A stretch of 64,000 nt of DNA from positions 5,374,830 through 5,438,829 of the forward strand of contig OU696593.1 of assembly GCA_916048095.2 (NCBI GenBank), read 5' to 3'. The DNA is from Sacculina carcini. Lineage: Eukaryota > Arthropoda > Thecostraca > Sacculinidae. Position numbers and translations under genes: made by a program. The notes beneath the pieces were generated by a model, which had not been told where the DNA came from, did no database searches, and was given only the letters and a program-made list of their open reading frames with translations. Within the stretch, counting starts at the first letter, position 1. Every line of letters starts with the position of its first letter. Shown here piece by piece: positions 1-64,000 of the stretch.

Positions 1-173
1 ACACTCATATGTGAAGCATTTCGGAAATCCGTCCCATTATATTCTCGGTCTAATCATTCCTATCAGTTCTTGTTGTCAGTTGATATCAGTTGATATGTCT
101 CCGATACATATTGTTACTATTGATTTTATTTAATGTTACTTTCTGTGACGACATACATTGTTCCAAGAGCTCC

Positions 174-248
174 ACACACACTGACACACACAAACATACA
201 CACACACACACTGACACACACGCACACACTGACACATACACACACATA
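174..248. repeat. CA-rich microsatellite
   Basis: Imperfect (CA)n run with interspersed CTGACA and CATA variants. It explains the Val/Cys-rich and His/Thr-rich spurious frames here. Confidence 0.9.
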
Positions 249-489
249 TTTGTTAATATGTGTTAAAAGGTTAAAGATTAAGGGTCTCAAGTGACAGCTG
301 CTACACTGGAAGAAGTTGAAGCTTATGAACACACATAGGTGTGTCCCGTGCAGCTCGCTGCCACCGCAGAACCCACCCTATCCACGCTATGGCGCCACAA
401 GCACGGAAGACGTATTAGAGAGGGCCACCTCCCCAGAATGCATGACACAACTCATGACTGATATCTGGTACCATCATTTACTGCTGGGT

Positions 490-606
490 GGACAGGGGCT
501 GTTGGATTATAGAATTCACCCCAAAATAATTCTCCTCCACCGGGATTCGAACCGCTGACCTCTAATCATCAGTATTTTACGTATTTTACGTCTACTCCAC
601 CAGCAA
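490..606 (-). mobile_element. tRNA-derived SINE head or degenerate tRNA-like sequence
   Basis: On the minus strand GGTTCGAATCCCGG (540-553) matches the RNA polymerase III B box, and TGGTGGAGTAG (about 592-602) fits the A-box pattern TRGYNNANNNG roughly 40 bp upstream. The T-arm does not fold as a perfect 5-bp stem and a duplicated TAAAATACG-type motif lies between the boxes, so an active tRNA gene is unlikely. A SINE head or tRNA pseudogene fits best. No second copy was noticed in the window, and the body and tail limits are unknown. Confidence 0.5.
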
Positions 607-1381
607 AAATCATTTGCAAGCGACCCTTGCATATTTAACTACATTGAAGAGGTTAGTCAGTTAGGTGAGTCAGTTAAGCTTTCACAGTGCTGCAAAGGCA
701 GCACATTACATTAGAAAGCTAAACCTAACATAACCTAAAATCTATGAAAAATATAGAAACGTTTTTGTGGGTTTTCCAAGCGTTTTTTTTATAAATTAGC
801 GTTCTTAATGTTCTTGAATCCTTACACATTTAGCCTAGACGAAAAAACTCGGCCAACCGATCACGAACTTCGAGGTCTGTGAGTACGCCCAATTTCTCCT
901 GACATAAGCACGTTGTCACGGAAATTGGTGTGACCCATGATACAGGAGGACGGTGTAACTCAGTTTGATCTTCACTCGGTATCGGAATGTTCATCTCAAT
1001 CGATGTTGCTAAAGCTCGCCTCGAAAAGGTGGATGCTAATACACGATGTCGCCGACTGAGCTGATGAGATGGAATTGGATGAAAATTTAAAATTCGACGG
1101 ATACAATGACCTTTTCGAATGAGAATTATAAAAAACGTACGAGTTTTTATTAAGTCATTTATTTACGAGGAAACATTTAGACATATTTAGAAATAATTTC
1201 TTTCAACCGCAAGTGCCGATTGGTTGTTCATCACGAGTTTTCATTAGATAATGATTTACGAGGTCACTAGTATAGTAATTGTGTTAGATGCAGTCATTTC
1301 TGAACTGGATTTCAGCTGTGGAACATCGTTATCACACACCGTCAGTTCAGTTTGTGTTGAAGGTGAATACCTGAAAACAAC
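607..1381. other. Non-coding stretch upstream of the chimeric kinase gene
   Basis: No ORF with recognisable domains was found. The stretch is AT-rich and includes a TATA-like element at 1126-1136. It presumably holds the promoter and 5' UTR of the downstream gene. The 61-codon frame at 1251-1436 is out of frame with the kinase ORF and looks like chance. Confidence 0.5.
1126..1136 (+). promoter_or_regulatory. TATA-like element upstream of kinase ORF
   Basis: TTATAAAAAAC lies about 250 bp upstream of the ORF start. Position and composition suit a core promoter, but such AT words are common in this AT-rich DNA, so the call is tentative. Confidence 0.2.
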
Positions 1382-3535
1382 ATGCAAGATATGCGCAAAA
1401 AGATCACTATTGAGGAGGCGTTTGCCAAACACCTAGCCTGGACCGGTGTTACCGAACAGGCAGCAAGGCTATGCGTCCACTATAACAACACTTCAAAGTG
1501 GAGCATGTTTTCCAACTGGAAGAAGACCATTCGCCAGTGTCCCGCGTACTGTGTGCGCAATCTCAAAAAGTACTCGGCAAAAATGACCACCAAGAAGCCC
1601 AGCAAGGTTCTCGCCAAGTGTAGCAAGCATACCACTTTGCTGCAAAACCTGGAGATCTCGCTGCGTATGTACACCAGACGTTGGCTTCTGGATTTCGTGG
1701 AGCAGCAAGGAGTCATTGTTCTGCTCGACTACATGAATATCATACTATCGGCCAAAGAACGTCTTGACCAAGAAGAGGAGACCACCACTTGCTGTATGCC
1801 GATATTCTGCAGATCTAAACCAAACACCAATAAGTCCATTCTTATTAAAAATGCACACCAGGTGTTAAAACAATGTGTGCTTTGTCTCAAAGCAATAGTG
1901 GGAGATAAAATATCCATCTATAAAATAGTCCTGAATCGGGAAAATATCCTAGTGCTGGTACGTTGCGTCGACTTTATCGTACAAGAGTCTTCGGCAACGA
2001 TCATTATTGATCCAACAGCATCTACGATCATGGGCATTTTAAAAACGTTGGCGATAAACGACCCACATGTCCGCACTGTGCTTCAAGATTTTTGCTACAA
2101 TGATCTCTACACCCGTCAAATGGGCAGATTAAGTGATTTGGTCAATAATTTCGATGAGCCTGGACCTCAATCGCCATATATTGAGATGCAAGATCCTGAT
2201 ACCAAAACTGAAACGGTCAGTGCGGACCTGGTGCCTGCGGCGGCGGAGGCGGCCAGCTCAATTGAGGCGGCAACGTGTCCCACCAAGTATTCGCTGGCCG
2301 ATTTTGAGCTGATTAGCGTGATTGGACGCGGCCGCTACGGCAAAGTGATGATGGTGGAGCTGCGACGCACTCGGCGCGTGTACGCTATGAAGGTGATCAA
2401 GAAGGAGATGCTAACCAGCGACTTTCTCATCAAATCAGTAAAGATCGAAAAGAACGTCCTTCAGACAGTATCCAACCATCCGTTTCTGGTTGGACTGCAC
2501 TCGTGCTTTCAGAGTTTCAGTCGGCTGTTTTTTGTGATTGAGCTTGTGAGCGGTGGTGACCTCATGTTTCACCAGTATCGCCACGGCAAACTGCCCGAGG
2601 AGCACGTCAGGTTCTACTCGGCTGAGATTTGCATAGCGCTCAAATTTCTACACGAGAAGGGCATCATCCACCGTGACCTGAATCCGAAAAATGTGCTGAT
2701 CGATCACGAGGGTCATATCAAGCTGACGGACTACGGCATATGCAAGGTGGGAATTCGGCCGGGCGACAGGACGCTCACATTCTGCGGCACGCCCTGGTAC
2801 ATAGCACCGGAGATTCAGTTTGGCGAGGGTTACGATTTCAGTGTGGACTGGTGGGCGCTGGGTGTGCTCATGTACAAGATGATGACAAATTACTTTCCGT
2901 TCGAAATTTTAAATCATTCTAGCTGTACCACTGATACACCAGAGTTACTGCTGTTGCTGTCTATTACCCACAGGATCCTATGCCTTCCGCAGTCTTTGTC
3001 GGTGGAGACGCGCAACATCCTCAAGGGATTTATCGAGATAAACCCGCTGAAGCGACTGGGATGTCATTCGGATACCGGTATCCAGGACATACTGGAACAC
3101 GCGTTCTTTGAGAGCATTGACTGGCAGCTACTGGAGCAGAAAGAGCTGACACCGCCGTACAAGCCGTACATCAGGACCAAACGTGACCTGGCCAACTTTC
3201 CGCATCCGTTAACCCACCAACCGGTGTGGATGGCACCTAACAGACCAATCAATACACGGTTTCAATACATCGACCAGAGCCATTTTGACGGATTCGACTA
3301 TGTCAACCCGTCGCTGATATCCGATGAAGGTCATACACACATCGATAAAGGTCACACAGAAAGATGTTATACCACCGTTATTATTGAACCAAGCAGCGAT
3401 GCAGCCAGTGAAACGGTGACACCGGCCAGGACCAGTACCTCGGCCAGGACCAGAACGTACCCGGTGACATCGGCCGTGTTCAACATTGACAGGTCACATC
3501 TCGATCGCTGTGTCTCTTGTCCATCTAACATCTAA
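1382..3535 (+). CDS. Chimeric FMNL-type formin GBD/FH3 - atypical PKC kinase
   Basis: Single uninterrupted ORF of 717 residues. Residues ~8-123 resemble the FMNL/Frl formin GTPase-binding region: a KW after a helical segment, an AY..NLKKY-like stretch, LEISLRMYTRRW (90-101) and LLDYM (114-118). Residues ~155-255 look like a shortened FH3/armadillo segment (VLCLKAI). A low-complexity Ala/Glu linker (~281-298) leads into an aPKC-type kinase: Gly loop GRGRYG 315-320, Lys337, helix-C Glu356, HRD 430-432, Asn437, DYG 450-452 (the aPKC form of DFG), activation-loop Thr466, APE 475-477, and the aPKC C-tail with FDGFDY at 635-640. The catalytic-loop Lys is Asn434 and the turn-motif Thr is Ala618. The PB1, pseudosubstrate and C1 parts of aPKC and the FH1, FH2 and DAD of formins are absent. 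A Ser/Thr-rich tail (~651-717) exceeds the usual aPKC end. Family knowledge suggests direct Cdc42/Rac-type GTPase binding coupled to a kinase or pseudokinase; this is inference. ATG 1382 is the first in frame; ATG 1391 is an alternative start, and an upstream exon cannot be excluded. Confidence 0.85.
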   Translation: MQDMRKKITIEEAFAKHLAWTGVTEQAARLCVHYNNTSKWSMFSNWKKTIRQCPAYCVRNLKKYSAKMTTKKPSKVLAKCSKHTTLLQNLEISLRMYTRRWLLDFVEQQGVIVLLDYMNIILSAKERLDQEEETTTCCMPIFCRSKPNTNKSILIKNAHQVLKQCVLCLKAIVGDKISIYKIVLNRENILVLVRCVDFIVQESSATIIIDPTASTIMGILKTLAINDPHVRTVLQDFCYNDLYTRQMGRLSDLVNNFDEPGPQSPYIEMQDPDTKTETVSADLVPAAAEAASSIEAATCPTKYSLADFELISVIGRGRYGKVMMVELRRTRRVYAMKVIKKEMLTSDFLIKSVKIEKNVLQTVSNHPFLVGLHSCFQSFSRLFFVIELVSGGDLMFHQYRHGKLPEEHVRFYSAEICIALKFLHEKGIIHRDLNPKNVLIDHEGHIKLTDYGICKVGIRPGDRTLTFCGTPWYIAPEIQFGEGYDFSVDWWALGVLMYKMMTNYFPFEILNHSSCTTDTPELLLLLSITHRILCLPQSLSVETRNILKGFIEINPLKRLGCHSDTGIQDILEHAFFESIDWQLLEQKELTPPYKPYIRTKRDLANFPHPLTHQPVWMAPNRPINTRFQYIDQSHFDGFDYVNPSLISDEGHTHIDKGHTERCYTTVIIEPSSDAASETVTPARTSTSARTRTYPVTSAVFNIDRSHLDRCVSCPSNI

Positions 3536-4018
3536 CATCTAGCATCAGCGGTGTGCTTCAAGTGCAAATCAACGCAACAAATCTGACGGAAGACACGTCA
3601 CATTTCTGCTTCTCTCTCTATCTGTCCTACTCTCTCTATCGTTTGACGTAATCTCAAGCTGTGAAGACAGGGCGAGGAGATGAATGGTGGCAGCGGCTAT
3701 TATTGCCGTTTCCACAGTCCTAACATCTTTCCGAGAACAATTATGACGTCACAATGAGCTTGTGCACATTGAATATGACCAATTTTGATTGAGTGAATGT
3801 ATCATAAGTCAGACTGCTCAAGATTACGTTTGGTGAAATTATGGAAAAAAGTTTGCCCACTGATAACACAGAAAGCAGGCAACAATGAGTAGCTTGACAG
3901 CTATGATACCCCCGCCATATGAGCGGATAATACTTTCCTCTGGGAAAGGGGGACCTGTAGTCACAGGCCAAAATAATTACATTAGCAAGTAGTGTATTTA
4001 ACCTTTGTATTAGCTATT
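3536..4018. other. 3' flank of kinase gene
   Basis: Three near-repeats of TAACATCTA surround the stop codon. No poly(A) tract, canonical AATAAA or target-site duplication was seen that would mark a simple retrocopy end. No other gene is recognisable. Confidence 0.4.
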
Positions 4019-4190
4019 TGTAGAATGACACAACATAACTTAAAAAAGATATATTAAAAGACAGGCGCGCGTGGGACATCGATGTCCCACGCGCGCCTAT
4101 ACGAACACACCGCACAGCAGACACGCCCGAACACGACTCCTCACCTACACATCCTCACATCTCAACACGACACCCGATCACCGCCACGCA
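4019..4190 (-). mobile_element. Old LTR fragment related to the LTRs at 8451 and 9582
   Basis: Read on the minus strand, this matches the 3' end of the young 372-bp LTRs: TGTA start on the plus strand, the AAAAAGATATATTAAAAGACA block, the GC palindrome, and a CGAACACGACTCC block. It diverges after about 4150. The partner LTR and internal region are absent, so it is a decayed solo LTR or fragment of the same family. Confidence 0.7.
4063..4098. repeat. Perfect 36-bp palindrome of the LTR family
   Basis: The arms AGGCGCGCGTGGGACATC and their exact complement meet with no spacer. The same element with one central mismatch occurs in both young LTRs (8744-8779 and 9875-9910). Confidence 0.9.
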
Positions 4191-4197
4191 GAGTATG

Positions 4198-4300
4198 GGT
4201 ACGGTACGGTATGGTACGAAATTACGGTACGAACATTTTTCCGAAGTACGGTTCGGTACGAAAGTACGAAACAAATATTCGTACCGTACCGTACCTTTTT
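4198..4300. repeat. GGTAC-rich degenerate tandem repeat
   Basis: Repeated GGTACGG, GTACGAA and inverted CCGTACCGTACC words. It interrupts the similarity to the LTR family and contains local dyad symmetry. Confidence 0.75.
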
Positions 4301-4734
4301 CGTTCTAAAGAGAATGGGTCAAAGGTGAGCTCGATATAGAAAACTAAGTTCAACAGAATCGGTGGGAAGCTAAAATTAATATTTCCTGGGGGACCAGAGT
4401 CAGATAGATGTTTTAAGACGTTCATAATTCTATTTCGATACATGGATCATCATTCTATTTCGATACTGTAGTATGTGCATGCATGTGTGTGTGCATCATC
4501 TGCCTGTGCAACATGAGCTCACTGTTGCTGGGGTGTATGTGCGCGTGCAGCAGTTGACTGGTGTATAATTCCAGGTATGTCCTGTCCTTGCAAGTGTGAT
4601 CGGTGGTGACGCATGGTTCATTGCTGGTGTGTAATGTCGTGTGAGTGTGGGTGAGTTGGTTGTAGGTTGTCGTTGTGTGTGGTCGTTTTGACTGAATAAA
4701 GTGTTTTTGCGTTGTGCTCGTGCGTCTTTTACAG
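4301..4734. other. Unclassified non-coding sequence
   Basis: Contains a duplicated ATTCTATTTCGATAC word (about 4426-4467), TG-rich sequence and GAATAAAG at ~4694. No coding domain is seen. The His/Thr-rich minus-strand frames are products of the TG-rich DNA. It may be part of an old LTR, but no partner copy was found. Confidence 0.4.
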
Positions 4735-4822
4735 ATACATTTTGCGAGCCTGAACGCATACGCGTTCAGATACACATGTAAATCAATCATAGCGCGTGCA
4801 CAGATGAGTCAGATGACACACG
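4735..4822 (+). repeat. Direct repeat copy 1 (~85 bp)
   Basis: Begins ATACATTTTGCGAGCCTG and ends CAGATGAGTCAGATGAC. A diverged direct copy is at 4976-5061. The stretch between them may be an insertion or a local duplication. Confidence 0.75.
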
Positions 4823-4975
4823 CATCACGAGCACATAAGCACACAAACCAATATTGCCCGCACAAAATCCATTCCATTTGAAAGTGCAGACAAGCATACA
4901 TCTCGCATTTGTAAATGCCAGCAAAATCGGTTCTTCCGCTGCAATATAAGGAGTACATTCATAATTCTATTTTTA

Positions 4976-5061
4976 TACATTTTGCAAGCCTGCGCACATA
5001 GACATTCACATGCAGACATGTGAATCATTCATAGCGCGTGAACAGATGAGTCAGATGACCA
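4976..5061 (+). repeat. Direct repeat copy 2 (~85 bp)
   Basis: Begins ATACATTTTGCAAGCCTG and ends CAGATGAGTCAGATGAC. It is a diverged partner of 4735-4822, with several substitutions in the middle. Confidence 0.75.
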
Positions 5062-5104
5062 CTTAGTAGGGCTGGGCAGGAACCGGTTCTGACGATTCTT
5101 CTAC

Positions 5105-5376
5105 ATGGATATTGGAACCGGGTCCGAGACTCGGAACCTGTTCTGGAACCGGGTCCACACGGTTACGATTCTCGGATCCGAGTCCACACGGATCCGAGTC
5201 CACACGGATCCGAGTCCACACGGATCCGAGTCCACACGGTTCCGATTCTGGGACCCTGGTCCACACGTATCCGAGTCCAAACGGTTCCGATTTTCGGACC
5301 CGGGTCCACACGGTTCCGATTTTCGGACCCGGGTCCACACGGTTCCGATTCTCGGACCGGGTTCACACGGATCTTA
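5105..5376. repeat. GC-rich minisatellite, 16-bp and ~30-bp units
   Basis: Four adjacent copies of the 16-mer CGGATCCGAGTCCACA are flanked by longer variants built on TTCCGATTTTCGGACCCGGG plus GTCCACACGG. CGGATCCG and CGG...CCG give strong dyad symmetry. The Gly/Pro/Ser frames on both strands come from the repeat and are not genes. Confidence 0.92.
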
Positions 5377-5880
5377 GTATCAGGACTGACAGGAATAACT
5401 ATGCGCATTGCGAACACACTACATGAACACTACGGTGCGTCGGTTTTAGAATTAATGCTATTATATAATTGCGGTGAATGCAGTTTTTCACGTTTGGTTA
5501 AAAATGCGTATTATATGGTCTTTTTTCTGAAATTCATGTACATTTTTCTACAAGTAAGTCTGCGTACAGATGCATATTACACGAGGTATAATACTAAATT
5601 AAATACATATTATTTATTACACATATTTTATTAAATATATTATTAATCTATTATATTTTGGCGTATGATTACCCGAATTTTATTAATTAACCGCATTTTC
5701 AGCTAATTTGAGCGAAAAAGAATCGCATGAATGTTGATACATTTTCTAAATCTGCGTGAAAACTGCATCATTTCCATGTAGACTTCAATTACAATTCAAC
5801 AATCAAACAAAGAAAACAAACAAAAAACAACAATAATTTTATAATCAAAGGCAGCCAATTAATCGCAACACGATCGCAAT
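5377..5880. other. AT-rich non-coding stretch
   Basis: No recognisable gene or repeat. Only short frames without domain features. Confidence 0.5.
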
Positions 5881-6610
5881 TTTGCGGCAAAATGGATGTT
5901 TCAGCATAACTTTGTCGCTGATGGGCATGATGCCGCTAGCGATCAGTCCCAGTGGCTGTGGCAGCAGGTGTGCCGTGAACCAGTGGCGTAGTGTACGAGT
6001 GACGGAGGGTGTGAGACCCGGCCACTCACTAACGCCAACTGCAGCGCTCTGGAACGACAGGGTGTGCCCTGTCTGTCGACCCGAAATCGACTACCCGACA
6101 GCGCGACGCTCGGTATAAAAACCTTCCGTCTTGCTAAGAGACGTCCGAGCTGGGAGTGCACCGCTAAGTGACACTAGACAGACTCGACGGTTTAAAGCGA
6201 ACGTCTGATGCCTCAGAATCAAATGTGCTCAAGCCCACCTCTATGGGTGTTGTCTCGGAGGAATAACCGGCTACGGTATTCAGTCCAAGGCAGGCGGCAG
6301 AGCACAATCTATCCTTGGCAAAACGCTGTGAGGGCGATGTGGTCTTTAAAAAGACCGAAATGTATATTGCGTAGGTTAACTCGCTAATTTTACAGGGAGC
6401 GGGAGCGGCACCGTGGAGACCAGTAAAACTCAGAGCCGACGACGTGAAAGAGACGTTTATTGCCGAAAGTGCACGCTTTATATACCGCACGTTGTAACCG
6501 TACGGTGTGGTGTTACACGTGACGTCACTGCTATCGTGTGCAACATGATTAATGTGTATGTGTATGCGTGTGTGTGTGTGTTTGTCTGACGCGCATGCGC
6601 GTCTAACATT
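5881..6610. other. Promoter- or LTR-like stretch, unclassified
   Basis: More GC-rich than its flanks. It contains CGGTATAAAAACC (about 6111-6123), a good TATA context followed by GC-rich transcribed-leader-like sequence, then a (TG)n run and the 16-bp palindrome GACGCGCATGCGCGTC (6588-6603). No flanking direct repeats were found, so an LTR identity is unproven. Confidence 0.3.
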
Positions 6611-8256
6611 TTTCAATAAATAAAACAGCAATAACAATCAAAAGCATATACAAACACCGTGCACACATAATTGTTATATAACGGAATTAATACGTAATGA
6701 TACTCGCGGTAATACAGTGACAGTTATATAGTGGCATTCATATAATTGGCAAATGCAAATACAATAAGACAGTGTACACATTTGACATACATGGAACAGA
6801 ATTGATGTGTGTGGCTACAACTTCCCGCAAAGGTTTTCTCATTGAATCCAACAAAATATATATTTTCGGAATCAGCATGAAAAAAATGTATATACAGCAA
6901 CTTGGCACTAGTTAAACTTTTGAAAAATTAAAGAATCCACCCATTCTAATGCACACACGCATACATGACTAGAGCTGTGATCACGGCACATCGATCACAT
7001 TTGACGTATCGCCCACATGGAATTTGAAAACCCATACAGGTGTGAACCAGGCGAGAAAGATGCCTCCTAAGTTTGTTTGCATCCAACGAAATGTACGTAA
7101 AAATCATGGATGGAAGTGAGCCAGTGTGGACATTAATGAATCTGGTCATATTTGTGCGGAAACCGTGTTTTCACTCAGAATCTGTTATGACTGAAATCAG
7201 CAGGCTGACATGGTTGTAGGCGGCTAAGAAAAATAGTTTGTCAGTTAAACTGCCAGCGTCAACATCTCAACTAGTGTTTGAGCTGTTTAGTTGAATCTAG
7301 TGAGGTCCACCGTGTACACTTGAGTGGTGAGTAAAATTTTTTTTGCCATATATTTATACATTAGCGTGCATAAATGTTTAGTATTAGAAATTGTTTGTAC
7401 TTATTAAAATGGCATGTTTATCAATTTCAATCTTTTTTTCTTCAATTTATTCTTGTAGTGCTCCAACATTAGTAGCGTAGCAGATGGGCCTGAGTGACCT
7501 TGCGGTTATTACGAAAATGTTCGCAATGTTCATCCTTATATCTCATAATGATCACTCAATGAGGGTGTTGAGGGGAAAATAACTCTTTTGTTGAACTCGG
7601 CGTATATTCTATCAATTAAGCATTTAGTCATACTAATGACTAACATACTTCTTCCCAAATATAGCTTTATTTCAACCCGAGACCGCCCAATATATCGCTA
7701 ATAGGGAAATTGAAATTGGGATGGGGATAGATAGCGATAGATGGGATGGGATAGGGAATCGCTAATAGGGAAGTGAAATTGCCAATATGCCTCTGTCTAA
7801 TATAGAACTATTCAAGTTCATATTTTTTGTATTTTCCATTTCACCGCAGCGGTTTTCACCGCAGCGGACTCGGTTGTATCCGCGGGCTGAGAGGACTCGG
7901 CCAACGCCACCTAGATACAAGGCCCTTCCATCCCCTCCCCATGGGGGGTGTTACGTCAGCCCGACCGTCCTAACGCTACCTGGGTATCACAGCTTGCTAT
8001 GACTCATCAATAAACCGATGCTAATGACTCAGCTACAAACCATTGAAACGCTGACGCTGCATCGCTGATCACGTGATCAGTTCGTTGTCAGTGTCGAGTG
8101 TCGTTGTCAGTTCGTGGTCAGTTAGTGTAGCGTTGCGCGTGTTTGTGGTGTTGTGTGTATTTGTAGCGTTGCGCGTTTTGGGATTTTACGTGTGTTCGCT
8201 GTGATAATTATTTGTGGCTTTGTGCGCATTTATTTTCAGTGCAGCATAGTTGGTTC
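6611..8256. other. Non-coding sequence before the LINE
   Basis: AT-rich, no coding domains. It includes a doubled CGCTAATAGGGAA motif (about 7695-7770), a doubled TTTTCACCGCAGCGG (7847-7876), the palindrome CTGATCACGTGATCAG (8065-8080) and TGTCAGTTCG-type short repeats up to ~8180. Confidence 0.45.
7902..7924 (+). repeat. 23-bp dispersed motif, copy 1
   Basis: CAACGCCACCTAGATACAAG plus GCC is found here and inverted at 18515-18537. Both lie next to ACTCGG words, which suggests remnants of one dispersed repeat family. Confidence 0.6.
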
Positions 8257-8450
8257 GACGTCGGCGTTATCTTCAGTTCTTTCCTTAACCTTAATCAACT
8301 GCCTGATATATCATTTACCTCTCTATCTTTTGAATATATTGCACTTTACCTTTCACTACCTGCATCACGTAGGCTCGGCATAATCCTTATATATCGCCAC
8401 AACAATCCAGGTTCTTCTTCACAATTCATTTCAGATTTTGACACTCTCAT
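8257..8450 (+). pseudogene. LINE endonuclease, first part
   Basis: The encoded stretch LPDISFTSLSFEYIALYLSL ... GIILIYRH is typical of the middle of an APE-like endonuclease. The frame runs to the CTCAT site, where the LTR element begins, and resumes at 9954. The N-terminal catalytic residues of the nuclease are absent, so the 5' end is truncated. Confidence 0.75.
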
Positions 8451-8822
8451 TGTAGTTCTGGGTTTTCGTTGTGTGTGTGGGCTTATGCTTCTTGTGTTTG
8501 CTGGCGTGGTGCTTTGCGCATTGTGTATGTATGTTTGTGTGCGAGTGTGTGTGCATGTGCATGTATTGCAGCGAGGAGTGTGCAAGATTGCAAGTGTCGA
8601 GTGTCGTGTGTCGTTGTGGCATTGGTTTGCTCTGCATGTGTATGTGAGTGTGTGTGCGCGTATGCAATGGTGTCCTTGTATTGTCCTCTGAGTTCGTGGG
8701 GGGAGTCGTGTTCGGGCGTGTTTGCTGTGCGGTGTTGTCTTGTAGGCGCGCGTGGGACATCGCTGTCCCACGCGCGCCTGTCTTTTAATATATCTTTTTC
8801 AGTTTTGTTTTGTCAAGTTACA
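8451..8822 (+). repeat. Left (5') LTR, 372 bp
   Basis: Starts TGTAGTTCTGGG and ends AAGTTACA, so the TGTA/TACA ends are inverted. TG-rich first two thirds, then the GC palindrome, then TTTTAATATATCTTTTTC. Confidence 0.92.
8744..8779. repeat. 36-bp GC palindrome in left LTR
   Basis: Arms AGGCGCGCGTGGGACATCG and the complementary half, with one mismatch at the centre. It could form a strong hairpin in the transcript close to the LTR 3' end. Confidence 0.9.
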
Positions 8823-9565
8823 AGCTATTTCGGCTTTTACAGTTGCTTTCTTTTTTGTGTTTTTTATGGTAGTCTTCGGATTAGTGTAGTTTTTGTTGTT
8901 GAATGGAATGAATCTGACGCGCAATGACTTCAGCAGCGGCGGTGGTACTGACCCTTGGGCATCAGTGGCAAAGCGGAAGACAGAGGTGGTGTTCGGCGGC
9001 GTGGCAAGAGGGTGTACAGGGGGACGGCAGTGGAGCATGGTGCCGGCAAAGAGGCAGCCGGGGAGCTGCGCTGAGGTTGCTCGCCGTCCCGCCTGCGTTG
9101 GTGCTGGCTACGTCGCAGAACAGTCGGGGGAAGCTGATGGTGCTCAAGGAGGCGAGGAGCTGCTGAAGCGGCAGGAGACGTAGTCACCCGGAAGGCAAGA
9201 CGGCATTTGTGGAAGGTGGATTACGGCCGGCTGCTACAGGGTGCTGAAGAGCACAGGTGACGGCGGGAGCACGGTGGGTGCTGGGGCCGAGGTGTTGTGC
9301 CCTGTCGCGGCGGCCGGTGATGGAGAAGACGGCAGGTTGCGGCGGAGCACTCAAGAGCACGGGCGAGGCGGGAGCGCGGGGGACGCTGGGGCCTGACGTG
9401 TTGTGCTTCGCCGTAGCCAGGTGCGTGTTTCTGTTGGAGCCGTCGAGCTGGATGGGCGGGCCGGAGCGGATTTTGTGTGGTTGTTATTTCTTTGTATATC
9501 TCCGTGATTGTGTTCGCTTTTTGTTTTTTGTTGCTGTGTTGGCGTTTTTTATATGTTTGCTTCTT
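8823..9565 (+). other. GC-rich internal cargo of the TRIM-like element
   Basis: The middle is markedly GC-richer than the flanks. It contains two diverged ~65-bp copies (9244-9308 and 9350-9413) built on AAGAGCAC...GGCGGGAGC...GCTGGGGCC. ORFs at 8893-9183 and 9257-9586 have no recognised domain and biased composition. A primer-binding site was not identified after 8822. The cargo may derive from host DNA. Confidence 0.6.
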
Positions 9566-9581
9566 AAGAAACAGGGGGAGG
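9566..9581 (+). promoter_or_regulatory. Polypurine tract of the TRIM-like element
   Basis: AAGAAACAGGGGGAGG immediately precedes the right LTR, as expected for the plus-strand DNA primer of an LTR retroelement. Confidence 0.8.
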
Positions 9582-9953
9582 TGTAGTTCTGGGTTTTCGT
9601 TGTGTGTGTGGGCTTATGCTTCTTGTGTCTGCTGGCGTGGTGCTTTGCGCATTGTGTATGTATGTTTGTGTGCGAGTGTGTGTGCATGTGCATGTATTGC
9701 AGCGAGGAGTGTGCAAGATTGCAAGTGTCGAGTGTCGTGTGTCGTTGTGGCATTGGTTTGCTCTGCATGTGTATGTGAGTGTGTGTGCGCGTATGCAATG
9801 GTGTCCTTGTATTGTCCTCTGAGTTCGTGGGGGGAGTCGTGTTCGGGCGTGTTTGCTGTGCGGTGTTGTCTTGTAGGCGCGCGTGGGACATCGCTGTCCC
9901 ACGCGCGCCTGTCTTTTAATATATCTTTTTCAGTTTTGTTTTGTCAAGTTACA
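9582..9953 (+). repeat. Right (3') LTR, 372 bp
   Basis: Identical to the left LTR except one T-to-C difference. The target duplication CTCAT follows directly. Confidence 0.92.
9875..9910. repeat. 36-bp GC palindrome in right LTR
   Basis: Same sequence as the copy at 8744-8779, including the central mismatch. Confidence 0.9.
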
Positions 9954-10703
9954 CTCATCTCTATTATATTTGAAAAATTCTCCGACAATTTCATTCTTCT
10001 TGGCGATTTCAATTTCTGGGCAGATTCTTCTTCACTTCATACACCTTCTCAAAACTTTCTTTCCCTGCTAAATTCCTGGGATCTTTCAGTCCTGAACTCA
10101 GGTAGCACACATATATCCGGTCATTCCCTCGATCTAATCATCTGCACCGAAGCTTCTGCTAAATTTATTCCTCCTGGTTTGCTTACTTATCCTCCCGATC
10201 CCACGATTTCCGACCACAGTCTGATATCATTTAAATTGTTTCTTAAACTCCAGGAAACAAATCCTTCACCGATAACTCTTTTCACACGTGATTACAAAAA
10301 CCTTGACTTATCCATTTTCAGTTATCTCGTGTCAATTTCTCGTGCTCCCAACAACTATCACTTCCTGTCCCCTTCATCGCTGCTACCCTTCTTCGACAAT
10401 TCACTATCCATATTTAATGACACATTATTCCCATTACGTCGTTGTACCACCAAACCTTCATCTTCACCCCAGCCGTGGTTGACTCCCGAACTGCGCCGCC
10501 TTCGTGCCAATTCTCGAGCTCATGAGCGTTCCTGGCGACGGTTCCGGACCGACGCTAACTGGTCTATGGTTTGTCAGGCTCGTAAATCTTTCCTATCAGC
10601 CCTTGATGCCGCAAAGTCTCTTTTTTATCGTTCTAAGCTTTCTTCGTGTACTTATTCTTCCCGCTCCAGATGGTCGACCCTGAAATCTATCACTGGCTCA
10701 TAG
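9954..10703 (+). pseudogene. LINE endonuclease C-terminal half and linker
   Basis: Continues the endonuclease after the LTR insertion: FILLGDFNFW (GDFN metal-site motif), HSLDLIIC (the D..I strand) and TISDHSLISF (catalytic SDH). The linker to the RT is basic (RRLRANSRAHERSWRRF). The frame stops at an in-frame TAG (10701-10703) and the same frame goes on into the RT, so this is a nonsense mutation and not a natural end. Confidence 0.85.
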
Positions 10704-12377
10704 AATTCTAGCCCTTGCTCAATATCTGCTTCCTGTTTTTCATCCTTCTTTCGAGACAAGATTGCCACGGCCAAATCCAAATTACCTCCGTCCTCCCTTC
10801 CACTATCTTTTCCTTCTTCAAACACCTCTTTATCTTCTTTCTCTCCAATTTCTCCAGCCATGACTGCCAAATTTCTTAAAAAACTTCAATCCTCCAGGTG
10901 TCCATCTGATCCAATTAACTTCCGGGCTCTTTCCGACTCCATCATACTCTTTTCCCCATTTCTTACTCATCTGGCGAACACTTCTTTCCTCCACGGTACT
11001 TTCCTGGCCTCTAAACACGCTGTTATTTCTCCTATTCTTAAAAAACCTTGCCTGGATACTAGTACTCCATGTAGTTATAGGCCTATTTGCTTGCTTCCAC
11101 TACCTTCTAAGCTTCTGGAGGCTGCCATCCTTCCTCAACTCCGCCCTTGCATACTTTCTGCCCTAGACCCCCGTCAAACCGGTTTCGTTTCTAATCACTC
11201 AACTGAGACTCTCCTTCTATCTTTATTGAACGACATCTTCGCTTCCTTTTCCTCAGGCAACTCCGTAATATTCATCTCTCTAGATTTCTCTTCCGCCTTT
11301 GATCTCGTTGATCACTCGATTCTTTGTGAAGATCTTGCCCATATTGGTGTATCTTCTTCAGCTCTATCTCTTCTAACTTCCTATCTTACAAATCGTTCAT
11401 ATACAGTTCGCTGCAACTCCGAGTTTTCCTCTCCTCTTCCATTGGATTCCGGTGTCCCTCAAGGTTCTCTTCTCGGCCCTCTTCTGTTTAATCTGTATAT
11501 TTCATCCCTCTGCCCCATACTCCGGTCTTACCCCATATCGTTTCATATGTATGCAGACGATATACAGATTTACTTCCCCTTTTCCTCCTCAAAAATTGGT
11601 CTAATTTCTCAACTTCTATCACACATCGCTGCCTGGGCGTCCTCAAGAAATCTCCTTTTGAATCCTGAAAAAACTGAATATTTCTTATTTCACCCTCCCA
11701 GTATTGCTCCTTGTTCTGTCAACTTGCCTCTTTCATCTCATATTCGTAATATGGGTGTTGTTCTTGATCCCTCTCTAACATTCTCTCAGCATCTTTAAAA
11801 AATTACCCGCCTCTGTCGTTTCACCTTGCGCCAATTCTACCCGATCCGCTCTCATATTGATATTGCGTCTGCTCTCCTCTTAGTGAACTCGTTTATTTTT
11901 TCTCGTCTCGACTATTGTAATTCCTTATTCTTTCATCTTCCTAAGAAGTCCATTCACTCTCTTCAATCTATTATCAATCTTTCTTGTCGCTTCGTTCTTC
12001 GCCTTCCTCCTAAGACACCCACCTCCGCTCATATCCGAGAACTCGGCTGGCTGCCAGCTCTTTCAAGGATACAATATAAGCTGTGTTGTATTGTATATAA
12101 ACTCCTCCACTCATCTTCTCCTCCCTCGTACTTGCTCTCACTTCTTACCTTCTCTGATCGTCCTTTCAGCCGCCGTCCCGCACCTCTTGTTTGCCCTCCC
12201 GCCGACCACTTATCAAATTGGTCCGCGAAGTCTTTCTATTTTTCTGCCCCCCGATTATACAACTCTCTTCCTCCTCATATACTTCGTCATAAATCATATT
12301 CTTCCTTTTCCTCTGCGCTACATAAGTACCTGCTTTCTCTTCCGTCGCCGCTTACACCTCCTTATAGATTGCACTGA
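10704..12377 (+). pseudogene. LINE reverse transcriptase and C-terminal region
   Basis: In frame with the endonuclease: FFRDKI motif before the RT, YRPICLLPLPSKLLE, QTGF...STET, ISLDFSSAFDLVDH, SGVPQGSLLGPLLF, MYADDIQIYF (catalytic YADD) and LLLNPEKTE. A TAA at 11796-11798 interrupts the frame. The C-terminal part that follows (SRLDYCNSLF, LGWLPALSRIQYKLC) is typical of CR1/L2-type LINEs. The natural stop is at 12375-12377. Confidence 0.9.
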
Positions 12378-12773
12378 CACTACCTTTGTATATATATCTC
12401 CATATTTTCGTATCTCCATATTATCGCCATGTATATACTCTTACTAACAATACTGCACTTTGTGTTTTGGTTTTCCTGCTGTGTTTTTTTATATTCCGCT
12501 CACAGCCCCTGATCTTATGTTTGTGCTAATCGTGCTTGTATGTGACGTGCGCCAGTGTTCATATTTGTCTGTTCATGTCTTTGTAGTTGTTGTTGTTGTT
12601 TTTTTTTTCAGCACAAAATAATTCGGTGTTTATCTTCCCTGTTATATTTTTGTCCTTGCTAGCTCTTGTTTTCTTCTTTCTGAGCTCCCGTTTTGATGTA
12701 ATTATTATCTTGTATATCTATATTTCATGTTTATCGCGCCTTTGTTGATTAGTGCGCTATATCAAATACACGC

Positions 12774-12790
12774 TTGTTGTTGTTGTTGTG
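12774..12790 (+). repeat. (TGT)n tail of the LINE
   Basis: TTGTTGTTGTTGTTG follows the GCGCTATATCAAATAC end of the LINE 3' UTR. Short tandem repeats of this type terminate many CR1/L2-like LINEs. Confidence 0.75.
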
Positions 12791-13476
12791 TTTCTGTTAG
12801 TATTGCGTTCACAATTGTAGTTCCATTGAGCGTTAGCATTCGCTGCTGTTTCTATCATACTTTAAGCAGTGTTGCAGTGTTTCCCGCAAGTTTACTTCAA
12901 GTATTATTAGATTGGTGTATTCCGGAGAATTTCACCTTTCGGAGTGAAAGGTAAGTCAATAAATGCTCACTCATTTATCTCTTCCGTTGAACCTGATTTT
13001 GTTGAATTAGTTAAGATATGTTTCAATCTTTTTTAAATATTTGATCATTTTATGCGCTGCATTTCATATCTTAGTAATGACATTCTCTATTACATCTTAC
13101 GATTCTTACTACCATTGTTTGAGAAAAGCTGGTATTGCGTTGTGATTGTTTAGTCCAGTGGTTATTAGCCGGGAGTATCCATACCCCTTGGTGGAATGGG
13201 AATCAAAGGTCGGAGGCATGGGATTAAATTTCTGGATACTGCTATAAATTAACAATATCTATAATAATATTAAAAGTAACAAAATTAATAAAATAATGAT
13301 AAAAAAATTAATCATTGGCTATTTTCTTGTAATCCGTATCCAAATTACGGTAAATTCAAGCGATTGAAATATTCGTGGATCTGGAAGAAGAACTGGCAAA
13401 TTTTGATAGGATTGGTGATAATTATTTGAACAGTCAAGTATGTCGCGGGTATTGAACCATATTGGACAATACATTG
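12791..13476. other. Non-coding flank between LINE and gypsy element
   Basis: No coding domain is seen. AAAGGTAAGT at ~12948-12957 resembles a splice donor but no exon could be defined upstream. The last 5 bp (CATTG) are the gypsy target site. Confidence 0.45.
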
Positions 13477-13662
13477 TGTTCTGGTTGAGACATCACACTC
13501 AATCCAAATGCTGATTATATTGGAAGCGACCAACAACGATAAATATTCAAGAGCATGAAGAAAGGAAAACCGTCCCCAAAAAAACTCCCCGCGTCGCCCT
13601 CTCCCGCGCGCCACGTTCACTGCACATCAAGAACAATTAACCATTATATAAACACCACAACA
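13477..13662 (-). repeat. 3' LTR of gypsy element (186 bp)
   Basis: Minus strand starts TGTTGTGGTG and ends CCAGAACA. A TATATAA box (complement of 13641-13652) lies near its 5' edge and is the likely promoter. Three mismatches to the other LTR. Confidence 0.93.
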
Positions 13663-13676
13663 TGCCCCCCTGCCCA
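13663..13676 (-). promoter_or_regulatory. Polypurine tract of gypsy element
   Basis: Minus strand GATGGGCAGGGGGGCA directly precedes the 3' LTR. Confidence 0.75.
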
Positions 13677-13732
13677 TCCAGCGCAATGATATGGGCACAA
13701 CAACACACGCATACACCTTACACTGAAGAAAT

Positions 13733-14010
13733 TTACTCCATCTCTTCGATTAGTCGGCGAGGTCTACGCCGTCGCCTGCCTGTTCTCCGAAGGGCGTGGT
13801 TGCTCTCGCTGTTGTCGTTCAACGAGGTCGACTGTTGAGGACGGCTCGTCTCTGGTGCGGGGCGGTCGCCACGCGGTGGCATGACTAGCGCGAACCTGCG
13901 TCGAAGGAACCGCCGGTTGCGCACTAAGACCCGTCCGCTCTGCAATCGTACAGAGTAGCGTCGATGAGGCGCGACCTCGACCCCGCTGCTTCGCGCGACC
14001 CCGCTGCTTC
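13733..14010 (-). pseudogene. Integrase C-terminal remnant of gypsy element
   Basis: In a frame different from pol, the minus strand encodes YSVRLQSGRVLVRNRRFLRR, a typical chromatin-side tail of gypsy integrases, followed by an Arg-rich C-terminus. The integrase catalytic core that should precede it is missing. A 16-18-bp tandem duplication (GAAGCAGCGGGGTCG twice, about 13979-14014) sits at the junction and probably marks the deletion. Confidence 0.75.
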
Positions 14011-16292
14011 GTCTTCTCTTGACCCATGTGACCGTCGTGTAGTCGCTGAAGGATGACTTTGCGTGCCCCCCGAGGCACCACCAGGCGTCTTCCGTAGACC
14101 ACCAGGCCGTCATCAACTGATAGCTGTTCCCTCACGTTCCAGAAAGACGGCAACTCCGTCGGCGTACCATGTTTGTGATCTGGGAAGCCTTTCTGAACTA
14201 TCTCTTTCAGCTTCTGATACTCGACGTCACTCGCAGCTTCTTTCCGTATGTCTTGCAGGTGTAAGTCAGCGCCCGTTGATTCAGCTTCCTGTACGACGAT
14301 AGACAGCACGTTCTCGCCTCCATCTTCGCCTACATCATCCCCCTCCACCGGCTGGTCTACGGGACTGCGCGAGAGGGCATCAGCAGCACTGTATTCTGTG
14401 CCTTTTATCCAGTGAGCACAGAAAGGACCGACTTCGTCAATTTTTAGCTTCAATCGCTGAAGACGAGGATTTTCGAGGTCACATGACAATTTGTTATTGA
14501 GAATTGGAACCAAAGGACGGTGGTCGACAAATACATCGAACAGTTTCATACCGTAAAGAAACAGCCGGCACTTTTTGAATGCCCACGCCACCGCAGTGAG
14601 TTCGATTTCGATCGCAGCATATCGCGACTCGGCATCGGTGATAAATCTGGATCCAGCTTGCACGAGTCTCCATGATTCGTCAGATTGCTGCTGCTGAAGC
14701 AGGAAACCAACGCCATTCAACCTGCTGGCGTCCGTATAGAGCCTCGTCGGTCTGGTAGCATCAAAAAACGCCAACGTGCCGGGTGTGGACAAGGCAGACT
14801 TTGCCTGCTCAAACGCTGCAGTGTGCTGGACTTCCCAGAGGAATTCGTTCTTCTGACTGAGGAGTGGACGTAGCCGCATGAGAGCCCTCGATACACGATC
14901 ACTGAAGCTGGCAATCTGGTTCGCCAGTCCGAAGAATCCGCGCAGTTCTGACAAATTCTGCGGTGTGCTGAATTTCACGATCGCATTTGTTAGCGATGGA
15001 TCGGGGCGGTATCCGTCTGCAGACAGGATGAAACCAGCGAATTTGACGGATTCCTGCATGTATTGCACCTTGTTGCGGTTTAGTGAGACCTGGTTCTCAC
15101 GGCAGCGTTGTAGCAAGGCACGGGTTCTTTCTGCAAGTTCAGAAGGGTTGCTTCCGTACACCACGACGTCATCTACCAGACGCTGAATGCCCTGTAAGCC
15201 ATCAAAGCATTGGGTCATGCGCCGTTCGTAGTGTTCTGAGATCGAGCACACGCCATACGGGGCTCTGCGAAACATGAAGCGTCCAAAGGGGGTTATGAAG
15301 GTTGTCAGTGGTTGGCTGCTAGGCGCTAGTGGACACTGATGATATCCCTTTAGGCAGTCAAATACAGCAAACCACCTCGCGTTAGTAGCTTCAATGGATG
15401 ATACACATTCCATGGGTGTGCCACTCTGGTATAACTCTCTACGAACAGATTTGTTGAGACGTGATAAGTCCACGCACAAACGAATGCCTTCTCCGGATCG
15501 TTTCTTGGTCACCACTATTGGGGCACACCAATCAGTGGGCTCAGCGACTGGGCATATAATACCGTTGTCGACCAATTTGTCGAGTTCCGCTCGAAGAGGT
15601 TCTCGCAATGAGAACGGCACTCTGCGGGGCGCTTTCATGGAGAAAGGCTCAGCGCCCTCCCGCAGGTGGATCTGGTAATCTTCGCCAGGGAGCACCTTTA
15701 CCACTTCGTCGAAGACGTCGGAGAACTCGACCATTATTGAGAGACTAGCGTTGTCTGGTGACGCCGGCAGGGCATTGACGTGAGCACCGAATTCTGCATT
15801 GCGTACTAAGGGCTGCGCACGATTGCCGGCGGTGACCTCTGATGTGGTCGAAGGGCTTCTGCACTTGTTTTCCTCGACTCTCAACAATTGAGCGGGATAC
15901 GCTGGAGGTAGAACCATCAACGATCGAGCCACGTCCCACGATAGAAGAAGACCAGATGCGCCTTTCAGAATGTGAGCCTGTGTATCAACTACAGCTTCAC
16001 CGAGCTTGACTCTGATTGACAGCATACCGTGGGATTTCATGGAGTGTCCATCGGCTGCTCGCGGCATCACTGACGGCGGCAAGAGGTTGTCGATATGACC
16101 ACCCACCTGGTGCAGAAAGTCGACTCCACCAACAGTAATGTCAGCCCCACTATCCGGGAGTGCCATAACGTGAGAGCCTTGACCATCCTGCTCTACCCAC
16201 ACATTGATACGCGGTGCGCGCTTGTCCGACATAGTGGCTACTACGGCTGCGTGACTATCGTCCGCGGTTTTTTCATTTTCCGCGATCGGCAC
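13764..16292 (-). CDS. Gypsy Pol: protease - RT - RNase H, truncated integrase
   Basis: Open for 842 residues. Aspartic protease motif DSGAD at 47-51; RT ~235-420 with FDCLKGYHQ (Asp312), FGRFMFRRAPYG and LVDD (372-375, in place of YxDD); RNase H ~515-640 with YTDAS (Asp521), Glu562/564, FVDHRPL (Asp590) and AADALSR (Asp638). Near residue 752 LHDGHMGQEK starts the integrase zinc finger, after which the frame is out of register. The last ~85 residues are therefore not genuine protein. It overlaps gag by about 50 bp in a different frame, consistent with ribosomal frameshifting. It copies element RNA into DNA in cytoplasmic particles. Confidence 0.9.
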   Translation of the reverse strand: MPIAENEKTADDSHAAVVATMSDKRAPRINVWVEQDGQGSHVMALPDSGADITVGGVDFLHQVGGHIDNLLPPSVMPRAADGHSMKSHGMLSIRVKLGEAVVDTQAHILKGASGLLLSWDVARSLMVLPPAYPAQLLRVEENKCRSPSTTSEVTAGNRAQPLVRNAEFGAHVNALPASPDNASLSIMVEFSDVFDEVVKVLPGEDYQIHLREGAEPFSMKAPRRVPFSLREPLRAELDKLVDNGIICPVAEPTDWCAPIVVTKKRSGEGIRLCVDLSRLNKSVRRELYQSGTPMECVSSIEATNARWFAVFDCLKGYHQCPLAPSSQPLTTFITPFGRFMFRRAPYGVCSISEHYERRMTQCFDGLQGIQRLVDDVVVYGSNPSELAERTRALLQRCRENQVSLNRNKVQYMQESVKFAGFILSADGYRPDPSLTNAIVKFSTPQNLSELRGFFGLANQIASFSDRVSRALMRLRPLLSQKNEFLWEVQHTAAFEQAKSALSTPGTLAFFDATRPTRLYTDASRLNGVGFLLQQQQSDESWRLVQAGSRFITDAESRYAAIEIELTAVAWAFKKCRLFLYGMKLFDVFVDHRPLVPILNNKLSCDLENPRLQRLKLKIDEVGPFCAHWIKGTEYSAADALSRSPVDQPVEGDDVGEDGGENVLSIVVQEAESTGADLHLQDIRKEAASDVEYQKLKEIVQKGFPDHKHGTPTELPSFWNVREQLSVDDGLVVYGRRLVVPRGARKVILQRLHDGHMGQEKTKQRGRAKQRGRGRASSTLLCTIAERTGLSAQPAVPSTQVRASHATAWRPPRTRDEPSSTVDLVERQQREQPRPSENRQATA

Positions 16293-17020
16293 ATTGAGGC
16301 AAAGTGACCAAGCTTTTTACAAATGTGACATGTCTTGCCATCTGCAGGACAGCGCCCCCTGTGTGCGCGTCCACATTTCTGACATTTTGACGGTTTATCA
16401 CTCGGCTGATATTTCTTGCCGGCAGCGCAAGCTGCGGCATCACTATCGTGTGCCTTACCGACAATGACAGTGGTGTCTCTCTCAGCGGCCTCGTGAATTC
16501 GACATATCTCGATGGCCTTGTCCAAAGTGAGTTTCTTCTCTGAGCAGAGACGCTTGATGACTGCATGGTCTCTCAAGCCAATGACAATTCGGTCGCGGAT
16601 CAAACTGTCCCTGCACGAATCACAGAAATTGCAAGACGAGCTGAAGTCACGTAAAGAAACGAAAAAATCATCGAACAGTTCCCCTTGCATCTGCGATCGC
16701 ATATTGAAATTGCGGCGCTCCACCACTTCATTAATCTGACCCTGTGCATAAGCTTCCAGAGCTTTCAGTACCTTTCCAGGCTGCACTGAATCGGCGTCAG
16801 ACAAATCCAAGTTTTGCACTACGCGCAATGTTTCATCGCTCATCATTGATCTGAGTACCGCCATTTGAATGAATTTATCAGCATGTAAAAGACCTGATAA
16901 AAGAACGTAATCATCGTACCGCGATTTCCACAATGAGAATCCACTTTTATCCACTGAAAGGTTCAGTTTTGGTGGTGGGTTAACTTTTCCCGCCCACCCC
17001 TGTGATTGCGATTGAGCCAA
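16241..17020 (-). CDS. Gypsy Gag (capsid/nucleocapsid)
   Basis: 259 residues. A capsid-like helical region (residues ~25-170; FSLWKSRYDDYV, FDDFFVSLRDFSSSC) is followed by a nucleocapsid with Cys/His clusters CQKCGRAHRGRC and CHICKKLGHFASMC, the latter a canonical CCHC knuckle. The N-terminal PPKLNLS and the general plan resemble Mag-type gypsy elements. The ORF is intact and just precedes pol on the minus strand. It packages element RNA. Confidence 0.88.
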   Translation of the reverse strand: MAQSQSQGWAGKVNPPPKLNLSVDKSGFSLWKSRYDDYVLLSGLLHADKFIQMAVLRSMMSDETLRVVQNLDLSDADSVQPGKVLKALEAYAQGQINEVVERRNFNMRSQMQGELFDDFFVSLRDFSSSCNFCDSCRDSLIRDRIVIGLRDHAVIKRLCSEKKLTLDKAIEICRIHEAAERDTTVIVGKAHDSDAAACAAGKKYQPSDKPSKCQKCGRAHRGRCPADGKTCHICKKLGHFASMCRSRKMKKPRTIVTQP

Positions 17021-17038
17021 AAAGGGTTTTCGGTGGTT

Positions 17039-17056
17039 CCACTACCGACTGCGCCA
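17039..17056 (-). promoter_or_regulatory. Putative tRNA primer-binding site
   Basis: Directly inside the 5' LTR the minus strand reads TGGCGCAGTCGGTAGTGG. The leading TGG pairs with the CCA end of a tRNA as in other LTR elements. The tRNA species was not assigned. Confidence 0.6.
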
Positions 17057-17242
17057 TGTTCTGGTTGAAACATCACACTCAATCCAAATGCTGATTATAT
17101 TGGAAGCGACCAACAACGATAAATATTCAAGAGCATGAAGAAAGGAAAACCGTCCCCAAAAAAACTCCCCGCGTCGCCCTCTCCCGCGCGCCACGTTCAC
17201 TGCACATCAATAACATTTAACCATTATATAAACACCACAACA
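17057..17242 (-). repeat. 5' LTR of gypsy element (186 bp)
   Basis: Partner of 13477-13662 with three substitutions. Carries the same TATATAA box (complement of 17221-17232). Followed on the plus strand by the CATTG duplication. Confidence 0.93.
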
Positions 17243-17324
17243 CATTGGTGGTATGGAACCATTGAAAGGTTGAGAAACCCAAGTTTAGTGTGTCAATATT
17301 TTGTTATTATGTTGTTCAGGAAAC

Positions 17325-17460
17325 ATGCCAGATAAGTGATGTGTCCGGGTGCAAAGACAACTACAATAGTGGCTCCAAAATGAGCGTTTTCTGTTCACCG
17401 AAAGACGAGGTGGTCCGAAAGAAATGGATGACAGCTATCAAACAAGACATGCCAATATCC
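17325..17460 (+). pseudogene. THAP zinc-finger domain remnant
   Basis: Starts ATGCCAGATAAG (MPDK), then after a one-base frame change encodes SGCKDNYNSG, MSVFCSPKDEVVRKKW and MTAIKQD. The spacing MP..C...C..NY..G.....F..PKD...RKKW..AI is the N-terminal half of a THAP domain, a C2CH DNA-binding finger found in animal regulators and P-element-like transposases. The second half (Cys/His and AVPTIF) is absent, either in another exon or lost. The frameshift at about 17337-17342 and the missing half argue for a dead fragment. Confidence 0.65.
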
Positions 17461-17506
17461 AATAATATATATGTAAATGTTTATGCGTGCAAATTGTGCG
17501 TTAATG

Positions 17507-17682
17507 TGTGATATGGTGTTTATTTCTGATATGGTGGTAATTTGTGATATGGTGTTTATTTGTGATATGGTGTTTATTTGTGATATGGTGGTAATTTGTG
17601 ATATGGTGTTAATGTGTGATATGGTGTTAATGTGTGATATGGTGGTAATGTGTGATATGGTGTTAATGCGTGATATGTTGTA
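17507..17682 (+). repeat. 18-bp minisatellite
   Basis: About ten copies of a unit near GTGATATGGTGTTAATGT, with T/G and TT/GG variants. Confidence 0.92.
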
Positions 17683-17699
17683 TATCTACGTGTGTCATT

Positions 17700-18436
17700 A
17701 TCGTTGATATAAAATGAATATTGCCCATGGATTTGCTTTAAGATCGATTATTCAATATTCTCATGTGGAAGCGTGTCTATTCATTGATTTCTTGGCACCG
17801 CTGAGAAATCTTATGAATCCAGTGGTTCGAACAAATTTAATGGCAGGAAGTCGATATAAGCGAAAATGAAAGAGTTAGGATTGATAAAAACACGCATTTG
17901 TTCTTCCATCCGACCTTTAGTTCCCCACTTGGCGACACTTACAATTGACAAATCAACACTTACAAACACACTTACAATATCTATCAGCGGATAATTAGCG
18001 CATGTTTCGGACCGCTGTTCTATGTGATATTTGATCCTCATTAACCATCACATTTATTGTTGTTTGTCAATGCTTGAATTTATGCTCAGTTATTGGCTTT
18101 GTATTTCGCAATGTTGTATTCGTGATGTGTGTAAACACGTTTTTGTCGACATGTTGATGAGCTGCAGCATGTTGTGAATGATGAATTAAATAGCGTACCC
18201 GTGTCTGAATTCACTTTGGCAAGCAATTAATGAAACATGTCATATTGGCTTCTATATTTGACCGTTTTCTTGTTGTTAATTCGCACGCTTGGTACAATAC
18301 ATGATCGTAAACCTCCTAAATTTTGTTTGTATTATGTCGTAAAAAGAATAGCTAATCATTATACAGCTTCTAAATGGAAGGTTTCATCTAAATTTGGGAG
18401 TTTTTGTGAAAATAATGCACCGGCGTACGCATAATA
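17700..18436. other. Non-coding, AT-rich
   Basis: No recognised domain, repeat or RNA gene. Short frames only. Confidence 0.5.
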
Positions 18437-18843
18437 TCAACTAACAGTGTACCGCAGCACATACACACTGCACCGACGTTGGCCGAACGCTGTGACGTCA
18501 CAAAATCGTGAAACGGCCTTGTATCTAGGTGGCGTTGACTCGGCCCCCTCTGCACCGCAATTTTTCTCCGACGCACCGACGTCGTAGGCGTCCGATGACT
18601 GCACGTAGATGGGTTGAATGGACGGCCGATGACCCATGAATTCATCAAACTCCTCCATGTATCTGAATGTTTTCCTGCCCCGTCCGGAGGAGTTGTTGTT
18701 GTCTCTAATTTTTTATAGTACTGTAGGAGCATTTTCCATTTGTTGTGGACTTTATCCGCGCTGATCCCAGGGTAGATGCTCGACATTTCCAAAGCAATAG
18801 TTTCCCAAACTTGCTTTTTGCGGAAGTTTGGGTCCGCCATCTT
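18437..18843 (-). pseudogene. MADF/Myb-SANT-like DNA-binding domain remnant
   Basis: Minus strand encodes ADPNFRKKQVWETIALEMS, then KVHNKWKMLLQYYKKL, the WE.IA.E...V..KWK.L..YY pattern of MADF or Myb/SANT-like trihelix domains (animal regulators and Harbinger-transposon accessory proteins). A frame change at ~18665-18672 moves the continuation FRYMEEFDEFMGHRP into another frame. The domain N-terminus is missing. A decayed gene or transposon-accessory fragment is likely. Confidence 0.6.
18515..18537 (-). repeat. 23-bp dispersed motif, copy 2
   Basis: Inverted exact copy of 7902-7924. Next to it lies the palindrome GTGACGTCAC (about 18491-18500), a CRE-like site. Confidence 0.6.
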
Positions 18844-18852
18844 TGCCGAGCC

Positions 18853-19020
18853 GTGTGCAGAGCCGTAGCAACCGCCCCCCGTACCCCCCGGCCGGGGGCC
18901 CCGAATGTTGAGGGGCCCCTTTGCTTCACGTATTATGTGAATATGTCTAATGAATGCATTCATTATTTGGTGATTTATTCACAATGGGGGCCCCAAGTGT
19001 TGCCTTCGGGGGGAGGCCCC
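18853..19020. other. GC-rich inverted-repeat sequence
   Basis: GGCCGGGGGCCCC, GAGGGGCCCC and GGGGGCCCC words with strong dyad symmetry, then a second GGGGGGAGGCCCC. Function unknown. Confidence 0.5.
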
Positions 19021-19076
19021 ATAATTCCTCGCAACGGCTCTGTGTGTGTGTGCGTGTGTGTTCAAAAATTAATTCT

Positions 19077-19267
19077 TGTGGCAAATATATTCAAGCCAAA
19101 AACACGAAAAATACGGAACAATCCCCTCACACTCCAAACATCCACACCAAAAATACCAAAATCCCTGTTTAATCGATAAATTCAAGACAGTTTAAATTAC
19201 ACTACATATAAATCAATAAATCTCGTGATAAACATCACAACGGCACCTCGCAGAAATTACAACAACA
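19077..19267 (-). repeat. 3' LTR of second gypsy element (~191 bp)
   Basis: On the plus strand starts TGTGGCAAATAT and ends TTACAACAACA (TG...CA on both strands). It is directly preceded (minus strand) by the polypurine tract CTGGGGGGAG (19268-19277). The only partner is a 24-bp stub, so the outer boundary rests on the TG...CA rule. Confidence 0.65.
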
Positions 19268-19303
19268 CTCCCCCCAGATAACATAACGGATGTTATCTTT
19301 CAT

Positions 19304-19753
19304 TTAATCGCAACCGTATCGTTGAGAAGGTCTTCTCACACGTTCAGACCTTCTCAATGGTTGTAGATCATCATTATTGTCCCTTTCACGTTCAACGACA
19401 ATTCTCAGGTCATCTTCTTCGGTTGTTTTAGGAAAATTGTCCTCATCTGATATCCTCGGTCGCAGATCACGAATGTGCCTAGGCATACCATTCACTTCAA
19501 CAGCGTTTTTCGACAAAATCTTGGTGACCATTCCTTTCTCATATCGCTCATGACAACGCACACCAGGCGGTCGCACCCACACACTATCACCAACTTCATA
19601 ACAACACGATATGTCTCCTCTATCAGCTGGGGCTACGTCACGCCGATCTACACCTCTAATCCTCATCTCGTAGTTATATAACCGTTCAGCCGGTGAGGAT
19701 GTCGAATCTGCTGGCTCCATGGGTGTCACGTTGTATATGTAAACAGCCTCTGG
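19304..19753 (-). pseudogene. Integrase C-terminal part of second gypsy element
   Basis: Minus strand resumes PEAVYIYNVTP, the expected continuation of the integrase interrupted at 22317, then VGDSVWVRPPGVRCHERYEK and VEVNGMPRHIRDLRPR, the GPY/F-like C-terminal domain. The frame is open to the stop at 19304-19306. Confidence 0.85.
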
Positions 19754-19756
19754 AAT

Positions 19757-20003
19757 CAGATCAGATCAGATAAGACACGAGAGTTTGGCCTTTACAACGG
19801 CACTCTCTGATGCTATTTGTATTATATCTGTAAACACACAACAGTGCCTTATGCTGGCACTCGAATAACCAGTCTATACACATACATATGTACCTTAAAT
19901 TACACTTATAAATGCACATAATCGCCCTAAACTGGCACACAACACATTACACACTATATATATACACACATGCATAGATATATACATACATACATATATA
20001 CAC

Positions 20004-20061
<58 letters not shown>

Positions 20062-20498
20062 GCAACCTATAAACCACAGAACACGTTATATAGCATAGCA
20101 TAGCATATTTTTTTTTTTTTTATTTTTTTTTTACGTATCAACATCCACACCCACATAGACATATGTCCAGATTTACTCGAACAATTTACAATACACACTC
20201 ACATGACACATGTATACAAATCACTAGTTAACGCATACATATAACACAAAATACTACACATGATTTTTTTATTTTTTTATTTTTTATTTTTTATTTATTT
20301 TTTTTATTATTCAACATGCATCGCTAATATTATGTACAAATATGAGTTATGCATAAAAAATTAACACTACATGAATACACGTAACCTACGAACCGTTCAC
20401 TTTCGGATATTATTGTATTTACATCCATACATTAATATAGTAACTAAAAATGCCACTCATCCACTCGGTCGGTCCACTCATCCACTCACTCGGTCCAC
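19757..20498 (-). other. 3' untranslated part of nested LINE with AT repeats
   Basis: No coding features. It includes a (TA)n run (about 20010-20056), long T-runs (20107-20133 and about 20265-20310) and the pentamer tail next to the integrase. The 63- and 74-codon frames are low-complexity. Confidence 0.5.
20010..20056. repeat. (TA)n microsatellite
   Basis: Uninterrupted TA dinucleotides embedded in TACA/CATA-rich sequence. Confidence 0.95.
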
Positions 20499-22316
20499 TC
20501 ATCTCATCCTTTTCCTTATCGACCAGAATCTCGCTAGTGTTTCCTTCGTGTCCTGGATGTAGTCCTTGCAGAATAATACTTCTCCGATTACTTCGTGGTC
20601 TTCTCCTTTATATGGTTGTACTAGTATTGGGTGTTTTACTCGCTCTTCCTGATATGCTGGGCACCATAGTATGAAATGCTCGAGGTTTTCCACTTCGTAT
20701 CCGCAACATTCACATTCCATGCTCTCTCCTTTGAATCTCTTTCTGTCGTTCAGATTCAAGTTATTTGTGCGGCACTTCAGTAGCAGAATAGATGCTGGTC
20801 TATTGTCATACACCTTTTCTTGTCCTCCGAGTTCCTCTCTCCAATCGCTATATATTCTCAAGCTGGATCTTTCCTTGACTTCTTCCTTCCACATTTGTGT
20901 GTCCCACTTTCTTATCGTTTCTCGAATACTCTTTTTATCTGCGTTTTCCGTATTTTTTGCATTCACTCCGATTGACTTAAGTTCGTCTCTAATTCCATTC
21001 AGTATTCCTTTCTCTCGATTTTCCTTTTGTACTTCTTAAATTCTTTTGATGATTTCGTTGTTTTCCTTGTTGCAATACGTCAAAAACTTCCATTTTCCTT
21101 CCAATATTCTGGTCCTCATCGACGATGCTCCAATTTCGCCTCTCAATGCACTCACCTGTGTGTAACTCGGCGCTCCTAGAATGCTCCTGTATACTCCGTT
21201 TTCAATTCTCTGTAGTTTCTCAATCTCTTGTTTCCTGATATCCACGACGTTGATTCCATAGAGTATTGCCGGAAGAGCGATTGACTTCCAGAAGGTTTTT
21301 CCTATCAATATTTTTGAACAGCTCTTCCTGATCACAGGGTAAGTCAGATACGCCAGTTTTCTCGCCTTTTCTATCATGGCCTTTCTTTGTTCCCGGAAAC
21401 AGTTTCTGCCCTCGTTTATGATTAATCCCAAGTATTTCATTGACTCTGCCACCTCTATATTTCTCATCTGTTCCGGCTTTGCTCTTGCGTTGAATGCCAG
21501 GATTTTGCATTTGTTCTTGTTTGTTTCCAGGCCGTATCTACCGCTGATTTCTTCTACTTTGGTGATCATTTCTATCGCTTCTTCTTCGGTTGTAGCTAGC
21601 AGCAATGCATCATCGGCAAAAAACAGGCATGGTATTTTCAGCTCTTCATCTCTGAATCCTTTCCCCAATTTTTCTATTTCTTCAATGATCTCGAGCGTGA
21701 CCAATTTGAACAACGAGGTGGACGCTGTGCAGCCTTGTCTTACTCCGCTTGTGATCTTCATAGTGCTCTTTCTTTTCCCAATTTCAATTTGTGTCGAGTC
21801 TTCTTGGTACACTTCTGCAATAATATTGATCACGTCCGGGTGCTGCTTGAATCTCTTGCATGTTTCAATAATCTCTTCTCTTTTCAGACTGTCATATGCC
21901 TTGCAGTAGTCGATCGATATGAGGAATAGCTGTTTCTTTTGTTTGTATGTCCGGTCGATGCAGTATTTCATTATCACGAAGTTGTTCTCAATCCTTGCCT
22001 TCTCTGTAAATCCTCCTTGAAGATCGTTCCCCATATTGTTGTTCCTGATGTGGTTCTCTATGTAGTCTCTCACTACACTCATCATCAATTTGTAACACTG
22101 GTTCGCAACAGTGATGGGTCTCAATTCATGTGGCTGAGGTTTCTTTGTCTTCGGCAGCATTATGGTTTTCGTTTTTCTCCAATCTTCTGGAATTTGCCCG
22201 GAGGTCATTGTTTCTTGTAAGCACTGCACTATCTCGTCGACTAATAATTTACTCTTCGATATACATTTTACTATTTCCGGTTTTATTCCGTCATTTCCAG
22301 ACACACATTTCCAGAC
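20499..22316 (-). pseudogene. LINE reverse transcriptase and CCHC domain
   Basis: Minus strand: PEDWRKTKTIMLPKTKK, LRPITVANQCYKLMMS, LISIDYCKAYDSL, SGVRQGCTASTSLF, LFFADDALLL (catalytic FADD) and LETNKNKCKILAF. An in-frame TAA at 21036-21038 follows NEIIKRI, and the same frame continues to a C-terminal CCHC motif CECCGYEVENLEHF..WC (CX2CX8HX4C) and the final stop at 20499. The first codons are fused in frame to the gypsy integrase by chance. Clade not assigned. Confidence 0.88.
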
Positions 22317-23345
22317 AATGGAACAACCCTTCCTGGCTGCTACCGTTTTCACAGTACGATGACATCGTTCAGTGATACCGTTGCCCGAAGGCCGGTATGC
22401 GCATCTGAAGTGCAAAAGTATGTTCCAATCAGAAACAAACGACCGGAACTCTCGACTCCGGAAAGCTGTATCATTATCTAATAACAATTGTTCCGGTGCG
22501 CCACGCTCAAAAAAGATAGCCTCCAATTGTTGTCTCACACACGTCGAGTCCTGCCGCCTCAGGCACCGCCATATGCTGTATCTCGAAGGACCGTGATCAA
22601 TCACCGTCAAATAATGTTGTCCTCCATAGTGTGTTATATCAACTCCCAGTCGCTGCCACGTTTTCTCCACGCTGAGTTTACCTGCCCTCCACTTCACTGG
22701 TGCAGGATCTATTGATTTACAGGTCTGACACTGGGAGACAACTTGAGCCACTTGCCTGCGATTGGCGGCCAACTTTGCTCTCCTCACAAAATAGTAAGTA
22801 CGGCGAACGCCGGGACGACCTGTTTCGTGATGAATTCTTGACACATCAGACAATACATCATTCCCGGCACAAGCAGCTGTAACAGGCAAACACGTTTGTA
22901 GTGGTGCGCGTTCGTTGTTATTGTTGCGCAGCCATGATTGTGGAACTCTACTCAAAATATCGGCTCTATTGTCTGCCGACTTTACCAAATGTACAAGCAC
23001 CGATAAACCATATTCTTCCACAATTAATTGGAACGTTGAAATCCGCCTCCGAATCAGTAGCTCACCTGACGCTTTGGTTCGCAGTCTGGCTTTCCCTGAC
23101 ACAGCATCATTAAGCCAGTGGTACACCGAACTCGAATCAGTCATAAGGTGAATCCTTTTCATCTGCCAGGCAACTGCTAAGCTCATACCTTTTAGCTCAG
23201 CGTCTAATTCGGCCATGTTAATATGGGCGTCCTGGTTCTGACTCAGCCAAGAAGAATCTTCAATTATGTCGCCATCAACCTCAAGAGCGACACCAAGCGC
23301 TAACGAACTGGCATCCACCCAGAGAGTAGCTTCATAATTTTTCAC
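22317..23345 (-). pseudogene. RNase H and integrase N-terminal/core of second gypsy
   Basis: RNase H motifs LWVDASS, AELDAEL, LMTDSSSVYHWL and NRADILSR; integrase zinc finger H-H (IHHETGRPGVRR) with CQTC; integrase core residues in GVDITHYGG, LLLDNDTAF and NGITERCHRTVK (D, D, E). The frame is separated from the RT by one in-frame TGA (23349-23351) and runs into the nested LINE after GCSI. The ATG at 23345 is incidental. Confidence 0.88.
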
Positions 23346-23348
23346 TTG

Positions 23349-24836
23349 TCAGCTGCCTTTGGCTGGATCGTTACTCCTCGATCGCTCATACAGATCATCC
23401 ACTAACGATCTTACACTAGCGTCTTCAACTTCTTCATCCCATGTAGTGGTGACCGCCGTGGCTCGACGTTTTATGTAGGAACACGCTGGTCGGAGGAAAC
23501 CACATACCGGGAGGTGACTGGTTACTCTTCCACACCAGGAAAACAATGAGCGCCTAGTAAGTTTTGTTGGCACCTCGGGAATCTGTTGATCTCTTCTCCA
23601 CATTACTACCCCGTCTTCTCTGCCAACGCGTACACCTAATACTTTGGCACCGTCGTAAATGCGCACAGGTGGCTTGCAAACCAAACCGTACCTTCGTAAG
23701 TGATCCACTACAGTAGTTGGCGACACAATGCTTTCATCCACAAGTATGTCATCAACATAGGGAGAAGTACCTCTGTAAATATCGTCTCTCATCTTCAACA
23801 CAGCCGCCAAAACAGTTTTCATTACCATTGGAGCAATTGAAAGACCAAAACCTAGTCTCGTCAAGCAAAATCTTTGACCGCGATACATTACTGTCTGGTA
23901 GGACCACAATGAACTATCAACTTTCAATTGAAGATATGCGTCCTTCAGGTCGACCAGCGAAACCCTGTCTCCACGACATCTCCAATCCCTCAATTTTTCC
24001 GAACACACATCAGCATCGGCCGTATGAGCGTCAAGATGCTGGTTCAGCTCCCTGTAATCCATTACAGGACGCACCTTTTCTCCATTTCTTTGCTGGACGG
24101 CCATCATGGGAATGAGTCCTTTGGCCGGACCAAGAACAGATTCGTCGAACGGTTTTAGCCAGCCGAGACTTATCCACCGTTCAACCTCACGATCATATCT
24201 ACATTTGGCCGCATCAGATATTCTGTACTGAGAAATCTTGTTGTTCAACATATTAGGTCCCTCTCCATCTGCCCATTTCCAGCTAACGGTCCATGATCGA
24301 TCGCCGTCGTCATAGAGCACCTGAAAATCTTTTTCGTCTAACTTGATCTCAGCCAGTTCTTTGTCATGAATGGCAGCTGTCAAACACACACATTGAGATT
24401 GGCCACCAAGAACCACTTCTCCACGAGATGACACAGACACTCCTCCCAGCAACTTAATTCCATTCATGCCAAGGATTATGTCAAACCCGATAGGATGGAA
24501 TTCAACCACCAACACTTCCACTCGTGCTGATTGTCCTCCGTCCAACTGCACAAGCACATAACCAACACCAGAACATTTTGTAGTCTCTCCACTCACTGTT
24601 ACGAAACTCACATTTATTTTGCTCCAATGAAAACAACAAGTAGCACAGGCGATGCTGATAGAACACCCAGTGTCCACCAACACATTTGTGCACACACCGT
24701 CGACGACTAGTTGGACACTGGGAAGCGCCTCATTCATTGACGAGAAGAGACCGACGCTGACGTCTCTCCCCCCTTCGCGTTTCCCTGTTCCGGACACCTT
24801 ACAGCGATGTGGCCTTGTTTGCCGCACTTGTAGCAC
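23349..24836 (-). pseudogene. Protease and RT of second gypsy
   Basis: Protease-like VLVDTGCSISIA (DTG at 55-57) and ILGMNG; RT with RPVMDYRELNQHL, LVDLKDAYLQLKV (Asp296), LGFGLSIAPMVM and YVDDILV (360-363), then a thumb/connection region. Overlaps the zinc-knuckle frame 24734-24985, suggesting a frameshift between gag and pol. The TGA that ends it lies between RT and RNase H, where these elements have no natural stop, so it is a nonsense mutation. Confidence 0.87.
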
Positions 24837-24985
24837 ACAATGGGCTGTCTGTCTTTATTACACATTCTAGACACGTGTCCCATCTTGCCACAGTTGAAAC
24901 AGCGCACTGGCTGATTCTCCCTTGACAAAGTTCGGCCACCTGCGCACATAGCACTGCTCGATTCCGCCAGTCTCCGGCAAATATA
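24734..24985 (-). pseudogene. Gag nucleocapsid fragment of second gypsy
   Basis: Two CCHC knuckles, CFNCGKMGHVSRMC and CYKCGKQGHIAVRC, preceded in frame by ICRRLAESSSAMCAGG. The capsid part and start codon are missing because the element is cut at ~24985, so this is a partial gag. Confidence 0.85.
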
Positions 24986-24999
24986 TTTAAGCCAAAAAC
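24976..24999 (-). repeat. Probable stub of the 5' LTR
   Basis: GGCAAATATATTTAAGCC plus AAAAAC here matches 19080-19103 in the 3' LTR with one difference, in the same orientation. It indicates an internal deletion joining 5' LTR to mid-gag, and loss of the rest of the LTR at the LINE boundary. Confidence 0.55.
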
Positions 25000-26430
25000 T
25001 AACTCTTGATGGTTATATCGAACTATCGACCAGTTTCTACCATACCCTGGCTCTCCAAACTTGTTGAAATGGCCATGTATGACCAAGTATACGCTCACCT
25101 GGAGGAAAACAATGTCTTTCTTCACCAGCAATCTGGTTTCAGACAGAACCATTCGACTGAGACATCTCTGCTGTATGCCTACAACTTTTTACTCGAGCGC
25201 AGCTTAGAACACAGAAATGTCATACTCATACAACTGGACTTTTCCGCCGCATTCGACACAGTGTGGCATGCAATCTTGATTAATGACCTTGAGCGTTGTG
25301 GCGTTTCTGGATTCGCAATTGATCTGCTGCGTGATTACTTGAGTGAGAGGACACAGTCAGTTATTGTAAAAGATTGTCACAGCTCAAACTTCCCTCTTGT
25401 GAATGGTGTGCCTCAAGGATCTGTTCTCGGACCGCTTTTATTCAATGTGTACCTATCCTCGATTAAATTTGCTCTACAGGATTTTCATGAAATCGATTAC
25501 CAAATATTTGCCGATGATATCCAAATATTTTTCACATATGATGATGCGTGCCACGCGAACCAACTTACTGCTAGCATATTACAGCGTGTTGAATCTTGGG
25601 CCACTAGCCGTAGACTGCTGCTAAATCCCGACAAAACAACATTTTTACCTGTTTCGCTCAGCAAAATTTCCTCTTTTGCTCCCAGCTCTTTCAACTTTTT
25701 GTTTTCTGAATCCGCAAGAAATTTGGGTGTCATCTTTGATAATCGGCTGTCATTCATCCATCACATTTCGGATCTTATCAAAATTTGCTGCTACTATATT
25801 CGCCAAATTTACTCAATTCGGAAATATATTTCTAACTCGTCGGCCCTCAAATTAGTAAACGCACTGGTGATGTCTCGAATTATGTATTGTTGTTCGCTGT
25901 ACCTGAATCTGCCCCATAGAGTGCTTCGCAAGATACAGCGACTCATCAACAGGTCATGCCATCTAGTGTTCCACCTGCCAGCGAGGACTCATATAACTAA
26001 ACATCTCATACAGCTCTAGTGGCTACCTGTGAAGGCTCTGTCGGAATATCGAACTGTGTGCATTGTGTTTCAAGATGTCAAGTTGAGATCGCCTCGCTAT
26101 ATAGCTGACATGCTTGAGGCTCACTCATCGTCGCGTACTCTTCGATCTGACGGCCTTCAATTATTGACGGTGCCGAAGTTTCCTAGCAATGACAGCCGTT
26201 ACAACAGATGTTTTCGCTATGTAGCGCCGCGAATTTTTAACACGCTTCCTTTGCACGTCAGAACGTCTCCTACATTCCCTATATTTAAATCACGAGCGAA
26301 AAAGTATTTCCTGTCAATGTGCTATGACTCGTCACTTAATTTGATCAAACCGGAGTATGCAGTCTAGTAATATGTTGTTTTAGTATTATTGTATTGTGCG
26401 AATGATCATGTTAAAATGTCATATGTGTGT
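25000..26430 (+). mobile_element. CR1/L2-like LINE, 5'-truncated
   Basis: Begins abruptly in the RT (VISNYRPVST) next to the gypsy stub and ends at a TG/TA microsatellite. Related in type to the LINE at 8257-12791 but clearly a different family by sequence. Endonuclease and 5' part absent. Confidence 0.85.
25006..26367 (+). pseudogene. CR1/L2-like reverse transcriptase
   Basis: NYRPVSTIPWLSKLVE, QSGFRQNHSTETSLL, IQLDFSAAFDTVWH, NGVPQGSVLGPLLF, IFADDIQIFF (FADD) and LLLNPDKT are the successive RT motifs. An in-frame TAG at 26017-26019 falls just before WLPVKALSEYR, a conserved point in the C-terminal region (LxWLPV), so the stop is a mutation. The frame continues to 26367. Confidence 0.9.
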
Positions 26431-26439
26431 GTGTGTTTA

Positions 26440-26441
26440 TG

Positions 26442-26530
<89 letters not shown>
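26440..26530. repeat. (TA)n microsatellite at the array boundary
   Basis: About 45 TA dinucleotides join the LINE tail to the first satellite junction ACTAGCATTAAAACCCG. Confidence 0.95.
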
Positions 26531-26532
<2 letters not shown>

Positions 26533-26533
26533 T

Positions 26534-26962
26534 AGCATTAAAACCCGCCCGTTGTGCGGAACAATTCTTAAAATGAAATTCATGTTTAATTCATAAAAAA
26601 TATAGAAAACTTAAATATGAAAAAGGGCACACTCATAAAATTGTAATAAATTGAAAAGTCTAAGTTTAATCATTTTTTCTTTTCTTTGACAAAATATTTT
26701 CCCTCAATCCGCCTCATATTTAAACCCGCCCGACGCGCGGAATAATTCAGAACTCGAACGCGAGCCGTTCTGGATCTTGAAGTCAAATCCGTTAGTTTTG
26801 TATATGAATTCATTCTATACGGTTAAATTGAACGTCCTGTTGTCTATAGTTGCTACCCGCGGGACATTTTTATTTCATACACATGATCCATCGCTTCGTT
26901 TACGTTTGAAGCCCCTGATCTATACCATTGAGCCCGCGCAATTATGCCGCCTCATATTCAAG

Positions 26963-27016
<54 letters not shown>
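26534..27016 (+). repeat. S-type unit (S0) with long TA end
   Basis: Diverged S unit: junction, TCAATCCGCCTCATATTTAA, GACGCGCGG box, CCCGCGGGACATTTTTATTT, then a shortened tail lacking the GACAGACA part and a (TA)n run from ~26970. Confidence 0.75.
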
Positions 27017-27018
<2 letters not shown>

Positions 27019-27276
27019 TTTGAACCCACCCGTCGTGCGGAACAATTCATAAAGAAAAATTCATATTCAATCCATAAAATAAGCTGAATACAAATAAAAA
27101 AGCACCTGTAAATAAAATATAACCTGTATATACGTTCACCAATAAAAAACTCTAAATCTGAATATTTTTATTTTAAATTTGACAAAATATTATCCCTCAA
27201 TCCGCCTCATATATGAACCTGCCCGTCGTGCGGAATAATTTAGAACACAACCACGTAACAAACAATGAATATGCTA
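27017..27276 (+). repeat. Two-box satellite monomer
   Basis: Holds boxes ACCCACCCGTCGTGCGGAAC (27024 on) and CTGCCCGTCGTGCGGAATAA (27219 on) about 195 bp apart. This box-spacer-box layout recurs in the L units. Confidence 0.7.
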
Positions 27277-27728
27277 GCATTAAAACCCGCCCGTTGTGCG
27301 GAGCAATTCATTGAAATATTGCAAATTAAAAACAAATAAGGCAAACTCATAAACCCTTAATCAATTAAAAAGTCTAAATTTCATTATTTTTAATTCTATT
27401 TTGACAAAATATTTTCACTCAGCCCGCCTCATATTTAAACCCGGCCGACGTGCGGAATAATTCAGAACTCGAACACCATCCGTTCTGGTTCTTGAAGTCA
27501 AATCCATTAGTTTTGTATATGAATTCATTCTACACGGTGAAATTGAACGTTTTATTGCTGCCCGCGGGACATTTTTATTTCATAAAAATGAGCCATCGCT
27601 TCGTTTGCGTTTGAAGCCCCTGATCATTGAACCAGCGAACCATGAACCAGCGCAATTATGTCACCTCATATTCAAGCATACATACACAGATAGACAGATA
27701 ATTTCTTCTTTATGTATATATATATATA
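27277..27728 (+). repeat. S unit (S1)
   Basis: Typical S unit: GTTGTGCGG junction, GGCCGACGTGCGGAATAATT box, CCCGCGGGACATTTTTATTT, GACAGATAATTTCTTCTTTA end. Confidence 0.85.
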
Positions 27729-30670
27729 GCATTAAAACCCGCCCGTTGTGCGGAGCAATTCATAACATGAAATTCATATTCAATTCATAAAAAATATGGA
27801 AAAATAAAAATGAAATATGGTACACTCATTGAAATATTCATCTATTGAAAATTATAAGTTTAATTATTTTTATTTCGACAAAATATTTCCCCTCAGTCCG
27901 CCTGAGTCATTTTTAAACCCGCCCGTCGTGCTGAATAATTCAGAACTCGAACACGATCCGTTCTGGATCTTGAAGTCAAATCCATTGGTTTTGTGTATGG
28001 ATTAATTCTACAGGGTAAATTGAACGTTCTATTGTCTATAGTTGCTGCCCGCGGAGCATTTTTATTAAAAAATACCTTATTTAAATGAACCATTTGAAAA
28101 AATGAACTAAAAAATGGAAACACTTTTTTTAAACCCGCCCCTCGTGGAAAAAAATTTAGTGAAAATTGAAAAAGAAAAACAAACCCATAGGAATGTTTAG
28201 CCAATATGAAAGTCTAAATGTGAAATTTATGTTTCAATTTAGAAAACATGTTTTTCCACAACCCGCCTCATATTTAAAGCTGCCCGTCGTGCGGAATAAT
28301 TCAGAACTCAAACACGAAACAAACACAAAGAACCGATGAAAAACGAAATTGAAAGAATTGATGAAAAACGACCAACAGAAAAAGTGAAATTTGTAAATTC
28401 TTGTTTTAATTATTGACGATGTATTTCCCTCAACACTGCCAAATTCACACCCGTCCTTCGTGTGTAGTAATTCAGAAGTGTAACACTATCAAAACAATGA
28501 AACATCTCTATAATTCCAGATTAATGCTTCCTCTAAAACAGCATATGCATATACTTGGCATTGCATGATATTACAACCCGTATCCTTATGCAACTCAAGC
28601 GTATGCAACTTGAAATTATACCAATTAAATTACACAGTAAAGTTCAGTAGCTTACTTTGTTCCAAGTAGCATTTTACCCGCCCGTCGTGCGGAACATTTG
28701 ATGTGTAAATATTGAGGACAATAAAGACTTTCTATTCAGTATAGTGTAGCATTAATTGAACTGTACGCAAAAAAAACACACCATCCATGCTTGGAGATAA
28801 TATGATGCATTCTTAATTGTAATTGGGCTTCAGTGAAATTTAATCGGTGTATATTCCTGTGTAATCGCAAGTGCGCATAATAGCTGTCAAATTGGCAATA
28901 TGTCCTTTTGACTTTACACCGCCGTAACTTCCTTCAGATACCCTTTGGAAAATTACAAATTATACCGTATTGTAGAAAACAAGATTTCTAGCATGATGGT
29001 ATACTTTATTTTTATGTGTAACAAATATTTACTGAGAAATAGTAGAAAATGTATATATTTTAGTCACCCGGTGTTCAAGTGTAATTTTGGATGTATTTGA
29101 GAATTTTGCCAATTTTCCACGTTTTTTGTATCATTTGTGGGTATAAATTATAGCTCATCTTGTAGAACACAAAATTCTCTACAGAGTAGTATATTCTTGT
29201 GTAATCGTAAGTGCGTAAATTGTGATTGGACTTCAGTGAAATTAAATCAGTGTATATTCATGTGTAATCGCAAGTGCGCATAATAGCTTTCAAATTGGCA
29301 ACATGACATTTTGACTTTACACCGCCGTAACTTCCTTCAGATACATTTTGGAAAATTACAAATTATATTGTCTTGTAGAAATCAAGATTTCTAGCACGAT
29401 GGTATAATTTATTTTTATGTGTAACAAATAGTTACTGAGAAATAGTAGAAAAATGAATTAATTTAAGTCACCTGGTGTTCAAGTGTAATTTGGGATGTAT
29501 TTGAGAATTTTGCCAATTTTACACGTTTTTTGTATCATTTGTGGGTATAAATTATAGCTTATCTTGTAGAACACAAAATTATCTACACTTTAGTGTATTC
29601 CTGTGTAATCGCAAGTGCGTAAATTGTGATTGGACTTCAGTGAAATTAAATCAGTGTATATTCATGTGTAATCGCAAGTGCGCATAATAGCTGTCAAATT
29701 GGCAATATGTGCTTTTGACTTTACACCGCCGTAGCTTCCTTCAGATACACTTTGGAAAATTAAAAATTATACCGTATTGAAGAAAACAAAATTTCTAGCA
29801 CGTTGGTATAATTTAATTTAATGTGTAACAAATAGTTCCTGAGAAATAGGTAGAAAAATGAATTAATTTTAGTCGCACGGTGTTCAAGTGTAATTTTGGA
29901 TGTATTTGAAAAATTTTCTAATTTTACACGTTTTTTGTATCATTTGTGGGTATACATTATAGCGTTTCTTGTAGAACACAAACTTCTCTACACAATAGTA
30001 TAATTTTTATAGCTGTAACTCTGCTGGTTTATGAGGAATAGATAGGGGAATATTGACCAAAATATTCGCGTTTTTCAGTGCTAATTTTGCCTTTTTGACT
30101 TTGTCATTTACACTTCACACCGCCGTAACTTTTTTTAATACACTTTGGAAAATTAAAATTTATACCGTGCTGTAGAAAACAAAATTCCCAGCATGATGGT
30201 AATATTTATTTAGATGTGTGATGTTTAGTTGCTGAGATATAGAGAAAAAAGTACAGAAAATCGGACGCGTCGAGCTTGAATATAATTTTGAATGTAGACT
30301 GAAATTTTGTCATTTTTACATATTTTATGTTCAATTTTTGGATATGAATTATAGCCTACCGATTAGAACAGAACATTCTCTACATAGTGGTATAATTTCT
30401 TTGGCTGTACCATTGCTGTTTATGAGGAGTAGATGCAGGAATATTGACCAAAATTTTCGCATTTTTCAGGGTTCATTTTGTCTTTTCACCGCGATAACTT
30501 TTTTGGTTTTATTTTTAATATTGAAAATTTATCCTATCGTGTAGACAAGAAAATTTACAACGTAATGGTATAAATTGTTTGCGGGTACACCAAGAGGTTA
30601 CCGAGTAGTAGCTTGCTGAAAATGGACCAAGGAGGGTGGGACAGACAAACAGACAGACAGACACACAGAC

Positions 30671-30717
<47 letters not shown>
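27729..30717 (+). repeat. L unit (L1), 2.99 kb
   Basis: Box-rich proximal part to ~28.7 kb, then degenerate monomers from ~28.8 kb with the ~405-bp period marked by TGTGTAATCGCAAGTGCGCA (about 28858, 29263, 29668). Ends in GACAGACA and (TA)n (30673-30716). Lacks the CCCAACCCAACC segment present in other L units. Confidence 0.85.
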
Positions 30718-30718
<1 letters not shown>

Positions 30719-33700
30719 CATTAAAACCCGCCCGTTGTGCGGAGCACTTCATAACATGAAATTCACATTCAATTCGTAAAAAAATATGAAAAAATAAAAA
30801 TGAAATGGGGTACACTCATAAAAATATTAATCAATTGAAAATTATGAGTTTAATTATTTTTATTTCGACAAAATATTTCCCCTCAGTCCGCCTGAGTCAT
30901 TTTTAAACCCGCCCGTCGTGCTGAATAATTAAGAACTCGAACACGATCCGTTCTGGATCTTGAAGTCAAATCCATTGGTTTTGTGTATGGATTACTTCTA
31001 CAGGGTAAATTGAACGTTCTATTGTCTATAGTTGCTGCCCGCGGAGCATTTTTATTTGTAAAAAATACCTTTTTTTAAATGAACCATTTGAAAAAAATGA
31101 ACTAAAAAATGGAAACACCTTTTTTAAACCCGCCCGTCGTGAGGAACAATTCATACAATAAAATTCATATTTGAAGTCAAATCCATTGGTTTTGTGTATG
31201 GATTAATTCTACAGGGAAAATTGAACGTTCTATTGTCTACAGTTGCTGCCCGCGGATCATTTTTATTTTAAATGTTTTTTTCTTTTTTCTAAATGAACCA
31301 TTTGAAAAACGATCTAAAAACACTTTTTTAAACCCACCCGTCGTGCGGAACAATTCATACAATAAAATTCATATCAAATCCATAAAATATAATGAATACA
31401 AATTGAAAACCAAAAAATGTAACCTATAAATATCTTAACCAATAGAAAAGTCTAAATGTGAATATTTTTGTTCTTATTTTGACAAATATTATCCCTCAAC
31501 CCGCCTGATATATAAATCTGCCCGTCGTGTGGTATAATTCAGAACACAAACACGAAACAAACAATGAAAGATGATGAAATCTTTTCATCAGAATGTTTCC
31601 AAACTATATTTATTACTTAACATCATTCCCCAATATCATTTGCTTAAGTACTATTTCGCTTTTACCGCTATAATATTTATTGTTAAAATTTATATATTTT
31701 CCGCTATCATTAAAACCCAATATAACCTGAGTCAAACCTACCCAACCCAACCCAACCATTCAATCTTGACCGCTCTCAGCCTAGTCTGAGGTGATTTAAC
31801 TTATTAGTTTGTGATCACAAAATATACTGATGCGATCATAATTTGTAATCAGAAGACTGAGATTATCTACCCCAGGGGTCCCAAACACGCGGCCCACCAA
31901 TACTTTTCTCTCAACCCGCCAATATAGTATCGGGACCAAACTGTAAGGCAGCTAAATTCACATTTGTTGCATAATGCGATATAATTATACATCATTATCA
32001 TATTATCTCATAATTCCCGGTTAATGCTTCCACTAATGCATCATATTCATACAGTTGTTATTTTTTGGATTACACCGATATTACAGCCCTTGATATTACA
32101 GCCGATATTATATTATGCAACCTATATTCTGCTACGTATTATTCCTAATACATATATCATCAGATCGCAAAATATATTTAAAGGTTCACAACATTCTCCA
32201 AAATCATTTGCTTAAGAGCTATTCTACTTTTATCGCTAGAATATTTACTGCTAGCAAAATATCATATACCTCGCTATCATTTAAACCCACTCTTTATAGA
32301 TACATTTAATTCGCCCGTCGTGCGGAACAGTTCATAAAATATAATTCATATTCAATTCATAAAAAATTAGTGCAAATTGAAAAAGAAAAACAAACCCACA
32401 GGAAAGTTATAGCTAATATAAAAGTCTAAATGTGAAATTTATGTTTCAATTTAGGAAACATGTTTTTCCACAACCCGCCTCATATTTAAAGCTGCCCGTC
32501 GTGCGGAATAATTCAGAACTCAAACACGAAAGAAACACAAATAAAATTGATGAAAAACGACCAATAGAAGGGTCAAATTTGTAAATTCTTGTTTTAATTA
32601 TTGACGATGTTTTTCCCTCAACACTACTCAAATTCACACCCGTCCTTTGTGTGTAGTAATTCAGATGTGTAACACTATCAAAACAATGAAACATCTCTAT
32701 AATTCCAGAGTAATGCTTCCTCTAAAACAGCATATGCATATACTTGGCATTGCATGATATTACAACCCGTATCCTTATGCAACTCAAGCGTATGCAACTT
32801 GAAATTATACCAATTAAATTACACAGTAAAGTTCAGTAGCTTACTTTGTTCCAAGTAGCATTTTACCCGCCCGTCGTGCGGAACATTTGATGTGTAAATA
32901 TTGAGAACAATAAAGACTTTCTATTCAGTATAGTGTAGCATTAATTGAACTGTACGCAAAAAAACCACACCATCCATGCTTGGAGATAATATGATGCATT
33001 CTTAATTGTAATTGGGCTTCAGTGAAATTTAATCGGTGTATATTCCTGTGTAATCGCAAGTGCGCATAATAGCTGTCAAATTGGCAATATGTCCTTTTGA
33101 CTTTACACCGCCGTAACTTCCTTCAGATACACTTTGGAAAATTACAAATTATATCGTATTGTAGAAAACAAGATTTCTAGCACGATGGTATAATTTATTT
33201 CTATGTGTAACAAATAGTTACTGATAAATAGTAGAAAAATGAATAAATTTTAGTCGCCCGGTGTTCAAGTGTAATTTTGGATGTATTTGAGAATTTTGCC
33301 AATTTTACACGTTTTTTGTACCATTTGTGGGTATAAATTATAGCTTATATTGTAGAACACGAAATTATCTACACAGTAGTATATTCCTGTGTAATCGCAA
33401 GTGCGCAAAATAGCTGACAAATTGGCAATATGTCTTTTTGACTTTACACCGCCGTAACTTACTTCAGATATACTTTGTAAAATTACAAATTATACCGTAT
33501 TGTAGAAAACAAAATTTCCAGCACAATGGTATAATTTATTTTTATGTGTAACAAATAGTTACTGAGAAATAGTAGAAAAATGAATTAATTTTAGTCGCCC
33601 GGTGTTCAAGTGTAATTTTGGATGTATTTGAGAATTTTTCCAATTTTACGTTTTTGGTATCATTTGTGGGTATAAATTAGAATATTCTTGTAGAACACAA

Positions 33701-34417
33701 ACTTCTCTACACAATAGTATAATTTTTATAGCTGTAACTCTGCTGGTTTATGAGGAATAGATAGGGGAATATTGACCAAAATATTCGCGTTTTTCAGTGC
33801 TAATTTTGCCTTTTTGACTTTGTCATTTACACTTCACACCGCCGTAACTTTTTTTTAATACACTTTGTAAAATTAAAAATTATACTGTGTTGTAGAAAAG
33901 AAAATTCCCAACATGATGGTATTATTTATTTAGATGTGTGATAATTATTTTTTGAGAAATAGAGAAAAAAGTATAGAAAATCGGACGCGTGGAGTTTAAA
34001 TACAATTTTGAATGTAGATTGATTGTTTTCCTTTTTACATGTTTTATATTTAATTTTTGGGTATGAAGTATAGTTCGTTGAGTAGAAAAAATTTTTTCTA
34101 CACAGTGGTATACTTTTTTATAGTTGTACTATTGCTGGTTTAGGAGGAGTAGTCTTCAGAAAATTGACCAAAATTTTCGCATTTTTCAGGGTTCATTTTG
34201 TCTTTTCACCGCTATAACTTTTTTTGATTTCATTTTTGAAATTTAAAATTTAATCTAAAGTGTAGACAACAAAATTTCCGACGTGATGGTATAAATTGTT
34301 AGCGGGTAAGCTCAGTGGTGGCCGAATAATAGCTGATAGAAAATGGACCATGGAGGGTCGAACAGACACACAGACACACACACAGACACACAGAGGATCT
34401 CTTTTATATATATACTA
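30718..34417 (+). repeat. L unit (L2), 3.70 kb
   Basis: Full-type L unit: box-rich part, CCTACCCAACCCAACCCAAC segment (~31738), CAGGGGTCCCAAACACGC (~31874), further boxes (32312, 32493, 32864), then monomers and CA/GACA end. Confidence 0.85.
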
Positions 34418-34866
34418 GCATTAAAACCCGCCCGTTGTGCGGAACAATTCATAAAAATATTGCAAATTAAAAATAAATAAGGCAAACACATGAAAACCTT
34501 AATCAATTAAAAAGTATAAATTTCATTATTTTTAATTTTATTTTGACAAAATATTTTCACTCAGCCCGCCTCATATTTATACCCGCCCGTCGTGAAGAAT
34601 AATTCAGAACTCGTACACCATCCGTTCTGGTTCTTGAAGTCAAATCCATTAGTTTTGTATATGAATTCATTCTACACGGTGAAATTGAACGTTTTATTGC
34701 TGCCCGCGGGACATTTTTATTTCATAAAAATGAGCCATCGCTTCGTTTGCGTTTGAAGCCCCTGATCATTGAACCAGCGAACCATGAACCAGCGCAATTA
34801 TGTCACCTCATATTCAAGCATACATACACAGACAGACAGATAATTTCTTCTTTATGTATATATATA
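34418..34866 (+). repeat. S unit (S2)
   Basis: S unit followed by an 11-bp GCATTAAAACC stub, so the next junction is doubled (GCATTAAAACCGCATTAAAA). Confidence 0.85.
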
Positions 34867-37800
34867 GCATTAAAACCGCATTAAAACCCGCCCGTTGTGC
34901 GGAACAATTCATAAAAATATTGCAAATTAAAAATAAATAAGGCAAACTCATGAAGACCTTAATCAATTAAAAAGTCTAAATTTCATTATTTTTAATTTTA
35001 TTTTGACAAAATATTTTCACTCAACCCGCCTCATATTTAAACCCGCCCGACGTGAGGAAAAATTCAAAACTCGAACACCATCCGTTCTGGTTCTTGAAGT
35101 CAAATCCATTAGTTTTGTATATGAATTCATTCTATACGGTGAAATTGAACGTTTTATTGCTGCCCGCGGGACATTTTTATTTCATAAAAATGAGCCATCG
35201 CTTCGTTTGCGTTTGAAGGCCCTGATAATTGAACCAGCGAACCATGAGCCAGCGCAATTATGTCACCTCATATTCAAGCATACATACACAGACAGACAGA
35301 TAATTTCTTCTTTATGTATATATATAGCATTAAAACCCGCCAGTTGTGCGGAGCAATTCATAACATGAAATTCATATTCAATTCATAAAAAATATGGAAA
35401 AATAAAAAATGAAATAGGGTACACTCATAAAAATATTAATCAATTGAAAATTATAAGTTTAATTATTTTTATTTCGACACAATATTTCCCCTCAGTCCGC
35501 CTGAGTCATTTTTAAACCCGCCCGTCGTGCTGAATAATTCAGAACTCGAACACGATCCGTTCTGCATCTTGAAGTCAAATCCATTGGTTTTGTGTATGGA
35601 TTAATTCTACAGGGTAAATTGAACGTTCTATTGTCTATAGTTGCTGCCCGCGGAACATTTTTATTTAAAAAAAAAAAACCTTTTTTTAAATGAACCATTT
35701 GAAAAAATGATCTAAAAACACTTTTTTAAACCCACCCGTCGTGCGGAACAATTCATACAATAAAATTCATATCAAATCCATAAAATATAATGAATACAAA
35801 TTGAAAAGCAAAAAATGTAACCTATAAATATCTTAACCAATAGAAAAGTCTAAATGTGAATATTTTTGTTCTTATTTTGACAAATATTATCCCTCAACCC
35901 GCCTGATATATAAATCTGCCCGTCGTGTGGTATAATTCAGAACACAAACACGAAACAAACAATGAAAGATGATGAAATCTTTTCATCAGACTGTTTCCAA
36001 ACTATATTTATTACTTAACATCATTCCCCAATATCATTTGCTTAAGTACTATTTCACTTTTACCGCTATAATATTTATTGTTAAAATTTATATATTTTCC
36101 GCTATCATTAAAACCCAATTTAACCTGAGTCAAACCTACCCAACCCAACCCAACCATTCAATCTTGACCGCTCTCAGCCTAGTCTGAGGTGATTTAACTT
36201 ATTAGTTTGTGATCACAAAATATACTGATGCGATCATAATTTGTAATCAGAAGACTGAGATTATCTACCCCAGGGGTCCCAAACACGCGGCCCACCAATA
36301 CTTTTCTCTCAACCCGCCAATATAGTATCGGGACCAAACTGTAAGGTAGCTAAATTCACATTTGTTGCATAATGCGATATAATTTTACACCATTATCATA
36401 TTATCTCATAATTCCCGGTTAATGCTTCCACTAATGCATCATATTCATACAGTTGTTATTTTTTGGATTACATCGATAATGCAGCCCTTGATATTACAGC
36501 CGATATTATATTATGCAATCTATATTCTGCTACGTATTATTCCTAATACATATATCATCAGATCGCAAAATATATTTAAAGGTTCACATCATTCTCCAAA
36601 ATCATTTGCTTAAGAGCTATTCTACTTGTATCGCTAGAATATTTACTGCTAGCAAAATATCATATACCTCGCTATCATTTAAACCCACTCTTTATAGATA
36701 CATTTAATTCGCCCGTCGTGCGGAACAGTTCATAAAATATAATTAATATTCAATTCATAAAAAAATTAGTGCAAATTGAAAAAGAAAAACAAACCCACAG
36801 GAAAGTTATAGCTAATCTAAAAGTCTAAATGTGAAATTTATGTTTCAATTTAGAAAACATGTTTTTCCACAACACTATCAAAACAATGCAACCTTCTGTC
36901 ATCTCTATAATTCCAGGTTAATGCTTCCGCTAAAACAGCATAAGTTGGCATTACATGATATTGCAGCCCATATCCTTATGCAACTTATGCTTATGCAACT
37001 TGAAATTAAACCAATTAAATTACACAGTTAAATTCAGTAGTTTACTTTGTTCCCAATAGCATTTTACCCGCCCGTCGTGCGGAACGTTATTGAGGACAAT
37101 AAAGCCTTTATATTCAGTAGAGTGTAGCATTAATTAAACTGTACGCAATAAAACCACACCATCCATGCTTGGAGATAATATGATGCATTCTTAATTGTGA
37201 TTGGGCTTCAGTGAAATTTAATCGGTGTATATTCCTGTGTAATCGCAAGTGCGCATAATAGCTGTCAAATTGGCAATATGTCCTTTTGACTTTACACCGC
37301 CGTAACTTCCTTCAGATACCCTTTGGAAAATTACAAATTATACCGTATTGTAGAAGAAAAGATTTCTAGAACGATGGTATAATTTATTTTTATGTGTAAC
37401 AAATAGTTACTGAGAAATAGTAGAAAAATGAATTAATTTTAGTCGCCCGGTGTTCAAGTGTAATTTTGGATGTATTTGAGAATTTTGCCAATTTTACACG
37501 TTTTTTGTATCATTTGTGGGTATAAATTATACCTTTTCTTGTAGAACAAAAAATTATCTACACAGTTGTATATTCCTGTGTAATCGCAAGTGCGCATAAT
37601 AGCTGTCAAATTGGCAACATGTCCTTTTGACTTTACACCGCCGTAACTTCCTTCAGATACACTTTGGAAAACTAAAAATTATACCGCATTTAAAAAAATA
37701 CAATTTCCAGCACGATGATATAATTTATTTTAATGTGTGACAAATAGTTCCTGAGAAATAGGTAGAAAAATGAATTAATTTAGGCGCCCGGTGATCAAGT

Positions 37801-38553
37801 GTAATTTTGGATGTATTTGACAATTTTGCCAATTTTACACATTTTTTGTATCATTTGTGGGTATAAATTATAACTTTTCTTGTAGAACACAAAATTATCT
37901 ACACAATAGTATAATTTTTATAGCTGTAGCATTGCTGGTTTATGAGGAATAGATAGGGGAATATTTACCAAAACATTCACGGTTTCCAGTGCTAATTTTG
38001 CATTTTTGACTTTGTCATTTTGACTTCACACCGCCGTAACTTTTTTTCAATACACTTTGGAAAATTAAAAATTATACCGTGTTGTAGCAAACAAAATTCC
38101 CAGCATGATGGTATTATTTATTTAGTTGTGTGATAATTAGTTTTTGATACATAGAGAAAAAAGTATAGAAAATCGGACGCGTGGAGTATAAATATAATTT
38201 TGAATATAGATTGAAATTTTGTCATGTTTACATCTTTTATGTTCTATTTTCGGATATGAATTATAACCTATCTTGTAGAACAGAAAATTCTCTACACAGT
38301 GGTATAATCTGTTTGGCTGTACCATTTCTGGTTTATGAGGAGTAGATGGCAGAGCATTGACCACAATTTTCGCATTTTTCAGGGTTCATTTTGTCTTTTC
38401 ACCGCTATAACTTTTTTTGATTTCATTTTTGAAATTTAAAATTTAATCTAAAGTGTAGACAAGAAAATTTCCAACGTGATGGTATAATTGTTAGCGGGTA
38501 GGCTGAGTGGTGGCCGAATAATAGCTGATAGAAAATGGACCAAGGAGGGTCGA

Positions 38554-38584
<31 letters not shown>

Positions 38585-38624
38585 GACAGACACACAGAGG
38601 ATCTCTTTTATATATATAGATATA
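34867..38624 (+). repeat. S3+L3 pair, first copy of a 3.76-kb tandem duplication
   Basis: S3 (34878-35326) plus L3 (35327-38624). Almost identical to 38625-42384. Differences noticed are one A in a poly(A) run and GTAGC/GTACC at 37928/41685, plus the junction. Confidence 0.9.
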
Positions 38625-41600
38625 GCATTAAAACCGCATTAAAACCCGCCCGTTGTGCGGAACAATTCATAAAAATATTGCAAATTAAAAATAAATAAGG
38701 CAAACTCATGAAGACCTTAATCAATTAAAAAGTCTAAATTTCATTATTTTTAATTTTATTTTGACAAAATATTTTCACTCAACCCGCCTCATATTTAAAC
38801 CCGCCCGACGTGAGGAAAAATTCAAAACTCGAACACCATCCGTTCTGGTTCTTGAAGTCAAATCCATTAGTTTTGTATATGAATTCATTCTATACGGTGA
38901 AATTGAACGTTTTATTGCTGCCCGCGGGACATTTTTATTTCATAAAAATGAGCCATCGCTTCGTTTGCGTTTGAAGGCCCTGATAATTGAACCAGCGAAC
39001 CATGAGCCAGCGCAATTATGTCACCTCATATTCAAGCATACATACACAGACAGACAGATAATTTCTTCTTTATGTATATATATAGCATTAAAACCCGCCA
39101 GTTGTGCGGAGCAATTCATAACATGAAATTCATATTCAATTCATAAAAAATATGGAAAAATAAAAAATGAAATAGGGTACACTCATAAAAATATTAATCA
39201 ATTGAAAATTATAAGTTTAATTATTTTTATTTCGACACAATATTTCCCCTCAGTCCGCCTGAGTCATTTTTAAACCCGCCCGTCGTGCTGAATAATTCAG
39301 AACTCGAACACGATCCGTTCTGCATCTTGAAGTCAAATCCATTGGTTTTGTGTATGGATTAATTCTACAGGGTAAATTGAACGTTCTATTGTCTATAGTT
39401 GCTGCCCGCGGAACATTTTTATTTAAAAAAAAAAACCTTTTTTTAAATGAACCATTTGAAAAAATGATCTAAAAACACTTTTTTAAACCCACCCGTCGTG
39501 CGGAACAATTCATACAATAAAATTCATATCAAATCCATAAAATATAATGAATACAAATTGAAAAGCAAAAAATGTAACCTATAAATATCTTAACCAATAG
39601 AAAAGTCTAAATGTGAATATTTTTGTTCTTATTTTGACAAATATTATCCCTCAACCCGCCTGATATATAAATCTGCCCGTCGTGTGGTATAATTCAGAAC
39701 ACAAACACGAAACAAACAATGAAAGATGATGAAATCTTTTCATCAGACTGTTTCCAAACTATATTTATTACTTAACATCATTCCCCAATATCATTTGCTT
39801 AAGTACTATTTCACTTTTACCGCTATAATATTTATTGTTAAAATTTATATATTTTCCGCTATCATTAAAACCCAATTTAACCTGAGTCAAACCTACCCAA
39901 CCCAACCCAACCATTCAATCTTGACCGCTCTCAGCCTAGTCTGAGGTGATTTAACTTATTAGTTTGTGATCACAAAATATACTGATGCGATCATAATTTG
40001 TAATCAGAAGACTGAGATTATCTACCCCAGGGGTCCCAAACACGCGGCCCACCAATACTTTTCTCTCAACCCGCCAATATAGTATCGGGACCAAACTGTA
40101 AGGTAGCTAAATTCACATTTGTTGCATAATGCGATATAATTTTACACCATTATCATATTATCTCATAATTCCCGGTTAATGCTTCCACTAATGCATCATA
40201 TTCATACAGTTGTTATTTTTTGGATTACATCGATAATGCAGCCCTTGATATTACAGCCGATATTATATTATGCAATCTATATTCTGCTACGTATTATTCC
40301 TAATACATATATCATCAGATCGCAAAATATATTTAAAGGTTCACATCATTCTCCAAAATCATTTGCTTAAGAGCTATTCTACTTGTATCGCTAGAATATT
40401 TACTGCTAGCAAAATATCATATACCTCGCTATCATTTAAACCCACTCTTTATAGATACATTTAATTCGCCCGTCGTGCGGAACAGTTCATAAAATATAAT
40501 TAATATTCAATTCATAAAAAAATTAGTGCAAATTGAAAAAGAAAAACAAACCCACAGGAAAGTTATAGCTAATCTAAAAGTCTAAATGTGAAATTTATGT
40601 TTCAATTTAGAAAACATGTTTTTCCACAACACTATCAAAACAATGCAACCTTCTGTCATCTCTATAATTCCAGGTTAATGCTTCCGCTAAAACAGCATAA
40701 GTTGGCATTACATGATATTGCAGCCCATATCCTTATGCAACTTATGCTTATGCAACTTGAAATTAAACCAATTAAATTACACAGTTAAATTCAGTAGTTT
40801 ACTTTGTTCCCAATAGCATTTTACCCGCCCGTCGTGCGGAACGTTATTGAGGACAATAAAGCCTTTATATTCAGTAGAGTGTAGCATTAATTAAACTGTA
40901 CGCAATAAAACCACACCATCCATGCTTGGAGATAATATGATGCATTCTTAATTGTGATTGGGCTTCAGTGAAATTTAATCGGTGTATATTCCTGTGTAAT
41001 CGCAAGTGCGCATAATAGCTGTCAAATTGGCAATATGTCCTTTTGACTTTACACCGCCGTAACTTCCTTCAGATACCCTTTGGAAAATTACAAATTATAC
41101 CGTATTGTAGAAGAAAAGATTTCTAGAACGATGGTATAATTTATTTTTATGTGTAACAAATAGTTACTGAGAAATAGTAGAAAAATGAATTAATTTTAGT
41201 CGCCCGGTGTTCAAGTGTAATTTTGGATGTATTTGAGAATTTTGCCAATTTTACACGTTTTTTGTATCATTTGTGGGTATAAATTATACCTTTTCTTGTA
41301 GAACAAAAAATTATCTACACAGTTGTATATTCCTGTGTAATCGCAAGTGCGCATAATAGCTGTCAAATTGGCAACATGTCCTTTTGACTTTACACCGCCG
41401 TAACTTCCTTCAGATACACTTTGGAAAACTAAAAATTATACCGCATTTAAAAAAATACAATTTCCAGCACGATGATATAATTTATTTTAATGTGTGACAA
41501 ATAGTTCCTGAGAAATAGGTAGAAAAATGAATTAATTTAGGCGCCCGGTGATCAAGTGTAATTTTGGATGTATTTGACAATTTTGCCAATTTTACACATT

Positions 41601-42310
41601 TTTTGTATCATTTGTGGGTATAAATTATAACTTTTCTTGTAGAACACAAAATTATCTACACAATAGTATAATTTTTATAGCTGTACCATTGCTGGTTTAT
41701 GAGGAATAGATAGGGGAATATTTACCAAAACATTCACGGTTTCCAGTGCTAATTTTGCATTTTTGACTTTGTCATTTTGACTTCACACCGCCGTAACTTT
41801 TTTTCAATACACTTTGGAAAATTAAAAATTATACCGTGTTGTAGCAAACAAAATTCCCAGCATGATGGTATTATTTATTTAGTTGTGTGATAATTAGTTT
41901 TTGATACATAGAGAAAAAAGTATAGAAAATCGGACGCGTGGAGTATAAATATAATTTTGAATATAGATTGAAATTTTGTCATGTTTACATCTTTTATGTT
42001 CTATTTTCGGATATGAATTATAACCTATCTTGTAGAACAGAAAATTCTCTACACAGTGGTATAATCTGTTTGGCTGTACCATTTCTGGTTTATGAGGAGT
42101 AGATGGCAGAGCATTGACCACAATTTTCGCATTTTTCAGGGTTCATTTTGTCTTTTCACCGCTATAACTTTTTTTGATTTCATTTTTGAAATTTAAAATT
42201 TAATCTAAAGTGTAGACAAGAAAATTTCCAACGTGATGGTATAATTGTTAGCGGGTAGGCTGAGTGGTGGCCGAATAATAGCTGATAGAAAATGGACCAA
42301 GGAGGGTCGA

Positions 42311-42341
<31 letters not shown>

Positions 42342-42384
42342 GACAGACACACAGAGGATCTCTTTTATATATATAGATATACTA
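38625..42384 (+). repeat. S4+L4 pair, second copy of the tandem duplication
   Basis: S4 (38636-39084) plus L4 (39085-42384), offset 3757-3758 bp from the first copy. Even the (CA)n tract near 42311 is of similar length to that near 38555. Confidence 0.9.
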
Positions 42385-43294
42385 GCATTAAAACCCGCCC
42401 GTTGTGCGGAAGAATTCATAAAAATATTGCAAATTAAAAATAAATAAGGCAAACTCATAAAAACCTTAATCAATTAAAAAGTCTAAATTTCATTATTTTT
42501 AATTTACATTTTGACAAAATATTTTCACTCAGCCCGCCTCATATTTAAACCCGGCCGACGTGCGGAATAATTCAGAACTCGAACACCATCCGTTCTGGTT
42601 CTTGAAGTCAAATCCATTAGTTTTGTATATGAATTCATTCTACACGGTGAAATTGAACGTTTTATTGCTGCCCGCGGGACATTTTTATTTCATAAAAATG
42701 AGCCATCGCTTCGTTTGCGTTTGAAGCCCCTGATCATTGAACCAGCGAACCATGAACCAGCGCAATTATGTCACCTCATATTCAAGCATACATACACAGA
42801 CAGACAGATAATTTCTTCTTTATGTATATATATAGCATTAAAACCGCATTAAAACCCGCCCGTTGTGCGGAACAATTCATAAAAATATTGCAAATTAAAA
42901 ATAAATAAGGCAAACTCATGGAGACCTTAATCAATTAAAAAGTCTAAATTTCATTATTTTTAATTTTATTTTGACAAAATATTTTCACTCAACCCGCCTC
43001 ATATTTAAACCCGCCCGACGTGAGGAAAAATTCAGAACTCGAACACCATCCGTTCTGGTTCTTGAAGTCAAATCCATTAGTTTTGTATATGAATTCATTC
43101 TTTACGGTGAAATTGAACGTTTTATTGCTGTCCGCGGGACATTTTTATTTCATAAAAATGAGCCATCGCTTCGTTTGCGTTTGAAGCCCCTGATAATTGA
43201 ACCAGCGAACCATGAGCCAGCGCAATTATGTCACCTCATATTCAAGCATACATACACAGACAGACAGATAATTTGTTCTTTATGTATATATATA
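42385..43294 (+). repeat. S5+S6 dimer
   Basis: S5 (42385-42834) has the GGCCGACGTGCGG box and S6 (42846-43294) the CGCCCGACGTGAGG box. The same two subtypes alternate at 60.4-62.3 kb. Confidence 0.85.
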
Positions 43295-46200
43295 GCATTA
43301 AAACCCGCCAGTTGTGCGGAGCAATTCATAACATGAAATTCATATTCAATTCATAAAAAATATGGAAAAATAAAAATGAAATAGGGTACACTCATAAAAA
43401 TATTAATCAATTGAAAATTATAAGTTTAATTATTTTTATTTCGACACAATATTTCCCCTCAGTCCGCCTGAGTCATTTTTATACCCGCCCGTCGTGCTGA
43501 ATAATTCAGAACTCGAACACGATCCGTTCTGCATCTTGAAGTCAAATCCATTGGTTTTGTGTATGGATTAATTCTACAGGGTAAATTGAACGTTCTATTG
43601 TCTATAGTTGCTGCCTGCGGAACATTTTTATTTAAAAAAAAAACCTTTTTTTAAATGAACCATTTGAAAAAATGATCTAAAAACACTTTTTAAGCCCACC
43701 CGTCGTGCGGAACAATTCATACAATAAAATTCATATCAAATCCATAAAATATAATGAATACAAATTGAAAAGCAAAAAATGTAACCTATAAATATCTTAA
43801 CCAATAGAAAAGTCTAAATGTGAATATTTTTGTTCTTATTTTGACAAATATTATCCCTCAACCCGCCTGATATATAAATCTGCCCGTCGTGTGGTATAAT
43901 TCAGAACACAAACACGAAACAAACAATGAAAGATGATGAAATCTTTTCATCAGACTGTTTCCAAACTATATTTATTACTTAACATCATTCCCCAATATCA
44001 TTTGCTTAAGTACTATTTCACTTTTACCGCTATAATATTTATTGTTAAAATTTATATATTTTCCGCTATCATTAAAACCCAATATAACCTGAGTCAAACC
44101 TACCCAACCCAACCCAACCATTCAATCTTGACCGCTCTCAGCCTAGTCTGAGGTGATTTAACTTATTAGTTTGTGATCACAAAATATACTGATGCGATCA
44201 TAATTTGTAATCAGAAGACTGAGATTATCTACCCCAGGGGTCCCAAACACGCGGCCCACCAATACTTTTCTCTCAACCCGCCAATATAGTATCGGGACCA
44301 AACTGTAAGGTAGCTAAATTCACATTTATTGCATAATGCGATATATTTTTACACCATTATCATATTATCTCATAATTCCCGGTTAATGCTTCCACTAATG
44401 CATCATATTCATACAGTTGTTATTTTTTGGATTACATCGATAATGCAGCCCTTGATATTACAGCCGATATTATATTATGCAATCTATATTCTGCTACGTA
44501 TTATTCCTAATACATATATCATCAGATCGCAAAATATATTTAAAGGTTCACATCATTCTCCAAAATCATTTGCTTAAGAGCTATTCTACTTTTATCGCTA
44601 GAATATTTACTGCTAGCAAAATATCATATACCTCGCTATCATTTAAACCCACTCTTTATAGATACATTTAATTCGCCCGTCGTGCGGAACAGTTCATAAA
44701 ATATAATTAATATTCAATTCATAAAAAAATTAGTTCAAATTGAAAAAGAAAAACAAACCCACAGGAAAGTTATAGCTAATCTAAAAGTCTAAATGTGAAA
44801 TTTATGTTTCAATTTAGAAAACATGTTTTTCCACAACACTATCAAAACAATGCAACCTTCTGTCATCTCTATAATTCCAGGTTAATGCTTCCGCTAAAAC
44901 AGCATAAGTTGGCATTACATGATATTGCAACCCATATCCTTATGCAACTTATGCTTATGCAACTTGAAATTAAACCAATTAAATTACACAGTTAAATTCA
45001 GTAGTTTACTTTGTTCCCAATAGCATTTTACCCGCCCGTCGTGCGGAACGTTATTGAGGACAATAAAGCCTTTATATTCAGTAGAGTGTAGCATTAATTA
45101 AACTGTACGCAATAAAACCACACCATCCATGCTTGGAGATAATATGATGCATTCTTAATTGTGATTGGGCTTCAGTGAAATTTAATCGGTGTATATTCCT
45201 GTGTAATCGCAAGTGCGCATAATAGCTGTCAAATTGGCAATATGTCCTTTTGACTTTACACCGCCGTAACTTCCTTCAGATACCCTTTGGAAAATTACAA
45301 ATTATACCGTATTGTAGAAGAAAAGATTTCTAGAACGATGGTATGATTTATTTTTATGTGTAACAAATAGTTACTGAGAAATAGTAGAAAAATGAATTAA
45401 TTTTAGTCGCCCGGTGTTCAAGTGTAATTTTGGATGTATTTGAGAATTTTGCCAATTTTACACGTTTTTTGTATCATTTGTGGGTATAAATTATAGCTTA
45501 TCTTGTAGAACACAAAATTCTCTACACAGTAGTATATTCCTGTGTAATCGCAAGTGCGTAAATTGTGATTGGACTTCAGTGAAATTTTATCAGTGTATAT
45601 TCATGTGTAATCGCAAGTACGCATAATAGCTGTCAAATTGGCAACATGACATTTTGACTTTACACCGGCGTAAATTCCTTCAGATACACTTTGGAAAATT
45701 AATAATTATACCGTACTGTAGGAAACAAAATTTCCAGCACGATGGTATAATTAATTTTAATGTATGACAAATAGTTCTTGAGAAATGGGTATAAAAATGA
45801 ATAAATTGTAGTCACCCGGTGTTCAAGTGTAATTTTGGATGTATTTGAGAATTTTGCCAATTTTACACGTTTTTTGTATCATTTGTGGGTATAAATTACA
45901 CCTTTTCTTGTAGAACACAAAATTCTCTACACAGTAGTATATTCCTGTGTAATCGCAAGTGCGCATAATAGCTGTCAAATTGGCAATATGTCCTTTTGAC
46001 TTTACACCGCCGTCACTTCCTTCAGATACACTTTGGAAAATTAAGAATTATACCGCATTTAAAAAAATACAATTTCCAGCACGATGATATAATTTATTTT
46101 AATGTGTGACAAATAGTTCCTGAGAAATAGGTAGAAAAATGAATTAATTTAGGCGCCCGGTGATCAAGTGTAATTTTTGATGTATTTGACAATTTTGCCA

Positions 46201-46977
46201 ATTTTACACATTTTTTGTATCATTTGTGGGTATAAATTATAACTTTTCTTGTAGAACACAAAATTATCTACACAATAGTATAATTTTTATAGCTGTACCA
46301 TTGCTGGTTTATGAGGAATAGATAGGGGAATATTTACCAAAACATTCACGGTTTCCAGTGCTAATTTTGCATTTTTGACTTTGTCATTTTGACTTCACAC
46401 CGCCGTAACTTTTTTTCAATACACTTTGGAAAATTAAAAATTATACCGTGTTGTAGCAAACAAAATTTCCAGCATGATGGTATTCTTTATTTAGTTGTGT
46501 GATAATTAGTTTTTGATACATAGAGAAAAAAGTATAGAAAATCGGACGCGTGGAGTATAAATATAATTTTGAATATAGATTGAAATTTTGTCATGTTTAC
46601 ATCTTTTATGTTCTATTTTTGGATATGAATTATAACCTATCTTGTAGAACAGAAAATTTTCTACACAGTGGTATAATCTGTTTGGCTGTACCATTTCTGG
46701 TTTATGAGGAGTAGATGACAGAGCATTGACCACAATTTTCGCATTTTTCAGGGTTCATTTTGTCTTTTCACCGCTATAACTTTTTTTGATTTTATTTTTG
46801 AAATTTAAAATTTAATCTAAAGTGTAGACAACAAAATTTCCAACGTGATGGTATAAATTGTTAGCGGGTAGGCTGAGTGGTGGCCGAATAATAGCTGATA
46901 GAAAATGGACCAAGGAGGGTCGAACACACACACACACAGACACACACACAGAGGATCTCTTTTATATATATAGACTA
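43295..46977 (+). repeat. L unit (L5), 3.68 kb
   Basis: Like L3/L4 but with one more ~400-bp monomer block (about 45530-45940) in the distal part. Confidence 0.85.
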
Positions 46978-47189
46978 GCATTAAAACCCGCCCGTTGTGC
47001 GGAGCAATTCATAACATGAATAACTGCCCGCGGGACATTTTTATTTCATAAAAATGAGCCATCGCTTCGTTTGCGTTTGAAGCCCCTGATCATTGAACCA
47101 GCGAACCATGAACCAGCGCAATTACGTCACCTCATATTCAAGCATACATACATAGACAGACAGATCATTTCTTCTTTATGTATATACTA
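46978..47189 (+). repeat. Internally deleted S unit (S7)
   Basis: The junction is followed after ~40 bp by CCCGCGGGACATTTTTATTT and the normal S end. About 240 bp of the centre is missing. Confidence 0.8.
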
Positions 47190-48453
47190 GCATTAAAACC
47201 CGCCCGTTAAGCGGAGGAATTCATAAAATAGAATTAATATTTATAATAATTCATATTCATAAAAGTAATCCAAATTAAAAAAGAAAATGAAAACTCATCA
47301 GTGTCTTACTCAATAGAAAAGTCCAAGTGTGAATATTTTTATTTTTATTTTGACATAATATTTTCCCTCAACCCGCCTCATATATAAACCAACCCATTGT
47401 GCGGAATAATTCAGAACACAAACACGTAACAAACAATGCAAATCCTAGCATGTAAACCCGCCCGTCGTGCGAAACAGTTCATACTATTAAATTTGTATTC
47501 AATTCATGAGAGAAAAGGAATATGAATTTAAAAAGAGTTGAGTAAACCCATACAAAAGTCTAAATTTCTATATTTTCATATTTATTTTCACAAAATAGTT
47601 TGCCTAAACCGCCTCATATTTATACATGCCCGTCGTGCTGAATAATTCAGAACTCAGACACGAAACAATGAAAAATGACTACACTTTTTCATTATAATGT
47701 TTCCAAAATATTTTAATAACTTAATATCACCGTCTAGCATTGAAACCCGCCAGTTGTGCGGAGCAATTCATAAGATGAAATTCATATTTAATTCATAAAC
47801 ATATTGCAAATTAAAAAAGAAAACAGATATACTCATTAAAATCTTACTCAATTGAAAAGTCTAAATTCAATTATATTTTTTGACAACATATTTTCCTTCA
47901 GCCCGTCTCATATTTAAACCCGCCCGTCGTGCTGAACAATTTATAAAATAAAATGCATATTCAATCCATAAAATAAAATGCATATTCAATCCATAAAATA
48001 AACTGAATACAAATTAAAAAGCAAAACATTTAACATTTTCCCTCGAACAGCTTCATATTTAAACCCGCCCGTCGTGCGGAACAATTAAGCCCCAACACCA
48101 ATGGTTCTTTATATATAAACCAACTAATGACAACTAACTAACTAATATTCAAATGGTTCTTTATTATATATTAATGGTTTTTTATTTAATGGTTCTATAT
48201 GGTACAATAATTCAGTAGTTTACTTTGTTCCCAGTAGCATTTTACCCGCCCGTCGTGCGGAACAATTAAGCCCCTGATCTATACCATTGAACCCGCGCAA
48301 TTATGTCACCTCATTCAAGCATACACACACAGACAGACAGATAATTTCTTCTTTATGTATATATATACCATTGAACCTGCGCAATTATGTCACCTCATAT
48401 TCAAGCATACATACACAGACAGACAGATAATTTCTTCTTTATGTATATATATA
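47190..48453 (+). repeat. Mixed box-rich satellite monomers
   Basis: Diverged monomers with boxes about every 150-200 bp, a doubled ATAAAATGCATATTCAATCC (about 47950-47990) and a truncated S tail. Related to 56204-57900. Confidence 0.75.
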
Positions 48454-48849
48454 GCATTAATACCCGCCCGTTGTGCGGAGCAATTCATACAATCAAGCAA
48501 ATAATGAGCCATTTGAAAAAATGAACTAAAAACACTTTTTTTTAAACCCACCCGTCGTGCGGAACAATTCATACAATAAAATTCATATCAAATCCATAAA
48601 ATATAATGAATACAAATTGAAAAGCAAAAAATGTAAGCTATAAATATCTTGACCAATAGAAAAGTCTAAATGCCCGCGGGACATTTTTATTTCATAAAAA
48701 TGAGCCATTGCTTCGTTTGCGTTTGAAGCCCCTGGTCCTTGAACCAGCGAACCATGAACCAGCGCAATTATGTCACCTCATATTCAAGCATACATACACA
48801 GACAGACAGATAATTTCTTCTTTATGTATATATATATAGCATTAAAACC
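48454..48849 (+). repeat. Recombinant S-like unit
   Basis: L-unit start fused to L-internal sequence (AAACCCACCCGTCGTGCGGA) and then abruptly to the CCCGCGGGACATT part of S. An almost identical chimera is at 59443-59924. Confidence 0.75.
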
Positions 48850-49297
48850 GCATTAAAACCCGCCCGTTGTGCGGAACAATTCATAAAAATATTGCAAATT
48901 AAAAATAAATAAGACAAACTCATGAAGACCTTAATTAATTAAAAAGTCTAAATTTCATTATTTTTAATTTTATTTTGACAAAATATTTTCATCAACCCGC
49001 CTCATATTTAAGCCCGCCCGACGTGAGGAATAATTCAGAACTCGAACACCATCCGTTCTGGTTCTTGAAGTCAAATCCATTAGTTTTGTATATGAATTCA
49101 TTCTATACGGTGAAATTGAACGTTTTATTGCTACCCGCGGGACATTTTTATTGCATAAAAATGAGCCATCGCTTCGTTTGCGTTTGAAGCCCCTGATCAT
49201 TGAACCAGCGAACCATGAACCAGCGCAATTATGTCACCTCATATTCAAGCATACATACACAGACAGACAGATAATTTCTTCTTTATGTATATATATA
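48850..49297 (+). repeat. S unit (S8)
   Basis: CGCCCGACGTGAGG subtype with CTACCCGCGGG variant. Confidence 0.85.
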
Positions 49298-52200
49298 GCA
49301 TTAAAACCCGCCCGTTGTGCGGAGCAATTCATAACATGAAATTCATATTCAATTCGTAAAAAAATATGGAAAAATAAAAATGAAATAAGGTACACTCATA
49401 AAAATATTAATCAATTGAAAATTATAAGTTTAATTATTTTTATTTCGACAAAATATTTCCCCTCAGTCTGCCTGAGTCATTTTTAAACCCGCCCGTCGTG
49501 CTGAATAATTCAGAACTCCAACACGATCCGTTCTGGATCTTGAAGTCAAATCCATTGGTTTTGTGTATGGATAAAATTTACAGGGTAAATTGAACGTTCT
49601 ATTGTCTATAGTTGCTGCCCGCGGAACATTTTTATTTGTAAAAAAATACCTTTTTTAAATGAACCATTTGAAAAAAATGAACTAAAAAGTGGAAACACCT
49701 TTTTTAAACCCGCCCGTCGTGGGGAACAATTCATACAATAAAATTCATATTTGAAGTCAAATCCATTGGTTTTGTGTATGGATTAATTCTACAGGGAAAA
49801 TTGAACGTTCTATTGTCTATAGTTGCTGCCCGCGGAACATTTTTATTTAAAAAAAAAATTACCTTTTTTTAAATGAACCATTTGAAAAAATGATCTAAAA
49901 ACACTTTTTTAAAACCACCCGTCGTGCGGAACAATTCATACAATAAAATTCATATCAAATCCATAAAATATAATTGATACAAATTGAAAAGCAAAAAATG
50001 TAACCTATAAATATCTTAACCAATAGAAAAGTCTAAATGTGAATATTTTTGTTCTTATTTTGACAAATATTATCCCTCAACCCGCCTGATATATAAATCT
50101 GCCCGTCGTGTGGTATAATTCAGAACACAAACACGAAACAAACAATGAAAGATGATGAAATCTTTTCATCAGAATGTTTCCAAACTATATTTATTACTTA
50201 ACATCATTCCCCAATATCATTTGCTTAAGTACTATTTCACTTTTACCGCTATAATATTTATTGTTAAAATTTATATATTTTCCGCTATCATTAAAACCCA
50301 ATATAACCTGAGTCAAACCTACCCAACCCAACCCAACCATTCAATCTTGACCGCTCTCAGCCTAGTCTGAGGTGATTTAACTTATTAGTTTGTGATCACA
50401 AAATATACTGATGAGATCATAATTTGTAATCAGAAGACTGAGATTATCTACCCCAGGGGTCCCAAACACGCGGCCCACCAATACTTTTCTCTCAACCCGC
50501 CAATATAGTATCGGGACCAAACTGTAAGGTAGCTAAATTCACATTTGTTGCATAATGCGATATAATTATACACCATTATCATATTATCTCATAATTCCCG
50601 GTTAATGCTTCCACTAATGCATCATATTCATACAGTTGTTATTTTTTGGATTACACCGATAATACAGCCCTTGATATTACAGCCGATATTATATTATGCA
50701 ATCTATATTCTGCTACGTATTATTCCTAATACATATATCATCAGATCGCAAAATATATTTAAAGGTTCACATCATTCTCCAAAATCATTTGCTTAAGAGC
50801 TATTCTACTTTTATCGCTAGAATATTTACTGCTAGCAAAATATCATATACCTCGCTATCATTTAAACCCACTCTTTATAGATACATTTAATTCGCCCGTC
50901 GTGCGGAACAGTTCATAAAATATAATTAATATTCAATTCATAAAAAGTAGTGCAAATTGAAAAAGAAAAACAAACCCACAGGAAAGTTATAGCTAATATA
51001 AAAGTCTAAATGTGAAATTTATGTTTCAATTTAGAAAACATGTTTTTCCACAACACTATCAAAACAATGCAACCTTCTGTCATCTCTATAATTCCAGGTT
51101 AATGCTTCCGCTAAAACAGCATAAGTTGGCATTACATGATATTGCAACCCATATCCTTATGCAACTTATGCTTATGCAACTTGAAATTTAACCAATTAAA
51201 TTACACAGTTAAATTCAGTAGTTTACTTTGTTCCCAATAGCATTTTACCCGCCCGTCGTGCGGAACGTTATTGAGGACAATAAAGCCTTTATATTCAGTA
51301 GAGTGTAGCATTAATTAAACTGTACGCAATAAAACCACACCATCCATGCTTGGAGATAATATGATGCATTCTTAATTGTGATTGGGCTTCAGTGAAATTT
51401 AATCGGTGTATATTCCTGTGTAATCGCAAGTGCGCATAATAGCTGTCAAATTGGCAATATGTCCTTTTGACTTTACACCGCCGTAACTTCCTTCAGATAC
51501 CCTTTGGAAAATTACAAATTATACCGTATTGTAGAAGAAAAGATTTCTAGAACGATGGTATAATTTATTTTTATGTGTAACAAATAGTTACTGAGAAATA
51601 GTAGAAAAATGAATTAATTTTAGTCGCCCGGTGTTCAAGTGTAATTTTGGATGTATTTGAGAATTTTGCCAATTTTACACGTTTTTTGTATCATTTGTGG
51701 GTATAAATTATAGCTTATCTTGTAGAACACAAAATTCTCTACACAGTAGTATATTCCTGTGTAATCGCAAGTGCGTAAATTGTGATTGGACTTCAGTGAA
51801 ATTTTATCAGTGTATATTCATGTGTAATCGCAAGTACGCATAATAGCTGTCAAATTGGCAACATGACATTTTGACTTTACACCGGCGTAAATTCCTTCAG
51901 ATACACTTTGGAAAATTAATAATTATACCGTACTGTAGGAAACAAAATTTCTAGCACGATGGTATAATTAATTTTAATGTATGACAAATAGTTCCTGAGA
52001 AATGGGTATAAAAATGAATAAATTGTAGTCACCCGGTGTTCAAGTGTAATTTTGGATGTATTTGAGAATTTTGCCAATTTTACACGTTTTTTGTATCATT
52101 TGTGGGTATAAATTACACCTTTTCTTGTAGAACACAAAATTCTCTACACAGTAGTATATTCCTGTGTAATCGCAAGTGCGCATAATAGCTGTCAAATTGG

Positions 52201-53194
52201 CAATATGTCCTTTTGACTTTACACCGCCGTCACTTCCTTCAGATACACTTTGGAAAATTAAGAATTATACCGCATTTAAAAAAATACAATTTCCAGCACG
52301 ATGATATAATTTATTTTAATGTGTGACAAATAGTTCCTGAGAAATAGGTAGAAAAATGAATTAATTTAGGCGCCCGGTGATCAAGTGTAATTTTGGATGT
52401 ATTTGAAAATTTTGCCAATTTTACACATTTTTTGTATCATTTGTGGGTATAAATTATAACTTTTCTTGTAGAACACAAAATTATCTACACAATAGTATAA
52501 TTTTTATAGCTGTACCATTGCTGGTTTATGAGGAATAGATAGGGGAATATTTACCAAAACATTCACGGTTTCCAGTGCTAATTTTGCATTTTTGACTTTG
52601 TCATTTTGACTTCACACCGCCGTAACTTTTTTTCAATACACTTTGGAAAATTAAAAATTATACCGTGTTGTAGCAAACAAAATTTCCAGCATGATGGTAT
52701 TATTTATTTAGTTGTGTGATAATTAGTTTTTGATACATAGAGAAAAAAGTATAGAAAATCGGACGCGTGGAGTATAAATATAATTTTGAATATAGATTGA
52801 AATTTTGTCATGTTTACATCTTTTATGTTCTATTTTTGGATATGAATTATAACCTATCTTGTAGAACAGAAGATTCGCTACACAGTGGTATAATCTGTTT
52901 GGCTGTACCATTTCTGGTTTATGAGGAGTAGATGGCAGAGCATTGACCACAATTTTCGCATTTTTCAGGGTTCATTTTGTCTTTTCACCGCTATAACTTT
53001 TTTTGATTTCATTTTTAAAATTTAAAATTTAATCTAAAGTGTAGACAAGAAAATTTCCAACGTGATGGTATAAATTGTTAGCGGGTAGGCTGGGTGGTGG
53101 CCGAATAATAGCTGATAGAAAATGGACCAAGGAGGGTCGAACACACACACACACAGACACACACACAGAGGATCTCTTTTATATATATAGACTA
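49298..53194 (+). repeat. L unit (L6), 3.90 kb
   Basis: Longest L unit. Contains an extra CAAATCCATTGGTTTTGTGT module (as in L2) and the same expanded distal monomers as L5. Confidence 0.85.
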
Positions 53195-56130
53195 GCATTA
53201 AAACCCGCCCGTTGTGCGCAGCAATTCATAACATGAAATTCATATTAAATTAATACAAAATATGGAAAAATAAAAATTAAATAGGGTACACTCATAAAAT
53301 ATTAATCAATTGAAATTTTCAAGTTTAATTATTTTTATTTCGACAAAATATATCCCCTCAGTCCGCCGTAGTCATTTTTACACCCGCCCGTCGTGCTGAA
53401 TAATTCAGAACTTGAACACGATCCGTTCTGGATCTTGAAGTCAAATCCAATTGGCTTTGTTTATGGATTAATTCTACAGGGGAAATTGAACGTTCTATTG
53501 TCTATAGTTGCTGCCCGCGGAGCATTTTTATTAATAAAAAACCTTTTTTCAAAAGAACCATTTGAAAAAATGAACTAAAAAATGAAAAACTTTTTTAAAC
53601 CCGCCCGTCCTGCGGAACAATTCATACAATAAAATTCATATTAAATCCATAAAATATAATGAAAACAAATTGAAAAGCAAAAAATGTAATCTATAAATAT
53701 CTAAAGCAATAGAAGAGTATAAATATGAATATTTTTATTTTTATTTTGACAAATATTATCCCTCAACCCGCCTGTTATATAAATCTGCCCGTCGTGTGGT
53801 ATAATTCAGAAAACAAACACAAAACAAACAATGAAAGATGATGAAATGTTTTCATCAGAATGTTTCCAAACTATATTTATTACTTAACATCGCTCCCCAA
53901 AATCTTTGCTTAAGCACTATCTTACTTTTACTGCTATAATATATATTGCTAAAATTCATATATTTTCCGCTATCATTAAGACCCAATTTAACCTGAGTCA
54001 AACCTACCCAACCCAGCCCAACCATCCAATCGTGACCGCACTCAGCCTAGTCTGAGGTGATTTAACTTATTAGTTTGTGATCACAAAATATACTGATTCG
54101 ATCATAATTTGTAATCAGAAGACTGAGATTATCTAGCCCAGGGGTCCCAAACACGCGGCCCACCAATACTTTTCTCTCAACCCGCCAATATAGTATCGGA
54201 GCCAAACTGTAAGGCAGCTAAATTCACATTTATTGCATAATGCGATATAATTATACACCATTTAAGTCACATTTACATTAGTGAGTCTGGATCTTGAAGT
54301 CCAGCCCGTGAGTTTTGTATATGGATTCATTGGACCCACCCGTCGTGCGGAACAATTAATAAAGCAAAAGTAATACATATTTAAATGCAAGCAGTCAGTC
54401 TACTATAAAACTCTAAATTTTAAAATCAAAACCAATAGAAAATTATTGCTCTGAATTTGCATATTCTTTTTCTAATAATTGACCACATATTATTCAGTCA
54501 ACCCGCCTCATACTTGAGCCCGCCCGTCGTCAAGAATAATTTCGAAATATAACACAAAATAACAATGAATTTTTTAGTATATAAATGAATTTTTTTCCAT
54601 AATATTATCTCTAAATTCTCGGTTAATGCTTCCACTAATGCATCATATTCATACAGTTGTTATTTTTTGGATTACACCGATATTACACCCCTTGATATTA
54701 CAGCCGATATTATATTATGCAATCTATATTCTGCTACGTATTATTCCTAATACATATATCATCAGATCGCAAAATATATTTAAAGGTTCACATCATTCTG
54801 GAACATCATTTGCTTAAGAGCTATTCTACTTTTATCGCTAGAATTTTTACTGCTAGCAAAATCGCTATCATTTAAACCCACTCTTACATCGCTATCATTT
54901 AAAAGCACTCAATTATACCGTATTGTAGAAAACAAGATTTCTAGCACGATGGTATAATTTATTTTAATGTGTAATAAATAGTTACTGAGAAATAGTAGAA
55001 AAATTAATTAATTTTAGTCGCCCGGTGTTCAAGTGTAATTTTGGATGTATTTGAGAATTTTTCCAATTTTACACGTTCTTTGTATCATTTGTGGGTATAG
55101 ATTATAACTTTTCTTGTAGAACACAAAATTATCTACACAGTAGTATATTCATGTGTAATCGCAAGTGCGCATAATAACTGTCAAATTGGCAGTATGTTTT
55201 TTTGACTTTACACCGCCGTAACTTTTTTCAGATACACTTTGGAAAATTACAAATTATACCGTATTGTAGAAAACAAAATTTCTAGCACGATGGTATGACT
55301 TATTTTAATGTGTGACAAATAGTTCTTGAGAAATAGGTAGAAAAATGAATTAATTTTAGTCACCCGGTATTCAAGTGTAATTTTGGATGTATTTGAGAAT
55401 TTTGCCAATTTTACACGTTTTTTGTATCATTTGGGGGTATAAATTATAATTTTCCGTGTAGAACACAAAATTATATACACAATAGTATAATTTTTATAGC
55501 TGTACCATTGCTGGTTTATGAGGAATAGATAGCGAAATATTGACCAAAATATTCACGTTCTTGTGTGCTAGTTTTGCCTTTTTGACTTTGTCATTTACAC
55601 TTCACACCGCCGTAATTTTTTTTAATACACTTTGGAAAATTAAACATTATACCGTGCTGTAGCAAACAAAATTTCCAGCATGATGGTATTATTTATTTAG
55701 ATGTGTGATAATTAGTTTTTGAGAAATAGAGAAAAACGTATAGAAAATCGGACGCGTAGAGTTTAAATAAAATTTTGAATGTAGATTGAATTTTTTTCCA
55801 TTTTACATGTTATATATTTAATTTTTGGGTATATATTAATATTCGTTGAGTAGAACAGAAAATTTTCTACACAGTGGTATAATTTGTATAGTTGTACCAT
55901 TGCTGGTTTAGGAGGAGTAGTCTTCAGAATATTGACCAAAATGTTCGCATTTTTCAGGGTTCATTTTGTCTTTTTATCGCTATAACTTTTTTCGGTTGAA
56001 TTTTTAAAATTTGAAATTTAACCTACAGTGTAAACAAGGAAATTTCCAACGTGATGGTATAAATTTTTAACGGGTACACCAAGTGATGGCTGAGTAGCAG
56101 CTCATAGAATATGAACCAAGGAGGGTGGGA

Positions 56131-56179
<49 letters not shown>

Positions 56180-56203
56180 AATCTCTTTTATATATATAGA
56201 CTA
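53195..56203 (+). repeat. L unit (L7), 3.01 kb, diverged
   Basis: More substitutions than L3-L6, a private segment around 54260-54600 and a long (CA)n run at 56132-56175. Confidence 0.8.
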
Positions 56204-59200
56204 GCATTAAAACCCGCCCGTTGTGCGGAGGAATTCATAAAATGGAATTAATATTAATAAAAATTCATATTCATAACAAATATTCCAAATTAAAAAAGAA
56301 AATGAAAACTCATAACTCAATAGAAAAGTCCAAGTGTGAATATATATTTTTGACATAATATTTTCCCTCAACCCGCTTCATATATAAACCCACCCATTGT
56401 GCGGAATAATTCAGAACACAAACACGTAACAAACAATGAAAATTCTAGCATGTAAACCCGCCCGTCGTGCGAAACAGTTCATACTATTAAATTTGTTTTC
56501 AATTCATAAGAGAAAAGGAATATGAATAAAAAGAATGGAGTAAACCCATAAAAAAGTCTAAATTTCTATATTTTCATATTTATTTTCACAAAATAGTTTG
56601 CCTAAACCGCCTCATATTTATGCATGCCCGTCGTGCTGAATAATTCAGAACCCAGACACGAAACAATAAAAAATTACTTCACTTTTTCATCATAATGTTT
56701 CCAAAATATTTTTATATCTTAACATCACCGTCTAGCATTGAAACCCGCTAGTTGTGCGGAGCAATTCATAAAATGAAATTCATATTTAATTCATAAACAT
56801 ATTGCAAATTAAAAAAGAAAACAGATATACTCATTAAAATCTTACTCAATTGAAAAGTCTAAATTTAATTATTTTTATTTTTATTTTGACAACATATTTT
56901 CCTTTAACCCGCCTCATATTGAAACCCGCCCGTCGTGCTCAACAATTCATAAAATAAAGTGCATATTCAATCCATAGAATAAACTGTTTAAAAATTAAAA
57001 AGCAAAAAATTTAACCTGTAAATACGTTAATCAATAAAAACTCTAAATGTTAATATTTTAATTATGAATTTGACAAAATATTATCCCTTAATCCACCTCA
57101 TATTTAAACCTATCCGTCGTGCGGAATAATTCAGAACACTAACACCTACAAAACAATGAAAATTCTAGCATGTAAACCCGCCCGTCGTGCGAAATAGTTC
57201 ATACTAAACCTGCCCGTCGTGCTGAATAATTCAGAACTCTGACACAAAACAATGAAAAATGACTAATTTTTTATCATAATGTTTTCAAAATATATTTATA
57301 ACTCAACATCACCATCTAGCATTAAAACCCGCTCTTTGTGCAGAACAATAAATAAAGTAAAATGAATATTGAATTAATAAAAAATGATTAGAAATTACAA
57401 AAGAAAAAGTAAACCCATAAAAAGTCTTGACCAATAGAAAAGTCTAAATTTGAATGTTTTTATTTTAGATGTGGCAAAATATTTTCCCTCGAACTGCCTC
57501 GTATTTAAACCCGCCCGTCGTGCGAAACTATAAATAGAATATAATGAATCAAAAAGCAAAAAGCTTATCCAATAGAAAAATATAAATTTGTAAATTCTTG
57601 TTTTAATTATTGACGAAGTTTTTTTCCTCAACACTGCTCAAGTTCACACCCATCCTTCGTGTGTAGTAATTCATAAGTGTAACACTATCAAAACAATGAA
57701 ACCTTCTGTCATCTCTATAATTCCAGATGAATGCTTCCGCTAAAACAGCATATTCATATAGTTGGCATTGCATGATATTACAACCCATATCCTTATGCAA
57801 CTCAAGCTTATGCAACTTGAAATTAAACCAATTAAATTATACAGTAAAATTCAGTAGTTAACTTTGTTCCCAGTAGTATTTTACCCGCCCGTCGGGCGGA
57901 ACAATTCATGTGTAAATATTGAGGACAATAAAGACTTTCTATTCAGTATAGTGTAGCAATAATTAAACTGTACCCAATAAAACCACACCATCCATGCTTG
58001 GAGCTAATATGATGCATTCTTAATTGTGATTGGGCTTCAGTGAAATTTAATCGGTGTATATTCCTGTGTAATCTCAAGTGCGCCAATAGCTGTCAAATTG
58101 GTAATATGTGCTTTTGACTTTACACCGCCGTAACTTCCTTCAGATATACTTTGGAAAATTACAAATTATACCGTGTTGTAGAAAACAAGATTTCTAGCAC
58201 GATGGTATAATTTATTGTTATGTGTAACAAATGGTTACTGAGAAATAATAGAAAAATGAATTAATTTTAGTCGCCCGGTGTTCAGGTGTAATTTTGGATG
58301 TATTTGAGAATTTTGCCAATTTTACACGTTTTTTGTATCATTTGTGGGCATAAATTATAGCTTAGCTTGTAGAACACAAAATTCTCTACACAGTAGTATA
58401 TTCCTGTGTAATCGCAAGTGCGCATAATAGCTGTCAAATTGGCAATATGTCATTTTGAATTTACACCGCCGTAACTGCCTTCAGATATATTTTGGAAAAT
58501 TAAAAATTGTACCGTATTGTAGAAAACAAGATTTCTAGCACGATGGTATAATTTATTTCTATGTATAACAAATAGTTACTGAGAAATAGTAGAAAAATGA
58601 ATTAATTTTAGTCTCCCGGTGTTCAAGTGTAATTTTGGATGTATTTACGAATTTTGCCAATTTTACATGTTTTTTGTATCATTTGTGGGTATTAATTATA
58701 ACTTTTCTTGTAGAACACAAAATTATCTACACAATAGTATAGTTTTTATAGCTGTACCATTGCTGGTTTATGAGGAATAGATAGCGGAATATTGACCAAA
58801 ATATTCACGTTTTTGTGTGCTAATTTTGCTTTTTTGACTTTGTCATTTACACTTCACACCGCCGTAACTTTTTTCTAATACACTTTGGAAAATTAAAAAT
58901 TATACCGTGTTGTAGCAAACAAAATTTCCAGCATGATGGTATTATTTATTTAGATGTGTGATAATTAATTTTTGAGAAATAAAGAAAAAAGTATAGAAAA
59001 TCGGACGCGTGGAGTTTAAATAAAATTTTGAATGTAGATTGATTTTTTTCCATTTTACATGTTTCATATTTAATTTTTGGGTATAAATTATAATTTGTTG
59101 AGTAGAACAGAAAATTTTCTACACAGTGGTATAATTTGTATAGTTGTACCATTGCTGGTTTAGGAGGAGTAGTCTTCAGAAAATTGACCAAAATTTTCGC

Positions 59201-59442
59201 ATTTTTCAGGGTTCATTTTGTCTTTTCACCGCTCTAACTTTTTTGGGTTTTATTTTTAAAATTAAAAATTTAACCTACAGTGTAAACAAGAAAATTTCCA
59301 ACATGATGGTATAAATTTGTAGCGGCTACGCCAAGTGATGACCGAGTAGCAGCTCATAGAAAATGGACCAAGGAGGGTGGAACACACACACAGACACACA
59401 CACAGACACACAGAGGATCTCTTTTATATATATAGATAGATA
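56204..59442 (+). repeat. L unit (L8), 3.24 kb, diverged
   Basis: Proximal half made of old two-box monomers as at 47190-48453, distal half of the usual monomers. Ends GAGGATCTCTTTTATATATA. Confidence 0.8.
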
Positions 59443-60376
59443 TACCATTGAACCTGCGCAATTATGTCACCTCATATTCAAGCATACATACACAGACAGA
59501 CAGATAATTTCTTCTTTATGTATATATATGGCATTAATACCCGCCCGTTGTGCGGAGCAACTCATACAATCAAGCAAATCATGAACCATTTGAAAAAATG
59601 AACTAAAAACACTTTTTTTTAAACCCACCCGTCGTGCGGAACAATTCATACAATAAAATTCATATCAAATCCATAAAATATAATGAATACAAATTGAAAA
59701 GCAAAAAATGTAAGCTATAAATATCTTGACCAATAGAAAAGTCTAAATGCCCGCGGGATATTTTTATTTCATAAAAATGAGCCATTGCTTCGTTTGCGTT
59801 TGAAGCCCCTGATCATTGAACCAGCGAACCATGAACCAGCGCAATTATGTCACCTCATATTCAAGCATACATACACAGACAGACAGATAATTTCTTCTTT
59901 ATGTATATATATAGCATTAAAACCGCATTAAAACCCGCCCGTTGTGCGGAACAATTCATAAAAATATTGCAAATTAAAAATAAATAAGGCAAACTCATAA
60001 AAACCTTAATCAATTAAAAAGTCTAAATTTCATTATTTTTAATTTACATTTTGACAAAATATTTTCACTCAGCCCGCCTCATATTTAAACCCGGCCGACG
60101 TGCGGAATAATTCAGAACTCGAACACCATCCGTTCTGGTTCTTGAAGTCAAATCCATTAGTTTTGTATATGAATTCATTCTACACGGTGAAATTGAACGT
60201 TTTATTGCTGCCCGCGGGACATTTTTATTTCATAAAAATGAGCCATCGCTTCGTTTGCGTTTGAAGCCCCTGATCATTGAACCAGCGAACCATGAACCAG
60301 CGCAATTATGTCACCTCATATTCAAGCATACATACACAGACAGACAGATAATTTCTTCTTTATGTATATATATATA
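59443..60376 (+). repeat. Recombinant S-like unit plus S unit (S9)
   Basis: 59443-59924 repeats the chimera of 48360-48849. S9 (59925-60376) is the GGCCGACGTGCGG subtype. Confidence 0.8.
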
Positions 60377-60387
60377 GCATTAAAACC

Positions 60388-60833
60388 GCATTAAAACCCG
60401 CCCGTTGTGCGGAAGAATTCATAAAAATATTGCAAATTAAAAATAAATAAGGCAAACTCATAAAAACCTTAATCAATTAAAAAGTCTAAATTTCATTATT
60501 TTTAATTTACATTTTGACAAAATATTTTCACTCAACCCGCCTCATATTTAAACCCGCCCGACGTGAGGAAAAATTCAGAACTCGAACACCATCCGTTCTG
60601 GTTCTTGAAGTCAAATCCATTAGTTTTGTATATGAATTCATTCTATACGGTGAAATTGAACGTTTTATTGCTGCCCGCGGGACATTTTTATTTCATAAAA
60701 ATGAGCCATCGCTTCGTTTGCGTTTGAAGCCCCTGATAATTGAACCAGCGAACCATGAGCCAGCGCAATTATGTCACCTCATATTCAAGCATACATACAC
60801 AGACAGACAGATAATTTCTTCTTTATGTATATA

Positions 60834-60914
<81 letters not shown>

Positions 60915-62314
60915 AAAACCGCATTAAAACCCGCCCGTTGTGCGGAAGAATTCATAAAAATATTGCAAATTAAAAATAAATAAGGCAAACTCATAAAAAC
61001 CTTAATCAATTAAAAAGTCTAAATTTCATTATTTTTAATTTACATTTTGACAAAATATTTTCACTCAGCCCGCCTCATATTTAAACCCGGCCGACGTGCG
61101 GAATAATTCAGAACTCGAACACCATCCGTTCTGGTTCTTGAAGTCAAATCCATTAGTTTTGTATATGAATTCATTCTACACGGTGAAATTGAACGTTTTA
61201 TTGCTGCCCGCGGGACATTTTTATTTCATAAAAATGAGCCATCGCTTCGTTTGCGTTTGAAGCCCCTGATCATTGAACCAGCGAACCATGAACCAGCGCA
61301 ATTATGTCACCTCATATTCAAGCATACATACACAGACAGACAGATAATTTCTTCTTTATGTATATATATAGCATTAAAACCGCATTAAAACCCGCCCGTT
61401 GTGCGGAAGAATTCATAAAAATATTGCAAATTAAAAATAAATAAGGCAAACTCATAAAAACCTTAATCAATTAAAAAGTCTAAATTTCATTATTTTTAAT
61501 TTACATTTTGACAAAATATTTTCACTCAACCCGCCTCATATTTAAACCCGCCCGACGTGAGGAAAAATTCAGAACTCGAACACCATCCGTTCTGGTTCTT
61601 GAAGTCAAATCCATTAGTTTTGTATATGAATTCATTCTATACGGTGAAATTGAACGTTTTATTGCTGCCCGCGGGACATTTTTATTTCATAAAAATGAGC
61701 CATCGCTTCGTTTGCGTTTGAAGCCCCTGATAATTGAACCAGCGAACCATGAGCCAGCGCAATTATGTCACCTCATATTCAAGCATACATACACAGACAG
61801 ACAGATAATTTCTTCTTTATGTATATATATATGTATATATATATATATATATATGTATAAAACCGCATTAAAACCCGCCCGTTGTGCGGAAGAATTCATA
61901 AAAATATTGCAAATTAAAAATAAATAAGGCAAACTCATAAAAACCTTAATCAATTAAAAAGTCTAAATTTCATTATTTTTAATTTACATTTTGACAAAAT
62001 ATTTTCACTCAGCCCGCCTCATATTTAAACCCGGCCGACGTGCGGAATAATTCAGAACTCGAACACCATCCGTTCTGGTTCTTGAAGTCAAATCCATTAG
62101 TTTTGTATATGAATTCATTCTACACGGTGAAATTGAACGTTTTATTGCTGCCCGCGGGACATTTTTATTTCATAAAAATGAGCCATCGCTTCGTTTGCGT
62201 TTGAAGCCCCTGATCATTGAACCAGCGAACCATGAACCAGCGCAATTATGTCACCTCATATTCAAGCATACATACACAGACAGACAGATAATTTCTTCTT
62301 TATGTATATATATA
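60388..62314 (+). repeat. Four S units as a two-unit higher-order repeat
   Basis: S10 (60388-60920) and S12 (61382-61864) are the CGCCCGACGTGAGG subtype; S11 (60921-61370) and S13 (61865-62314) the GGCCGACGTGCGG subtype. The dimer recurs with a period of 994 bp. The first dimer has an expanded (TA)n at 60833-60911; the second a shorter one at 61829-61857. Confidence 0.88.
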
Positions 62315-63780
62315 GCATTAAAACTGTAATCGCAATCTGTGTAATCGCAAGTGCGTAAATTGTGATTGGACTTCAGTGAAATTTAATCAGTGTATATTCA
62401 TGTGTAATCGCAAGTACGCATAATAGCTGTCAAATTGGCAACATGACATTTTGACTTTACACCGGCGTAACTTCCTTCAGATACACTTTGGAAAATTAAA
62501 AATTATACCGTATTGTAGAAAACAAAATTTCTAGCACGATGGTATAATTAATTTTAATGTATGACAAATAGTTCCTGAGAAATGGGTATAAAAATGAATA
62601 TATTGTAGTCACCCGGTGTTCAAGTGTAATTTTGGATGTATTTGAGAATTTTGCCAATTTTACACGTTTTTTGTATCATTTGTGGGTATAAATTACACCT
62701 TTTCTTGTAGAACACAAAATTCTCTACACAGTAGTATATTCCTGTGTAATCGCAAGTGCGCATAATAGCTGTCAAATTGGCAATATGTCCTTTTGACTTT
62801 ACACCGCCGTCACTTCCTTCAGATACACTTTGGAAAATTAAGAATTATACCGCATTTAAAAAAATACAATTTCCAGCACGATGATATAATTTATTTTAAT
62901 GTGTGACAAATAGTTCCTGAGAAATAGGTAGAAAAATGAATTAATTTAGGCGCCCGGTGATCAAGTGTAATTTTGGATGTATTTGAAAATTTTGCCAATT
63001 TTACACATTTTTTGTATCATTTGTGGGTATAAATTATAACTTTTCTTGTAGAACACAAAATTATCTACACAATAGTATAATTTTTATAGCTGTACCATTG
63101 CTGGTTTATGAGGAATAGATAGGGGAATATTTACCAAAACATTCACGGTTTCCAGTGCTAATTTTGCATTTTTGACTTTGTCATTTTGACTTCACACCGC
63201 CGTAACTTTTTTTCAATACACTTTGGAAAATTAAAAATTATACCGTGTTGTAGCAAACAAAATTCCCAGCATGATGGTATTATTTATTTAGTTGTGTGAT
63301 AATTAGTTTTTGATACATAGAGAAAAAAGTATAGAAAATCGGACGCGTGGAGTATAAATATAATTTTGAATATAGATTGAAATTTTGTCATGTTTACATC
63401 TTTTATGTTCTATTTTCGGATATGAATTATAACCTATCTTGTAGAACAGAAAATTCTCTACACAGTGGTATAATCTGTTTGGCTGTACCATTTCTGGTTT
63501 ATGAGGAGTAGATGGCAGAGCATTGACCACAATTTTCGCATTTTTCAGGGTTCATTTTGTCTTTTCACCGCTATAACTTTTTTTGATTTCATTTTTGAAA
63601 TTTAAAATTTAATCTAAAGTGTAGACAAGAAAATTTCCAACGTGATGGTATAAATTGTTAGCGGGTAGGCTGAGTGGTGGCCGAATAATAGCTGATAGAA
63701 AATGGACCAAGGAGGGTCGAACACACACACACACACACACAGACAGACACACAGAGGATCTCTTTTATATATATAGACTA
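62315..63780 (+). repeat. 5'-deleted L unit (L9)
   Basis: GCATTAAAAC joins directly to TGTAATCGCAAT and the distal monomers of L6-type. The box-rich proximal part is missing. Normal CA/GACA end at 63721-63780. Confidence 0.85.
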
Positions 63781-64000
63781 GCATTAAAACCCGCCCGTTG
63801 TGCGGAGCAATTCATAAAAATATTGCAAATTAAAAACAAATAAGGCAAACTCATAAAAACCTTAATCAATTAAAAAGTCTAAATTTCATTATTTTTAATT
63901 ATATTTTGACAAAATATTTTCACTCAGCCCGCCTCATATTTAAACCCGGCCGACGTGCGGAATAATTCAGAACTCGAACACCATCCGTTCTGGTTCTTGA
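63781..64000 (+). repeat. S unit (S14), cut by the window end
   Basis: GGCCGACGTGCGG subtype; runs off the window, so the array extends beyond it. Confidence 0.85.

Follow-up and report, generated by a model that had tools for sequence, protein, structure and literature searches.

An amplified intronless gene family in Sacculina carcini joins an FMNL-type GTPase-binding domain to a kinase of atypical PKC type

The 64,000-nucleotide stretch of the Sacculina carcini genome analyzed here (the window) contains one copy of an amplified intronless gene family, in which a GTPase-binding domain (GBD) of the FMNL formin type is joined to the part of a canonical atypical PKC (aPKC) that reaches from the hinge to the C-terminus. 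After a single fusion, as found for the 39 kinase domains that were tested, the fused gene has spread over many contigs. We infer that the encoded protein is an effector kinase of Rho-family GTPases. The reading that we favor, and hold to be probable as a whole, thus comprises one GBD-aPKC fusion with an intronless formin as donor of the GBD, its subsequent amplification, and a role as Rho-effector kinase. An earlier note on this DNA had proposed the fusion; both of its domains were recovered, but it had missed that the gene belongs to a large, amplified family whose chains contain one, two or three kinases. No report of a GBD-aPKC kinase architecture was found among the best-ranked papers of a literature search, as far as the openings of their abstracts tell.

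The arrangement represents a new wiring of two classic parts of cytoskeleton and polarity, and, provided that the binding end is still functional, Rho GTPases would control the kinase directly. Moreover, one genome retains the parent aPKC, a presumed canonical FMNL, a possible intermediate in the form of intronless GBD-FH1-FH2 genes, and fusions with one, two and three kinases. Because parents, possible intermediate and outcome occur side by side, the birth of a class of Rho-effector kinases becomes directly testable, and many natural variants are available to ask which residues set the choice of GTPase. The family would also be an example of a formin GBD used by itself to target enzymes of unrelated kinds.

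Domain structure of the window gene

The gene is a single exon running from ATG to TAA (717 amino acids plus stop), and its two halves are joined without a frame break (Table 1). The N-terminal half matches Drf_GBD (PF06371) with an E value of 1.6e-12 and 47.7 bits versus a cut-off of 30.1, and the best PDB relatives of residues 1-303 are the N-termini of FMNL2 (6.3e-8) and FMNL1 (4.3e-6), which bears out the FMNL-like N-terminal region of the earlier note; the motifs it had cited, LEISLRMYTRRW and LLDYM, were located at residues 90-101 and 114-118. A profile of 15 GBD sequences from the genome likewise has FMNL1 (1.4e-15) and FMNL2 (2.1e-14) as its best PDB matches. Whereas Drf_GBD was thus found above its cut-off, the second formin profile named in that note, Drf_FH3, gave no match, and FH2, PB1, C1 and C2 models were also absent from the window protein in the Pfam search (E <= 1, with HMMER filters dropping most matches above about 0.1). 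Judged by these matches, the product would be neither an aPKC, with no PB1 or C1 match, nor a formin, with no FH2 match.

The kinase domain was recognized by Pfam (Pkinase, E 1e-59). In the PDB it is most similar to human PKC iota, over residues 254-649 (E 3.5e-131), with PKC beta (4.8e-95) and AKT ranking behind, an order that points to a kinase of aPKC type. Pfam gave no Pkinase_C match in the window copy, NCBIfam yielded distant bacterial kinase models alone, all below their cut-offs, and a pseudosubstrate was not seen by eye. Most copies outside the window subfamily stop straight after ...NPLLI/M/K.

Table 1. Features of the fusion gene within the window.
Feature	Position	Strand	Basis
Conserved 5' flank, putative promoter/5'UTR	1139..1381	+	blastn extents and alignment of 20 upstream regions; function inferred
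717-aa ORF: FMNL-type GBD, linker, aPKC-type kinase	1382..3535	+	ORF and Pfam
Drf_GBD of FMNL type, residues 7-197	1400..1972	+	Pfam; FMNL1/FMNL2 best PDB relatives
aPKC-derived hinge, residues 273-308 (TETVSADLVPAA...TKYSLADFELIS)	2198..2305	+	matches L049 hinge by eye
Ser/Thr kinase domain, residues 309-576	2306..3109	+	Pfam Pkinase; PKC iota best PDB match
Asn434 in HRDLN, replacing the catalytic-loop Lys	2681..2683	+	sole such change among 34 kinase rows
Thr466, activation-loop Thr, retained	2777..2779	+	kinase row alignment
AGC C-terminal tail, residues 577-649	3110..3328	+	PKC iota alignment to residue 649
Ala618 at the turn-motif Thr position	3233..3235	+	VWMAPNR versus VQLTPDD in PKC iota
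Hydrophobic motif FDGFDY, acidic residue as in aPKC	3284..3301	+	PKC iota and kinase row alignments
Additional C-terminal extension in the window subfamily	3329..3535	+	alignment A1 and frames of relatives

An artefact of assembly or annotation that joins two unrelated genes at about 2160-2290 is vanishingly improbable in view of the uninterrupted frame, the many loci that show this order of the halves across the junction, and the chains with repeated kinases. The assembly join in this region, which the earlier note had raised against its own claim, is excluded, because numerous independent loci have the two halves in a single frame. The one frame and the repeated order also rule out read-through between adjacent genes.

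Amplification in the genome

The genome from which the window comes, 264.4 Mb in 43 contigs, was searched for further copies. The window protein gave at least 140 matches, and by our own reading of the match table at least 60 loci have GBD and kinase paired, 61 of 578 candidates having been scored in both cases. For the 84-residue kinase core of the parent aPKC, 150 of 380 candidates were scored, giving no fewer than 150 places, one of which is the parent itself; hence, these kinase counts are lower bounds. The search with Drf_GBD, in which all 147 of 147 candidates were scored, led to 135 places that were grouped into 132 frames: at least 78 with a kinase, 11 with Peptidase_C48, one with FH2 and 42 in which no partner was seen. 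In this tally, L053 is entered by its nominal place and many frames are known by place and length only; the 42 partnerless frames include four pieces of intron-bearing formins and also L055 (C20:2479440), though its cut-short kinase was read. Some fusion relatives fall below the Drf_GBD cut-off of 30.1, for example L054 with 27.8 bits.

One long frame with both signatures is present in 19 of the 20 loci that were read, the exception being the broken L020. The number of kinases per chain was taken from 26 fusion frames with complete kinases, including four C4 loci and three from a later search. One kinase is found in 18 of these frames, two in L022, L024 and L052, and three in L017, L018, L021, L025 and L054, which makes 8/26 frames with two or three units and gives open chains of up to 2249 aa. 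The sister of the window copy, L010, is 97% identical and lies 15.6 kb upstream, outside the window.

This distribution might also reflect neutral or selfish amplification, i.e. segmental duplication or hitch-hiking with repeats without any common cellular job. Tandem arrays and near-identical copies (L017 and L021 share 98.4% over 7.1 kb), surroundings rich in retroelements, and broken copies such as L020 and the split frames at C21:4774355 and C19:7115090 fit this view, and so does a 100-bp stretch about 330 bp past the stop codon (window 3866-3966), which recurs close to the stop at seven loci from other subfamilies with 88-94% identity, a value above that of the coding sequence, and might represent a conserved 3' element or a short repeat. 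However, by blastn the long homology between subfamilies takes in the ORF up to the stop codon and, ahead of it, roughly 240 bp of flank, the frames stay open even in the longest chain, and dN/dS is well under 1 across the family, so that we regard an amplification of this kind as quite improbable. A mobile element carrying the gene is unsupported, the long inter-subfamily homology starting at about -240 bp and ending with the stop codon, although the 100-bp stretch recurs beyond it.

The GBD was also found with other partners. It shares a single frame of 631-759 aa with an Ulp1/SENP-type protease in 11 frames on C22, C18, C9, C6 and C24, of which the C22 frame (L056, C22:1880200-1882300) was read, as the sole Ulp1 fusion, and confirmed by Pfam. 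A 1329-aa frame on C9 (L051:337-4326, C9:7484300-7488800) has two GBDs confirmed by Pfam, a very long Pro/Ser-rich tail and no kinase, and two other C9 frames of 1267 and 996 aa show two GBD matches each.

Parent genes and origin of the fusion

The parent of the kinase half is represented by a canonical aPKC on C8 (L049), with PB1 (1.1e-14), C1 (6e-14) and kinase domains recognized by Pfam and a pseudosubstrate-like stretch seen by eye between PB1 and C1. Its C1, hinge and kinase form one frame of 505 aa (409 aa read), and the fusion linker agrees by eye with this hinge; tblastn of relatives places the start of second-half homology at window residue 274, and L052 keeps a longer parental hinge, down to the end of C1. 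Since hinge and kinase of the parent are encoded in one frame, retroposition of the kinase half is not needed to explain the fusion.

In trees that leave out the stubs L028_k1 and L053_k1/k2, the cut-short kinase of L055, and L020, every one of the 39 kinase domains from fusions falls into a single clade versus L049 and human PKC iota (support 100/99). Hence, one fusion followed by amplification is indicated, and many separate fusions are ruled out for these 39 domains. The 930-aa frame at C9:6659865-6662219, which lies outside that test, combines a GBD (at 6659865) with a kinase core (at 6661968) that has 94% identity to the canonical aPKC; it is the least diverged fusion seen and could be an ancestral member or a second fusion. 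The dS values of 0.45-0.86 between fusion kinases and the parent aPKC suggest that the copies are old.

As to the other half, introns interrupt the gene on C20 that is presumed to be the canonical FMNL. One of its exons, at C20:8159024, encodes 33 aa that are 61% identical to human FMNL2; pieces of FH2 situated 24-30 kb further on presumably belong to the same gene. The GBD half of the fusion is without these introns, while the kinase half is uninformative on intron loss. Two intronless formins with GBD-FH1-FH2 order, L031 on C16 and L032 on C25, are below the Drf_GBD cut-off (20.6 and 26.9 bits), and their GBDs are 54% and 28% identical to that of the window. About 180 bp of 5' flank is common to L031 and fusion copies, according to blastn and the alignment of 20 upstream regions. 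The GBD tree, which was calculated without L052-L055, does not put L031 outside the fusions (support 80/0); because it fails to place L031 firmly, this gene is to be seen as a surviving relative of the donor and not as the proven donor. The GBD of the fusion together with its 5' flank would have come from an intronless FMNL formin of this kind. Six C-terminal FH2 fragments with equal scores lie in tandem at C21:5171527-5205956, and retroelement coding sequence adjoins one of them (L037) by eye.

Putative positions for GTPase contact

The N-terminal part of the window protein comprises the GBD and the first armadillo-like part only, the similarity to FMNL ending near residue 186 in the comparison with the GBD profile and that to mDia1 at residue 201. 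Repeats 4-5 of FMNL2, which contact the insert helix of Cdc42 according to an excerpt of PMC4432619, were not recognisable in the window protein. The same excerpt names K73, E111, H222, R261, E311 and D360 as FMNL2 residues contacting Cdc42. The first two correspond to Arg51 and Glu91 of the window protein and are invariant in 13/13 rows of alignment A1, while the H222 column of alignment A2 (15 rows) contains His in 8, Lys in 2, Arg in 2, Gln in 2 and Asp in 1, the window copy having Lys. At R261 the window copy presumably has Ser, as read from a hand alignment to FMNL2. Since the similarity ends near residue 186, E311 and D360 in repeats 4-5 are beyond the alignable part. With contact positions partly kept, binding of a Rho GTPase by the window GBD is plausible, but it may differ from FMNL2 in how tightly or how selectively it binds Cdc42, or may no longer bind it. 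The GBD profile A2 (window 1382-2290) also weakly matches a chain of a double-strand telomeric DNA-binding protein (8u8m, E 0.017), probably by chance.

Kinase residues and selection

The residue table of the kinase half has 34 rows, corresponding to 33 distinct units, because the N-lobe stub L028_k1 runs into the L028_k2 unit; L020, with no open frame of 400 aa, is absent from it. The catalytic residues are widely kept, namely the VAIK Lys in 33/34 and the alpha-C Glu, the HRD Asp and the DFG Asp each in 34/34 rows, and the window copy has all four of them. Thr466, the activation-loop Thr of PDK1 type, is likewise present there. However, DYG is changed to DYH in 7/34 rows, the turn-motif Thr is absent in 8/9 rows of the window subfamily, the activation-loop Thr is altered in 5/5 C4 rows (TLKICGTP, TSNFCGTP), and HRDLN occurs in the window copy alone (1/34 rows), its sister L010 having HRDLK. 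HRDLN, the lost turn-motif Thr and DYH argue that some copies of the family would be weak or dead kinases. The full aPKC-type kinase of the earlier note therefore holds with respect to PKC iota as best match, whereas the catalytic-loop Lys and the turn-motif Thr are missing in the window copy, and to call it an intact polarity kinase would be an overstatement.

Median pairwise dN/dS is 0.37 for the GBD (236 pairs) and 0.42 for the kinase (544 pairs, L028_k1 included), the pairs not being independent; those with dS <= 0.05 or not computable are left out of these medians, and for the GBD also those with L031 or L032. The fusion kinases have values of 0.16-0.37 versus the parent aPKC, with 0.35 for the window kinase. 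Values this far below 1 family-wide point to purifying selection. The kinase of the window subfamily shows 0.80 (bootstrap 0.56-1.11) versus 0.48, 0.34 and 0.35 in three other groups, which is compatible with relaxed constraint; the GBD of the window clade has 0.48 (0.30-0.75).

Hence, it might be that the kinase of the window subfamily is decaying and that its protein acts as a dominant-negative competitor, which occupies a GTPase, or substrates of the kinase without phosphorylating them. The high dN/dS of this subfamily, its missing turn-motif Thr, the HRDLN of the window copy and the altered activation loops of the C4 rows speak for such competitors. On the other hand, the window copy retains the core Lys, Glu and both Asp, L010 retains the catalytic-loop Lys, the dN/dS of the window kinase versus its parent is low, and the frames remain open, so that we consider this explanation possible, if on the unlikely side.

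Comparison with known systems and proposed function

Canonical aPKC reaches Cdc42 via PB1 and Par6. The fusion shares with aPKC (PKC iota/zeta, L049) the kinase domain, the activation-loop Thr, the acidic hydrophobic motif and the hinge sequence, and 173/252 residues of the window kinase are identical to L049. Unlike aPKC with its PB1 and C1, however, the window protein has a formin GBD, HRDLN and Ala in the turn motif, and its relatives have up to three kinases. With the FMNL formins (FMNL1-3; C20, L031, L032) it has in common the type of GBD with Glu and Arg at the E111 and K73 positions, but the FH3 and FH2 models find no match, a kinase replaces FH1-FH2, and the gene is intronless. In its working the fusion would most resemble PKN/PRK, Rho-effector kinases of PKC type that are controlled through an N-terminus binding the GTPase (PMC13218154, PMC4733087). 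PKN differs in having HR1 coiled coils, whereas the fusion has a formin GBD, an aPKC-type kinase, no C2 match and a different family size. By analogy to PKN, direct control of the kinase by the GTPase would be the likeliest mode of action.

Returning to the preferred reading of a single fusion amplified into Rho-effector kinases, the following mechanism can be proposed. The GBD would bind an active Rho GTPase, with a Cdc42-like one as the likeliest, and the bound GTPase would bring the kinase to its site and may relieve inhibition. The aPKC kinase would then act without targeting by Par6/PB1 and without the brake formed by C1 and pseudosubstrate, because these parts are missing from the fusion. 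Given the regulatory sites missing from the window subfamily and, in the window copy, the replaced catalytic-loop Lys, this particular copy may not be fully active and might be a weak or competing (dominant-negative) kinase. Rho GTPases were not co-expanded in the genome (17 exon-like matches at E <= 1e-8, 41/41 candidates scored); hence, many effectors would share few GTPases.

In this regard, a wider interpretation might be considered, although it appears doubtful. The intronless FMNL GBD would be a portable targeting module that was joined at least twice to unrelated enzymes, the aPKC kinase and the Ulp1-type protease, in addition to its ancestral partner FH1-FH2, giving rise to a very large class of Rho effectors. 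A genetic conflict still under way, for example in the male germline and via the shared Rho/Cdc42 signal, would then account for the amplification, the multi-kinase chains and the decay of kinases. The mouse t-complex responder offers an analogue of the proposed conflict over a shared Rho/Cdc42 signal, albeit with SMOK, an unrelated kinase without a GBD. SMOK and its dominant-negative form Tcr act downstream of Rho regulators in sperm, according to an excerpt of PMC6394906, and are mentioned as analogy for the competitor or conflict reading, not as evidence.

Genomic surroundings

TTAGG arrays are plentiful in the genome and TTAGG[G/C] is absent, a pattern in keeping with an arthropod, and a search of the assembly for COX1 found none; many interstitial TTAGG arrays occur between 4.3 and 10.9 Mb of contig C1. 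Long arrays of tandem repeats, whose units measure about 341, 404 and 460 bp, recur across the right half of the window (28815-62324). Between 10704 and 26016, the window contains retroelement ORFs with RVT_1 at 10704-11795, 13767-16316, 21039-23348 and 25003-26016, together with integrase and CCHC ORFs.
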